Below the pieces are notes generated by a model, which was not told the origin of the DNA, searched no databases, and saw nothing but the letters and a program-made list of their open reading frames with translations. This document shows positions 1-64,000 of a stretch of DNA of 64,000 bases, piece by piece. Made by a program: the position numbers and the translations under genes. Within the stretch, counting starts at the first letter, position 1, and the number at the start of each line of letters is the position of its first letter. This DNA comes from Dicyema japonicum. Taxonomy: Eukaryota > Dicyemida > Rhombozoa > Dicyemidae. The stretch covers positions 392,746 through 456,745 of the forward strand of contig RDEW01000043.1 of NCBI GenBank assembly GCA_011109175.1, given 5' to 3'.

Positions 1-460
1 CAGTCATAATTTTGGTCTTCTTGATATTTAGCAATAAAGACGGCGCTCTCTTCTCTGAATCTTAGAATCAATTCCCTGAGGCCATCCTCTGTTTCAACCA
101 GTAAGGTTGTATCGTAAGTTGATTCCAATTGGGGCAGATGCTTGGTTGCAAGGTCCTCGTTATTCCAATAGTAATGGGAAGGAATTGCAAAAAAGTACAA
201 CAAGGGTTATCTGAAGCAGTTGGGAGTAGATAGGAAGCTCCAGGCCTATCTACAGTCCACTGTATTAAAGCGGACCTTAGAGAACCTGGCACTGGAGTAT
301 AGAAGGCAGAGCCCGGAGATGACATATTGGCAGAAGGTTCAATTGAACAAGGCAATCTCGGAATTGTTTCAGCAACCAGAATCGAACCTGCCTGAGGGGG
401 CTGGCGAACAAGCTGGGGAAGAGGTTGTTGATTGTTAGATATTAACTTTTTATTGTTGGT
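1..460. repeat. Inverted copy of the 58.8-59.2 kb segment
   Basis: The first ~460 bases are the reverse complement of about 58800-59213, read by eye at high identity. Both copies hold the same junction: the end of an RTE-like reverse transcriptase (read on the minus strand at 1-125) joined to a small ORF on the opposite strand. The left copy has about 38 extra bases after position 129, flanked by the short repeat ATTCCA, which suggests a slippage or microhomology deletion in the other copy. The two copies sit about 58 kb apart in inverted orientation. Confidence 0.85.
220..438 (+). CDS. Repeat-borne small ORF of unknown function, 72 aa
   Basis: Encodes a basic, probably helical peptide starting MGVDRKLQAYLQ and ending at TAG (436-438). 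The same reading frame occurs at about 551-712 and on the minus strand at 58816-59085. It ends with an acidic, Gln/Glu-rich tail (core FQQPESNLP). An AATAAA signal follows closely in the plus-strand copies. I do not recognise the family. It could be the 3' coding end of a mobile element or a multicopy host gene fragment; conservation of frame in three copies with a few substitutions argues that it is or was translated. There is no signal peptide or membrane segment. Confidence 0.4.
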   Translation: MGVDRKLQAYLQSTVLKRTLENLALEYRRQSPEMTYWQKVQLNKAISELFQQPESNLPEGAGEQAGEEVVDC

Positions 461-828
461 TAAATAAAGTGGGCTTGCCATTCACAAACTCTGTCAAGTT
501 AGTTTATAACGTACGATTCTTGCATGACATAGGGTCACCTCCTCGTCCCNCCTTAGAGAACCTGGCACTGGAGTATAGAAGGCAGAGCCCGGAGATGACA
601 TATTGACAGAAGGTTCAATTGAACAAGGCGCTCTCGGAATTGTTTCAGCAACCAGAATCGAACCTGCCTGAGGGGGCTGGCGAACAGGCTGGGGAAGAGG
701 TTGTTGATTGTTAGATATTAACTTTTTATTGTTGGTTAAATAAAGTGGGCTCGCCATTCACAAACTCTGTCAAGTTAGTTGGAATAACGTACGATTCTTT
801 CATGACATAGGGTCACCTCCTCGTCCCA
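272..828 (+). repeat. Near-identical tandem duplication around a single N
   Basis: Bases 272-549 and 551-828 are almost the same ~278-bp sequence, separated by the only ambiguous base of the window (N at 550). Differences are few, such as CAATCTC versus GCTCTC in the ORF and an inserted GGAA-like stretch near the 3' part. Each copy contains the end of the small ORF, a poly(A) signal and the sequence CATGACATAGGGTCACC. A single N between two near-identical blocks is what an unmerged assembly overlap or collapsed haplotype looks like; a true tandem duplication is the alternative. Confidence 0.8.
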
Positions 829-833
829 ACGAA

Positions 834-1080
834 AACTAAACTTTGTAAAACTCTCCTTGCAAACTACAAAGGCTGCTTCAACTCAACGTTAGCTCACTAT
901 AATGCATCAAGCGACAATTAGCTATGGCTTTGCTGCATGGGTGACAAATATGTTCAATACTAATATAAAGAAGATCATTTTCTTTCAAGCAACAGTCACT
1001 AAGCTCTAAAAAGGTTCTCCTAGCCGCTAAGACCAACTCCTTTCGAAGCACTTGTGAGGAAACAAGTACCATTTTGACAA
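834..1080 (+). pseudogene. Jockey-like LINE, reverse transcriptase thumb fragment
   Basis: Plus-strand translation across frame breaks gives KLNFVKTLL, KGCFNST, then SYGFAAW and FEALVRK. These match the thumb and C-terminal part of the Jockey-like reverse transcriptase seen better at 4330-4840, 13953-14552 and 41887-42510 in this window. It is a short 5'-truncated copy with several frameshifts and stops. The remainder of the stretch to about 1290 has no recognised coding content. Confidence 0.6.
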
Positions 1081-1127
1081 ATTCAAAATTCAGAAAAATA
1101 ATTCCTTCATACAGTAAGTGCGTCGGA

Positions 1128-2622
1128 TTATCGAGAAAGATGAGATGGCTGGTTAAGAAGGACGAGATCACCTGACGGCCACGTATTTCCTTCATAATTC
1201 GATATGAGAAGGGCGATTTTTATTTTGACTTTATAAATCGGAAATTTTGACTTAAAATTTGATTTATTAACTAAAATTTTCATATTATTGTAGGCACGTA
1301 CGCGATGCCAAGATGATAAAGCACGTGCAACATGAAAGGTTAACAATCTAATTAACATCGCCCATCTTTTTCGATCCATTGCCATGTTCCGTAGCATATC
1401 TAGATCATCCCCATTTTTAAGGCACTTTCCAATTTTCCTGAGATCTTCATCTAGGATAACCGGAGGTGTTGTCCTCGGCCGGCCGCGGAAACGAGAAGCT
1501 TCTAAGACAAAATACTCCTCCATTGCTATGTTGGCAAAAGTCTTCATATCGTGGCGGAGTATGTGTCCAAAGAGCCTCCATCTTGAATCAGTAATATCAC
1601 ATGATATTGGCTCAGTTCCTGTTCTCTTGTATAAGATTTCGGACGGCATTTTGAAAAAGCTTCGGGAAGAAAGGAGTGTTCGGAGATGATTTCTGTGAAA
1701 GAATTCAACTTTTCGAGTTCCTTTTGAGTTTTTTCTTATTTTCTTTTTGATGACTGTTCTTTCCTTTTGTAGCCGATGATTCGTATTTTTGTCATCTGTA
1801 TTTAGACATTGTATCCATATCGCCTTTTGTTGATTAGAAAGGAGTTTCAAAGCGGTTATTTCTTCAGTGGTGTACTAGTTTCGTAGTCCTCTTGTAGATA
1901 TATATCCGCAGCAATCATGATCTTCTGTTTGACCAAGGTCCACGCAATTATCGGTGCCAAATCTACTGATATTTCTTCCAATCCCTCATCCAGGTATTTT
2001 CTGAATTCCTCTCCCTGGATAGTATTGTTCTTTAGATGGTCTATAACGTATCCCTTCCCCCGCAGTTCCGTGTTTCCATTGCACTTTCTTTTTATCCCTT
2101 GCAAACCCATAAGTCTCTTTAAGGACATTTTGGCATAACCATCTTGTGATCGCTGTCAATTATAGATCCTCCATAAGCACGGTTATCAGTGACAATACTG
2201 CGGTCTTTTTGTCTGCAAATAATGTAGTCTATTTGATTGTAGATTTTCGCAATGCTTCCGTAAGACTTCGTTCTATTGCCTACCCAAGTTGTCCTGTGTC
2301 TTGCTGAGTGCATAAAGGCAGTGTTACAAAGGAATAGGTTATTTGCTTGACAAAGCTAGTTAACAAGGTTCCTGCAATGTTCCTTTATTCCCCTTCCATG
2401 TCTTTCAATTAATGATTCTTCTATAGTGATTCGATTTCCAACTTTTGCATTAAGATCACCGGCAATCAATATTAATCTGGAATTTTCATAATTGGAATAA
2501 ACATCAGACAGTTTCGCATAAAAGTCGTCAATCTCCTCTGGTTTCTTGTTGATCCATCTACTATGTGGAGCATATGCGTTGATAATAGTAAGATAACTCT
2601 TCGGAGAGTTATGATCGTCCAC
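1128..2622 (-). pseudogene. RTE-like LINE with internal deletion of the RT core
   Basis: Read on the minus strand, the copy starts with an endonuclease/exonuclease/phosphatase domain: the catalytic motif GDLNAKVG is near 2445, then NQIDYIIC and SDHK near 2140. A linker region follows (1856-2128). It then jumps to the C-terminal tail, with RWRLFGHILRHD, the RFRGRPRTTPP motif and DEDLRKIGK (1300-1690). The reverse transcriptase core with its YADD box is missing, so the element lost its middle third. The frame is broken at several points. The tail motif is shared by many other copies in this window. Confidence 0.8.
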
Positions 2623-2912
2623 GTCCTACGGATGGACCCCACATCACCTGCAAATTTTGCAATGAAGAAATATTTCTCTGCAAGTGGACAGAAATATCGG
2701 GGACGCCCGCGTGCTACGCTACCGGGGTGCTGGATGAGGATCTCAAGGCAATCAACCGGAAGCTCGTTAGTGGGAAGGATCTGGATGCTATGAGAAGTTT
2801 GGCTTGTAACAGGGGAGGATGGACCTGAGTGATCCGAAAAATCGCTTTAAGTGCCACACGTGTGGAAATATTACAATTATGTTTTTTACAATAGTAATAA
2901 TAATAATAATAA
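2605..2912 (+). pseudogene. RTE-like LINE tail fragment with trinucleotide 3' end
   Basis: The plus strand encodes VLRMDPTSPANFA, KYRGRPRATLPG and, after a frameshift, the LDEDL..INRKL segment: the C-terminal tail of the RTE-like family. It ends in (AAT)n at 2892-2910, a microsatellite 3' end typical of RTE-class LINEs. Its start abuts the 5' end of the minus-strand RTE-like copy at 2622 in opposite orientation. Confidence 0.75.
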
Positions 2913-2939
2913 GTAAGTGATTGGTTGAATACGTCATCA

Positions 2940-4110
2940 ATTATGAATTACTTTGGGATATAGACAATTTTGGGAATTTATTATTTAAAATTTTGATTAA
3001 AGGATCCATGACTAAAGCAAAAAATTGTGGAGACAGAGTCTCCTTGCAGTATTCTACATTTCAATACAACTGTTCCATCCTCTTTATGTTTAAGTTTAGG
3101 ATTACTCTCCATTTGATAGTTAGACTCTTCACTAAATTTCTTATCCAATTTGGAAGCCCCGAACATTCCAATACATGACACAAAAAAATATGATCGACTG
3201 AATCATATGTTTTCTTAACGTTGATCCAAGTTGCAAATAAATTATTCCCATATTCATTGTTTATGCATTGATTGATCAAGGCTTGCTTATGACGCCTTGG
3301 CATCTCCTCTTCGCTCCCATCTGATTATCAGAGATGAGGTCGAATGCATCCAGATAATCAGTAAGTTTGAATTTAACACATTTAGTGAGTAATTTATACA
3401 ATATAGGCATGTACGTCATTGGTCGCAAATCATCTGGCGACGCATAAGTTATTTTTTATAATTAGATAGGTTACTCCGGTGTAAAACCACATGTCCGGTA
3501 AATATTCCCACTGGAGACTCTTCCACCCCAGTTATACATTTTCCGACAACGTTGAAAGATCTCTGACTTACAGCTTTCTCCCACACGGTTTCCCAAAAAG
3601 ATAAACACTCATCTTTTCCCACTTCATACACAGTACGCTGAGCATCACCGGTAAGACTTTGATAGAATCTTCTATTTAATTTGAACACAATTATCTCTCC
3701 TGAATGCTCTCCTCGACTCATGAATCCTGAGTCTTTTTTCCAGTACTCTAATTTTGTCTTTAATGACTGCAACTACTCTGGTAAATTCTCATTTTCGTGA
3801 TTTCTTATATCCATAAGATGCAAGTATATTCATCACTCTTTTTTTATCCTCCTTACTCTTTTAATCCTCAAAGTCACTAAGGAGACACAGATTTTCCTTC
3901 AGTACGACTATCCTCTTTTCAGCATTCTTTTTCCATTTACTTGATGTTGGTAACTTCCACGTTAGAACGTCGTATACCCGTTGTCCTGCGTAGATAACAT
4001 CTGTTACTTCGTTAAGATCCTTAGGTCGTTGGGCAGCCACTAATCTGAAAGGGATTTTCAAACAATTCAGGCACAATTTCCTTTGTGAGGATTTTCCCAA
4101 CTTTAACATT
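2940..4110 (-). pseudogene. RLE-type LINE fragment: linker plus RT fingers
   Basis: Minus-strand reading order: RPKDLNEVTDVIYAGQRVYD (about 4030-3960), the linker LNRRFYQSLTGDAQ...CLSFWETVWE (about 3690-3590), then RT motifs WINVKKTYDSVDH (about 3220) and ILQGDSVS (about 3040). The order and motifs are those of LINEs with a C-terminal restriction-like endonuclease (R4/NeSL-like), not of APE-type LINEs. Frames change at least three times. The YxDD box and the C-terminal part are absent from this copy; they are present in the copy at 59857-61110. Confidence 0.65.
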
Positions 4111-4144
4111 CTTCTTAAAGATCCCTCCCTTAAGCAATTTCCTG

Positions 4145-4260
4145 ACCAAAAATATTGCGGTCTTGCATATACGTATACAACACTTCCGATCGAGTTGAGC
4201 TGTCACTGTATTTTAGCCATATTGTCGACGACTTATGGTAGACATGTTTTTCTGCATTTG
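4145..4260 (-). pseudogene. RLE-type LINE, C-terminal scrap
   Basis: About 100 bases match the reverse strand of 60185-60290, coding for WLKYSDSS..SEV.YTYMQDRNIF just before the CCHC knuckle of the restriction-like-endonuclease LINE. On the minus strand it precedes the N-terminal part at 4110, so it is a separate copy or a head-to-tail remnant, not part of one continuous element. Confidence 0.65.
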
Positions 4261-4329
4261 TGATAAAGACTGAAACTTGCTTCGTATACTTCTGTCCGGA
4301 CAAAAAAAGTCGTCATATAAAAAACATTC

Positions 4330-4840
4330 ACGCAAGACATGCGTATTTGATTATTGGGACAATGGCTTGGTTTTACAGTTTTGATATGCAGTCGACAGGC
4401 GAAAAGGGGGTCTTCTTCTAATTTCCTTCAGCACAATATATTTGCGAAGTCCAATGGTTTTCAGTGTGATGAGAGAAGGTGTGTCGTATGTAACTCAGAG
4501 GCTCCAGTTTTCCTCACTAATTCCTCAAATGGTGTAGGGTTTAGAGGTGTCTGGGAAAACCAGAGCCTTACTGGCTATTTTTGGAATGTATTGATTTTTT
4601 CCAAATTCGCGTTTGATAGTTTGGTTCCCGATGCAGCACACCCGTAAGTTAGAGACGGTTGAATATACTGCTCGTAGAACGAGTCCAAATTTGAGTTGAA
4701 ACACCCCTTAAATTGTCCAAGGAGTGTTTTAACAAAATTTAGCTTTCGTTGTGCCGAGATTAACTTATTTTTTTGTATATCCGGGGTTAAAAATATAAAA
4801 TATTTAATTAATAATATTTTTAATACGGTTAACAATAAAA
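4330..4840 (-). pseudogene. Jockey-like LINE, thumb and C-terminal fragment
   Basis: The minus-strand ORF contains AQRKLNFVKTLLGQFKGC, QYIQPSLTYGCAASG, and further on PTPFEELVRKTGA. These match the thumb of the Jockey-like RT found elsewhere here (compare the QFIEPSISYACASWG motif at 41887-42510). The catalytic part is missing. A sequence CCGGGGTTAAAAAT next to it resembles the 3' ends of other LINE copies in this window. Confidence 0.65.
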
Positions 4841-5119
4841 CAATTCAAATAAATAAATAATTTAAAAAAGCATGCTGTTATATTTTTAGTTGGAAGTTTG
4901 TATTCTCACTATTGAAGTCAATTATGTTTATTATCAAAATATTGGACGTTCTACTATTTTGGTAATTTCTAATCAACATGTTTTCTTTCAATAATGGGAA
5001 TTTTGATAAATATTACTTTAAGAAATGTTTACCAGGATTCGTTTCCGTACTTGTGAAAACAGACATACAATCCACCAGAAACAAAACGTGTTTATTATTA
5101 ATTCTTAAAATATATATTG

Positions 5120-5740
5120 TGCCACTCAATGTTGAATATGTTTGTATTCAAGAAGATATATTCCTTCTTTGTTGGTTTTCAAAATGGCCTCCAATTAATT
5201 TTTCAAGTTTCAGAAAAGTTCATCAATAAACATTACGAGTCCCAAATGTACTTCTAAAGACGTTGTGCCAGCCTTCAATTGAGTTATTTGTCCAGGATAA
5301 GTCCTCATATAAATTATCCAGATTATTCCAATAATTAATTGGAAATCTTGGAATTAATCCATTTTATTGATTTCCGATATAATTGATCGATAAATATTGA
5401 TTAACGGACTTAGACTCTTGAGAAAATCAGATCTCGACACTCCAATCAAAAGTGTTCTTTACAGTATGTGTAGGAATAAAGGAGAGGCATTTCAACAGTT
5501 TTACAAATTTACCGTTAATTTTAAATCACCTTTAACCTGTTGTAACTTAATTATTATGTCAATGAAAATTCCTAATTCCAATATTTTTTTATTACTATTT
5601 TGTCCTAGGTGGAACATGCAGCAATTTATCCGTGTGTTTGGAAATAATTTTTGAAAAGAATTTATTGCTCCTTTTTCAAAATCTGAGACAATTGGTTTTA
5701 AATCCGGAATGAGACGTTTGATTACTAGAAGCATTGATCA
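5120..5740 (-). pseudogene. MULE transposase fragment
   Basis: The minus strand encodes VSDFEKGAINSFQKLFP followed by CCMFHLGQN (5501-5700): the acidic DFE and C..H region of Mutator-like (MULE) transposases. After frame breaks come WTNNSIEGWHNVFRS and FLKLEKLIGGHFENQQRRN (about 5300-5170), the conserved C-terminal TNN.EGWH segment. The N-terminal zinc finger is not found. It is distinct from the better-preserved MULE at 54837-57279. Confidence 0.75.
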
Positions 5741-5999
5741 TGCTCATCTCAGTTTTTGATGTTAAAAGACAGAATATTATTGGAATGACATGGTGATTAA
5801 ATCGCTAACAAATAAACCTGTTATTATTGGTATTCTAGTAAATCCCTGACCATCATCTATTATCACCGATATGTTGAATAACTGCTTCCAAGGAAGAGTG
5901 CAGACAGAAAAAGTATTATCAATTGACCTATGAAGATTAGTTCTGATATATTGTTTTTATTATTTATTTTATTTAAAGCACTCCCGAGAAGTCATAAAA

Positions 6000-6310
6000 T
6001 TAATCAAGCCTCCCTTGTGCCGTATTTCTAGCCATCCTCTCTATCAGCCTTTTCCAGGACCCTCTACTTCGTGCCAGTTCCCTTAAGGTATCTAGGTCGT
6101 CTGCGGAAGTGAGCTTCAGTCCCACAGCCGACAGGTCTCCATTCAAAATAGTTGGGAGTGTGACTCTTGGTCTTCCACGGAACTAACATAGTATGTTTCC
6201 ATATATATGTTCGGTGGGGATGTTAATTCCATCCTCAGCACGTGTCCGAAAAGCTTCCATCGGGATTCCAGTACTTCTAAGCTGATAGATCTAGTGCTGC
6301 ATCTCTTATA
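6000..6310 (-). pseudogene. RTE-like LINE tail fragment
   Basis: Minus-strand coding remnant with FGHVLRMELTSPPNIYMETYYV. Its nucleotide sequence is nearly the same as 8330-8490, including the run TAGTATGTTTCCATA.ATATGTTCGGTGGGG, so the two are relatively recent copies of one family. Only the last ~100 codons are present. Confidence 0.75.
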
Positions 6311-7020
6311 TATTGTTTTTTTAAGAATATATTTATTTTTATTTTTTTATTAAATTTTTTATTATAATGAAAAATTAAGAAAAATTTAATTATTTAATCT
6401 CCACCCTTTATTTTGGTGCGAGCTTCTTCCAGAGGATTGATGTTTTTTTAGAATACATTTTTGATGTCGGGTTCAGTCGGCTATTCGTGTAGTTCCGACT
6501 TTTTATTAAAGCGGATAAATTTTCTTTGAGAAATTCTTCGTAAATAATAAATCTGAATCACAGGCTCTAACAAACATTGCTAATTGTGCAATTCTAACAC
6601 GTCGACTGTTTCATCGGTCACAATTGAAGAATAGTCAAACACTAAAAAGCCACATAAACATTTGAGATCCGGTGGCTTCTCCGGTTGATCTCTGTTTCAA
6701 TCGTGAGAGGCAACGTAGATAATGTCGGCGAGGACCACTTTGGATGGATGTCTGTGTTAATTAATTATTAATTGTTACTTTTAAATCGATGATTAGATTG
6801 GTAATGCATTCTCTTGTGTTGTATTCCTTCTTTATAGCGATAAACTGGTTACATATCAAACAATGTATTTTTCTCAACGGTTGTGCAAAAATAGACTAGT
6901 TTCCATTTATCTTGAAATACTCACCGTTTATCTTTAAACACCGTTATTTAGTTCCAGAAGAAGCACGTGACAAAAAATTAATGCAACGTGCGTTCGATTC
7001 GGAGGCGTCAAAACTCTCTC
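6311..7020. other. No recognised feature
   Basis: AT-rich sequence with short ORFs only. I see no exons with short introns, no terminal inverted repeats and no LINE motif. Confidence 0.5.
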
Positions 7021-7024
7021 GAGT

Positions 7025-7590
7025 TGGTAAAAATGTCGAAAAAAAAGAAAGGGTCACTTGCGTTACCAGATGGTAAGAATATAATTCTTGCTATACCCGA
7101 GAACGTTTTGGCAGCTGACCCAAAAGAATGGGCGAGGCAGGTAGTCCTGCAGGTACGTAGCAGGCTATCCCAAATGCCCTGAAATGGCTGGACATACTTG
7201 GCGGAGCTCTGCAATGGCAGATTCAGTACTGCTATATTGTGAGTGAACTCAAGAAAATGGCTGTAGAAAAAGAGGGTCAGAGGAGTAGTACGGTCTAAAG
7301 GGGCGGGGACCAAATGACCATTACTGTCAAAGAGAGCACGAGCACCAAGCTGTGATATGGTGTAGCTCAAGCATGTTTATGAGGTTTTCAAACGGAATCT
7401 TGCTGAACGGCAGATGTCTTACATGAGGACCGTAGATTTACTCGCAAGATCCTTCATAGTATGGTTAACGGAGTAGTGTTAACTTGCATCAATAAGGCTG
7501 TGGCTTATGCGGTGGATGCTAAGCCAGTAGGGTCACTGGGTGAAATCTCCCTAGTGTTGCATGCAGCATAGATCACCTATGAGGAGATGA
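7025..7590 (+). pseudogene. Probable N-terminal region of an RLE-type LINE
   Basis: Contains an ORF beginning MSKKKKGSLALPDGKNIIL, then DPKEWARQVVLQVRSRLSQ, and after frameshifts CINKAVAYAVDAKPVGSLGE and ISLVLHAA..TYEEMKER. The last part resembles the LNEVTDVIYAGQRVYDV segment of the RLE-type LINE at 2940-4110, which is why I place it in that class. A second copy lies on the minus strand at 11140-11640. The basic Lys-rich start could be a nuclear-targeting or nucleic-acid-binding tract. The class assignment is inference. Confidence 0.5.
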
Positions 7591-8129
7591 AGGAGAGAAA
7601 ATAATCTTTTTGAGTTTAATCTCAGATTGTTTTACCATCGCCTACACGAAAATAGCCATAGTGCATGTTCTCAGTAGGACGCGGAAATGCTTTCTACGTG
7701 GGGTAGTATATGGGAGGCTAAACCACGCAGAGGAAATGCGTGGAATGTCCCGTACAGCACCACTCCTTTCTTGGCGGAATCTTGTGATTCCGGCTCCATA
7801 TCTAGGGTTGTACATCTATCCTTTGCTTCTGTAAGTAAAAGATCAATTCATAGATTCGTATTGCCTAGCATGGGAATAGTTGACTTGTATGGTGAATTGA
7901 TTCGGTGGAGCATTAACTCCAACAACATGTAGAGGTATTATTATCGTCCCGGGACCAATTTGTTTAAAGATAAAGAATGTCCAATCTCACTAAATGATCC
8001 ATGAACATCAATGGAAGGTTAAAACTGACAGGGACGGGCATCTTGAACCGCTCTCCATATCGGCCTCAGAGTCTTGTCATATATCTTATGTTTGCAGAGG
8101 TATTAGACCAGTGGTTCTTCTGGAATTTT
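7591..8129. other. No recognised feature
   Basis: Overlapping ORFs of 74-81 codons at 7610-7932 show no motif that I recognise. This may be more of the same LINE's 5' region, decayed. Confidence 0.4.
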
Positions 8130-9070
8130 AATTATTATTATTTAAGCACTTCACGAGAGCCATACTAATCATAGCCCCGCATGTGTAGCAAAAGAAACAA
8201 GGTTAGATGTCATCCTTTTCCATGCTCTCCTGTTCCTAGCCAAGGCTCTCATGTTGTCCAGGTCGTCGGCATTTATTAGATTTTTTTAATATTGACCAGG
8301 TCTTTTTGTAAGACTATTGCCAGTGTTGTTCTTGGTCTTCCACGATAGCGGCCTTCTTGACTAACATAGTATGTTTCCATAGATATGTTCGGTGGGGATG
8401 TTAATTCCATCCTCAGCACGTGTCCGAAAAGCTCCATCGGGATTCCAGTATTTTTAAGCTGATAGGTCTAGTGCTGCATCTCTTATATAAAGCATTTCTC
8501 GATATTCTCGTAGGCCAAGTAGTTTCTGTTATTTTTCTCACTTACCTCTGTGGAACAAGTATAGTCTTTCAGATCCGCTGATGAGGTCACCCAAGTTCTA
8601 GCGTTATATAAAAGTATGGGTTTTATGAATGAGTCGTATAATAGGATTCTCATTTTCGTTTGTCGATGCCTTTTGATTGAGCCATTGATTCTTCAGTTTA
8701 TATAACGCAGCATTGGGTAGAGTTTTCCTACGTAAGATATCTTCGCTATCTCCCATAAGTGAACCGAATTTCTTTACTTGTCGCTACTTCTCTTATAAGA
8801 CGTAACTCGTCCTTCTCATATCTGTGAGTTCTGTTTTCTCTTTGTTCACAGTAAGAAACAATTTCCCTAGTACTTCTGGTGCTTTTTCTAATAGGTGTTC
8901 CAAGACCTCTTTGTCTTCGGAAATTAGGTCTACATCGTCCGCATAGATTACTTCTTCCGTCTTTCCTTGGTATAACGGTCTAAGTTCCCTCATAGCGGCT
9001 TCCAAATAAATTGTGAATAGTAGGGGAGAAAAGGAGTCTCCTTGTGGATTTCTAATTAATTCTACTTTTC
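8130..9070 (-). pseudogene. RTE-like LINE, RT catalytic part and tail
   Basis: On the minus strand: NPQGDSFSPLLFTIYLEAAM (about 9050-9000), EVIYADDVDLISEDKEVLE with the catalytic YADD box (about 8950), the thumb LLYDSFIKPILLYNARTW (about 8640), and the tail LFGHVLRMELTSPPNIS ... RYRGRPRTTLA (8330-8450). It is 5'-truncated and has several frame breaks, but motif order is intact. It is the best RT-plus-tail copy in the first 10 kb. Confidence 0.8.
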
Positions 9071-9089
9071 TTTTGCAGATTTAAATTTT

Positions 9090-9300
9090 CTTCCAATTCT
9101 ATTAAGATCTTTGTTCAGAGCCACGGGTAGAGTGACTCTGGGTCTTCCTCTGAACGATAGTTTGTTCTAATTGTTAAAGTAATTGTCCACTATTATATTT
9201 GCAGGGGTGTTTATATCCATTCTAAGCACGTGCCCAAACAGTCTCCATCTTGATTCAATAATGTCGATGCTTATCTTCTGCACCAAAGTATCAACTTCGT
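9090..9300 (-). pseudogene. RTE-like LINE tail fragment
   Basis: The minus strand reads IIESRWRLFGHVLRMDINTP, then SFRGRPRVTLPVALNKDLN. It is a separate short copy of the tail, lying directly upstream (in coding sense) of the RT of the neighbouring copy, so two truncated elements are stacked. Confidence 0.75.
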
Positions 9301-9499
9301 TTGTTTAGAACTTTAGTTTTTGAGTTTCCTGAAGCTAAATGGACATTTTTTGCAATAGAGGTACGGGACCACCTCAACCTATAAAGTAACCTTACAGAAT
9401 ACAGATTGGAAGAAAGTGAATCAATTTCAGACCCTACTTTGCTTCTAAACAAAATTTTCAAACTAAGTCATATCAGTCTCCTCCTAAGTTCTTCAATTA

Positions 9500-10135
9500 T
9501 AAAATTAGCACACACGTCATAACAGTGACTCACATGTCTTAGACAACATCCCAAGTTTTTCAGCGGTAACATTGACTCATAAATTATAACACTTGACACT
9601 GACTCATGGTTTAACAAGGGCCGAGTGGCGCAGTTAAAGACTATACAATAAGTGTGACTGTACATCAGTAAGTCTCGAGATCATTAGCTCTCGTTTGAGA
9701 CTTTTTTGGACACGTCCTGAAGTTGGACTCGACATCCCTCCTAATATCGCCATGGAAGATTACTACTCCTCCGATGTACAACGTTTTCGTGAAAGACAAC
9801 TCTCTCGGTCGTTTTACAAAACGATCTGAAAGCCGTAAAGAAAACATTAGCATCTAGCGACGACTTGAGCACACTGAGGAGATCTGGCTAAGAACAGAAA
9901 AGCCTGGAACAAGCTAACTCTTATATTTTTTGCTGCACATGGGCTATAATAGCTCTCGTGAAATGCTAGTAATAATAACAGTGACTCATGGTTTAACAAT
10001 GTCTTAGACAGCATCCTAGGTTCTTCAACGGTAACATTGAATCGTAGATCATAACAGTTACACATGGTTTAAAATATCTTAGAATACCAAGTTTTTCAAC
10101 GGTAACATTGACTTGTAGATCATAACAGTTAACAG
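9500..10135 (+). repeat. Degenerate ~75-80 bp repeats
   Basis: A unit containing GTTTTTCAACGGTAACATTGA followed by GATCATAACAGT and ACTCATGGTTTAACAA recurs at about 9520-9615, 9975-10050 and 10050-10130. The last two are adjacent. Divergence between copies is high. I see no coding content. Confidence 0.6.
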
Positions 10136-10740
10136 TGATGAAATGCGGAACAGAGCTTACCAAACAATTAGAACTTGAGTAGATTCATAACCATATTAAT
10201 ACACAACAGCAACATCATTCGACTTATTAATAAAATATATCTGAAAAAATCAAACAAATTATATAAAGCCAAAATTATCTCGAATAATAATGAATTATTT
10301 TTTAAGTACTATTGTTTTAACGGCTATAAGGTTATTATCATAAATACTTGGCGGTATAGATTTGACAACTTTATCCACATCGTTGTTTTTGACTTTAATA
10401 GTATAGAGGTACTTTCTACATCGGAGTTTAAGCTTTGTAAACTTCATTTTCGGGTCTTTATATTGTTTAATTTTCAACACTATAAAAATAAATTCACATA
10501 ATACAATTCGCATCAGTCTGCCTTGCAAGCTGCAAAAATTGTTTAATTTCAAATACTTGGCGTGGCTATATAGTAATAAGAATAACAACCATAACGACGT
10601 AAGTCCAACAACAAAGATAACTACAAACGTGTTTTTTTTATTATTTATTATTAAATATTATAACATTGTATTTAAATTTTATTTTATTTTTTTAAGTTCA
10701 TTTGAATGTTTTCGTATCTCATTTATCATTCTCTTGGATT
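10136..10740. other. AT-rich stretch without recognised genes
   Basis: Long AT-rich ORFs on both strands (97-108 codons) have the composition of non-coding DNA and no recognisable domain. Poly-T and poly-A runs are frequent. Confidence 0.5.
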
Positions 10741-11140
10741 ATCAGTCTTCGATTTACGAAACAGGATCCTTTATGAAGATATATCCAAATACGTCAACAA
10801 CTGTCTCCAAAACCATGAGAGTAACGAAATTCTGACCACAAAAATCCAACTCCCAAGGTTACGTCTTACCCTGATCAATTCATATCTACCTCCTTCATCA
10901 TCAGCCACTTGCACAAAACTCACTAAAGAACGTTCTTATTTGCCCAGGAAAATCCGAAAATGACCCCTCTTCCTACAGACCAATCTCGATCCTATGTTCA
11001 CTTTTCTGAATACTCATAAAACTATGGATTGCCAACTTCTTAAGTGGGAGACGTGGAAAAGTGATTTGCAATAACATAAAGTCAAAATTCCGTCTCATAC
11101 CAAATGGAGTCCCTCAAGGATCCCCACTATCAATGAGGGA
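10741..11140 (+). pseudogene. Jockey-like LINE with internal deletions
   Basis: Endonuclease residue pattern TTKIQLPRLRLTLINSYLPP at about 10840-10890, then a jump to RT motifs NDPSSYRPISILC (about 10960) and IPNGVPQGSPLS (about 11100). Large parts of the endonuclease and RT are missing. The family is the same as at 13690-14705 and 62346-64000. It ends where the minus-strand repeat at 11140-11640 begins. Confidence 0.75.
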
Positions 11141-11640
11141 TCTTGCGGGTAAATCTACAGTCCTCAAGTGGGACATCTGCCGCTGCAGCGAAATTCCACG
11201 CAAAGACCTTATAAACATGCTTAAACTGCAATGTATCACAGCTCTGGTGCTTTCTTTGACAGTTGTGGTCATCTGGTCCCCACCCCTTTAGACCAGTAAC
11301 CTCTTTGCCTACCGCCATTTTCTTGAGTTCACTCACAGATATAGCAGCACTGAATCTGCCACTGCAGAGCTCAGCCAAGTATGGCCAACCATTCCAGAGC
11401 ATTCGGGATAGCCTGCTACGTACCTGCAGGACTACCTTCCTCGCCCATTCTTTTGGGTCAGCTGCCACAACGCTCTCGGATATGGCAAGAATTATATTCT
11501 TACCATCAGGTAACGCAAGTGACCCTTTCCTTTTTTCCTTTCAACATTTTTACCAACTCGAGAGAGTTTTAACGCCACCGAATCGAAAGCACGTTGCATG
11601 TTTTTTTGAAAGTAAAAATATAGTAAAAGAAATATAAATT
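11140..11640 (-). pseudogene. Probable N-terminal region of an RLE-type LINE, second copy
   Basis: Minus-strand copy of the segment at 7025-7590, with a better frame: EGSLALPDGKNIILAI, DPKEWARKVVLQVRSRLSRM, and the insert-free reading CSGRFSAAISVSELKKMAV. The ORF of 112 codons (11130-11468) is open across the part that is broken in the other copy. Function unknown; it is assigned to the RLE-type LINE by association only. Confidence 0.5.
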
Positions 11641-11832
11641 TAGATTAGAAATATACAAACAGGAAGTAACTCACTCGAATAGAAATGGAGACACACAAAG
11701 AAACTTGGCTCCTTATTGGGAGATAGTGAAGATATCATACGGAGAAAAACCATGGCAAACGCGGTATTACACAAGCTGAGAACCTATGACTAAAACGGAA
11801 AGAGAATAACATAAAAAGGATAATGTTATAAG

Positions 11833-13671
11833 TAGGGCGAATTTTTTTTAACCTAAAAAATTAACTTTATTAACCTAAAAACTAAAAAAATTAACCCAAA
11901 AATTTAACTTTATAACTAAACAATAAAAACACTAAAACTTTTTGTTACACATACAAATTACATAATTTTCTAAAATTCCTGGTAGAAAATGTCTGTTGGA
12001 TTTAGAAAATTCTTATCTCGAGAAACATCGTTCAATCGAGCACGAAGAAGGCTGACAATTCATGAGTAATGAATACTCGGCAGGAGATATATGTGAATTA
12101 TTCATTTTTTTATGTTTGAAATATCATTTTTTGAAGCTTTTATTTATGTATTCTTTGATAAATTTGTTGTCATTTCCAAATTCCAACGTTTCTAAACAAT
12201 ATATGCCTGTTCAATTGTGAAGCGCGTACTCTTTCGTAATAATATCTCCAAAAGCGACATCATTCGGAAACCTGGAATGTTCGAATAGCTTCGGATAAGG
12301 TCACATAGACTGCTAACTAACACGTGGTTTTTGAGACTTTCTTTAGCTGTTCGAACTAGATATCCATCATCCGCGAATGATTCGAAAATATTTTGAACTC
12401 CGATCAGATTTTCTGAATAGTATGTAGCGGCCTTAAGCCAGGTCCCCCATCTTGTCAAATGCACATGAGGTGGGATGGCGATGTTTTTGTCTTTGAATAT
12501 TAGTTTTCTTCTATTGTTCTTGTTAATTGCTGCTTGTACAGTAGCTATCATCAAATCAATTTCCGGATAAGAGTCTCTTATTTTCTCACAACAATTGTGT
12601 AATAGATGAACGCACATGTGACATGGAATAACTTGGGGTAAAGATTTTTAAGTATTTTGCCAGCTAAAACATAAAATTTTACCTGATTTCATATAATTTG
12701 CAGCATCCGAAATTAACAAAAGGAAATTTTCCCTTTGAACCAAATTATTTCCAAGTGCATCATCGATTATCTGAGTAATGATGTTCTTGTTAGGAGCAGA
12801 TTCTATCGCCTTAAACGATAACAGATATGTTGTTTCAGGAGAATTAAACGATCCAATCATCACAGCAACGTATCTTTGGCCCCGGATTTTTGTTTCATCC
12901 GTAATAGCAAAAACTTTTTGATTGCTACAAAATAAAGTAAATTTTTATACACAAGTTTTTGTTGAATTAACAATTTTTGATTCATTATGATTTGACACAG
13001 CTTCTGGCTTTTGATGGTGAGGGAACTCCTACAGAGCCTCAGTAAAACAATTCTCTAAGCCACGGCATAGATAGTTTGTTTAGTGGAATATCAGATTTTA
13101 TAAATGTTCTGGTTACTTGTAGAGCCCAATCATCATTTTTGGAATATTGGTCAATGTGTGTTTGATGCGATTCGGTCAGATAATCTACAAAAAATAATCG
13201 TTATTTTGCAAAACTCATTGAATTATGATGTTTTTGTTAGGCTCGATGGGAACTTACAAAATGCCTTTTCTCGCATTTTATATTACACAAACAGAGTCGA
13301 CAATATAGCGCACCATCCTCAAAATCATAAATTCTTTAGGATAATCCTTTACAATGGCCTTAGCTTTAATTTGGTACAATTTTGCTATCTTAGGCATGTC
13401 AACCGAAAATTTTAGTGGCAAATATATTATTAATAGTTAATTTAAAAAATTAATACATTAAATCAAAAATTATAAGGTTAAAATAATTTTAATTATAATT
13501 TTAAATTTTAACTTTTTAACCTAATAATTTTGTTTAATATACATTTATTTATAATAAAATATAGTTAAAAATCATTAATGATTATTTTTTTACTATTATT
13601 AATATAGTAAAAATTTTAATAAAGGAAGTTTCTATTATTAAATTTTAACTTTTTTAACTTAGTTCTCCCTA
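11833..13671 (-). mobile_element. Complete-length hAT transposon, inactive
   Basis: Both ends can be seen. The left end starts TAGGGCGAATTTTT and the right end, read on the other strand, starts TAGGGAGAACTAAG. The element is flanked by a perfect 8-bp duplication GTTATAAG (11825-11832 and 13672-13679). Size 1839 bp. It carries a minus-strand transposase remnant (12192-13395). An 8-bp duplication and TAGGG-type ends are typical of hAT. It lies between two Jockey-like LINE fragments. Confidence 0.9.
12192..13395 (-). pseudogene. hAT transposase, broken
   Basis: Order on the minus strand: a BED-like Cys pair region (ALYCRLCLCNIKC, about 13290), TRTFIKSDIPLNKLSMPWLR (about 13090), the LLISDAANYMKSG segment carrying a catalytic-type Asp, then HLLHNCCEKIRDSYPEID and HLTRWGTWLKAATYYSENL (12420-12600). 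The RWGTW block is characteristic of a hAT subgroup with a CGG-repeat-binding-protein-like N-terminus. At least four frameshifts or stops are present. The C-terminal dimerisation part is not clear. Confidence 0.75.
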
Positions 13672-13689
13672 GTTATAAGACACCTTTAA

Positions 13690-14705
13690 CTCCCCAAACC
13701 ACATCGAGGACAGTAACTTATATCCGTGGACATCACAAAAGCGTTCGACTCAGTCCCAGGAAACTCTTAACAAAGAAAATATTTGAAACCAACATCCATC
13801 CGAACCTGAAACTTTGGCTTGGAAACTTCCTAAATGGAAGACGAGCACAAGTACTCTGCAACAACATCAAATCAAGATCTCGCTATTTCCCAAATGGAGT
13901 CCCTTAAGGATCCCCACTATCGCCAGCCTTTTTCAATCTCTACATAAACAACATGCCACAAACCTGTAATAAAAGCTGCCTAATCCTTTTTTATGCCGAC
14001 GATATTATTCTTGCCTCCAAGGACAGAACTATTCAATCAACGACTCAGTCCGCTCAAGAAATGCTTGACAAGTTGGAACTATGGCTGTCGAAGCGGAGAC
14101 TCGACGCATCAGCAACAAAGTCTTCTGTCACACTGTTTACCACTTACAAAAAACAGCTCTGTGTCGAACCAAAAATCTTTATGAAGAACGAGGCTATTTC
14201 TATTAACAAAACACCGAAGATTCTGGGAGTCACCTTCGATCAGGGACTCACCTTTATCCGACATGTTGAGAACATTGCAACTTCAGCTCTGAGGAAAATG
14301 AGAATTTTAAAAGCGCTCTCAAAAACACTTAGAGACCAAATTGGTGGCCTTGCCACGATTCATGAACAATTTATCCAACCCACGATGACGTATGCAAGTC
14401 CTTCGTGGGCAATGCAGATTTCACGATCCTTCTCATTGAAACTATCCGCAATCGAGGAAAACGCAGTAAGGATAATTGGACCAGAACACAATATCCAGCC
14501 CATTGAAAATTTCTTAATCAAATTACAACTGAAACTCTTAAAAAAAGTCTAGTTTACCGAGCTGCCCTCTATTCCATACACTATCGAAATATCTACAATC
14601 ATACAGAAATTTTGAGCCGATGCCATGTCCAATGAAAAAAGCTGTTCAGGATTTTCGACCCTACCGGACTCGTCCTCTCCCTTGTCGGTCTGGGATTACT
14701 TAGTT
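13690..14705 (+). pseudogene. Jockey-like LINE, RT catalytic core and thumb
   Basis: The plus-strand reading gives ISVDITKAFDSVPRK (about 13720), NFLNGRRAQVLCNNI, NGVP.GSPLSPAFFNLYINN with one stop at about 13905, then an open frame of 199 codons (13953-14552) with LILFYADDIILASKD (catalytic YADD), KTPKILGVTFDQGLTF and QFIQPTMTYASPSWA. It ends near 14705 in a degenerate tail. It belongs with the 2A-bearing copy at 62346-64000. Confidence 0.85.
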
Positions 14706-14769
14706 AAGAACCTTTTATTTCTTTCTATTTGACCCACTGATCTTGGAGGTAATAACAATATTTGTTATG

Positions 14770-17004
14770 TGTCACTCCTTTCCTGATTAACTTGCGGAGA
14801 CCAATTGTTAAATTCTCCAGATTTTTTCTAAACCAAGTCCAAGTTCCAGATTATTTTCTGACACAAAATATCTATGTCATCTGCATATATAATCTCCATC
14901 GGCTTGCATCCTTCACATTTTGTTCTAAGAGCTCTCAATGCCGCTTCCAGGTATACGACGAATAGAACCGGAGATAGAAAGTCCCTCTGAGGTATTCCAA
15001 CTGTTGTCCCGAAAGGCTTCGATGTTGTGTTCCCAACTTGTACAGTTAATTCAGTGTTTGATAATAGGAAACGGACAAGTCTTGTGTTATCCTCATCAAG
15101 AAAACTTTTATGTTGACAGTGTCAAACGCACTGGACATGTCCACTCCCAAAATCTTAAAATTACTCCTGTATCGTTGACACATAGCACATATCCACCTGT
15201 GGCACCAAACAACATCTGCGGTCGAGCGTCCCCTTCTGAACCCACTCTCTCCTGGCGACAAAAATTCATAAACATCAGAAGATATCCGACTAAGGGTTAT
15301 CGAGATAGTATCTATCTCAATGATCCCAGTAATATCACAGGTCTTAGATTTTTATCGGTCCCTTGCTCTTTCCTGGTTTATGCTGAGGAATCAAAATTCC
15401 ATCACCAAGTTTTAAGGGGAATACGTCTCAAATATCTTATTGAAAATCTTTGTAATGAGGGTTGTCAGTTCGCCTGGTGCATACATAATCATTTCTCCAT
15501 ATATGTTGTCTGGTCCCACTGCCCTGTTGTTGTTTAATTTAATGATTGTCAAGTTAGTTTCCTTTGTAGAGATCGGTAGATTCAGGCTTCTTGGTGACTT
15601 CTCAAATGGCTCCACATATGAAGTTTCATTTTCATTCAAAAGTCCTGAAAAATGTTCGGCAATAATCTCAGTTTTTCTTTATTATCCAATACATTTCTTC
15701 CTCGACTGTCGTGAATACAAATATTCGTAGGTTGAACTCCCCTCTGCAAAAGGCGAACTGCTCGAAACATTTGCGTTCCGTATCCCAACTTCTCAATTTC
15801 ACTGACACGTTCGTCAATTTTCTTGACATAAATTTCCTTCTTCCTCCTTCTAATCTCCTTGACAATACGATTTCTTTCTTTTCTTAACTCGTTGTAAGTA
15901 TCATTATTTGTACACGATTCCATTCTCAGCCGCAATTTTTTGTTTGTTTAATTGATAATGATCCAATTTCGTGATCGAAGACCCCTTTAAATCCTGCCCG
16001 CCTTTTTTCCCCAAGCACGTCAAAACTCGCTTTCTTTATTCCATAACAGTAGCATTCCGAATCATCTCTGGGGGATTTTCCATATTTATGTTCACAATCT
16101 CTTTCTTAATTGCCATACAATAATCTTCACGCGTCTCCTTACATAAGCATAATTTTTCCACAATAAAACGATCCAGATAAGCTCTCTTCTTTCTAGCTCC
16201 ATCTTTTCCGAAATATCTTTTCATTCTGAAACGTGCAACCAGCAGTTTATGATCACTATAAGTGATGGTGCCTCCATAGCTGCGGGAGTCTGTTAATAAA
16301 GCACGAAGAGATCTTTTACATATAACATAATCAATCTGCTTGTATATCAAGACATAGTCACCATTTCCATCCATTCTGAGTCCAGTCCACGTAGTCTTAT
16401 GCCTCGCATTGTGGTCGAATGCAGAATTACAAATGAAGTAGTCAGACATGTTACAAAATTGCGCAAGCGATTCTCCTGACATATTCCTCCTCCCCCTGGC
16501 ATGTCTACCCATACAGGGTTCTCTCCGTGGACAGTGTCCCACTATAGCATTCCAATCACCACACAAAAAAGTCATAACTTTAAGATCAGAGATGGTATCC
16601 GTTAATAAGATAATAAAACAGATCAAGTTCATCGGGATTTGTAGAAACCCTCGCCATTGTGGGCACTTAGACATTAATTATGGATATAAAGGAATTATCA
16701 GTCCTCCCACTCTTAATCTGGAGTACTGCTATTCTGTCATTCACCCTCCACACTCTGTGGATTCTCCATCAAGACACTGATGTATAGCAAAGCCAAGTTC
16801 GTAGTGGTTGCATTTGGAGTCTAGTAGTATAAGTCTAAACTCTCCGTAATTCTCCTCAACTGCATCCTTCACTTTAGTCTCCTGTATACTGCATATAGTG
16901 ACCTTATGTGATATAAAGTCACTTATTAAATCCTCCTTTTTATGTTTTTCTTTCAATCCTCGGACGTTCTCGGACGTTGAATGACGCCAGTGTGAAGAGA
17001 TCAT
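14770..17004 (-). pseudogene. RTE-like LINE, endonuclease plus RT, 2.2 kb
   Basis: Longest APE-type RTE-like copy in the window, on the minus strand. Endonuclease: RHSTSENVRGLKEKH and SIQETKVKD (16740-17000), then FLCGDWNAIVGH, YKQIDYVIC and SDHKLLVARF (16250-16570). Linker with FRAVRLLQRGVQPTNI (about 15760), KLNNNRAVGPDNIYGEMI (about 15530). RT: ESGFRRGRSTADVV and LGVDMSSAFDTV (15130-15250), and YADDID at about 14880. The C-terminal tail with the GRPR motif is absent. Frames change about five times. Confidence 0.85.
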
Positions 17005-17559
17005 TCGTCATGCGTGAAATAGACATAATAATTCAAGAACCACGTCACCAGTCAACCAAAAAGAATGTACTTTTCTAAAAAAAATATTTACTGATATATT
17101 TTTTAATTGTATTTAATTTTTTATAGATGTGTGATAAAAAAGTAAAACAACGTATATATTGGATGAATACTTAAAATTTGGAGTAATATCCTACGAGCAT
17201 AACAAATAACTTTTCATGTGTCTTATGTTTAAGAAGGTTTTTACAAATGAAGGAATGAAACCCACAAGAATGTCAAATCATCTAAAGATTTTTCATCCTG
17301 AGAAACTTGATGCAGATGTTAATTAGTTTCTGAAATATAATTATGAAAATCGTCTCATAATTAATCAAATATTTACCAAAAATTCGAAGATGCTTGAAAA
17401 AGGCCTATTATCATAATACAAGATATCCCAATTGATAGCAAAATCAAGAAAACCTCATACTATTGGAGAGTCCTTAATATAACTGTCAAGGAAATATTTG
17501 ATTTAATGTTGATTGTGATTCTGATCAAATAAGTTAATAAATTCCTCTCAGCAATTGTT

Positions 17560-18230
17560 CTGTCTCCTCCAGAATTGATGAAATGCAAAAAATCGTTTGG
17601 AGCGAAGCTCGTCGCGAATGGTGTGAAACTGGTTTGGATATGCCGAACGATCCTTCAAGGTAACGTGACTGGGATGATATCTACTCCAAGAAAATCTTCG
17701 ACGTGCTAAAGTCTGAGGCCAACCAGCATCGTCTTGCATGCCTCGTGTTCGCCGCCAACCATGGGAGCGGAACGTGGCTGGATGCACTCCCTTGTTCCTC
17801 CCTGGGACCCTTTTGGACGATGATTGTATTCGGATTGGGATCGCACAACGCCTGGGAGTTGATGTTTGCGTCGAACACCAATGTCGTTGTTGAGGGATCG
17901 TCGATGCCAAAGGGCTTCACTCCCTCTCGTGCAAAAGGAGTGCGGGCAGAGCACCCCGCCATGCTGCTATGAACAACATTGTCTTGCAAGCTCTTGAAGC
18001 GACAGGCTTCCCGGCAATACTGGAGCCTGTGGGATTGACCGCGGAGATGGGAAAAGACCGGATGAGGTTAACTATCTTTCCGTTCACTGAGGGAAAATCG
18101 CGCCGTCGTGACTGCGAAGGTCCGTCACTCGACCGATACGTGCTTGTGCGAGGACGTGGGAGGAGCATCGGGCCAAGATGAGGTCCCTGCTAGAGCGTGC
18201 TGGTATCACGTGATTAGTTAGTTTGTGTGA
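17560..18230 (+). pseudogene. RLE-type LINE (family of 20480-23093), C-terminal fragment
   Basis: Matches the C-terminal quarter of the element at 20480-23093: SEANQHRLACLVFAA versus KEANQHRLACLVSAS, the CCHC region around HSLSCKRSAGRAPRHAA, and ALEATGFPAILEPVGL. The restriction-like-endonuclease motif region (RPDG...WDATC in the good copy) is corrupted here (GKDRMRLTIFPFTEGKS). Frames shift three or more times. The pogo-like element starts 70 bp after it. Confidence 0.8.
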
Positions 18231-18298
18231 CCGTGGTTTCTGGTGTTGTTGTTATTGTTATGTGTGGGCCGAGGCCACATACTGGCCGTGACATACTA

Positions 18299-19635
18299 CA
18301 GTCCGACCGAATTGGGGCACCAAGTGCCCCAAAAAGCGGGGGTGCCCCAAAAACAGGGGTTTAATAAAACAGAGATTTTAAACATCACAAATCAATTTTA
18401 GAAAAATAATCAGTTAATTTATCCCTAGTTATCCTTTTACTTCTTACATTTTTCATAAAATTAAGTCGAAATTTCAGGAGATATGTAAAAAATTTTCTTC
18501 TCTAACTGATTAAGAGAATCTTGCGTTTCTCTTAGAATTGTTTCCATGTTATTTTTCTTTTTTTTTCGTTGTAAATATTATCAACGAATTCGTCACTTTC
18601 CCAATTCAATGTTTCGTCTACGGCATTGTTGATCATTTCTTCTGTAATGGTATCTTCAATTTTTACGGAATCAGGAATCTTTTCAATTTGATTCCAACAA
18701 TTAAATATTAAACTGGATCAAGTTTTTCCCAGCTTTTAGAAATTAGCAGAATTACATGACGAAGGTTTATTTTGTTTATCAACCGTTTGAATTCATCATA
18801 ATCCTCCTCAAAACACAAATACTGAATCAGATAATTTGAGTAATAATCTTTAAAGGTCTTGATAATTCCCATATCCAATGGTTGCAAATACGGTGTTGTA
18901 TTTTTTTGGCAAAAATAAAAACTCAATATTTGAGCATTCAATAGTTTTATGACATCCCGCATTATCAAGCAATATTAATACTTTTCTGTTGATTGTATAA
19001 AATCTTTCATTTATTCGAGTCAACCAGCTCATAAAAATATTTCCAGTCATCCAGCATTTTAAATCTGTCAAGCCAGCCGTTTGAAGCTTTGAAAGTATCA
19101 AATCCAATTTTTGAAGCCGTATATAAGGCAATTTTCTTTATGAAAGGACCTGATATTGGAACCTTATCTTCCCGTAGTTTATGAAATATTTCAAAAACTT
19201 GATTATCGAATTTAGATTTCTCACAATAAGGCATAGTTTCCTCATCCGTGTTTATAGTACCTTGTTCAAGAAAAGGTACAATTGTTTTTTTATTCGCGAA
19301 ATCATGCCTTTACTAATTTTGTATTTTTTAATTATCTGTCTTTCAGATAATTTGTTCTTCAATATCAATTTAGCAATCGTTAATTTTGTTTCGTAGTTGA
19401 TAACCATTCACAACAGAAAATGTAAATAAACGTGTAAATTAAAATTATATATTTATTAATAAAATATAATTTTATTTACTTATAATTTCATTCCCCACAA
19501 TTTTATAGTGCCCCAAAATTTCCATATTTTTTATCGATTTTCCATTTTACTCTGCAAAATGTTGGCCAATAAAAAAATGCCCCAAAATGCGGGGTGCCCC
19601 ACCCCTGGGGTCTGCCCCAATTCGGGGTCTGACTG
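18299..19635 (-). mobile_element. pogo/Tigger-like transposon with complete ends
   Basis: Terminal inverted repeats: the left end reads CAGTCCGACCGAATTGGGGC and the right end, on the other strand, CAGTCAGACCCCGAATTGGG. TA dinucleotides flank both ends (18297-18298, 19636-19637), as expected for Tc1/mariner-pogo insertion. Inside each end are further GGGGCAC/GTGCCCC blocks, unusually GC-rich for this AT-rich window. Length 1337 bp. It carries a minus-strand transposase remnant. Confidence 0.9.
18700..19407 (-). pseudogene. pogo/Tigger-like transposase, frame-broken
   Basis: Starts at ATG 19407 with a helix-turn-helix: TKLTIAKLILKNK and RQIIKKYKISKGMISRIKKQ. After a frameshift comes the CENP-B type second helix region FDTFKASNGWLDRF (about 19090), then the DDE domain: MTGNIFMSWLTRINERF, VLILLDNAGCHKT with the second catalytic Asp (about 18960), and TTPYLQPLDMGIIKTFK with the third (about 18860). 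Three reading frames are used, so it is not functional as read. Small introns were considered but do not repair the breaks. Confidence 0.85.
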
Positions 19636-19639
19636 TATA

Positions 19640-20479
19640 TATAAGTTTTATTTTTTATTATTAATAATCTATTTTAATGAAATGTTTTCTGAAAAAATTT
19701 TTTTTTTCGTATTTTGAGCATTTGACCTCGCAGCTCAGGACTGTGATATGTAATATTTTTATAATTTTAAGCGGGCCACACCTAAGTAGCAGCAGGCCGC
19801 CCTTGAAAACCACTTGTTAAGATCAACAAATTTTTCAATTCAGATTGATGAATCAACATGATATCATTGGATTATTATTAGTTTACGTACGTTATGTCAA
19901 TCAAAGTGATGTAATTCATGAATAATTTTTATTTTCTGAACACCTTCAACTCGACACTAAAGGCTCAACAATTTTTTAAAATTAAATCTTCTAAGAGGCG
20001 CTGAAATTTTGAAGCTTCAAAATTGTATCAAAATGGGGTGCTGACTTAAAAAAGGTTAAGAACCAATGTATTAGACAAAAATACTATTGACCTGATTATT
20101 GCAGCAGCTGGAGCATTGACTGTTTTTTTCTGATGATGAGATTGTTCACAAAAGCAGCCCTTCTGATAAGGAGTAGGTAGTGTTTCCATTACTTAGGCAG
20201 AACTTAATTTATTTAAGTAAGGCTTGTCATTCTTTACTTTTCGTTTGTGTGAGTTCCAGAAAACAATCCAGTAATTAAACACTGATGACGGCGTCAATCG
20301 TCAACTCCAAAGTATCGTAGATAAGTGGAACCTTCAACTGAATAGACAGCAGCGGGATTTGAACAGGAAACCGCATGATTTTAGTCCGGAACTTATTACA
20401 CTGAGACATGAGACTATTTGCCAGAGAATTTGTACTTGTAATAAAAATTGATTTATATAATATTTTTGACGTGTCTTTT
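19640..20479. other. AT-rich sequence with hAT end fragments
   Basis: Around 19755-19815, AATTTTAAGCGGGCC..GGCCGCCCTTGAAAACC resembles the right end of the hAT at 43340-45008. At 20030-20065, TTAAAAAAGGTTAAGAACC resembles another hAT terminus. No transposase remains. The rest shows nothing that I recognise. Confidence 0.5.
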
Positions 20480-23093
20480 CAGATGCCATTGATCACGCAC
20501 TGTCCTCTGACAGTTGGGAATCCTGGCTAAAACTTATATGCTTTGCACCTGTCGCACTCGGAATACCTACAACGGAATCTGAGGACAATAATAAAGAAAC
20601 AAACTCCCGACTCAACTTATCCGGGAAACTGAAACGAAACATAATGAATTTTAGCTGTCATAACATACACGCAATACTTGAACATCCACTTAATGTCAAT
20701 GAGGTCGAAACCTGAGGAGCATTCATCAAAGATGCCCCCAACAAACTAAAGGAGAGAGTAAACAGGAAACTTCTGGAAGGCGACGTGCGGGCAACCTTAC
20801 GAGTTATCACATCCGATGACACAGTATTGTCTTGTACTCCCGAGGTTCTAAATACCTTAATACTAAAGCATCCAGATGCACCGACTGACTATGAAAAGTT
20901 TTTGAATCCTGAAGGAACCCAGGAGATAATCATTACTGAATCCGAAGTGCGCCACGGAATAACTTCCTTCGCGGCTAGCAGCGGTGGAGGCTTGGAAGGG
21001 TTACGTCCTGGCCATATTAAGGACCTTACGTCCACTTACACCTCGGAAGCTGGACGCTGTCTTGTCAAATCAATTACGGACCTAATCAGAAAAATGGTTA
21101 ACGGCGACATCCCAAAATATGCCAGAGAATTGCTCTTCTCTGCAAGGCTACTTGCTTTCAAAAAACCCAACGGAGGAATCCGCCCCATTGCGGTCGGGAA
21201 CTATTTTAGAAGACTTGCAGCAAAAGTAGCATCGACCATGGTGAGCCGACAACTCGGAGAGGAGTTCTTTCCTAAACAAATGGGTGTTAGTATCCAGAAC
21301 GGATGTGAGGTTGCGGTTCATGCAGCAAGGCGTTTCTTCACACAGAAAAATATTTCAAATGAATGCATTGGAATCAAGTTGGACATAACGAATGCCTTTA
21401 ATTCTCTCAGAAGAGACGAAATTATGAAAACGTGTTGGAAGAGGGCTCCAAAGCTTTTCCCTCTTGTCAATCTATCCTATGGGGAAGATACGTCTTTGGT
21501 TTTTGAAAATGAAATTATTAAATCAAAAACGGGTGTACAAGGAGATCCGCTCGGACCTCTATTATTTGCCTTGACCATTGATGAGGTTGTGAGTCAATTG
21601 ATGCTCAGCTAAATCTCTGGTACCTCGATGATGCCACAATTGGAGGATCGTTCAAAGAAACATACAATTCATTACGTAAAGCGTTACCCGCTTTAAAACA
21701 TTTGGGCTTGGACATCAATGTTAACAAATCAGAGCTAATAAATGTCTCATATCCATACACCGACTTCCTCTCTATCAAGGAGTCTTTTAACGAACTGCTT
21801 CCTGGGATCCCGACTGTGCCAGTTGATAAATTATATTTCCTCGGATGCCCACTCAGCGAAGAAGAACTCAAGAACCATCTACTTTCCAAAAATGAAGAAT
21901 TAACACGCCTTGCGAAAAGATTGTCATGTCTCGACTCTCACACATCTTTCTTCCTGATGAGAAACAACATCGGACTACCCAAGCTTTTATATCTACTCCG
22001 ATGTTCACCCTGCTACGAACAATATGACATTCTACTTTCAATAGACAAGTCTCTCAAGCAAACAGTTGAGTCACTAATTAACGTCCGCTTCGACGAACTT
22101 GGTTGGAAACAATGTAAGCTTCCCTCTGGATTTGGGGGTGTCGGAATGAGATCGGCGCTGGAGGTTGCGTACCCGGCATACCTATCGTCTCTCTCAAGCT
22201 GCAGCCATTTGACACGGCAAGTCCTTCATAACACAATTGGACTTTGCTGGAATGAGTCATTTGACGAAGCTTGTCGGAAATGGAACGGGTCCGGACTCAA
22301 AATCCCCGAAGACACAACGAAGCAAAGAAATTGGGATGACATTGTCTGCTCCAAAATTTTGGAAGACCTTAAAAAAGAAGCAAATCAACATCGTCTGGCT
22401 TGTTTGGTGTCAGCTTCAAGTAGAGGGAGTGGAGCATGGCTTGGTGCAATACCTTGCCCAAACCTCGGGACCTTTTTGGACGACGATTCTTTGAGGATTG
22501 GAATCGGACAAAGGCTGGGACTAGACGTTTGCCAGGAGCACCGATGCCGATGCGGGAAAACAGTCGATGCGAAAGGATTGCACCCGCTGTCCTGCAGAAG
22601 AAGCGCCGGAAGGGGACCACGTCATGCTGCTCTGAATGATGTGATCGTCAGAGCTCTGAAGGCTTCAGGCTTCCCAGCACAGCTTGAACCAGTGGGTCTT
22701 GATCGAGGAGATGGGAAGAGACCTGACGGGATGACCCTTTTCCCCTTCACGTCTGGAAGATCTTTGGTCTGGGACGCAACTTGCATAGACACGTTCTCAA
22801 GCACGAACATTTTTAAATCGGTTCAGACACCTGGAGCAGCTGCTTCGACTGCGGAAAACCTAAAAATCAAGAAATATTCTTGCCTCGGGGATCGCTACCG
22901 ATTTACTCCTGTTGCGACCGAATCATCGGGAGCCGTTGGTCCAATGACGGCTGAATTCTTGCAAGAACTCGGAGGATTGCTTGCCAGAAAGAAAAGGGAT
23001 CAACGAGAAGGGTTATGGCTAAGACAAAAGATCGGAATAGCCATACTCCGAGGGAACTCGTTCGCAATCCACGCAGCAGGCTTCCTCAACTGA
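20480..23093 (+). pseudogene. RLE-type non-LTR retrotransposon, nearly intact ORF
   Basis: About 870 codons are open apart from one stop (TGA near 20715) and one single-base frameshift near 21600. N-terminal part (from about 20485) LSSDSWESWLKLICFAP. RT motifs: GGGLEGLRPGHIKDL, LLAFKKPNGGIRPIAVGN, IGIKLDITNAFNSLRR, TGVQGDPLGPLLFAL, and YLDDATIGG with the catalytic YLDD at about 21624. C-terminus: knuckle CRCG...LHPLSC, then PDG...WDATCIDTFS, a PD-(D/E)XK-type restriction-like endonuclease, ending FAIHAAGFLN. Only Asn-Leu-Trp precedes YLDD on the far side of the frameshift, so very little is lost. It is 5'-truncated and starts next to TTTTCAG. Confidence 0.88.
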
Positions 23094-23678
23094 CATTTGT
23101 TTAATTGTTAAAAAATATTTTTGACTAAAAATTGGTTGCTTCAAATAAATTTATAAGCCGGATGTTTCAACTGCGAGCGGAACGAACTGAACATCCTCAC
23201 GTAGGACCGCTTTTTTTGCCCATTTTAACTTCTATGCCTTCTCAGCGGCCGAACAGGCCAAAACAGTCGATTTGGTCACTACATCCGCACGGATGCGGCA
23301 CACAGACTTTTAATCCGAGTTGTAATTAGATCCCATTCATCATCCAGAAAGGCACCCAAGACTCCATTAAGAATGGCGTTAAGCCAGGCACTGATCTCAG
23401 AAGAAACTCACGACAACTAACAGGCACTACGATGTTGATTAGATGACACCGGTAGATCTTCAAAAGACTTCCGCCATTGAGAGTTCAGGTCTCAAAATCA
23501 TGAGAACCATGGTAGCAATAACAATGATAATCTTAAAATCAATATTAGTGAATTATCTTAATCAGACTAACAATAATAGGAATTGATTTAATTAAATATT
23601 ATTAACAAATCAATATAAAATTGTTACAATTCAGTCAATATTGTAAACACGTGAATTTACACAATAAAAATACCAGAT
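23094..23678. other. No recognised feature; 3' flank of ARID2-like gene
   Basis: This is the region between the retrotransposon's end and the ARID2-like stop codon. It is AT-rich toward 23520-23680, where the ARID2-like 3' UTR must lie; no AATAAA on the minus strand stands out. Nothing else was recognised. Confidence 0.5.
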
Positions 23679-26516
23679 TCACTCACACTCATCTTGTTGG
23701 ATCAAACATAAACAATCAGCCAAAATCTTTTTACAATCACACCCCGAAAACATCATATCTGAGAGAATAGACTCATATCGCCTCATCATCCTATCATACA
23801 ACATAACACCCACCTAACTGCCTCGGTGGTGACTTTACACCAATTCAGTATAATTTGACCACTAATCATCCGAATGTGCTTAACCAGGGCGTCCTCACTT
23901 TCACACTAAAACTAACTCAGCGCTAAATACAGTAAACTCCTTATTAAAATCCACGTGCTCGAATGAATGGCGTCGTGACATTTCTAGTCCATCAGACGAA
24001 TCAGTGAACTGTACCTCTGTCATGGGGGTTGATGACGATAACTCAGGGATGTGTTTTTCCTAACATATCAGTCAAATTATCACCAGGATATGAGATACCA
24101 GAGACCATTTCTTATGGGAAGTGAGTCCGCATTCATCCATGGACAGCATCCCCCACTATAAGACAGTTCATTTATATGGGCGGTGATGACATGATTCACC
24201 CTGGCAGATGAGCTTCCAAACCTCCTAACCATCCATTAATTCAACCAACCTCCTGCATTTATCCCAGGGACACTCCAGTAAAAGATCTTTCCCTTCCTCG
24301 GAAAAGTAAGAACCCACGTGGGTTATAATATCAACTGAGCCACTCTCAGAACCAATATCTGAGTCCATTTCCCCTGGTTTAAGAGTAGTCTTAACTCCAA
24401 CGGATGAACCCTCCGTCTCAGAGTTTCTGTCCTTAACAGGGGAGTAAGGAACGTAGACTTGACTTCGTTTTGGTGGATTCTCAGATAGAAATGAATGTGA
24501 CTCCCCATCACACAGTCCATTAACTTCCTCAATTGGGGGAATCGTTATCCGTTTAATAGAATATTTATTCTTATTGATCTTTTCGGTCAGTAAAGAATCC
24601 ATCAACTCTGGAGATTTTACCGTCAGGACTTGGTTTTTCTCTTCCCTGTGTTGAAGTCCATAGAAACAGGTTCCCCCAACCAACTTGACTTGGGGGAATA
24701 CAGACCACACAAACAAGCAAAAAGGTGGTGAGGGACACCAATAAACTCGATTTTCTCACAAAATTTCCGATAGAACCAAATAAACTAGAAACAACAGTCT
24801 TTGAGTTTTCCACGACCTGGCACGTGTTCATCAACCTGAAAGCTATAGATTAATTATATACCACGTGCGTGTCATCTCAACAGTTTCGGTGTCCAGAGTA
24901 ACACCACCAGACATATTAACAGGAAATTCACGTTTTTGCGGAATGTTTTGAGGTAAGGGATTGTCATAAGTAACAAACCGAACTTTGTGTTCCCCAAATT
25001 TGACTTGTTCAAAATCAAATAAGGCCAACTTTGATCTATCAATCCTCAAAAACTCCACCAGAACGACTAAAACTCAATAAAACTGAGATAACCGAGGAAA
25101 TCCTCAACTTTGATGAGGATTTCTGCAATTTTAGGACTAATCCGGTTCAGATTGTGAAAAAATTCAAGTCCGTTGAGAATAACAGCAATATTTGTCCTGT
25201 TTTCGATAAAAATCTCACAAATTGATTGCACAAACGAAATTGTAAGTAAATCCTCAATAAAATCTTTATTTTGAGGGGAATTGCACAACCCACTCAAAAT
25301 TTGAATTCCTAACAGTAATTTACAATAAAAACCTTTAATTATGACAGATAGCTGGCGGTTTTTGATGTTTTGAGGGTCCAAACACTGTAAAAGCAACAAC
25401 TTAAAACCAAAGGGCACGCATTTTGAAAGATTCTCTCCAAAATGAACCTGAAATGATAATTTACAAGCAAACGCGAAAAGAAGCAATTTCCAATGCGCTT
25501 AAAGCAATCATTTTGAGTGTTTTCGATCCATTAAATGAAGCCAAAAGCAACAGTCTCAGTGCATTATCATGCTTTCCTATCAATGAGAGGTTCCAGTCAT
25601 CAAACATTGAATTATTTAAGATTTTGAGAATCTGAGTTTACAACAAGAATAACCTTATTTGTAAAAGTTTCTTGTCTCTTTCTTACAGTAGAGTTAATAC
25701 ACTCAACCCTCTGCTCATCCCACAAGCCATTAACAGCGAGACATTTCACAGTTTCGTAATCATCGGTTGTCAGCCTCCAAAACTACGAAAATCCTCAGAT
25801 AAGCCAACCTCAGGGAAGCTGACAAATCGGTGGGAGTTCCAATGACGAGAAAACACCAAATCGTAGGAACGGTCCTGATTAAATCCCAGCCATGAAAGTA
25901 TAATGTCAAACAGCCGTTTACACTTTGTCAGATCGATCCTGGGTAAAGGAACTTCGCTGGTCATTAATAGACAGCAATTTATGGCGAAATCAACGGAAGA
26001 TGACACACCAGAAAGCAGGGATAACTCCAAATGGAAGCTTGGATTTATTAAGTTAGTCGCCTCAGCCAGTCCAATCTCTTTTCGTTGAGCATCTTTGATT
26101 ATCGAATTAATATTTACTGTCAATGTACAGAAAGTTGTAGTTATATGTCGTAGGGAGAGTGAAGAACAAGTCAACTTCTCTTCTGTTTTCCAAATCGTAT
26201 GAATCGTCGGCATTCCAGGGATCTCTGTTCTCGAGACCGATCAGGTACCTCATAATATATTAGAAAACAAACCGATTGTAAATTTGTCTTAGATAGTTAT
26301 CAATGCCCAAGGATTTTCCAATCAATCCGATTGATTCAGCCACTTCCTTCCATTTCTTGCGGGAAACGACAGACTGGTATCCCCCAAGCATCTGCACCTT
26401 GTTGTAAAGAAGATACAAGTCAATTTGTACTCCATTTACAGTCGGCAGGTGCACAATTGTAGTTCTAAAGCAGTAATTTAAATGAATGACAATGAAAAAT
26501 TAAAATGGGCGCGCAT
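23679..26516 (-). CDS. ARID2: ARID2-like subunit of the PBAF chromatin remodeller
   Basis: Fifteen exons on the minus strand give about 825 residues. Exons: 26516-26491, 26464-26273, 26248-26118, 26092-25809, 25782-25654, 25631-25473, 25447-25093, 25066-24862, 24835-24814, 24784-24681, 24645-24250, 24224-24084, 24059-23931, 23905-23814, 23790-23679. Most introns are 22-29 nt. Domains in order: ARID (DLYLLYNKVQMLGGYQSVV); helical repeats (ELSLLSGVSSSVDFAIN, QRVECINST, LRLLLLASF); a poorly resolved RFX-like segment (24.6-24.86 kb); a C2H2 finger CPWDKC-x12-H-x4-H split by an intron; a second finger ending HILEKH; and a C-terminus with VKHIRM and LADCLCLI. The order is that of animal ARID2, minus its long Gln-rich middle. 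The second finger needs one base more than the sequence shows. ARID helix 1 looks absent or sits in an unrecognised exon. An alternative intron 5 is 55 nt with donor GTAAGA. Confidence 0.85.
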
Positions 26517-27179
26517 TTTGAGTGATCCGATGTGTGTCACAAATTAAGTTTTTGCCGGCAGTTTAGGAGGTTAAAGACAAAAAACTAATGGTAAATATGA
26601 GACGCACGAAAAATTAACATTTAATATAAAATGTGGTTAATAAAGCGCATGCGTAATGATATTAAAATAATACCGTTGCATCCTGTTAATAGTAAACAGG
26701 TCGTTGTAAAACTTTGATCTCTCTGGTCCCACTCTTTCTGTCATCAAAAACAACAACAGTCCTAATAAAGATTTTTAAGAATAATCTATTTTAAATATAA
26801 AATTCATTATTAAAATTAACTAATTAAATAATTATGTAACATTATTGTCAAATGTAACATTCTCCCTGCCACTGATGAAGATTACCATTATCAAAACACC
26901 CGGTTGGGAATGAAGTGATGTCTGCAACGGTAGGACGTGCCACGAAAATGGACCTACTTTCCACCTCTTTTCGGAAGCCTGTAATGGACTATTTAAGGAT
27001 GGTCGTCACATGCAGACGTTCTCATGGGTTCATTCATTGGATTAGTTTGTTATGGCTGCTTGTGCTGAACTTGCCGAAAATTTTCTAGTGGCGCTCCCTG
27101 GCGACGAGTTCTGGCTTCGAAGTTAGCTTCAGGAGAATATTTTCTGGATCACTGCATATGGATGAGGGGGCTCTACTGG
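26517..27179. other. ARID2-like 5' flank and unassigned sequence
   Basis: The first few hundred bases upstream of the ARID2-like ATG presumably include its promoter; no TATA box or other element is clear. Bases 26867-27170 show weak similarity to 58290-58400 (shared TTCCACCTCT and GTAATGGA.TAT..AGGATGG), suggesting a decayed dispersed repeat. Confidence 0.45.
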
Positions 27180-27475
27180 GACCAGTCAGGATCTCGCTAT
27201 CAGTTAGTATTGGTTTTACAGTTGGTCTAGTGAATAATTTCATTTCTTAAACTCTCTCTATTTACGGTTATCGATTATAGTAAGGTTTAGAACATTATTA
27301 TAATTCTGAGAACACAGAAAGAAGTATCGTCTAAATTAAGTGATCACGGTGTCAGTGCATCTCCCTCTGTTCCAGCTATGTCTGGAATCTTTCAAGAGTG
27401 TCCAAAAGGGAGATGGTTTGTGTTCAAATTTACGAGCATACTCCTTGTAGACAAGAATCTCCTCTTCAATGGAAC
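27180..27475 (+). repeat. Dispersed ~290-bp repeat, copy 1
   Basis: Direct repeat of 37945-38235, estimated by eye at about 80% identity. Shared blocks include AGTCAGGATCTCG, TAATTTCATTTCTTA, GTCAGTGCATCTCCCTCTGT and TTTACGAGCATACTCCT. It carries minor indels. I recognise neither coding function nor terminal repeats. The copies are 10.8 kb apart in the same orientation. Confidence 0.8.
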
Positions 27476-27849
27476 TTCCAGAAGACTTCGGCATTTTAAG
27501 GAAGTTTCGATGTCTGTCCGCGAGATGTTTCATCATTTTGTGAAATTTAATCTATTCCTCAACTATGTGGTCATTCTATTACATTTAACAAGGATTCGCG
27601 GGCACTGGTTCTGTATGTCTTATATTTTGTTTTGTGTGGATATTGATAAGTTTGTAGTCCACACCGCACATGCCTGTTCGATTATTGGTAGGATTATTAC
27701 TTCACTGTGTTGTTAAGTGAGTTGATTGTATCTAATTAAGCGTTGTTTATTAAGGTTAGGTGGAATGTTAATTAATTTTTTTTATTCCAAGACCACCGTT
27801 AAACCGAAAAAACAAACAAGTGATCTCGACAAATTTAATCCAGGCTCTC

Positions 27850-28570
27850 AGCTTGTTTCGATGCTACTCCATGATCCTACACAATCTCTTTGGGTAGGGC
27901 TATATCCTGATCCCTTGATCTGGTCTCCTCTATTATTTCTTCTGATTATGATTTCTAAGGGTGTTGGCATCATATCCTTTTGCCCGTAGACCACTATTCT
28001 ATCTCTCCAAAAGCCTTTTTGTGTAGCCACGATTTTCTGAGCATTAATCCAAGAGATTGAAGGCCCCCTATTAGGCACGTGTATAGGAAATGCATGTTCG
28101 ATATATTGCAAGTAATGAGTTTTAGAATGGGATGGTTCCCGACTTTGCATAGCCCCGTTAGGCTTTTCAGGTTGATTTTTTTCTTAAATTTGTTTAGCAC
28201 ATTTGTGTATCATAGATCACTGCCAAGTTTTTGCCATCTCTTACATGGTAATCTTTTCCCATTCACTTCAATTGACTTTTTTATATTTTTTGTCCGAGGT
28301 GAACAGGGATGTAACGGATTTCTCAGGGCTCACTGTTTACAAAGCAGACTCGTCCCCTCCGTTAGCCATCCAGAATCTAAAATTCTCAGTCATGTTTCTC
28401 TGAAATATTTTCCAAGTAAGATTCTTCCTAGGAATGGAGTCGAAGGATTTACATATGTCTACTGTGCATACAGCGGTTTTCTGAAGTTTGGGTTTGTGAA
28501 TAAAGTCACTCAGAGAGATCAGATGACTGGTGGTTGATCGGTCTTTTTTGAATGTTAAAATGAGATGTTT
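27850..28570 (-). pseudogene. Jockey-like LINE, RT thumb fragment
   Basis: Minus-strand motifs: FDSIPRKNLTWKIFQRN (about 28440), KSVTSLFTSDKKYKKV (about 28300; compare KSSTSLFTSDKR at 42500), then YLQYIEHAFPIHVPNRGPS and NAQKIVATQKGFWRD (28000-28120), equivalent to QFIEPSISYACASWG and the following block in the copy at 41887-42510. The catalytic YADD is missing. I first considered a Penelope GIY-YIG domain for the last part, but the Jockey alignment fits better. Confidence 0.65.
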
Positions 28571-28754
28571 AAGTCATTATTTATTTATCCCCGATTCCCT
28601 TCAAGTGAAGGAAACCGGTTGCTAATAGAAGAGTAACTACCAAAAGTGGACGCCGGGGGTATATCTGGTAAGGCACAGAAATTGAAGTCGGACCAGGACA
28701 AAAAAATGGTTGTCTAGAAAACAGTATTGTGGTTCACCCAAAAGGGAGTCATTC

Positions 28755-28828
28755 GACCAGGTTGACAGCAGTGTGATAATAAAACCCACAGCCAACCGCA
28801 ACAGCACTAGCCACTACACTACCTGGTC
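28755..28828 (-). repeat. tRNA-like SINE head
   Basis: The 74-nt minus-strand segment has perfectly complementary 7-base ends (GACCAGG and CCTGGTC) and a good RNA polymerase III A box, TAGTGTAGTGGCTAGTGC. The B box is poor (GTGGGTTTTATTATCAC) and no anticodon stem forms, so it is not a functional tRNA. Part of it plus its 3' flank (GTCGAATGA) recurs at 31985-32120, which supports a tRNA-derived SINE. Confidence 0.55.
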
Positions 28829-28960
28829 TAAAAGCCATATGTTGGCTACTCTACCTACTTTAAAGTATGATGGTCCACCCAAAAAGGATCATATGTCAAT
28901 AATATGGTGGTTCGTCCTTAATCTTATAATTCTTCCCCTGTTCGTAATAAATTTTGATGT

Positions 28961-29990
28961 CTAAAAATAAAAAATTATTATTAGAGTATAAAATCCCACA
29001 AACAATAATTTATGATCGCATAAATCGAGCGAATCGATAACAACCACCTGCAGTGCAGTCAATGGCAGTTGTTTAGAGATCACAAACTGCTGATTTCCCA
29101 CAAAGGTAAAGGTGGAGGTACAACTTACAACCCCCTGCAGGGTTTTATCAACCAATAAAGTGGCTGAAATAAGGTTTCCCCTTCTTTTCACGTTAAAGCT
29201 AATTTATTAGGCACTATTTACCTAAAATTATCCCCAACCACAACTCCATTAACCTTCCATGTAAAATTGAGGGATTTGATGTTTTCATACAAAAATGACT
29301 GGCAGTTGACGACCTTATTTTTCTGGTTTTCTCCGATATTTAGGTTTACGGCTAAATTAATGGTTTTCATACCTAAAATTGTTAATTTAATGATTTTTTC
29401 AGCATTTCCTATTAAATTTTTAGCCTTGCAGGCGAAATGGTCACTTCTACCCACGTGGGCCACTTTTATGTGAATACAATTCTGCGAGTGTCAGTAATTC
29501 TGGCATACAGAACATATTTGCTCGTTTTTTCGGAATCCAATCTCCACCAGCTTACATTTGCGATTGGAGTTCCACTTTCAACAATGCAGGAAAAATAGTT
29601 TGACGAATCTTCCGTTAAAATGTATTTTTTTGCCTTGACTCTGATGATCGGCTTTTCTGTGATAATTAGCCTAATTTAACCCCCAAGTCGGAGTTTATAT
29701 GTTTTTGAAAGTTCGTAGAATTTGTCACCAGCTCTTTCTACGCACTGGTAGTCTCCTTGAAGGGATTCATTGAACAAAATTATGAGTTGGTTAGTTCTGT
29801 CGATTTTGTAGGCAGATTTTTGCGAACTAGTTCGGATATATTCTCCATTTTTGAGCCAGATTGCCTGAAATTTGAAATTTGCATTTGAAACTGAATTGAT
29901 GTTTTCTGTTGTAGTACAATTAAGTGCGATTTGCTGTTTTCCGCAACGTAAAAAATTTCAGTATTTGTCGATTTTATGGCGCCTAAATTA
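28961..29990 (-). CDS. Ig-domain single-pass membrane protein, 5' end unresolved
   Basis: Exons on the minus strand: an exon ending 29892, then 29864-29681, 29656-29514, 29481-29222 and 29198-28961 (TAG stop). Introns are 27, 24, 32 and 23 nt, all GT..AG. The first Ig-like domain has NCTTTENINS, the Trp core IWLKNG and LQGDYQCVE; the second YFSCIVESGTP, VSWWRL and DHFACKAKNLIGNA; the third CQSFLYENIK, FTWKVNG and GVVSCTSTF. The protein ends with a hydrophobic segment KLLFVGFYTLIIIFYF, a likely C-terminal transmembrane helix or GPI signal. This suggests a cell-surface adhesion or recognition protein. The start codon and signal peptide were not found. The 32-nt intron is the least certain. Confidence 0.7.
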
Positions 29991-30378
29991 GAGAGATTTT
30001 ATTAATTTAAAAAATTGTTAATTTATATAAAAATTAACTTATATTAATTGAAAGCCGTTAATTACCCCCTTAATATAGGATATATATTTTATATATGTGT
30101 TTGAAAATATACCGAATATAATCCAAATTGTAAAGAGCATTCAAGTTTTCGGGCGTGTTTTAGTATAAATATGCTTGTCTGCCGTTGCTAGTGCAATTTA
30201 CATTGGATTGTCAATAACAGTGCATCACGAGGGCTATATTTCAACAACGTTTATTTAAATGTCACATACCCTTTGGCGTGTACCATCGATTTACATTTAC
30301 TTAATTAATAGCATCAATTAATTATTAGAGGCTAACAGTAATATCATCTTATTTCATACATTCACGAGAATTTATAAT
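29991..30378. other. No recognised feature
   Basis: AT-rich. It should contain the 5' end and promoter of the Ig-domain gene, but no start codon, signal peptide or regulatory element could be identified. Confidence 0.4.
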
Positions 30379-30680
30379 AATGAATGTCTTGGAAGATATG
30401 AGGAGTCCCTAGTCCCCTTAATTTATTCCAAGAACGGATGTCTGAAAATATGAAGAGTCCCTAGTCCCCTTAAGTTATTCAAATTATGGATGTCTTGGAA
30501 GATATGATGAGTCCCTAGTCTCATTAATTGATTCCAAGAATGGATATCTTAGAAGATATGAGGAGTCCCTAGTCTCCTTAAGTTATTCCAAGAATGGATA
30601 TCTTGGAAGATATGATGAGTCCCTAGTCCCTTAAGTTATTCCAAGAATGGATATCTTGAAGATATGAGGAGCGTAAGTTT
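30379..30680 (+). repeat. 54-bp minisatellite, about 5.5 copies
   Basis: Tandem units of about 54 bp, each with GGATATCTTGGAAGATATGA, GAGTCCCTAGTC and TTAAGTTATTCCAAGAA. Units differ by a few substitutions and single-base indels. The 3' copies (30530 onward) are more alike than the first two. The half-palindrome ATCTTNGAAGAT gives each unit a short inverted repeat. No open frame spans the array. Confidence 0.9.
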
Positions 30681-30784
30681 TTTAAGTTAGGAGTATTATT
30701 TCGATGCCTAATTTCTCTTGATTGAGTTTTTAATTATACTCATTGATTATAATTTGATATTAATTCATCAATAGTAGACATAAT

Positions 30785-31010
30785 TTTATTATATTGAACC
30801 GCTTAGGACTTCAATATTTAAGGCACAGTTTGATAAAGGGACAGCCAAGGAGTTTTGAAGGTGAATATGCATCGAAACTATTGTCTTTCTGTTTTTTTCA
30901 ACGTTTCCTTTGCAAATAACAGTGAGTGGTGGCTCTATAAGACTTTGATGAGTCTTACATCTCACTGTCCATAGTGGGATGGAAATTAGAATTGGGAGGT
31001 TTGACATATA
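30785..31010 (-). CDS. Possible transglutaminase C-terminal barrel-like exon
   Basis: The 72-codon minus-strand ORF has PPLTVICKGNVEKNRKTIVS followed by the block HIHLQNSLAVPLSNCALNIE. The spacing of 'NSL.VPL.NC' is reminiscent of the last beta-barrel of transglutaminases (N-P-L-x-x-P-L-x-x-C). No catalytic domain is seen nearby, and I could not splice it to a convincing upstream exon. It may be a gene fragment. Weak call. Confidence 0.25.
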
Positions 31011-31074
31011 ATTTGGAATTGATTAATGCGCCAATTTTTGACAAGTATGGCAGAGAACTATTAATGCCAAGCAC

Positions 31075-31262
31075 TAGTCTATCCAGAACCAGCGGAGAGA
31101 GAAGATAACATCCAGTTCTTGCAGTTATAGAAATCCATTTGAGGAATGACCCAATAAAGTGAGAAATAACAAATGATCTTCTTTCATGTCGAGCAATGGG
31201 TACCACATAAGACAGGTGGATCACATGACACCACTTTAGTAAAACAAGGGAAAAGAATGAAC
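31075..31262 (+). repeat. Partial copy of dispersed repeat R1
   Basis: AAATGATCTTCTTTCATG, ACAGGTGGATCACATGAC and the following purine-rich run match 48790-48895 and the reverse strand of 58500-58620. This copy is partial and diverged. Confidence 0.6.
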
Positions 31263-31449
31263 AGAGAATGAGAAAAATCGAATTCAAGGAGTTTTGCTAG
31301 TCATGTGACATTCAAACCATTAATCTTCCTGGTCTTTAATGTAGTGTCTTGGACTGCACTGGGGGGGGGGGCTATAAGTACTATGGTTCACGTGGAAGTG
31401 TTAATTATTATTCGAGTACTTTCAGTTATTTAAAACTTACTGTGTGCAT

Positions 31450-31775
31450 GTCTACTGTTAACCAAACACAAGATAAAATCGTTGAGGATTTTATGGAAAG
31501 GTACTTATCTCAACGGGAGGTTGCTAGGAAATATGCTGCAAGTATAGGCTTTAGGCACTATCTCTCGATTGAAAAAGTATGCTTTTGTGATCGAACTCCA
31601 ATTCATAGTGCTTAACTATTTCGAGAAGAGTTGGATAAGAAGGTTCATCTACACTTTCCACACCTCCGCCGTATCCACCATTGTAAAGTATTGCTTTAAA
31701 ATTTTCGAAAAAAAGAATTTCTATAATTTCAAAACATCGAATGGATGGTTGATCGCTAGAAATGACAATGAAACT
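31450..31775 (+). pseudogene. pogo/Tigger-like transposase N-terminal fragment
   Basis: Across frame changes the plus strand encodes DKIVEDFMERYLSQREVARK (helix-turn-helix) and later FYNFKTSNGWLIARNDNE. The second motif equals FDTFKASNGWLDRF of the element at 18299-19635, that is, the CENP-B type DNA-binding half. The DDE domain and ends are missing. Confidence 0.6.
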
Positions 31776-31984
31776 GCGTAGTATATCAAACTTCCACCTA
31801 TGAGACTATTTGTTGGTTCTAAACTCACAGAATCAAAAAAATAAAGAAAACGCCGCCCTTCTACTTTATCGTGTGAAATAACGCCTCCGTTCCAAGCAAA
31901 AATTCCACCCATATCCGCAGTCGTGGGACCCGTCCAGTAGAGTACAAAAAAGGGATACTTTTTGAATGCCACTGAATGTCTCCT

Positions 31985-32130
31985 GAGCTAGATGTATCAC
32001 ATGACTTCCCTTATGATTCTAAGAAGGCACAAAGCACTAAGAAATCATTCGACCAGATAAATATCGGTTTAAGAATCAAATCCACAGCTAATAAGAAGGT
32101 AAGACAGTAATAACCGAGATATAAAAAGAG
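31985..32130 (-). repeat. SINE-like copy related to 28755-28828
   Basis: Minus-strand GCTGTGGATTTGATTCTTAA..ATTTATCTGGTCGAATGA parallels GCTGTGGGTTTTATTATCAC..CAACCTGGTCGAATGA at 28828-28740. The A box is degraded here. Bases 32131-32670, up to RPL23, hold no other recognised feature. Confidence 0.5.
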
Positions 32131-32672
32131 GCAATAAAAATTGTGCTAATACTTGAGTTGTCACATGTGTTGCCAATTCTATTACCTTGTTTTATCTTCT
32201 AAGAATACTAAATTTTAAGTACACTGAGCTAACTTTCAGCTACATTTGGATCGTCACAAAAACACGATTAGAAAATTAAGAAGTTCCAGTCCACGGTAAT
32301 TGAAACTCTCGGGAAGTTTTTGCCCTCCTTGGTAACCCTACCCACTTCGAGACCTTAATAAGGTAAACGGAATCGCAGTTCAACACGTGAACCCAAGACA
32401 ATAAAGAGAATCTAAATGAGGAGCTGGGACCCCGTGAGGTACACCAAACAAAGATGAGGTAGTACCTGGAGAGCTCGAGATCACCTAATAGCCTTGTTTT
32501 CTCTCCTTAATTTAATGGTGATTTTTGACTTTTAAAAATTTAGATTTTATGAATTTGAAAATTTTGCCCTTCAAATCGGGGTTATTCTGTAATAATTTAA
32601 AATATTATTTATTTAATTATTTTGTTAATAAAAAATAAATTTAAATACTTATAGTAATAGATCAAACACGTG

Positions 32673-33188
32673 ATGTCAGGTATGTCTAGTTGTACTTATG
32701 CTTTATCCTCTTGTATAATCTTCTTTTAGGAAGGTTGGGATGCTCTGGTGGGAAGTTTAGGACGACTCTTGGTTTGCCTACATACGGGAAACTTAACTGT
32801 GCAGACAATACCGGTTGAATATCTTTTAATAGCATCTAGGAGCCAAGACTCTGTTCATAATATCCGTGAAGAGATGCAATGGCACATTGAGCAGACTCCC
32901 AGCTGCTGGAGTCGGGGATGTGGTTGTCTGCTCTGTCAAAAAGGGGAAACCCGAACTTCGTAAGAAAGTCCTGAGGGCCATCGTGGTTCGACAAAGACAG
33001 CATATTTCCAGAAAGGACGGGACGACAATATTTTTTGAGGATAATGCAGGTGTCCTAGTGAACGACAAGCATGAAATGAAGGGTCATCTTTTATTAATAT
33101 TGTAGGGACGAGCATAACTGGTCCAGTCGCTAAGGAATGTGCGGATATATGGCCCAACATCGCCTCCCATGCGAGTAGCATATTCTGA
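32673..33188 (+). CDS. RPL23: Ribosomal protein uL14 (RPL23), 138 aa
   Basis: Four exons: 32673-32679, 32730-32813, 32840-33082 and 33106-33188, giving exactly 139 codons with TGA. Introns are 50, 26 and 23 nt. The protein is collinear with animal uL14 (about 140 aa): [19 protein letters not shown] split by the 26-nt intron, [36 protein letters not shown], then [20 protein letters not shown]. It is a large-subunit protein near the subunit interface. As in many ribosomal protein genes, the first coding exon is tiny (ATG plus four bases) and is followed by the longest intron. No frame damage is seen, so the gene looks functional. Confidence 0.95.
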
Positions 33189-33796
33189 TTTTGGTTTTTA
33201 TTAATTTTAAGTTTGATTTGTCTAATCTTTTTGCTAATTATTAATATATGTAGATAGCCCACGTTGTGCTTTATACTTAGTCTTTCAGCAATCTGGCACA
33301 GAAATTCAATGGGCACCCCTTAGTCTTATGAATCCTTTGTTTGATTGTCTTAGCTCGCCATATGAGTGTAATCATTTAAGGTATCACATTGGCGAGTGTG
33401 ACAAGACCACTCTGCATTGATCATTTTGAAGTAATTAGATAATCTGTAGCTAAACAAATTTTTACTTGCAATCATCTCTGATATTAATTAACTACCGAGA
33501 AGCGAAAATCCAGGATTAGCTAGGATAGGATAACTGAGACATATCTACTCTCCGTTGAATCACCTCACACCATCCTCATATATGGTTGTTATTTTTCTGA
33601 TATATGTGATTGTTCTGAGTACTTTTAATGATTTACTGATATTGACTGAAGGATAAAGTGATGAAATAAACAAACGTACTTGATTCTAAAATTTCAGACA
33701 ACATAAGTGCCTCTAAGAGTGTAGGAATTTCAATGATGCTTGTTGAATAACCATTATGATAATACTTGATTTGTAGTCACTGAATAACAAACATGT
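33189..33796. other. No recognised feature
   Basis: 3' flank of RPL23 and AT-rich spacer. No LINE motif, inverted repeat or exon was recognised. Confidence 0.5.
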
Positions 33797-35165
33797 TTAA
33801 AGTATTAATTCCTTTAAGATGTTATAAGCACTTAATCTAGTCATAGGACGTGACAAATCATGACTAGTTAACTTCTTCCAACTCTGGCGATTCTTTGCCT
33901 CCTCTCGCAGCCTGTTGTGGTCTTCCCCGTCCTTGAGGCGTCTTCCGATTTCCCTAAGATCTTCAAGGACGGTCGGTAGAGTCGGCCTTGGTCGACCACG
34001 GAAACGCGGAAAGATTAGAACATAGTAATCTTCCATGGCCACGAGGGTGCCCAGATCCAGACGAAGTATGTGTCCAAACAGCATCCATCTTGCTTCCAGG
34101 ATCTCACACTAAATCCCTGTGCTTCTCGTTCTCTTATAAAGAATGTCAGACGGCAGTCTGGAGTGGTTCCAGGAAGAAAGGGTATGCCGAAGCTGATTTT
34201 CAAGTTCTTGTCTTTTGCAGTCTCAAATGCCCGCATTATACAGGAGTATTGGTTTCACAAGTGCATTGTGCAAGCGGGTTCTTGTATCCACATCGAACTG
34301 TTCACGGGCATCCAGGTTTTTTTGATTTTGTGCAGTGCGGCGTTTGCTATAGTTTTTCTTCTAGTTGTATCTTCTCTGTCACCGAGAAGGAGCCTAGCTT
34401 ATTGGTTTTACGCCAATATTCCTCTGTCCGTCATCTGGGGATGCTATTGTGCTAGTCCCCATCAAGGAGCATCTCCAGGTACACAAGGGCTTCCTTAAGA
34501 TAGATGACGAAAAAAATATGGGGTAGTGGATCTCCTTGGGGGTGTTCACTATTGTCTCGAATCGTCTTGAGCAAGTTCCCCTGATTCTTACATTCAGGTA
34601 CATGTCCGAAGGAGTGTTTTCAAAGGAGCCTTCAAGGACTTGTGATAATTTCCACCAAGGTCACTCTGAACCTTTGGACCATTGCTCACCTCCACTTCTA
34701 GCTCCATGGTCGATCCGCCCTTACGGAAACCGGTATGCCAAGACGACAGATATGAGTCTGCCGGTTCTGTACATTCCGTTTAAGATACGAGCTATACTTT
34801 GATGCAGTTTTTGTGTTCTGTATTTGAAAAATTCGCCATTAAAACCGTCGGGCACGGATTCTTTTCATTTTTCAATTTTGAGCTGGCTACCTGTACTTCT
34901 TGTGGAGTTATTTCTTCTTAAAGTTCGCTTCCTTCTGGAACACTCCCAATGCTTCCTTGATTGTTCGATTTGAATAAATTTTCGAAGTGGTTAACGATAA
35001 GCTCCACCACTTCTAATTTATCCACAATTTGTCTCCCTTGCAAAGTTACTGGCTGTTTTAGTACTTTTCCTCTAATTTGTCTAACGACCTCATAGAACCT
35101 TCCATTGTCCTCCAGGCTTTCAATTACTTTAATCTGGTCGATTATCTTATTCTTTGTTCTCAGGT
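33797..35165 (-). pseudogene. RTE-like LINE, linker, RT and tail
   Basis: Minus-strand order: KVIESLEDNGRFYEVVRQI and EEITPQEVQVASSKLKN (34880-35130), GFRKGGSTMELEVEVSN (about 34700), EHPQGDPLPHIFFVIYLKEA (about 34540), then the tail with EARWMLFGHILRLDLG and RFRGRPRPTLP..LEDLREIG (33880-34100). The YADD box is lost in a deletion or frameshift region. It is 5'-truncated and lacks the endonuclease. Confidence 0.8.
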
Positions 35166-35344
35166 TTTTCTTATTTTTGTTTTAATATGTCGCGCGCTAT
35201 GAGCACATATGCGTGGAGCGCACATAAAAACTTTTTTTCTAATAAACCCAAACCTTTAAAAATTTCAAAAATAAATTTAAACAATTTTAAGTCTTTTTGG
35301 TCGACTTTTGAAGTCGATCTTTCAAATTGACAATTTATCTAGTA

Positions 35345-35600
35345 TTATGCCGTCATGGAAGAACTGAATCTTTTCAAAGGACGTCCAAGAAGTTGTCTTC
35401 CCAGGACACTTATGGAGGATTATGCTGTGATTGGGGGCCGATTGATGGATGCAGACGATCTGGACGAAATCAGGAGGCGAGTACCACTACGAAAGGGATG
35501 GAGAATGCTAACGACAAGAATAGTCGAAAAAACATGGCACAAGCGAAATCATAAACAGTGGTTACTGGTAATGCGGATGTGCTTTAACCAACTATAAATC
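35345..35600 (+). pseudogene. RTE-like LINE tail fragment
   Basis: The plus strand encodes NLFKGRPRSCLPRTLMED, then DADDLDEIRRRVPLRKGW: the conserved tail of the RTE-like family. The ORF of 80 codons is open but starts inside the motif, so this is a 5'-truncated scrap in opposite orientation to its left neighbour. Confidence 0.75.
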
Positions 35601-35931
35601 TCTTGTCCACACTTGTTTTCCATTTTTTGTAAAGGCAATCTTCGAATACACGTCAATGTAAGTAACCACGCGTACAAATCATTATTTAAGTCTAAAAATT
35701 AAAATGAGAAAATACCTTAAGTCAGAGGTTGTCAAACGGTGTGCCGCGAGACAATTTCTAGTGTGCCGCCTGCCAAATACAAATTTGAATAAATTTATAT
35801 ACATTTTTTGACCTAATTAATTTAAAAAGATAAACAAATTAAAATACTTACTAAAATTAAAATAATCATTTTTTATTATATATTAATGAAATTTACATTG
35901 GTTAACCATTATTTATTAATTTTTTAATAAC

Positions 35932-36680
35932 GTGCGCATCAACGTGCTAATGGGTAAATCAGTTTGTCGTTCTTATAAAAATTCTTATTTGTCATTTGGA
36001 TTTATATGGAAAGATAAAAATGAACTACCTCAATGTCTAATTTGCATGGAAGTCTTGGCAAATGATGCTATGGTTCTTAGCAAACTAAAGAGACATTTTA
36101 CTTCCAAGCATTTGGACTATTCCGAAAAATCTGTGGATTATTTTATCCATTTGAAAAAACAACACAAGTATTATTCAGTTTTTACTATGAATCGTAGATC
36201 TAGTCAAATGATGTTCAGTGAAACTTTTGTAAACACAGAGGAATCATTGAAATGTTCATACCTGATTTCAGAATTGATAGCAAAACAACTAAAACCTCGC
36301 ACTATTGGCGAAAACTTGATAATCCCTACTTGTCGTATTATTGCTCGGACTATGTTTGGTCATAAACATGAACAAAAAATATTGAAGATACCTTTGTCAG
36401 AAAATACTGTTTCTCGTCGGATTTGTGCTTTGTCGGAGAATATTGAAAATAATGTCTCATTTTCTATTAAAGAAACTAGGTTTTCATTCTGCGGCACTTG
36501 GCATCGGACAGGAGGGGATGGGAAAGGATTGTTCAGACGCGGCACGAATAGAATTATAGTTTATATGATTCTATGTAGTTGCTTATAATAATAATAGGTT
36601 TTCATTACAACTTGAAGAATCCACGGATATTTTTCCTAATACGAATGGTTTATTTTTTATTTTTTTTATAATAAGGATAT
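35932..36680 (+). pseudogene. hAT transposase of the ZBED5/FAM200 type, truncated
   Basis: BED-type zinc finger: CLICMEVL then LKRHFTSKHLD (36030-36110). It continues YLISELIAKQLKPRTIGENL, IIPTCRIIARTMFGH and IPLSENTVSRRICALSENIE (36260-36450), the conserved run of this family. The frame is then lost in an inserted ~120 bp, with the motif FSLQLEESTDI resuming at about 36600. A later fragment, PLFMSESQQLSVKEIVE (about 36812), follows. The catalytic core and dimerisation domain are missing. Confidence 0.85.
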
Positions 36681-36929
36681 AATGGTGAATCGATAAAGGG
36701 ACTGATTAATGAACATTTAATAATTTTGGAAAACAAATTGGATGCTTATTTTCTAGACTTAGAAATTGAAAAATTCGATTGGGTTATTTTTTTAAATATT
36801 TTTTAGATACGAAATCCTTTGTTTATGTCAGAATCACAACAATTATCTGTTAAAGAAATTGTAGAACTTATTGCACTGTTTATTAAAATTAATGATGACG
36901 GAGTTAGACATTGGAGAATTCTGGATATA

Positions 36930-37294
36930 TATTCGAAACATATATCCCAGCTCGGGGAAAATGCTTTATTTGGGATGCTGCCTGTACTGACAACTTTTCC
37001 CAGTCGAAACTTTTGAGGTCGGCAATGAAAGCGGGAGAGGCCGCCCGTTTATATGAAAACTCAAAAATAAAGAAATACAGCAGCCTCCTAAACCGTTTCC
37101 ATGTACAGCCAGTGGTCGTCGAGACGAACGGAGTCTTTGGCCCCAAGACGGTCTCTTTCCTTAGAGCACTTGGGTGTCTATTGACCAAAGCCTCGAGGGA
37201 GCGTCGGGGAACCGAGTGGCTTTTCCAAAGGATATCCCTGGCAGTAGTCAGAGGTAACAGCCACTCGATCATATCCTCTGGACTCAGTAATTAA
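36930..37294 (+). pseudogene. RLE-type LINE C-terminus captured inside the hAT
   Basis: About 118 codons are open to a TAA stop at 37292: FIWDAACTDNFSQSKLLRSA, KIKKYSSLLNRFHVQPVVVE, then FGPKTVSFLRALGCLL, LFQRISLAVVRGNSHSIISS. These align with WDATCIDTFS through RGNSFAIHAA at the end of the element at 20480-23093. The left half of the endonuclease motif (RPDG) is absent. The fragment lies wholly between the hAT ends, in the same strand sense as the transposase. Confidence 0.85.
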
Positions 37295-37463
37295 CTACTC
37301 GTGATTAAGATTTTATTTTTTTTATTAATAAAAATTTGTGCATTAAATTACCAATTTTTGTACTTAGTTTTACACATCTTAAAATTTTATTTTTTTAATG
37401 TGTGCCGTGGATTATTTTTTTTACGATTAGTGTGCCGCGAGAATTATTTTTTGAAAAGCTCTG

Positions 37464-37827
37464 CCTTAAGTCAATAAGATCGACTTGACACAGTTCATTT
37501 GGATAATCTCACACGTATCCTGATTGTCTTAAAATCAAAAAAAATCGGCAAATGTCAGTTTTCACCACATTCTTATTATATTGCGTTTAATAACAAAGAT
37601 TATTTCTCGGCATTAATTTTCCAAAATATTTTGTCTACAGTGTACTTCCAATGCAATTCTAGTGCTAGCAAAATCATTTGTGCCCCATTGTCTAACGTGA
37701 TGATAAGTTTGTGATTATTAGATGGATCTCGTGAATACAATGATTCATCCAGTAATATAAATAGTTCAGCTTTTTTTTAACGATTCTTTGCCTTCTAAAC
37801 GATCGTTGTTGCATAGATCATTATTAA
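37464..37827. other. No recognised feature
   Basis: AT-rich spacer after the hAT target duplication; short ORFs only. Confidence 0.45.
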
Positions 37828-37945
37828 CCTAGGATACAGCGAGAAAGAAGTTAACAGTAAGTCCATCCAGTTTCCACTGTTACAGAAACAGAGTCTTTTG
37901 AACGTCACAAAATCCATACAGAACCACCATAAAAAGTAAAAGACG
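37828..37945 (+). repeat. Dispersed repeat R1, short copy
   Basis: GGATACAGCGAGAAAGAAGTTA, CCATCCAGTTTCCACTGTT and AAAAGTAAAAGACGTCCA match 48620-48750 and the reverse strand of 58640-58780. This copy stops at GACGTCC, directly against the second 290-bp repeat copy. Confidence 0.75.
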
Positions 37946-38235
37946 TCCAGTCAGGATCTCGGGATTAGTTAGTTTGGTTTACAGTTGGTCTTTGGAATAA
38001 TTTCATTTCTTAGGCTCTCTCAATTTACGGTTATTCGATTATAGTAAGTTTAGAAAAATATTAGGGAAAAGAATACAGGAAAGAGGGAAAAGTTACTATC
38101 TAAATTAAGTGATCCCGATGTCAGTGCATCTCCCTCTGTTCTGGCTTTGTCTGGAATCTATAAGAGTGTCCAAATGGGTTTGTGTTCAAATTTACGAGCA
38201 TACTCCTGTAAGCAAGAATCTCCTCTTCAAGCCTC
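37945..38235 (+). repeat. Dispersed ~290-bp repeat, copy 2
   Basis: Partner of 27180-27475 (see there). It begins AGTCAGGATCTCGGGATTAG and ends CAAGAATCTCCTCTTCAA. Small indels separate the copies. Confidence 0.8.
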
Positions 38236-39039
38236 ATTTGTTAAGAACATCATATTGGATTATATATTCTTGGAATATTATTAATATTTTGAACAGTGTG
38301 GACGACAGTGAACCATGAACCATCGTGAAATTTTTATTAGTAACAAAAAATTAGGAGTTTCGTGGACGACAGTAAGAAGTCATGTATTTACCCCCAGTCC
38401 CGGTTTTCTTTGATCAGGCAACATTGAACCTAATTCTATACAAAAATAGCAATCAGAAGTTAACGACCATCATGGCTCACTACGCAAAGATCAGCTGCCT
38501 TCTTCAATGTAGGAGACCATTTCAAAAGATCCCAGAACTTACCAATATCCCACGACCTCCAATTAAACAAATTGTCGCTAACTTTATAAACTCGAATGGA
38601 CAATCTCCCAGCGGTCTTATTCTCATCATACCTTTATTATTGTAGACACTGCATGTTAGTCTGGTATAAGGTCAGCAAAATTAGCTCTTCATGTCTCTTC
38701 CTTGAAGATTAGGTAGCAGAATTCTGATTTGTCTGGAACTTTTGTTGGTTTGGACCCATGCGTATCAGTTGGGTATTTTTTCAGTAGGAACGACTTTCTT
38801 GGTTAGCTAGCAGAATACTAATTTTCCTGGAACTTTTGTTGCTTTGGACCGATACAGTGAGGACTAATAGACTTCTTATTAACGGCATCTTTGTTCTCTT
38901 CCACCAAAAAGATAAGTTTTCAAGATTATTTTGAAACCGAAATCGAAAACACTACATTCAAACAGGAATTAGGAGTTAGTTTAAGGGGTTATTAACGAGT
39001 CCGCCTATGCGGTCTGGACACTTCCTACGGACCCCATCT
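38236..39039. other. No recognised feature
   Basis: Contains an 87-codon plus-strand ORF (38382-38645) without a known motif and two copies of a short phrase (TTTTGTTG.TTTGGACC around 38740 and 38840). It may include the 3' end of the LINE that starts at 39040 on the minus strand. Confidence 0.4.
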
Positions 39040-41800
39040 CAATTTAGCTTAGTCCAAGCGTCGAATCTGATTAATCCTCGGTTCCACAATGTACTTGACT
39101 GAGGGGAGAATCCTGTCCTCTTCTGTAATCAGGACATCATGCAGCTTTTTCCCCAAAACTAACTTTATTGCTGACCTTCTCGAATTTTCTAGAATTAACA
39201 TTATTCTTTCCTTTTGTCGAAAGAAATACCATGCTTCACATCCGTATACTAACTCTGGTAGAATAATCTTCATGAAGATAAACAAGAAGGTCTCCAAGCT
39301 AACGGACAATTTGCTTGTACAGAGAATCGCTTTTAACGCCTTCTTCTTTCTTTGTCTAATATCCTCCATGAAAGAACCTTCCCCATCGATCCCGAGGTAG
39401 CGGAATGTACTTCGGAATACCAAGTGAGTAGGGCTGCGCATGATGTCTCCGTAGGCGACCAACCCTCAAGTAGCTGGACTTCTCAGTAGAGAGTCTCATC
39501 CCTCTCTTGGAGCACAAATCCTGCACTTGATCAATGAATAACTTGATTCTTTCTTTTGATAATGTTGACTTCCCAGACGTATCCGTAATCAGAATATCGT
39601 CTGCGTATATCATCAGTTTGGTGTTCATATCCGGCGGAATTGGGAAGTCTGACAAAAGCACATTGACAGAAACGGGCTCAAGACAGAGTCCTGTGGAACG
39701 CCCCTCTTCAACAGAATATTTTTTGACATATTTGCTCCAATAAGTTCTCTGGAATTCGGTCCTGTCAGGAAGTCCTTTATCCATATGAAAAGTTTCTTTT
39801 GGATGTTAGCAGCCACTAGCCTTGATAGGAGGGTTTCGTGACACACGATATCGAAAGCCTTGGACAGGTCCAAACACACCAGGTTGACTTGCCTCTTGAA
39901 TTCCAGACCTCTCAGTACCATCGAATGCACGTGGTGGATACAATCCGTGCAGGATTTCCCAGGTCTAAAGCCACATTGTTCCGCGAGGAAAAAACAGCTC
40001 TCTTCCATGTGTTCGTTGAGTCTCTTTAAGATGATTCCCTAAGGAATCTTGAAGATAGAGAAAATTAGGCTGATTGCCTACAGTTAAGGGGGTCTTTCCC
40101 CGACTTTCCTGGTTTAAGTATCATCCTGACAATAGAGGTTTTCCAGCGTTTTGGGATATATCCATGATCAATGCTTGCGTTGAATAAGTTCTTCATCACG
40201 AGCAGCAGATCCTCTAGGCTTCCTTGAACAATCTCATGCTAATATGGTCATGTCCAGGGCGTAAGCTTTTCATGTTCAAATGGCAATCACAACATTTCCT
40301 GTCGTTATCTTTAAATCAATATCTTTGAGATGGTCCGGAAAATAGGTAAAAAGTTCTTGTGAAGCTCCCAGCTCTTCCCTCGCGATCAGCTCCATTGGGT
40401 TGATTCCCTGGATACGGTCTAGTTGCTTCTTAAAGATATCTGGGACTTCTTCCGTAGAACATGATCCACCTTCTGGCTTGGTCAAAGAGATTCTCATATC
40501 ATTTCTTTTTTGGCCAGTTATTCTTTTGTAGATCTTACAGAACGAGGGGTCTTTGGTGTTTACTTTCTTGCCTCGACTCTCCAACATTGTTCTTGAGTCA
40601 GTCTTGTTTCCTCTTCAATGGCTTTTTTGATTAACTTCACTTGGCCGGTTAATGTAATCCGGTCCATCCAATCGACACATCTTCTGAGTTTGTTCTTCAG
40701 TCGGTTTCTTTCATTAATCATAGATAATGTAGAAGAAGAGAAATTGATGCTCTTCCTATGAATAGGACCAGAGAATCTCCTCCTTGTTTAAAATGATAAG
40801 TATCTCTCCATCATAATTGAAAAATCTCTGTCTATGTTGTCAATATCACTTTTAGAATAAGGTCCAGCCTTCCAGTTTTTGAGGAGCCATAACCTGTGAA
40901 CACTGACTCCGTAGTATCCGGAGCCAGGTTCAGTGTCATTTCTTTAGGGATGTGGTCGCTCCTGATGTCCCACATGATCATCGGTCTCCCCACATAAATG
41001 TAGAGTAGTAGTGACAGGAGGAACACACCAAGCAAATCTCCACCGTGATGCGAGAAGTGATTTGGCTCCTCCTACATCATGATCTCAAAGCCAGTCTTAT
41101 CACTCGATTTTCTTAGGCTGATTCTATCCTTGTTGGTCCCAAGGCATCCATATTTAATGTTCTTCGCATTTAGATCTCCCATTAAGACAGACATATCGCT
41201 TCCTGTGTATAATTTTTCAATTTCTGTGGAGCACCTTCTGAGGTCCTTTGAGTACATCCCTCCAACGTGTATCCAACACTCACAACAGCGCTCCTCGACG
41301 GAAACAAATTCACAATCTGTATTCATAATAACTTTTGGCTCACGTATCTGTAGAACATCACTGTAGACAATGTGGTTCCAGTACCAGCCTCTGCACCTTC
41401 TACCCATGGTATTTCTATAGAATTATATCCCTGTAGTATTGTAGTGTTGGTCTTCTTCACCTTGGTCTCGTTGACCACCAGGATGTCAATCTTAGTGGAC
41501 GACAGGAGTAGTGCCAGGTCATGACGGCTCTTCCTCAGAAATCGGGCGTTCACCAGCACTATCATCAGGTTTCTTTTCAATTTTCTTTAGGTGGCCCGGG
41601 CTCTTCATGGCCAGGTCCACCATTCTTCGTAAATCCACCCCGAGTATACCGCTTAGTTCTTTTAGTCTTGATGTTAATTCCTCCAGTTCTTTTGCGATTC
41701 TACCTGGTATCTTTCCTCTGGGTAGCCAGGCCGATTCTCGTGGATGAAGAGCTGGTTCATTCATGTTAATCGGCTCCTCCGACCTTGCCAATTATTTTTT
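39040..41800 (-). pseudogene. Jockey-like LINE, near full length, frame-broken
   Basis: Read on the minus strand from a small ORF1 (41791-41519) into an APE endonuclease: LVNARFLRKSRHDLALLL and VVNETKVKKTNT (41440-41570), LMGDLNAKN (about 41170), WDIRSDHIPKE (about 40960). Linker with PSFCKIYKRITGQKRND (about 40540). RT: EQCGFRPGKSCTDCIHH, LVCLDLSKAFDIV, GVPQDSVLSPFL (39690-39990), and KLMIYADDILITD with YADD (about 39600). Thumb: FRYLGIDGEGSF, ILPELVYGCEAWYF (39250-39400). There are about seven frame breaks. It is the most complete APE-type LINE of the window. Confidence 0.85.
41519..41791 (-). CDS. Small ORF1 of the Jockey-like LINE, 90 aa
   Basis: Starts MARSEEPINMNEP and has a Leu-rich, likely coiled-coil stretch ELEELTSRLKELSGIL, then DLRRMVDLAMKSPGHLKK and an acidic end. 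It overlaps the start of the endonuclease frame by about 60 bases (ORF2 begins near 41580 in another frame). No zinc knuckle is present, unlike the gag-like ORF at 47312-48264. Role inferred from position: an RNA-binding or multimerising ORF1 product. Confidence 0.5.
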   Translation of the reverse strand: MARSEEPINMNEPALHPRESAWLPRGKIPGRIAKELEELTSRLKELSGILGVDLRRMVDLAMKSPGHLKKIEKKPDDSAGERPISEEEPS

Positions 41801-41886
41801 TGGGACTGGTGGTTCCACTTTGTTGGTTATTTTTATTTTTATTTAACCCAAGAACACCAATAGTTAATTTAATTGTATTAAACTAA

Positions 41887-42510
41887 TTAGGTAATCCCGG
41901 CCGCCTCCATCAGGTCTCTCATCTTTTTCCGGTGGACCTTCCGAGATCCAACACAGCTTCTCTGAGGACGGGAGGGTTTTGAAAGAAATACAAGAGGGGT
42001 GATGTAAAGTCTTCTAGTAAGACCCAATCCATTAGAGCATTGTAGGAAGTTGGATTTTCGGCACAGAGCGGCGAATCCCTTCCCATTTTGTCCGATAAGG
42101 TCTTCCAGAGAGGTGGGTGTGAGACTGACTGTTCTCACGAGCTTGCCGATAGTTGTAGCTGATAGGGACTGAATATCACTGATTTTCTGTTTGTTCGTCC
42201 AGGATAGGTTGATTCCCCAAGACGCACAGGCGTAGCTGATAGATGGCTCAATGAATTGTTTATGTAGTAGTTTCAATGCTGGGAAAGGGGTTCTGATGCC
42301 ACCAAAAATAGATTTGATCAAACCAAGCTTTCTTGAGCAGGTTCCGGAAATATATTCGACATGAGGGGAGAAGGTCATGTGCGTGTCAAAGGCGACTCCT
42401 AAGATTTTCAATTTCTTCGTAAAAGGTATTTTAGTTTGGTTGATAAATAAATCAACGGTCATTCTTCCAAGACGTTTGTCTGAGGTAAATAGGGATGTGG
42501 AGGACTTACC
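41887..42510 (-). pseudogene. Jockey-like LINE, RT thumb and C-terminus (3' part of a split copy)
   Basis: An open frame of over 200 codons: KSSTSLFTSDKRLGRMTV, KLKILGVAFDTHMTFSPHV, then LLHKQFIEPSISYACASWG, and a basic C-terminus ending EAAGIT. It breaks off at 42511, where the hAT nest begins. The matching gag-like 5' part lies beyond the nest at 47312-48264, so the two are probably halves of one element that also lost its middle. It is followed after ~95 bp by the ORF1 of the next LINE (41791), a head-to-tail arrangement. Confidence 0.8.
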
Positions 42511-42613
42511 TAGGGCAACCAAAGTCAACAAAGTCAACTTGAGTTCTTTGTTTAATTATAGTGTTAAAATGCTATTGATCAAATTATTTTAATAAAAATG
42601 TTTATGTAAAAAG

Positions 42614-45600
42614 CAGGGTTGTTAGATTTAAATCATTAGATTTTAATCAACAAAAAAATCAATAATTTAAATCATTAAAAATCATAAAAAATCATTTAAA
42701 TTTTTTTAATGTCTGGACGAAAGCGTGATGCCTTGTGGGTTCACTTCGATAAACGTTTTATTCCTGGAAAGACCGGGAGTCGAGCCAGATGCCGTAATTG
42801 CGGGAAGGAGGTACAAGGTCTCGTATCTAGAATGAGACAGCATCATTTGTTATGAAAACTAATATTGATATCCCTGAAAATCTGTCGAAACCTGAAAGTG
42901 ATTTGATCAGAGAATTCCTCCCAAGGACGAGGGACCAGTCTTTAATCATTTTCGTTACTACGACGACTTCATCGAAGAAAAATATGATATGCATCTCTCT
43001 AGATACATATATTCCAGTAACACTCTTTTTGCTGCTGTAGAACATCCGGAATTTGTCAAATTCGTCCAAATGCCTCTTCCTGGGTATCGTTTACCCTCTC
43101 GTCATCAAATTAATGGTCCATTGCTCGATCGTGTGTACGACCAAATACATGAAGACTGTTGGCAAAGACTCCAGGACAAGACAGTGTCTATGATGTTGAA
43201 CAGGTGGAGTAACATTCATAACGAACCTGTTATTTGTGTGTCAGTTGTAACATCGGATGGAGAAAGCTATCTAATTGATACTGTGGACACTTCTGGATAT
43301 AGCCACACCGCGGAGTATCTTCAATCTGTTGCTTTGGTCCAGGGGTTCTCAACCTTTTTAGATCAAGGGCCAAATCGATAATTAAGAGTATTTTTGCGGG
43401 CCGCACAAAAAAATATTTTATTTGATTAAAGAAAAAAGGCTTTATTACGTAATAAGAGAATGAATGTGAGACTTGATTTTGCTTGGCGTCTACTATTTTA
43501 TCGAAACGAGGAGTAAAGTTCGAAGACGATGTACATAAAAGTTGAATTATCAGTCAATCGATTTCGATACTTACTTTTTATTCGCGTAAGTTTACATTAA
43601 AGAGCTTCACATGGATACGTTGATCCGAAGACTGATGCATTTTTTTGAGCATTATCGTCCAAGTTCGGATATTTCCATTGTGGAATTCGACTCCAAAAAT
43701 CCAATAGTTCACTTGACTTAAATAGCGCGGTAAGTTGTAAATCTGCCTGCATTTCAATTAGCTCCAGCTGATATACATATGGAGCGGTTGCAGCATCTGT
43801 TTCCATAGGTGACGAAATATTTTCATAATAGGTAGAGCTTCTTTAAAATCATTAAAACGTGTTTCGAATTCATCGATTAAGTCACTAATAACAGAGGTAT
43901 ATTTTTCATATGATCCATCTTCCCTGTGGTTGGAAAGTATTGGAAAATGAATGGTAACTCTACTTGCAATTTGTATTTTGAAAAGGTGTAGTTTTTCGAT
44001 AAATGCAAAAACCAGTCCGTATAATTCATGACATAGTTTGTTCTTACCCTGCAGATCTGTGGCAATTGAAAACATTTTTGAAAGATCCAAATGTGCCTTT
44101 TCAAGGCAATCACGAAATTCACGGAATATATCAGCTCTTTTAGTAGAACCATGAAAGTTGCGTAGCGTGAGAAATTCTTCATAAATTTTGAAGTCAGGCA
44201 TGACACCTCGAATAAACACAGCCATTCGTTCTGTATCACTAATATCTTGTGAGTAGAATAGTGTACGAAAAAGTTGGATTCAGTGAGTAGCTGGCATTGA
44301 ATATCGTCAGATATTCTCTCAATTCTCAGAGTAACTGTATCGTTGCTTAGCTGTAAGTTTATAACATTTTTTTAATTTCTGAAGAACAACATTTTTCAGT
44401 AAATATGAATAGCTTGCTTAAATTCTCTATCTGAATACGGCTTCATATTTTTTGCAAGTAGATGACAAATTTTGAAAGAAGCTATTGTAGCGGATCTTGA
44501 TGACATGGACTGTTTAAACAAAGTGGTTTGTAGTTTGCGATTTGATTTCATAGATAGAAATTTGATTTTTCTTGATTCACCTTGAAATGAATCATATTCT
44601 GAAGAATGTTTCATATAATACCTCTCGACATTATATAACTTAAGACATCGTATAACAAAATGACAAATCAGGCAATGTGCTTTGCCATTTTCTTCAAAAA
44701 CGAAAAATTGTTCCTCCCATTCGTGGTTAAATGCACGATTTTCTTGAATTATTTTTCTACTTCTTTTAACACGATTCCAGGCATTACAAGCAAAATTAAT
44801 TAAAATTTAATACAAAAAATATTTAATTTAAAAACAATAGTTAAAATATGTAAAAATTTTTTAACCATAAAAAGTTTATTGTACGAAACAAACAGAAAGA
44901 AAAAGCACAGTTAAAATCCGGCTGCATTATGTAAAATATGTAATATTTTTTTTATAATTTTAAGCGGGCCGCACCAAAATCCTGGAGGGCCGCCGTTGAG
45001 AATCCCTGCTTTAGTCTCTGCAAAGTCCGTCGAGCAACGGTTTGGATGTAAAATCGGGAGTCTTGTAACGGACAATGCTGCCAACATGACTAAAATGAGG
45101 CGGATAATGATGCAAGATGACGATGAAATTATCACATATGGTTGCTCGGCACATTATCTCAACCTTCTCTTAAAGAATGTCGAAGTAGCTGACGTTAAAG
45201 AAACCATCGTAAGAATAAATAAATACTTTCGAAACGTCCATCTTCCAGCGGCATGGTACAATTCTGCTGGAGAAAAAATACTTGTTCTTCCGATTGATGT
45301 TCGCTGGAACACTTTATCAGATTGTTTTCAATCTTATCTGGATAATTGGTATATAATTTTGAGAATTTGTGAAAAACACAGATCGAATATTGATGCAGAG
45401 ATTGCTTCTAAAGTACAAAATATTTGCCTAAAACGACGCGTCTAAGAATATTTGCGGCTGATTAAACCAATTGCTGTCGCTTTACACAAAATTCAAAATG
45501 ATTCTACGACGATTAGTCATGCTGTAAAAATTTGGAAAGAACTTGAACAGACTTATAGTGACTATGAATGTACGACTAATTTAGAAAAAGTGAAAACTCG

Positions 45601-46162
45601 AGCATTAACACCTTTCCACTTACTTGCGAATCTAATGGACCCAACACGTTGTGGGAGATTCCTTTCAACTGCTGAGATTGACCTCGCCTTGGAGTATTGT
45701 TCCGAACATTTTGAATATGCTCTTCCGACTCTGATTAATTTCAGAGCAAAAGCTGATCCATTCAAACTGTACATGTTCGCTCCGAATTTATTGAGCAAAG
45801 TATAACCTATAGCTTGGTGGGAGTCGAACTCTCACCACCTTCTGAAGTAATTTCACTCGGCAAAAAAATTATTGGAGCAGTTGCTTTCACAGGTGGAATA
45901 ACCGATTTTTTTCGACTTTTGGATTCTTACATTGAAATGTACGAAATAGGCTTGAAATTGAAAAGGCTGCCAAACTTGTCTTTAATTACAAGTTTTTAAA
46001 TAAATAAATACGATTTCTATTGTTTTTATTTTATTTTACTTTGTTTTCGAATAAAAATCATTTAATTCAAAATAATCTGATTTAAATCAAAAAATCCTGT
46101 TTAAATCAAAAAAATCAGATTTTTTCGATTTTTTATAAAAATCATAATTTTTAACAACCCTG
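42614..46162 (+). mobile_element. Second-level hAT transposon, CAGGGTTGTTA ends
   Basis: The left end CAGGGTTGTTAGATTT and the right end on the other strand, CAGGGTTGTTAAAAAT, are flanked by GTAAAAAG and ATAAAAAG (7 of 8 match). Plus-strand transposase remnant: ATG at 42709, BED finger ARCRNCGKEV...MRQHH (42780-42850), EPVICVSVVTSDGESYLI (43220), interrupted by another hAT at 43340-45008, then IGSLVTDNAANMTKM and GCSAHYLNLLLKN (45060-45180), IDVRWNTLSDCF (45300), and the dimerisation end NRLEIEKAAKLVFNYKFLN (45948-46004). There are stops and frameshifts. Confidence 0.88.
43340..45008 (-). mobile_element. Third-level hAT transposon, GTF2IRD2-like transposase
   Basis: Ends: CAGGGGTTCTCAACC and, on the other strand, CAGGGATTCTCAACG. 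Target duplication CTTTGGTC / CTTTAGTC (7 of 8). Minus-strand transposase: finger FFVFEENGKAHCLICHFVIR (about 44690), GESRKIKFLSMKSNRKLQTT, FIRGVMPDFKIYEEFLTL (about 44190), FSIATD, then after an internal deletion LQGKNKLCHELYGLVFAFIE and KLHLFKIQIASRV, ending ASVFGSTYPCEAL. This is the GTF2IRD2/ZBED8-type hAT. It interrupts the transposase of 42614-46162. Confidence 0.9.
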
Positions 46163-46489
46163 ATAAAAAGTTATAAATGCAACAAAGTCAATTTTTTATT
46201 TTTACCGTCAACTTTTTATTTATTAATAATAAAAAAATTATAATAATAACACCAGAGACCACGGTTACACACTAACTAATCACGTGAATTATAAAATATT
46301 ATAGCAATTTTTTAATATTGATATAATTTCAAACTGCACATGTCTTCGGTTCTTGTTGACTGTTTTTCTATAATGCCAAAAAAACAAAATTTCCAACACT
46401 AAGCGGATTTCTTCTATTGTTAATAAATATCCTAAAGAGTTTTCATCTTCATTGGATAAAAAATTATTCTGAAAATTTTGCAATTCTTA

Positions 46490-47030
46490 CGTGACCGCTA
46501 ACAAGCTATATTATAATGATTCACACTCACCTGTTATTTTTTGGCAAAATTTGAAAGTGAAAGAGAGTTATCCAAAATTGTGGACAGAAATAGCACAATT
46601 GCTACTCTATTTTCCGACATCATACTGTGTTGAATCCGGATTTAGCATTCTACATCGAATTGTAAATAAAGAACAAAATAGATTAGATGTGCCCATTAGA
46701 GAAGATATTTGTTTAAAAATAACACAAATGAAGCCAGATATTGAATCTTTGGTCAAAAAACATCAGTCACAGGGATCCCATTGGTATTTAATTCTTTTTA
46801 TTATAGATTTATGCTAAGATACCAACTTAACATCGAGTATATACATTTTTGTTTGATTATTATTATTATTAAAAACCAAAAATCACCGACAAATTTGATT
46901 ATTAATAATGAATTCATTTTAAATAGTTAACTTATTTTACTTAGAATTGTCTGTTCTAGATAAAAAAAGTTTTAAGGGGTCGATTAAATATTAGGGGGGT
47001 CGACGAGTAAAAAAAGGTTGAGAACCCCTG
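46490..47030 (+). pseudogene. hAT transposase 3' end with right terminus
   Basis: A 108-codon ORF (46491-46817) with FWQNLKVKESYPKLWTEIAQ, LLYFPTSYCVESGFSIL and DICLKITQMKPDIESLVKKH: the C-terminal dimerisation domain of the ZBED5/SCAND3-type hAT. The right terminus, read on the other strand, is CAGGGGTTCTCAACC (ending at 47030). No matching left terminus was found, so the copy is 5'-truncated. It lies within the outer hAT. Confidence 0.8.
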
Positions 47031-47311
47031 ATCTAAACTATCAATTTCAACATTTGATCACTCATTATTACTGGATTGCCCGGCAACATCTTGTGAAGTA
47101 GAGAGATCATTTTCAATTCTTCATGAAATTTTAACGAAAGATAGAAATTTCCTGCCTGAAAATGTTAAATATTATTTAATGTTGCGTTCTAATAAATAAA
47201 TTTCTTTCATCTTAGGGCAACTTTTTCTACATATTAGGTCAACTTTTATTTTTTTAGTTGACATTTAAGGTCAATTTTTTACATTTTAAGAGCAATTTTC
47301 CGGTTGCCCTA

Positions 47312-48264
47312 GTTATAACATTTATCTGTTTCGGTTCCGTATTGTTGATTCGGGGACTTAGCTTTCGCCTGGCCTCCATTAGCACAGGGCGGCCTCCATA
47401 CCTGGCACCGTGTTTTGTTGATACGCAGTTAACGCACTTAGGTTCGAGACCCGGGTCCGCACTGAATTTGGAGGTGTCATGCTCTCCTGCACAACGAAAG
47501 CATTTCTTCCCTCCCGTGCACTGGTATGCAAAGTGACCGACCTGCTGACAGTTGTAGCAGATCGGCAGTTTTCTTCTCATCCACTCACAGGAGATCTTGT
47601 TCGTTCCAATGTAGAAGCCACAGCGTATTAGCGATGTGGCCTCGATTTACTATTAATTGAGACTTTCGTCATTGGCACGGCCTGCGATCCTCTGGATATC
47701 TGGGTAACTTTTGTAGCTGAGGAAGCCATCCCCTAGAGGTAGTCCATGAAGTCGTCCTCCTTCACCCAGAAAGATAGGTTCCTGAGGACAATCTCAGACG
47801 ATTTTGTTGAAAGTGTTTTGAATCGGTGGTTGTCCGGACCAAAGGGACAGATCTCATTCATGGCTCCATATAGGTGGTCATGTGGGTGTTGTCTCAGAAA
47901 TCCAGTCAGAAAAAGCCCGATCCTCTGTGGCTCATCCTCATACATCCGTACTGGTCATAGAGGTATAGAATGTTCGCGTTCCTTATCGCTGTCATCAATT
48001 GACTGTTACCAATAGAGACGAGTTGTCTGTGGGGTTAGCTTTCATGGGTTCGTTTGCTTGTTTGGCCATTTCTGTAGAGTCGAGTTTCATAGTTTCTTTG
48101 GCAAGTTTAGCAGCTTCTGTCTAGCAGCTTCTGTTTTGTTGTCCATTGTGAAGGAATCAGCCATAGCACTTCCCGGAGGACGAGAAGAGGTGCTAGCTTT
48201 CATTGTTGCAACTTTCGTTGTCGCTCGTTTTCCTTTTCCTTTAGCAGCATTAGCATTATTTTAA
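47312..48264 (-). pseudogene. Gag-like ORF1 of a Jockey-like LINE with zinc knuckles
   Basis: The minus strand encodes a basic Ala/Lys-rich N-terminus (AAKGKGKRATTKVATMKAST, about 48200), IVLRNLSFWVKEDDFMDYL (about 47760), then zinc knuckles: CYNCQQVGHFAYQC (CCHC), CFRCAGEHDTSKFS (last Cys lost) and CVNC (47440-47570). This is the layout of the nucleic-acid-binding ORF1 protein of Jockey/I-type LINEs. The ORF is interrupted once between 47580 and 47733. It is cut at 47312 by the outer hAT. Confidence 0.75.
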
Positions 48265-48599
48265 AAGGCTTCTCATGGACATTATCAATCCAATGGTTCC
48301 CGACTTCAACGATATCAACCGCATTCATGAAAACAAATCTTGCACTACAGTTTACTAAATTCCATGCTAACGTCTCCCATTCCTTTATATGGCATCCTGG
48401 TCTTTATCGAAGGGCTGATGAGTAGATCGTATTAGCACGCTTGATCCATCCATTATCGCTTCTTACTACTGTTGCAGTAACTGAGTCATAGATAGTTTTG
48501 TCAGAGATCTCTAACGTGGTTTTAACTTCAATCGTCAGTGGTTTGTTCTGTTTTAGCAACATTACTAGGCCCCAATTCTCAGTATTTTTAAGCCAATTT

Positions 48600-48900
48600 A
48601 GACGTGGATTATTATTATTAATCCCGGTTCACCGAGTAAGAAGTTGAGAGTTAACAACTAATTAAGTGTATCCAGTTTCCATTGTCACATAAACAGAGTC
48701 CTTCTATCTCATAAAAGTCCATCCAGAACCAGCATGAAAGGTAGAAGACGTCAATTCCTTATGGAAACCCCTCCAGTGGAGTTTGAGAAACCAAATGATC
48801 CTCTTTCGTGCCACCCTGTCACTGGGCGCTATCTGAGACAGGTAGATCACATGACGTTACTATAGTAGAAAAGGAGAGAGGAGGAGCAGACGAAACAAAC
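48600..48900 (+). repeat. Dispersed repeat R1, long copy
   Basis: Contains CCCGGTTCACCGAGTAAGAAGTT, TCCAGTTTCCATTGTCAC, CAGAACCAGCATGAAAGG, GTCAATTCC, CCCTCCAGTGGAGT and GGTAGATCACATGACG in the same order as the reverse strand of 58490-58785. No coding motif is evident. It may be a LINE untranslated region or a SINE of about 290 bp. The stretches on either side (48265-48599, 48901-49240) show nothing recognised. Confidence 0.8.
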
Positions 48901-49244
48901 AGAAATCTTCAATCAAACATGGAATCACGATAACGTTGGTACCACACTACCTTATTCCCGTACTTATCACTTAGATGTCTGGTGACGTTGAACTAAAACT
49001 TAGGTCCTGGTTCTGATAGCGGCCAGCCTTGACTGAAAGGAAATTCTAGCAGCTGTTAACTGCTTCTGTATTTAGAAAATTTGAAAAGTTAAAAATATGA
49101 CTCATAAATAAAATTTGATAAAAGTACATTATTCTGCATAATAAATTAATCATGCTACCGACAAAGTGCTCACTTGGTCGGAAGGTCGATGAGGCGATGT
49201 TGGATAGAATTTTCGTATGAAAGCACTTGTTTTCCTCCCGTAAA

Positions 49245-49326
49245 CCTAGACGAAGTGACGGACTCAGGAGACATTGAACAAAGAAAGCCTGGTCCACATA
49301 AGGTCGGGGTTCTAATCTCGTCTGGC
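49245..49326 (+). repeat. tRNA-like sequence, probable SINE head
   Basis: An 82-nt segment with a near-complementary 7-base outer stem (CCTAGAC / GTCTGGC, 6 of 7 pairs), an A-box-like TAGACGAAGTGACGG and a B-box-like GGTTCTAATCTC. The length fits a type II tRNA, but no convincing anticodon arm is formed. I read it as a tRNA pseudogene or SINE. The stretch 49330-49980 holds nothing else recognised. Confidence 0.4.
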
Positions 49327-49979
49327 TAAAATTAAAAGAATTTGGAAAATCAGTAGCAAGCATGTATGATCAGTAGCAAGCATGTACAATTTATTATAAC
49401 ACAAAAACTAACAGTTAGCAACTGCTGGCTGCTCTCATAATTGAAAAAGGCATTTCCCCTTATGATTTGCAAGGAAATGCGCTCAATGAGCCATCTTCTT
49501 TCTCATCTACCCTACTAAACAGGATCGGCTAGCTCATCGCGAAGAAAAACGATAGGAGAGAAAGGAGCTGGCATGTAATGATGATAATTAATATGATTGC
49601 TAGTAATAGTAATAGATTTGGCATCATGATGATGTTGATTATGTCGAGAGGAAAATGCTTCGATTAAGTCCCGGGGATAAGCAATTATAACTCGTCTCAC
49701 CGTGAGATACTCATTATTTGAGAATTGTAGATAAAGTAACGATTATGCATAAAGATTTCAAAATGTTTACAAAAGAAAGTCATAGCCCAAGACGGCCGTC
49801 AAAGTATGAAGGTTGAATTACTGAAAGTTCATTTACATTACCATTATGGATTCATAAGTTAAATGAAAACGAAAATTTCTACAATAAAGAAAACCATGAA
49901 TGTACACACGTGCTCAACGTATCCAAGGCAACCTCACATTAAATTCTAATTAGTTTATTGGTATTTTGACTTTTTAACC

Positions 49980-50580
49980 ATTTAATTATTGATTGAGGCC
50001 TGAATCTTCAGATCACAAATGTTTTTGTTGTTCTTCAGTGCTCTTTTTACGACCTTAATATCACTGTCAAGAACATCAGGAATCGTCGTTTGTTTATGAA
50101 ATCTTTCTCAGATACTTTGGCTAGTTCATAAAATGTGGCCACCCTCTGTGCTCTGGGGAATCTTTCTAATGTTTAATTATGACAACCTCAGTCCAAAAAT
50201 GGATGGAAATTATCTTCTGTATAATGAGTTGAGTCTCTTCCCTTCGAGTTTTGAAATTCCCCACGTGGCCGAATTTTAGGCGAGGATCAGCTTCACAAAG
50301 GGGTCATACAGTCGGACTCCCAAGTAATCGCTATAAACTAGAGTTAACCAAATATTGGTAACTCAATAATATGGAAAAGCAACTATTTTAGTATGGATTT
50401 TCCATTTGTGACAGAACCAAAATAAATGTTAAAACTAAAAAATAAGACGTTAAGAGAAAAGATGGAAGTAACAATCATGGGATTTACTAAGAAAAGTATC
50501 TGACATAGGATTCCATGTGTATACATTCTCATTAGAAATAAGTTACCTAAGAGCTCTAAGGGAAAAAAATATCGCTTCAT
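49980..50580 (-). CDS. Unresolved host-like exons
   Basis: Minus-strand segments look coding but were not joined: FPRAQRVATFYELAKVSEKD (about 50150), TIPDVLDSDIKVVKRALKNN with KNICDLKIQASIN before a stop (about 49985-50090), and a hydrophobic ORF at 50383-50580 (MKRYFFPLELLGNLFLMRM). Candidate GT..AG introns near 21 nt exist but leave frame conflicts. The family is not recognised. It may be a short gene downstream of pinin, or a decayed one. Confidence 0.3.
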
Positions 50581-50773
50581 ATCTTTTTGCCATGTGGACT
50601 CAATAGCCCCAGCAAACCATGAACCATAGAAAAGGAAAATGATCTTGTCAGAAAAAGGAGAACTAATGGCAAAACAACAGGTGCTCCAAAGACTGAGAGG
50701 TCACAGTCAATCTATCTAACAGTTACTAGAAATTGAATAAAAGACACATATATAAACCAAAAAGTGAAACTAA

Positions 50774-51938
50774 CTAGTCACAAACTACAGGTGAAGTCTC
50801 AGGTTCATTATCCTCCCTATTATTTCCTTCCTCAACAGAAGGATGCAAAGGGTCACTTACAACTTCATCCTTCTGTTCTTCAGTCTCTTCTGACTTCACC
50901 ACCGGTCCAATGGCGAATTCCGTGCTGTCGATGACCTGAGATCTCCTCTCACCAATAATCCCTACAAATAACCAATAAAACAACCGTCGACAACATTAGC
51001 CGTAGCTTCAAGACGACGTGAAGACTCCTCGTTCATTACCTTAGGCTTATAAAATATATGGGGTTGAGCTTCTGTTCTGATGTGGTACCGCAGATTCATT
51101 GTGGCCTTCTCCCACTCTTTGTGCTACAAACTAACAACTCCCAGTACATCTGTGATTGTCGACAGTTTTCTCTGCATTAGGTTCAGTCTCTGCTGTTTTT
51201 CCGTTCTTTGGGTAATCAGTTCATGGATTCTGTTTTGAGTCTCTTGTTTCTCTTCAGTCTGTCGCATCTCCACCTGCATTTCCAGTTCTTGTCGACGGAT
51301 AGCCTGGGATCACACAAAAAGAAAACCTCAGGTCTCTTCATTAGGTCGTCCTCGTCCTTCTTAAAGTCCCTGAGTTTGTTCAACAGAGCTCCAAACATTC
51401 GTTTATTCCTGAAAATCACGAAATCACGAGAACCTGAGTTTCTCGGTATTCGACGATTTGTGTAGTCCCGGGTTGGTTATCTCCTTGTGAGAAAGGGGTT
51501 CTCGGACAACTTCCACAACAGAGGACTGAATTGCCGGCTAAAAAAATGAGGACAAAACTACCCGTTTATTGTGATCCTCGTGGTCTGAGAACCAGTCATC
51601 CTCATTTTCTGACTCCGGATAGTCTTGCAGACTAAATCATGGCTATAAGGGAAAACTTGGACTGAACTTTCCGTTTATAAGAGGAATCGGCCTGATTTTG
51701 GTTCCTGAAATCTCTGTCGTTTTGCCATCGCCCTCGATTCCGGTCGAAAGGTTGTCTAAACATGAGAATAATCAAAAAACAGTAAAAGCAAGGTAATTAA
51801 TAAAAACCTGTTGAATGCTGAAGGACCACCAATTTTTCTGATGTCATAGTCCACGTTTCTAAGATCCCCCCTAGTTTTGACGATTTGCTCGTTTAACAAG
51901 TCAATGACCTTTTCTGTGTTATTCTGAATAACATTCAT
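50774..51938 (-). CDS. PNN: Pinin, 322 aa
   Basis: Eight exons: 51938-51808, 51755-51657, 51631-51562, 51537-51434, 51408-51327, 51303-51148, 51123-50985 and 50961-50774, summing to 969 nt in frame. Introns are 52, 25, 24, 25, 23, 24 and 23 nt. The order matches pinin: N-terminal coiled coil (EQIVKTRGDLRNVDYDIRKI), RQPFDRNRGRW, PAIQSSVV, NKRMFGALLNKLRDFKKDED, a long basic/acidic helix (RRQELEMQVEMRQTEEKQ), HKEWEKATMNLRYHIRTEA, HIFYKPK, and an acidic C-terminus (SEETEEQKDEVV). Pinin acts in nuclear speckles with RNPS1/SR proteins in splicing and the exon-junction periphery. It is short because the vertebrate SR-rich tail is missing. It starts 250 bp from SLC30A9, divergently. Confidence 0.93.
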
Positions 51939-52188
51939 ACTTTGACTAAATTGTAATAATGTTAAAATTATTAGCTAATTTTAAGCGACAATATAAGCGT
52001 AAATAAATCAAACGAAAAAGAAAGAACACAAGAACACCACAAAAAGCGTTGTAAATAAATTGATCAAAATATTTATTAATTTTATAAATTATTAATTTTT
52101 ATAATTAAATTTTTATAGTCAAATTGTTTTCCCTGTGAGTATTATTGCTTTTGCTTTATTTTTACAATCACGTTAAAAATAGATTACA
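51939..52188. promoter_or_regulatory. Divergent promoter between pinin and SLC30A9
   Basis: Only 250 bp separate the two start codons. The sequence is strongly AT-rich (runs such as TTTATAAATTATTAATTTTT) with no clear TATA position, initiator or CpG feature. Head-to-head housekeeping genes this close must share or interleave their promoters and 5' UTRs. Confidence 0.6.
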
Positions 52189-53583
52189 ATGTCTTTACTC
52201 CGACTTTTCAAACCCAGATTAGCCAGACTAAACAAGTTTGTCCTACTACGGCCATTTCAGCTGTCCAAATCCCTCTCCACTGTGAAGGATAAGAGCAAGA
52301 AGGATCCTTTTTTGTACACTGACAACAACTATGTGACCCCAGTACGTGCTATGAACGAGTATCTCCTTAAAATGGAAGAGCTTGACCAACTACAGAAGTT
52401 TTACAGACGTAATCCCTACGACCAGTCATATCCCTTCATCGTCTACCTGCGGCACGATGTCGAAAACTTGGCCATACAGAAATTCGGATCATACGAAAAG
52501 TTAACTATTGAAAGCTCAAAACACAAGTTTCTCCCGAATAAGTCAAAAACTGTCACTTTCTATGACTTTTTGAAGTCCGGAAGTGGAAAAGTCGTGACAA
52601 TGGCTATTTTTGTGAATTCTGTAAACTTTATCTTCAAATCTGCCTCATATTATTATTGTGGGTCTCACTCAATGTTCGCCGAAGCCGTCCATTCCCTCGT
52701 GGATACACTGAATCAGCTAGTATTGGCCATTGGACTCCATCATGCCATGAAAAAACCTGATTTTTCACATCCTTATGGGTATACTAACCTTCGTCACATC
52801 TCTTCCCTGATCGGCGGAGTGGGGATTCTGTTTTTCGGTACTGGACTGACTCTTTATAACGGACTTTTGGGACTCCTTCACCCAGAGTCTCCGACTGATA
52901 TGGTGTGGGCTATGACTGTCCTCGTTGGCTCCTTCCTCTCTGAGTTTTCTTCGTTTGCTGTGGCTTACCGTGAAATCCGACAGTCTTCGAGAAACAGAAA
53001 TATCTCATTCAAAGACTATGTAATGATGGGGATTGATCCGAACGTCACAGTGGTCTTACTGGAGGACATTGCGGGGATTGGTGGTGTCTGTATTGCTGGG
53101 ATTTGCATTCTCTGTTCCCACGTGACCACAAGTATTCTGCCTGATATTATTGGGTGTGTCACAATTTCAATGCTGCTCAGTGCTGTGGGGATTTTTATTG
53201 TCCGACAGAATGCGGAACTTTTGATGGGAAAATCGGTACCTTTGAAGGTTTACAGACATCTTCGGAACGATTTGGAGAATGACCGAGTTATCCGTGCAAT
53301 TCACGACATCAAAGCAATCGAATGTGGGGAGAATAATATTCATTTCAAAGCCGAAGTTGATTTCGACGGATATCAAATTACGGATATTTATTTAAAGTCC
53401 ACGGATTTGGAAAAGACTTTACATGAAACCAAGGATATTGACACCACTGATGAGCTCAGAGCATTTCTGTTGTTTCATGGAAAGAATTCCATCGACCAAC
53501 TCGGACAAGAGGTGGATAGAGTTGAGAAGATGCTAAAGGCAAAACACCCAAATCTTAGGCACGTTGATCTGGAGGTACTTTAA
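52189..53583 (+). CDS. SLC30A9: SLC30A9 (ZnT9), mitochondrial zinc transporter, 464 aa
   Basis: Single uninterrupted ORF. The N-terminus (MSLLRLFKPRLARLNKF ... LSKSLSTVKD) is an Arg-rich, acid-free mitochondrial presequence. Next come VTPVRAMNEYLLKMEELDQL and the family's DNA-binding-like region. The cation diffusion facilitator membrane domain follows, with the metal-site motif AEAVHSLVDTLNQ, HPYGYTNLRHISSLIGGVG, LLEDIAGIGGV and about six hydrophobic segments (residues ~140-345). The C-terminus KAEVDFDG..., DQLGQEVDRVEKMLK and NLRHVDLEVL matches animal ZnT9. It exports or exchanges zinc from mitochondria. A poly(A) signal AATAAA lies at 53600-53605. The lack of introns contrasts with its neighbour pinin. 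Confidence 0.97.
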   Translation: MSLLRLFKPRLARLNKFVLLRPFQLSKSLSTVKDKSKKDPFLYTDNNYVTPVRAMNEYLLKMEELDQLQKFYRRNPYDQSYPFIVYLRHDVENLAIQKFGSYEKLTIESSKHKFLPNKSKTVTFYDFLKSGSGKVVTMAIFVNSVNFIFKSASYYYCGSHSMFAEAVHSLVDTLNQLVLAIGLHHAMKKPDFSHPYGYTNLRHISSLIGGVGILFFGTGLTLYNGLLGLLHPESPTDMVWAMTVLVGSFLSEFSSFAVAYREIRQSSRNRNISFKDYVMMGIDPNVTVVLLEDIAGIGGVCIAGICILCSHVTTSILPDIIGCVTISMLLSAVGIFIVRQNAELLMGKSVPLKVYRHLRNDLENDRVIRAIHDIKAIECGENNIHFKAEVDFDGYQITDIYLKSTDLEKTLHETKDIDTTDELRAFLLFHGKNSIDQLGQEVDRVEKMLKAKHPNLRHVDLEVL

Positions 53584-53689
53584 CGAAATATATTTTTCTA
53601 ATAAACTGTTGATTTATGTATTTTTTATTTTAATTTATTCGGACTTTAATATATTGTATCCCTTCTACAAGGTCAGAGATAATCCTCAA

Positions 53690-53920
53690 GGACCAGTGGA
53701 AACTGTTTTGACATGTTCTGCGCTTAGACACTTCAACTCCACCAAATACGCGATGGGGAATTACTTCATGCCACCAATTACTAGAAAATATCGAGAAGAC
53801 CAGGAGGAACAACCATACCAACTGTGCTAAACGATGAAGATAAAATGAGAACTGCTAACCTCAGAAGATCTGGAGACTCTTCGTAGGAAGGGGTATGGAG
53901 GAAGTTGGTAGTTGGATCTG
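53690..53920 (+). pseudogene. RTE-like LINE tail, strongly decayed
   Basis: The pattern FMPPITRKYREDQEEQPYQ, then a stop, then ELLTSEDLETLRRKGYGGSW can be laid on FSASGQKYRGRPRATLPG ... KLVSGKDLDAMRSL...RGGW at 2605-2880. Identity is low. It lies just past the SLC30A9 poly(A) signal. Confidence 0.5.
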
Positions 53921-54089
53921 CGAAAGCACTGCATAAGAGAAATTACTATTATTTTTGAACAGTTTAATAAATTAATGTTATTCGTGCTTACAGGGTTTTC
54001 AAGTCTGAGTGAGAACATTTCACATCATTGAAATATATCACATCAATCCGAGAAATTTTCAAAAAACAACAAAAACCATAAAGAGTCTC

Positions 54090-54460
54090 CTCATTCGTAG
54101 GTTTTAAATCCTTTACTTTTTTTCCATTTTGAAAACATGTTTTCTAATGGGTTCAGCATGGGCGAATATGGCGGAAGGAATTTCAGTGGATTTTTATTAA
54201 TCAGCAAATTTTATTTTGTGAATTGCTGCTTTGTCACATATGACTAAAATATTAGTCAGACTTAATTGAAATAATCAAAAGCGTCACTTATGTATCCCAC
54301 AAAACTTCCAGAATTATATGGCTTAGTTTAAATTTTGTAAAAATTTATTCCTAACTGTTCTTAGTTGAATACCAAGATTTTTAGAAATATGTTTGACTTA
54401 ACCATTGCTGTACGTGCTAATGATAACTTGTCTATGTTTATCTGACATTATCAAAATCAC
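54090..54460 (-). pseudogene. Tc1/mariner (DDE_3) transposase remnant
   Basis: Minus strand: an N-terminal helix-turn-helix-like MSDKHRQVIISTYSNG and HISKNLGIQLRTVRNKF (about 54370-54450), then LVICDKAAIHKIKF and, in other frames, the catalytic-end motif LKFLPPYSPMLNPLENMFSK (about 54130-54190). The centre is deleted and frames are broken. Inverted repeats were not identified. Confidence 0.6.
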
Positions 54461-54679
54461 GTGGCAAGTAAGTGTGATCAATTCTTGCCTAAATATTAAA
54501 AATTGATGGATTCTAGCAGTTATGTTAAAATTTTACCCCATCTCCCAAACCTGGATCTTAGCATCTATAATTTCCGCATATCAGTCTTGGACTTGACCTG
54601 ATTTGTGGGAAGAAAAGTGGTTGTTAGATTATTAGCAATATTTCATATCAACTATCTGATTCTGACATATGATACTCCA

Positions 54680-54795
54680 AGCCACTTCAGTTCTGGGTCG
54701 CATGGGATTCGTATCAGAATCCTACGTGCATCTGACACTTCATTTGTTAAGAACTTCGGGTTTCGATGTCTTCTGAATCCCTCATTTCATGGAGT
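54680..54795 (+). repeat. Short dispersed repeat, pair with 62110-62260
   Basis: AATCCTACGTGCATCTGAC ... TTTCGATGTCTTCTGAATCCC parallels the reverse strand of 62110-62260 (AATCTTACGTGCATCCGAC ... TTTTTCATGAATCCG). Unknown origin. The left flank 54460-54680 has nothing else recognised. Confidence 0.5.
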
Positions 54796-55144
54796 GCGGA
54801 AAAAAAGTCAAGTCCGTAAGGGGAAAAAAGTCAAGCGGAAAAAAAAGTCAAGTCGTCTTTTTTAGTTTATATCGCATTTTTGTGATACTACTAGCATCTT
54901 TTAATTTTTAAAATTTTTCAATACTTTACTTTTTTCCGCCTGACTTTTTTTCTATTTTTAACATTTTTCCCTTATAAATTTTCGAAATTTAGCGCAAAAT
55001 GGAAAAAAAGTCAAGTCCGCTAACGAAATCACGGACTTGACTTTTTTTCCGCTTTGGTATAATCGCTTTGACTAAATCAATTTAATAATTTCAAAAAGGT
55101 ATAATAAAATTTTTTTATTATCAAATGAATAAAAATTAAATTAA

Positions 55145-55300
55145 GGCATCTGAATGGCCATGCTATTTCCCCTAACAATAGCCAACGAGATACGTTCTCG
55201 GAACCAACTAGTCTCTCGCGGATCCTTGGTCACAGCTTGAATCATGGAGCCGATCTTACGAACCAACTCATCTGCTTGGGGCCAAGGATTCCTAATATAA
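55145..55300 (-). pseudogene. RLE-type LINE C-terminal scrap inside the MULE
   Basis: The minus strand reads NPWPQADELVRKIGSMIQAV, then ETSWFRERISLAIVRGNSMA and a stop. This equals the last ~45 codons of the element at 20480-23093 (LRQKIGIAILRGNSFAIHA). It lies in the left subterminal region of the MULE, antisense to its transposase. Confidence 0.75.
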
Positions 55301-55455
55301 TAAAATTGACTTGACTTTTTCGCTATGGTTTAATCTTTTTGAACTTGACTTTTTTCGCCTTGGTTTAATCTTTTTGACTTAATCAATATACGGATTTCAA
55401 GGTTATAATCAAGCGTATTTTAAATATTATGCTTGCCGCAAAAATAAGATACAAA

Positions 55456-56919
55456 ATGGAGATAATATCAACTAACAAAGTAGGAAAGCAAATTTGTTTT
55501 AAGGGTTTATGTATACAAAGAACTCGGTGACAAAAAACTATATAATTTTTAAATGTGTGAAAAAATCTTCACAAGGATGCAGAGGAAGCCTGAGAACAGA
55601 TCATAATTTTGAATTTCCCAAAGAAGTAATTTCTCACAATCACGAATTTGACGAAAGTCAAATAAAACTAATGAAATTGTGCAACGAAGCAAAACTTATT
55701 GCTAAAACGAGTCAAGAAAATCCCTTACAAATCTATTCAAAGGTTGTGTCTCAATGTGAAACAGCAACCAGAATTATTCTCCCTTCTGCAGATTCTTTTA
55801 AGCAAACATTAAGGAATCAACGCTTGTCTCTACCTATTCCAAAAAATATTTTTGATATCGGAGATATTCCATTTTCTTTAACTTTAACTCTTGGTCCAGA
55901 TTCAGAAAATTTTTTAATTTATGATAATCATAGAAAAACCGATAAATATTAATATTCAGCACCAAAACTAATTTACGTTATTGGCGAATTAAAAATCATG
56001 GTATATGGATGGAAATTTCTCCATGGCACCATGTATCTTCAAGCAAATCTATTTTATCAGGATTCAGTTCAATGCCAGTGCAATTACAGTTATTTATGGA
56101 ATATTACTTTCTAAATCACGAAAGATTTACGAAAAATTTTTTGAGGCTATTCAACATGCAATTCATAATTTGAATTTGGAATTTTGTCTTGAAACTATTA
56201 TGGCAGACTTTGAAGATTCGGTATTTCGAGCTGTCCTTGCAGTATTTGGGAGACGAATACATATTAGAGGATGTTATTATCATCTAAGACAGTCAACCTG
56301 GAGAAAAATTCAAGAATTGCATCTAGTAAAACAATATAAAGAAAATATTAATTTTAACATTTTTTGCGCAATGATAGACGCTCTTGCGTTTTTACCCATT
56401 CAAGATATGGAAGAAGGAATAGAATTCCTAATGAATAATATGCCAGAAAATGTTCCAGATTCAAAATATATATTAGATTATTTTGATAGAACATATGTTC
56501 GCGGTTATTATCGTTGCTTAAATGATCGAGAAAACCCCTTAGCTGTTAGAATACAGCACATTGCTCCATTGTTTCCTCCAAATTTATGGAATGTGTATGA
56601 AGCTACACTCAATAATAAACAAAGAACAAATAACTATTGTGAAGGGTGGAACAATAAATTATACAATTTGACGGGATATCGTCATCCATCGATATGGAAT
56701 ATTATATCGTCATTCCAAAAAGAAGAAAAAATGACGAAAACTATTATTGACCAGGATTCCTTTGGAAAAAGAATTTCAACAAGAACAAATAAAAAAACGA
56801 TTGATAGACAAAAAAGGCTTTTAAATATATGTCTGGATCGCCAGGACGGAAAAAAAACAGTAGGAGAAGCCCTAAAAGCAATTGCATGGAATATTAAATA
56901 TTCTTTTGATTCACATTAA
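55456..56919 (+). pseudogene. FLYWCH-MULE transposase, two frameshifts from intact
   Basis: From ATG 55456: MEIISTNKVGKQICFKG, a one-base shift at about 55505, then the FLYWCH zinc finger YTKNSVTKNYIIFKCVKKSS ... CRGSL ... SHNHEFD (Cys-Cys-His-His). The frame breaks again near 55952-56005. It then opens over 305 codons: MDGNFSMAPCIFKQIYFI (first catalytic Asp), ETIMADFEDSVFRAVLAVFG (second), GCYYHLRQSTWRKIQELHL (C..H block), RTNNYCEGWNNKLYN, ending at TAA 56919. It is the youngest-looking DNA transposase here. Confidence 0.88.
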
Positions 56920-57429
56920 ATAATCCCTTGATTCACGTTAAATAAAAATCATATGTTATATTACATTTTAAAAAATTTTAAAAGTAGAAAAAATCTGTTT
57001 TATTTTTAGAATTTATTTCCACCACGTGTAGTTTTAGTTGTGGCGGGGCATTTTAAATTCATTAACATTTGCCAAAATTAACTATTTAAATAATTTGTTA
57101 TTCTAAACTCGCTTACTTTAAAATGAAACGATCATGAATAAAAATCTTAATTTATAAACGGAAAAAAAGTCAAACGGAAAAAAAGTCAAGTGTTGAAAAA
57201 AATTTTAAAAATTTAAAGTTGCTAGTAGTATCACAAAAATGCGATATAAACTAAAAAAAGACAACTTGACTTTTTTTCCTACAACCCATTTCATCACTGC
57301 TTACTGAACGAAGCGAGACAAGACTTTCATCCATCATGAAGCTAAATAGACATTTCATGAAGGGGTAGCTTTTGGCCAATTAACAACAGTTTTTTTTTTT
57401 CATGGCATGGTGGAATCCAATGGACATGA

Positions 57430-57850
57430 CTAACAGGTATTGGTTTAGTTTTCTTTGAAATACTGTTTTTATACTTTTTAATAACGTCCAATATACCTAA
57501 TAGGTTTATCCAGTAATCCCAGTCGGAGTGGGACCATTCCAAGCATCAAGTCCTTACAACTAACCGACATTGTTGAAGCCTCTCCAATGAAGAGGGAAAA
57601 AAGAGATCCTTTTTTGATGCCGGACAGTCTTTGGACGTCTCCTAAGTTAGGTAGATTCCATCTCTTCATGTTCCAGTAAAGACTCACACGTTCTATTCTG
57701 ATATTTTTAACTTACAGGCTACATCTCAATAGTAAGACCGGTAATCTTCAAATTAAATAGAATCCTTTCACAATCTAAACAGGGCCTGCTCTACCGCTGA
57801 CAAGGCCGAGAAGTCCAAATGTTAAAAGTGGGTGGTCTTAAAGGAGGATT
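57430..57850 (-). pseudogene. LINE RT scrap
   Basis: The minus strand contains LPNLGDVQRLSGIKKGSLFS followed by LFIGEA, resembling the 'GIKQGDSLSPLLF' motif of LINE reverse transcriptases, preceded by DFSALSAVEQALF. Probably the RLE-type LINE. Bases 57851-58489 show nothing else firm. Confidence 0.45.
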
Positions 57851-58489
57851 TTTGTTTGTCCTTCTCGCGTTTGGAACTCTGGTTCCCTTGCGCCTGCAAA
57901 GAATTCCTGAAACGTATAGGGAATTGGGTTTTTACAAACAAACAGGAGATCCCCGTGAGCGCTGCCGGCTATTTGAATAAACTCGCTCGCCATCCTGAGA
58001 AGGAATAGCCACGCAGTCTGCTGTATGACTTTATTTTATTTTAATAAAAAATAATATCTAAACAGATAGGATATTAAAGACAGATAATAAAGAAATAACA
58101 TCAACGTAAACCCATCAGGCGTGAATGTAAGGATTCTACAACCTTCTGACTGAGGGAAACTTCTGATGACATCGGATCTGACAGTCGTGGGTTACTCTCG
58201 TCAAACAGGTCCAACCTATGAGGCATTGAGTCTTTCTGGCATGATACAATTGTTGAAAGGGATCCTCCTACCTTCTTCCTGGCAAAATCCACTGGTCAAG
58301 ATTTTCCATTATGACAACTCTCCTGCTAACTTCTCCACCTCTCTTCTGAAGTTGAACTCTGTAATGGATTATTGGAGGATGGATATGGTCTGTTAAGCTC
58401 CCTTGGAAAGAGCTTAATTAGTTGTGATTGCTGTTGCTAGACTTACTAAAGACTGATGTCAAGGTCCCCCATGTGGCATAGTTGCCAAT

Positions 58490-58790
58490 TTATTTTTGAG
58501 GTTTTCTGTTTTCTTGTCTGTTCCTCCTGTCTCTTCCTATTAGAGTGGCGTCATGTGATCCACCTGTCTAGGTGACGCCCAATGCCAGGCCGGCACGAAA
58601 AAGGATCATTTGCTCTTCCCACTCCACTGGAGGGGTTTCCACAACTGCATGAAATGGACGTCTTACCTTTTATGCTGATTCCGGATGGACTCTGTTTCTG
58701 TAGAAGTGGAAACTGGATGCACTTAATTAGTTGTTTACTATAACTTCTTTCTCGGTGTATCCGGGGTTAATAAATAAAATAAAATAAACA
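58490..58790 (-). repeat. Dispersed repeat R1, inverted long copy
   Basis: The reverse complement matches 48600-48900 over its whole length. Blocks include GGTGGATCACATGACGC, CCCTCCAGTGGAGTGG, CCGGAATCAGCATAAAAGG and CGAGAAAGAAGTTATAG. It ends in CCGGGGTTAATAAATAAAATA, a simple A/T-rich 3' tail like those of LINEs and SINEs. Confidence 0.8.
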
Positions 58791-58815
58791 ATAAAAAAGT
58801 TAATATATTTAATAA

Positions 58816-59085
58816 TCAACAACCTTCCTCGCCTGCCTGTTCGCCAGCCTCTTCAGGCAGGTTCGATTCTGGTTGCTGAAACAACTCCGAGAGCGCCTTG
58901 TCCAATTGAACCTTCTGCCAATATGTCATCTCCGGGCTCTGCCTTCTATACTCCAGTGTCAGGTTCTCTAAGGTCCGCTTTAATACAGTGGACTGTAGAT
59001 AGGCCTGGAGCTTCCTATCTACCCCAACTGCTTCAGATAACCCTTGTTGTACTTTGTTGCAATTCCTTCCCATTACTGTTGGAAT
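58816..59085 (-). CDS. Repeat-borne small ORF, copy on minus strand
   Basis: Counterpart of 220-438, with the same VGVDRKLQAYLQSTVLKRTL start. Here the frame is open further upstream (MYRKLIPTVMGRNCNKVQQ), giving up to 94 codons and ending EEAGEQAGEEGC. Substitutions relative to the first copy are mostly single bases. Unknown function. Confidence 0.4.
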   Translation of the reverse strand: MPTVMGRNCNKVQQGLSEAVGVDRKLQAYLQSTVLKRTLENLTLEYRRQSPEMTYWQKVQLDKALSELFQQPESNLPEEAGEQAGEEGC

Positions 59086-59089
59086 CAAC

Positions 59090-59860
59090 TTACGATACAA
59101 CCTTACTGGCTGAAACAGAGGATGGCCTCAGGGAATTGATTCTAAGATTCAGAGAAGAGAGCGCCGTCTTTATTGCTAAATATCAAGAAGACCAAAATTA
59201 TGACTGCTGCTAATAATGGAGTAATGGAACTAAAAATTGGGAATGAGAAAATAGAGAGTTGCGATAATGTTGTCTTTCTGGGATGTCTAATTAATCGAAA
59301 TGGTGACGGAGACTTGGAAATCAAGAGGCGAATTGCCATGGGACGAGATACCTTCCAAAGAATGAATAGAATTTGGAAAAACAAAGATATTTCCTTAAGG
59401 ACCAAATGCAGACTAGTTAATGCAATCGTGTTCCCGGTTTTTCTATACGGCGCAGAATCATGGATATTGAAAAAGGCGGATAGAGGAAAAATTGATGCTT
59501 TTGAGCTGTGGTGCTGGAGGAGGTTACTAAGAATCCCTTGGACTTCCAAAATAACAAACATCGATGTACTCAAACGGGTAGAGACTGACATTTCGCTAGA
59601 AGGAAGAATCGTAAAACACAGATTGGCGTACTCTGGGCATGTTGTCCGCTCTGATTCACTGGAAAGAACCATTATGCTGAGCAATATTACTGGGAAGAGA
59701 AGACCTGACCGACCAAGGACTCGGTGGCTATCCACGGTGGAAGACGTCACGGGAATGTCTATATCAACGCTACTCCAAATTGCAACTGATCGGGGAGAGT
59801 GGAGGAAACTCGTTCATGAGATCTCCAAGGGTCGGACACGACTTAATTGGACAACATAAC
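59090..59860 (+). pseudogene. RTE-like LINE, RT C-terminus and tail with long open frame
   Basis: Begins YDTTLLAETEDGLRELILRF (remnant of the YADDTTLLAET box), a frameshift, then 228 open codons (59173-59859): LNIKKTKIMTA, VVFLGCLINRNGDGDLEIKR, RTKCRLVNAIVFPVFLYGAE, WCWRRLLRIPWTSKITN, HRLAYSGHVVRSDSLERTIM, KRRPDRPRTRWLSTVEDVTG and RGEWRKLVHEISKGRTR. This is the 'craniofacial development protein 2-like' type of RTE RT. It ends at ACATAACATAACATGATAA. It is in better condition than the other RTE-like copies and belongs to a different subfamily (SGHVVR instead of FGHVLR). Confidence 0.85.
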
Positions 59861-61110
59861 ATAACATGATAAGGACTTGCCAGAATCCTTATCGTGTACC
59901 ACAATGTCCGGTTTATTGTGCTTGACTACCACCGAGGTACAGATAACACTGTCTACCTTATTTTGGACCCTAGTGTTCTCTACTACAGATTGTACCTTAT
60001 GAGTCCGCAACTTTCTGGTGTGGCGAATACTATACTTATTGCATAGTAGAAGATGAAGACTCCTTACTACCTCGTTATGCCTCCACACATAGTCGTGGCA
60101 GAGCATGGATCCGCACCTAGTGGCTAAATGATCAACCGACATGCTCCTTGATTTACAGTAGGGACATGTATTTGTTGATTGACCCCAAAAAATATTGTGG
60201 TCTTGAATATACGTGTACACCGCCTCCGATCGAGGTGAGTTGTCACCGTATTTTAGCCATATTGTCGACAACTTAAGGTCGACATGTGGATTATCTAATG
60301 CTCTGAAGAGGACCTTGTGAAAGTTTTTTAAGTTGATCTTTTCCATCAAATTATTATATCGCAACTCGATCAACGCCTTCACATTTACTAGCCCATTATC
60401 CTCAACGCACCATACTTAGAAGACAAAAAAGGTCTGATAGTGCCTAGGTAAATTGCCCGTGTTTTTCGGTCGTTATTATGGCGTGCTTCCTACAGACACA
60501 CTTGACCTAGCTATCAGGGTGTCGTGCATTCGCATTAAGGATGCGCTCACTTAGTTGGGCTACTCCACACAGTCCACGGCAGAATTGATCACGGGGTAAA
60601 AATAGTATTTCTTATTGGCTGCCAGCACATGAACATGGTTCTCTCTGAGCACTCCACGGATCATAACATCCATCTCATCATACTCTTTGGGCACAATGTC
60701 CACAACACCTATGTAGTAGTTTAGCAGCGAGACAGCATACTCATTCAATGCTAGGTACAAATTCCTTGCATTTAGAGACGTCTTACATAATAACGCAGCT
60801 CTTTAGCGAATGCTTTTAGTAATTTGTCGCTTCGTCTCAAACATTATAAAAGACTTTGGAGTTTCGGTAACACCCAGATACTTATATCCTTCGTGTTCCT
60901 CGAGGACTCTTACTAACTGGCTACATACTTGCGTGTTAGTCGCAGACTTTGAATAATTCAAATCTAGTCCTATAATCTCAAAGAATTCCCTGGCACAGAC
61001 CCCCGTGGAACAGAGATCCTCGGATGTTCGAGCATACATCTTCAGGTCATCGATAAAAAGAAGGTGATTTGTACTGAAACAAACCCCTCCAGTATGTGCG
61101 AAATTATATT
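59857..61110 (-). pseudogene. RLE-type LINE: RT end, CCHC knuckle and endonuclease
   Basis: The minus strand reads NHLLFIDDLKMYARTSEDL with a FIDD catalytic box (61040-61070), GLDLNYSKSATNTQVCSQ, YKYLGVTETPKS, VLRENHVHVLAANKKYY (60560-60760), then an open 180-codon frame (59843-60382) with STIWLKYGDNSPRSEAVYTY, CPYCKSRSMSVDHLATRC (C-x2-C-x7-H-x4-C), DYVWRHNEVVRSLHLLL, and near the end NKPDIVVHDK (PD of the restriction-like endonuclease). Typical of R4/NeSL-like LINEs. It ends tail-to-tail with the RTE-like copy, overlapping it by a few bases. Confidence 0.85.
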
Positions 61111-61180
61111 TTGTTCAAACATTAAATTTAATATTATTATTTTAATTTGATTAAAAATAATAAAATAAAACCATAGTAAT

Positions 61181-61600
61181 AAAATGACAAACGAAGAGAC
61201 TTATAAATGGAAAAATGACTATTTGATAGATGGCGATAATCTGAATAAGAAACCATTGCACAATCCCCCAGAGTCTATGGAGGACTATTATTTAGCCACC
61301 CAAACAATATCGGAGCACTGAACGAACATCAACAGAGGGAACTTAACATTCATAAAGTGGCAATTTTTATCCACTTTAGATTAAACTTCGTGCTGATAAC
61401 GAACACTATCTCAGATCAAACCCGATGTTATAAAATTCTGAGTGAATTCTTACAGTAATTAAATAATTGAAAATTTAACAGGGAATCATTTCTAACTCAA
61501 CCTGAAGATCCCTACAGCATGCAAAGGGTAAACCAAAGTTTTTTTAAATTTTAGAATTCTTCAGCAAAGAGAATCTTGATAAGTATGAATAATAATAGTG
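61181..61600 (+). CDS. RIIAD1: RIIa-domain protein, RIIAD1-like, partly resolved
   Basis: Central part: GLLFSHPNNIGALNEHQQRE then LNIHK, a 23-nt GT..AG intron (61357-61379), IKLRADNEHYLRSNP, and further ESFLTQPEDPYSM. The order 'GALxxxQ..L..(F/H)KI..R..NE.YLR.(H/N)P' and the later FL..P resemble animal RIIAD1, which carries a dimerisation/docking RIIa domain as in cAMP-dependent kinase regulators and ciliary proteins. The 5' end is unclear: an ORF from ATG 61184 (MTNEETYKWKNDYLIDG) is in another frame. The junction after SNP and the last exon (FFSKENLDKYE) are also unresolved. It may be functional with introns that I failed to place, or decayed. Confidence 0.5.
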
Positions 61601-61619
61601 TTACCAATTATTATTTTAA

Positions 61620-62345
61620 ATTATTAATTATAATTATTAATAAAGAAAATTAATTAATTAAAAATCAATTTTCACGACTAGGTCTCCATTAATGAGCACT
61701 CAAAAGAAGTTACCACTCATGATCGTGAGCCCATTGTTCTTGATTTTTTTGAGTTGGAAGATGGCTGATAAGTTATCCGATGTTGATTGATTAAGGTGTG
61801 ATTCTTGAGTAGGGTACCGGGGCCTTCATTCTTTTCATATTTTAGCAGAAATCGTAGTGTATTCAGGGAAAGTACAAATTGGGTGCCTAGAATTGAGTTT
61901 AGTTTTTTGAAAAAGCTATATCCACAGAATTGTGGAAAGTGCAACGTAGTGCGGTGATTTTTGTCTGAATTCCGTTAATGTTAATTCAAGTGATATTGCG
62001 GTTCTACGTGATTGCAGAAGAGAGAAGACGACACTACCTTTAAGTGGTTAATTGTTCGGAAGGTTGAAATGATGACGTAAGCAAAAAATGTCAACTTAGT
62101 TTCATGATTGATAAGGGCCTTGTTTTGCTTCTCGTGAGTATGGATGAGGTGACGGATTCATGAAAAATCTGAAACTCAAGTTTTTGAACAGCGTCGGATG
62201 CACGTAAGATTCGGGCGAAAATTGAAAGAGTGAAGGATCATCTGTCGAAAGCTCTAAATGGTAGTAAAATGCCGCGTGGTTCACCTGTATGATGGTGTTG
62301 TGCATCACATGATGTTGAAAAGAACTACACTTTCCCTATCCTTAT
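61620..62345. other. Spacer with short repeat copy
   Basis: AT-rich to 61680. Two minus-strand ORFs of 68-75 codons show no motif. The reverse strand of 62110-62260 is the partner of the short repeat at 54680-54795. No exon was recognised. Confidence 0.45.
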
Positions 62346-64000
62346 CTATAAAAAGGATGGTTTTCCAGGTACGCTCTAATTTTGTGTGGTGACGTCGAAT
62401 CCAACCCAGGCCCTGAAATCAACCTGGTCCAGATCAATATCAACGGAATACGAAACAAGGTGCTGGAAGTCCGCCACTTACTCAATAGTAATGAAGTTGA
62501 CATTGCTCTAGTCCAAGAGACAAAACTACAACCAAACATACAAACCCAACCTTTCCCGGGTACTCCATTATCCGTAAAGACAGAAGGTTAAGCTTGGTGG
62601 AGGACTAATGACACTAATAAGAAATGGAATTCAATATGAAGATGTTTCAAACAAAATCAGAAAACTCTATCCAGAAGATGACCCTTTGGAACTAATTGGC
62701 AGAATTCCTAGGAAAACTATAAATATTGTCAATGTATATATTCCCCCTACTACATCTGTCCAAGTGGGTACTACCCTAACCTACAGATTTTCTCAAACCT
62801 CAAAAACGTAATACTATGCGGTGACATCAATGCCAAACATCAATTATGGTATGAAGGCCAGAAACCAGACAGTAGAGGAAACCTACTGGCCAGAAACTTG
62901 GGACAATTTTGTTTACTGAATAACACCATAAACAATACAAGAACACCTACTCGAAAAGGAGACAAACCTACATCCCCTGACCTCTCCTTATGTTCCCCAT
63001 CAATGTTTCCCCTCATCAACTGGACTGTAAAATATGAACTAAGAAGTGATCACAACCCTATTATGATGAAAATCAACACTGAAAATAAATTTATCAGACA
63101 GAATTCCACTTTTTTAAATTTCGAAAGCGCGGATTGGTCCAACTTCTCTAATTACATCGACACCAATATGGAAGTATTTTACACATTGGTATTCTCATCA
63201 ATTGACCACATGATCAAAACTTTCACGGACATTATACTCCAAGCAAGAAAACTATTTATTCCAATGGGATGTTATCAAACAAGGAATACTTATTATAATA
63301 CACATACAAAAACACATATCAGAGAAAGAAATAAATTAAAGAGGCAAAAGGATTTATCAAATGATGATTTCCAAAAAATGAAAACTCTAAATATACAAAT
63401 TAAATCAGTTACCCAATCGAGAATCAAAATGCGATTGACATCACTTATTGATTCTCTATCGCCAAATACATCCGAGACGTTGATATAAAGGAAAATTAAA
63501 TATTTGAGACGTTGCAATGAAGGCTCTGAGAAAGCCTTCCACGGACAGGGATGTAGCAACATCGACCCAAATATTTTAATGAAACACTATGTCGCAATCA
63601 GCCATAAAAATTTCTCGAGGGAACACAGAGTCTACAAGAAGAAGTTGTATCCATCATATGATTTGATTGTCTTTACTCCACAAGAAGTTCGAAACGCAAT
63701 CATGGATGCCAAAAACTCCCGTTCCCGAGGTGCTGACAATGTCTCGATGATGGAACTGAAACACCTTGGTGAAAAAGCAACCAAATTCCTATCATACGTT
63801 TATACTATATCTGTGAACAATAATATGATACCTTCTATATGGAAGAAATCCATAATTCTGCCAATTCGGAAGCCAAACAAACCTGCAAACGATCCCTCTT
63901 CTTATCGTCCAATTGCAATACTATGTGCAATGTCCCGAATTTTAGAAAAATTAATCTTAACACGAATCAAAAATATTGTACCAAATCGAGTATTCCAGCA
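62346..64000 (+). pseudogene. Jockey-like LINE with N-terminal 2A motif, continues past the window
   Basis: The open frame begins after a TAA at 62349 and reads GWFSRYALILCGDVESNPGP, a consensus 2A ribosome-skipping motif (62388-62414), directly followed by the APE endonuclease INLVQININGIRNKVLEV and VDIALVQETKL. After frame breaks: VILCGDINAKHQLWYEG (about 62815), YELRSDHNPIMMKI (about 63050), linker RERNKLKRQKDLSNDDF, then RT: DAKNSRSRGADNVSMMELKH, WKKSIILPIRKPNKPANDPS and SYRPIAILCAMSRILEKLI (63690-63960). No in-frame ATG precedes the 2A motif within the copy, so the 5' end is truncated or recoded. The frame is broken near 62590, 62810 and 63490. Confidence 0.88.

Follow-up and report, generated by a model that had tools for sequence, protein, structure and literature searches.

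On the minus strand of the window, i.e., the whole stretch of 64,000 nucleotides analysed here, lies what we hold with high confidence to be an ARID2-like gene of a dicyemid, interrupted by ordinary U2-type GT..AG introns that have shrunk to about 24 nt and by a first intron of 209 nt. Dicyemids are microscopic parasites of octopus and squid. The window belongs to contig 130 of a genome of 191 contigs (64.67 Mb), and about 24 nt is the usual intron size in the genes that we sampled from this genome. The coding sequence runs from an ATG at 26744 to a TGA at 23679 (minus strand) and comprises 16 exons, 15 introns and 835 codons including the stop, a delimitation based on the exon model, matches in PDB and Pfam, homologues and spliced alignments. 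In order, the introns measure 209, 24, 25, 26, 22, 25, 24, 26, 26, 22, 25, 35, 24, 25 and 23 nt, i.e., 13 of the 15 fall within 22-26 nt. A preliminary description of the locus had correctly placed the end of the gene at 23679 but began it too late, as exon 1 lies further upstream and extends to 26744; its claim that tiny introns occur throughout fits the 13 short ones but is too strong for a gene with a first intron of 209 nt.

In other animals ARID2 is a subunit of the PBAF chromatin remodeller, and the likeness of the dicyemid product to this protein, proposed earlier from the letters of the sequence, was borne out over most of its length by several kinds of match. Human ARID2 residues 37-470 (PDB) are collinear, in one stretch, with residues 6-443 of a draft product that has 503 residues and lacks exon 1 (E 2e-25), and a C-terminal piece of the product matches human ARID2 residues 758-851 (7vdv_Q, E 2.6e-5). 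The Pfam ARID domain (PF01388) scores 63.7 bits in the full model against a cut-off of 24.1, and Arm_2 reaches 14.8 bits on the same product, under its cut-off of 20.4. A protein database search yielded seven matches at E <= 0.001, the top two being shark ARID2; the other five, from nematodes or sharks or unnamed, carry ARID or RFX domains. The ARID, the armadillo-like region and the C-terminal tail are thus all collinear with human ARID2 (7vdv_Q, 7y8r_L); however, the dicyemid model has 835 codons vs 1835 residues in human 7y8r_L, the long middle part is absent, the human RFX domain is without a recognisable counterpart in the model, and identity to homologues is low (about 25%).

Exon 1 (26674..26744, minus strand), absent from the earlier reading, carries the start of the ARID domain and was recognised by its match to the ARID profile. 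In N-terminal pieces of the product this profile aligns over positions 1-86 with 68.5 bits when exon 1 is included, vs positions 19-86 with 59.9 bits from the earlier start. The first intron (26465..26673, minus strand; 209 nt, GT..AG) is supported by the model and the ARID match, and was picked in both GT..AG spliced-alignment runs that allowed 15-400 nt. The 26-nt first intron of the earlier reading, which would share its acceptor, is rejected because the inclusion of exon 1 improves the ARID match; the intron at this place is the one of 209 nt instead.

The preliminary description gave intron lengths without coordinates, and their placement on the sequence was done in this analysis (all positions are on the minus strand). 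The introns of the model that were recovered by spliced alignment both with 15-400 nt and with 20-30 nt allowed are the 24-nt intron before RYL (26249..26272), one of 26 nt (25783..25808), the 25-nt intron within the first C2H2 finger (24225..24249), the 24-nt intron within the second (24060..24083), the 25-nt intron before the KHIR tail (23906..23930) and the 23-nt intron before the LADCL tail (23791..23813). A 25-nt intron (26093..26117) and two of 26 nt (25067..25092 and 24836..24861) are supported by the model and the 20-30 nt alignment. The same holds for introns of 22 nt (25632..25653) and 25 nt (25448..25472) and, tentatively, for one of 22 nt in an RFX-like stretch (24755..24776), all three of which are lost when frameshifts are made cheap. 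The model also includes a tentative 24-nt intron (25309..25332), in frame and without a stop, that the alignment did not demand; it is missing from the earlier list, and this segment may be a further intron which that reading overlooked. Between the two C2H2 fingers, a 35-nt segment with GT..AG ends (24156..24190) is doubtful as an intron, as reading through it scores higher. With this placement, 11 of the 14 lengths listed previously (24, 25, 26, 22, 25, 26, 26, 25, 24, 25 and 23 nt) fall in order on introns of the model and are all recovered by the 20-30 nt GT..AG alignment, whereas the first (26 nt) does not and those of 29 and 35 nt found no confirmation.

The alignments were made with a spliced aligner written for this analysis, and the ARID2 query was a profile of six of the seven proteins matched in the database. 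When one band of GT..AG intron lengths was allowed at a time (20-30 nt and seven other bands), the alignment scored 377.1 with 20-30 nt introns, vs 119.7 to 212.5 in the seven other bands and 107.1 when intron-free, and control scores were 50.3 on the opposite strand and 56.0 on reversed sequence. The 20-30 nt run recovers 12 of the 13 short introns of the model and adds two more. Other settings told against the model. With GT..AG introns of 15-400 nt allowed (a minimum of 15 nt had been suggested in the preliminary description), the aligner retained only 6 of the 13 short introns and turned to longer ones that pass over poorly conserved stretches. With cheap frameshifts 9 of the 13 were kept and four shifts were placed, and with any ends and lengths of 1-60 allowed the gaps were scattered, too noisy at 25% identity. 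As this low identity makes ARID2 unclean as a sole test, the conserved PRP8 was used instead.

Against Lingula PRP8, 1895 codons were aligned, 1642 of them identical, with 31 GT..AG introns, of which 30 measure 20-26 nt and one was scored as 38 nt in the run without a frame shift. Admitting one shift beside a run of T (cost 30) brings all 31 introns to 20-26 nt, and lowering the shift cost to 20 gives two shifts and 30 introns, each of 20-26 nt. The length-band test gave 8531 for 20-30 nt vs at most 1862 in other bands. With any ends and lengths of 1-60 allowed, 32 gaps were placed, 30 of 20-26 nt and the others of 2 and 5 nt; 17 of the 32 can be moved to exact GT..AG ends with every base kept, 15 cannot, and the score was 8531 with GT..AG demanded vs 8591 with free ends. 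Among kinesins (15 loci on 12 contigs, taken from 70 matches listed), 66 of the 86 GT..AG introns measure 21-30 nt when 15-300 nt is allowed, and an unconstrained run with distant kinesin queries placed 68 of its 166 gaps in 20-30 nt, the remainder being spread. The introns in the paired domain and homeodomain of Pax6 measure 24, 23 and 25 nt and are of phase 0, 1 and 0; this gene has five introns in the shift-tolerant run and seven in the run without shifts. The short intron class recurs across the genome.

It could be argued that the ARID2 locus is a decaying pseudogene, in which random indels happen to have GT and AG close by and so look like introns, and the apparent frame break at 24145-24143, the four shifts placed when frameshifts were cheap, the transposon remnants within the window and the low conservation of ARID2 would all suit such an account. 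However, indels arising at random would for the most part be short and dispersed, while the extra DNA here forms a 22-26 nt class with GT..AG ends; the same length class is found in PRP8, conserved as that protein is, and the frame of the model is open over 835 codons, the RFX-like stretch and the part between the fingers being doubtful. We therefore consider decay highly improbable. As far as sequence can tell, the single narrow length class, the GT..AG ends and the presence of the class in unrelated conserved genes argue for true introns of about 25 nt, as was first proposed, rather than for a random-indel pseudogene. The locus is very probably a real dicyemid gene cut by introns of only about 24 nt, and we infer that these tiny segments are removed from the mRNA.

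Two places in the model are less secure. In the RFX-like stretch, the earlier lengths of 29 and 35 nt fit the GT..AG segments 24813-24785 and 24680-24646, over which we tentatively prefer the one 22-nt intron at 24776-24755. With regard to an RFX-type winged helix, Pfam gave no family at E up to 10 for either exon reading of this stretch, and neither reading clearly beats shuffled sequence. Near the C-terminus, both C2H2 fingers align in the shift-tolerant run and the frame breaks between them. The 35-nt GT..AG segment here (24190-24156) restores the frame but deletes part of the inter-finger linker, and it scores 460.9 as an intron vs 480.7 for a read-through with a 2-nt shift at 24145-24143. 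We think it fairly probable that the animal itself carries an intact gene, the break being an indel of the assembly consensus, with no 35-nt intron: the higher-scoring read-through keeps both fingers of the ARID2 homologues, Pax6 shows two small shifts against the Pax6 of Dicyema acuticephalum (1070 vs 971), and the shift beside the run of T in PRP8 is likewise favoured at a shift cost of 30 (8548 vs 8531). The 35-nt segment nevertheless has GT..AG ends and keeps the frame, and lengths of 38-56 nt also occur among the well-flanked introns of the kinesins. Given the similar shifts in Pax6 and PRP8, small assembly indels in these two genes and in ARID2 are plausible, real lesions being the alternative. 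An assembly indel between the fingers is a sub-question, and is compatible with tiny introns spliced by the major-class machinery.

Besides the ARID2-like gene, the window holds a 464-codon open frame at 52189-53583 (plus strand) with a cation-efflux domain (PF01545, 105.8 bits), which we take to be SLC30A9-like and which is, unlike the ARID2 gene, intronless over that length. Transposon-like remnants were seen among ten scanned frames at 13953-14552, 20785-21612, 39625-40008, 42989-43381, 44996-45445 and 56005-56919, and one of them adjoins the ARID2 gene; their domains are reverse transcriptase (PF00078; twice over the cut-off and once just under it), DUF659 (twice) and MULE (once), the last three matches all being below cut-offs. 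An Rfam scan of the window gave no match at gathering score, and a bacterial-type tRNA scan of the window found none.

The affinity of the genome is best seen in Pax6, whose top match, among the 120 matches listed of 7572, is D. acuticephalum Pax6 (E 5.3e-119, 415 bits, 60% identity over 95%), with the next match listed at 334 bits. Judging from this protein sequence, the genome is that of a dicyemid, but not of D. acuticephalum, since a Pax6 only 60% identical points to a different species. Small genomes are found in several parasitic animals, and at 64.7 Mb the present one is small too, as would be expected if it came from some other miniaturised animal, e.g., an orthonectid or a myxozoan, in which tiny introns had evolved independently. 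We regard such an origin as extremely improbable, given that D. acuticephalum is by a wide margin the nearest of the Pax6 matches listed, that a median of 57 nt is stated for orthonectid introns (PMC6543705), and that PRP8 of the orthonectid Intoshia linei is not a close match (78% vs 81% for Lingula). The dicyemid attribution, which the preliminary description had suggested from intron size, accords both with the nearest Pax6 and with the published introns of such size in dicyemids.

The splice signals were examined in a pooled set of 97 introns, made up of 50 from the kinesins (out of the 66 that are well flanked, among 86 in all), 30 of 31 from PRP8, 13 of 15 from ARID2 and 4 of 5 from Pax6. 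As introns were kept only if 20-30 nt long, their mean of 23.9 nt (SD 1.7) describes that class and not all introns; 29 of the 97 are multiples of three. G stands just before the intron in 62 cases, A or T at +3 in 89 and G at +5 in 21, and the 5' site reads GTAAGT in a single one. A branch-point consensus of the YTRAY type was tried and showed no enrichment (24 of 97 vs 24.5 in shuffles). By position, A is in excess at -7 (52 vs 34.2 expected, z 3.9), and excesses are also seen for T at -6 (z 3.0) and C at -5 (z 3.3); since these come from about 64 tests of this kind, they are best taken as a lead. Inside the introns, A+T amounts to 95.5% in PRP8 and to 71-75% in the other sampled short introns. 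The AT richness of the PRP8 introns is perhaps linked to splicing efficiency, by analogy with Paramecium, where intron GC is described as tied to it (PMC12862383).

Tiny introns have been known from dicyemids since 2007, and the ARID2 case is genuine but not new, i.e., it is one more gene. In the parts of the literature drawn on here, Aruga et al. 2007 (PMC2222250) give dicyemid introns as 26.2 +/- 1.9 nt (n = 16) and the Pax6 intron phases of D. acuticephalum as a=0, c=1 and d=0, and add that those positions are common to many animals, so that only the lengths are telling. The published Dicyema introns resemble ours in their length of about 25 nt, likewise in conserved genes of bilaterians, and in the phases in Pax6; the pooled introns are slightly shorter (23.9 +/- 1.7 vs 26.2 +/- 1.9 nt), in a sample that was cut to 20-30 nt. 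Zverkov et al. 2019 (PMC6543705) state a median of 27 nt, with about two thirds of dicyemid introns under 30 nt, and cite Ogino et al. 2010 for 40 genes. For the D. japonicum genome (67.5 Mb with 4.1% gaps, 36.7% GC), which the present genome resembles in size and GC, Lu et al. 2019 (PMC6736024) report a mean intron of 38.2 nt, a value that covers all introns, whereas the pooled mean refers only to the 20-30 nt class. According to Irimia and Roy 2008 (PMC2483917), the 5' site of dicyemid introns is very weak and a branch-point signature is lacking, and both traits are shared by the pooled introns, in which GTAAGT and G at +5 are scarce and YTRAY is unenriched, but which do show the mild A excess at -7.

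As for the machinery, 22 of the 25 U2 snRNA matches in the genome exceed the Rfam cut-off, and GUAGUA is present in the eight copies read; U2 is multi-copy across many contigs, and its 5' half is near-invariant in these eight. Nine of ten U6 snRNA matches are over the cut-off, with ACAGAGA in the four copies read. None of the 11 U1-like RNAs passes the Rfam cut-off (best 69.0 vs 69.5 bits), and three of the four copies read carry ACUUACCUG. The roles of these U1, U2 and U6 motifs are textbook knowledge. SF1 was found in the genome, and a candidate for the large subunit of U2AF is present as pieces on one contig, none of which reaches the whole-protein cut-off. One U12-like snRNA was observed on contig 68 (163471-163599, minus strand; 85.4 vs a cut-off of 53 bits), and from it the minor spliceosome may persist. 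A search for U12-type introns with RTATCCTT..TCCTTRAY gave 21 matches vs 17 in the reversed control, i.e., no clear excess.

We postulate that the tiny introns would be removed by major-class splicing through intron definition within the 20-26 nt span. The mild surplus of A at -7 suggests that the branch adenosine sits 6-7 nt (or up to 8 nt) from the 3' end, which would leave about 16 nt between it and the 5' site. By our own reckoning this is close to the minimum within which both U6 and U2 could pair, and U1 and U2 would have to act sequentially and not side by side. A more specific possibility, which we advance tentatively and consider rather doubtful, is that canonical U2 and U6, a near-canonical U1, SF1, the U2AF candidate and the U12-like RNA splice introns most of which, among those sampled, are too short for U1 and U2 to sit side by side and have almost no branch signal, and that these introns are recognised by their size and AT content, the branch adenosine lying 6-7 nt from the 3' end.

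Similarly small introns occur outside the animals. Those of Paramecium are typically 23-26 nt long, GT..AG and AT-rich like the dicyemid ones (a median of 24 nt is given for P. bursaria in PMC12862383), but Paramecium is a ciliate and not an animal. Human ultrashort introns of 43-65 nt are said to pose a steric problem for an oversized early spliceosome (PMC8363638); the problem is the same, but they are about twice the dicyemid length and exceptional in the human genome. The ARID2 case, from another dicyemid and in a gene not named in the literature drawn on here, supports the view that introns of about 24 nt are workable in animals. It is also a warning for annotation: in genomes like this one, many genes would be broken up by gene finders that require introns of at least 30-50 nt. 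As the snRNA cores look ordinary, the size limit seems to be set by the assembly of the spliceosome and not by changed snRNAs. If recognition by size and AT content were true, this genome would be a natural experiment, made in an animal, on how small a working intron can be and on U1 and U2 engaging sequentially rather than simultaneously.
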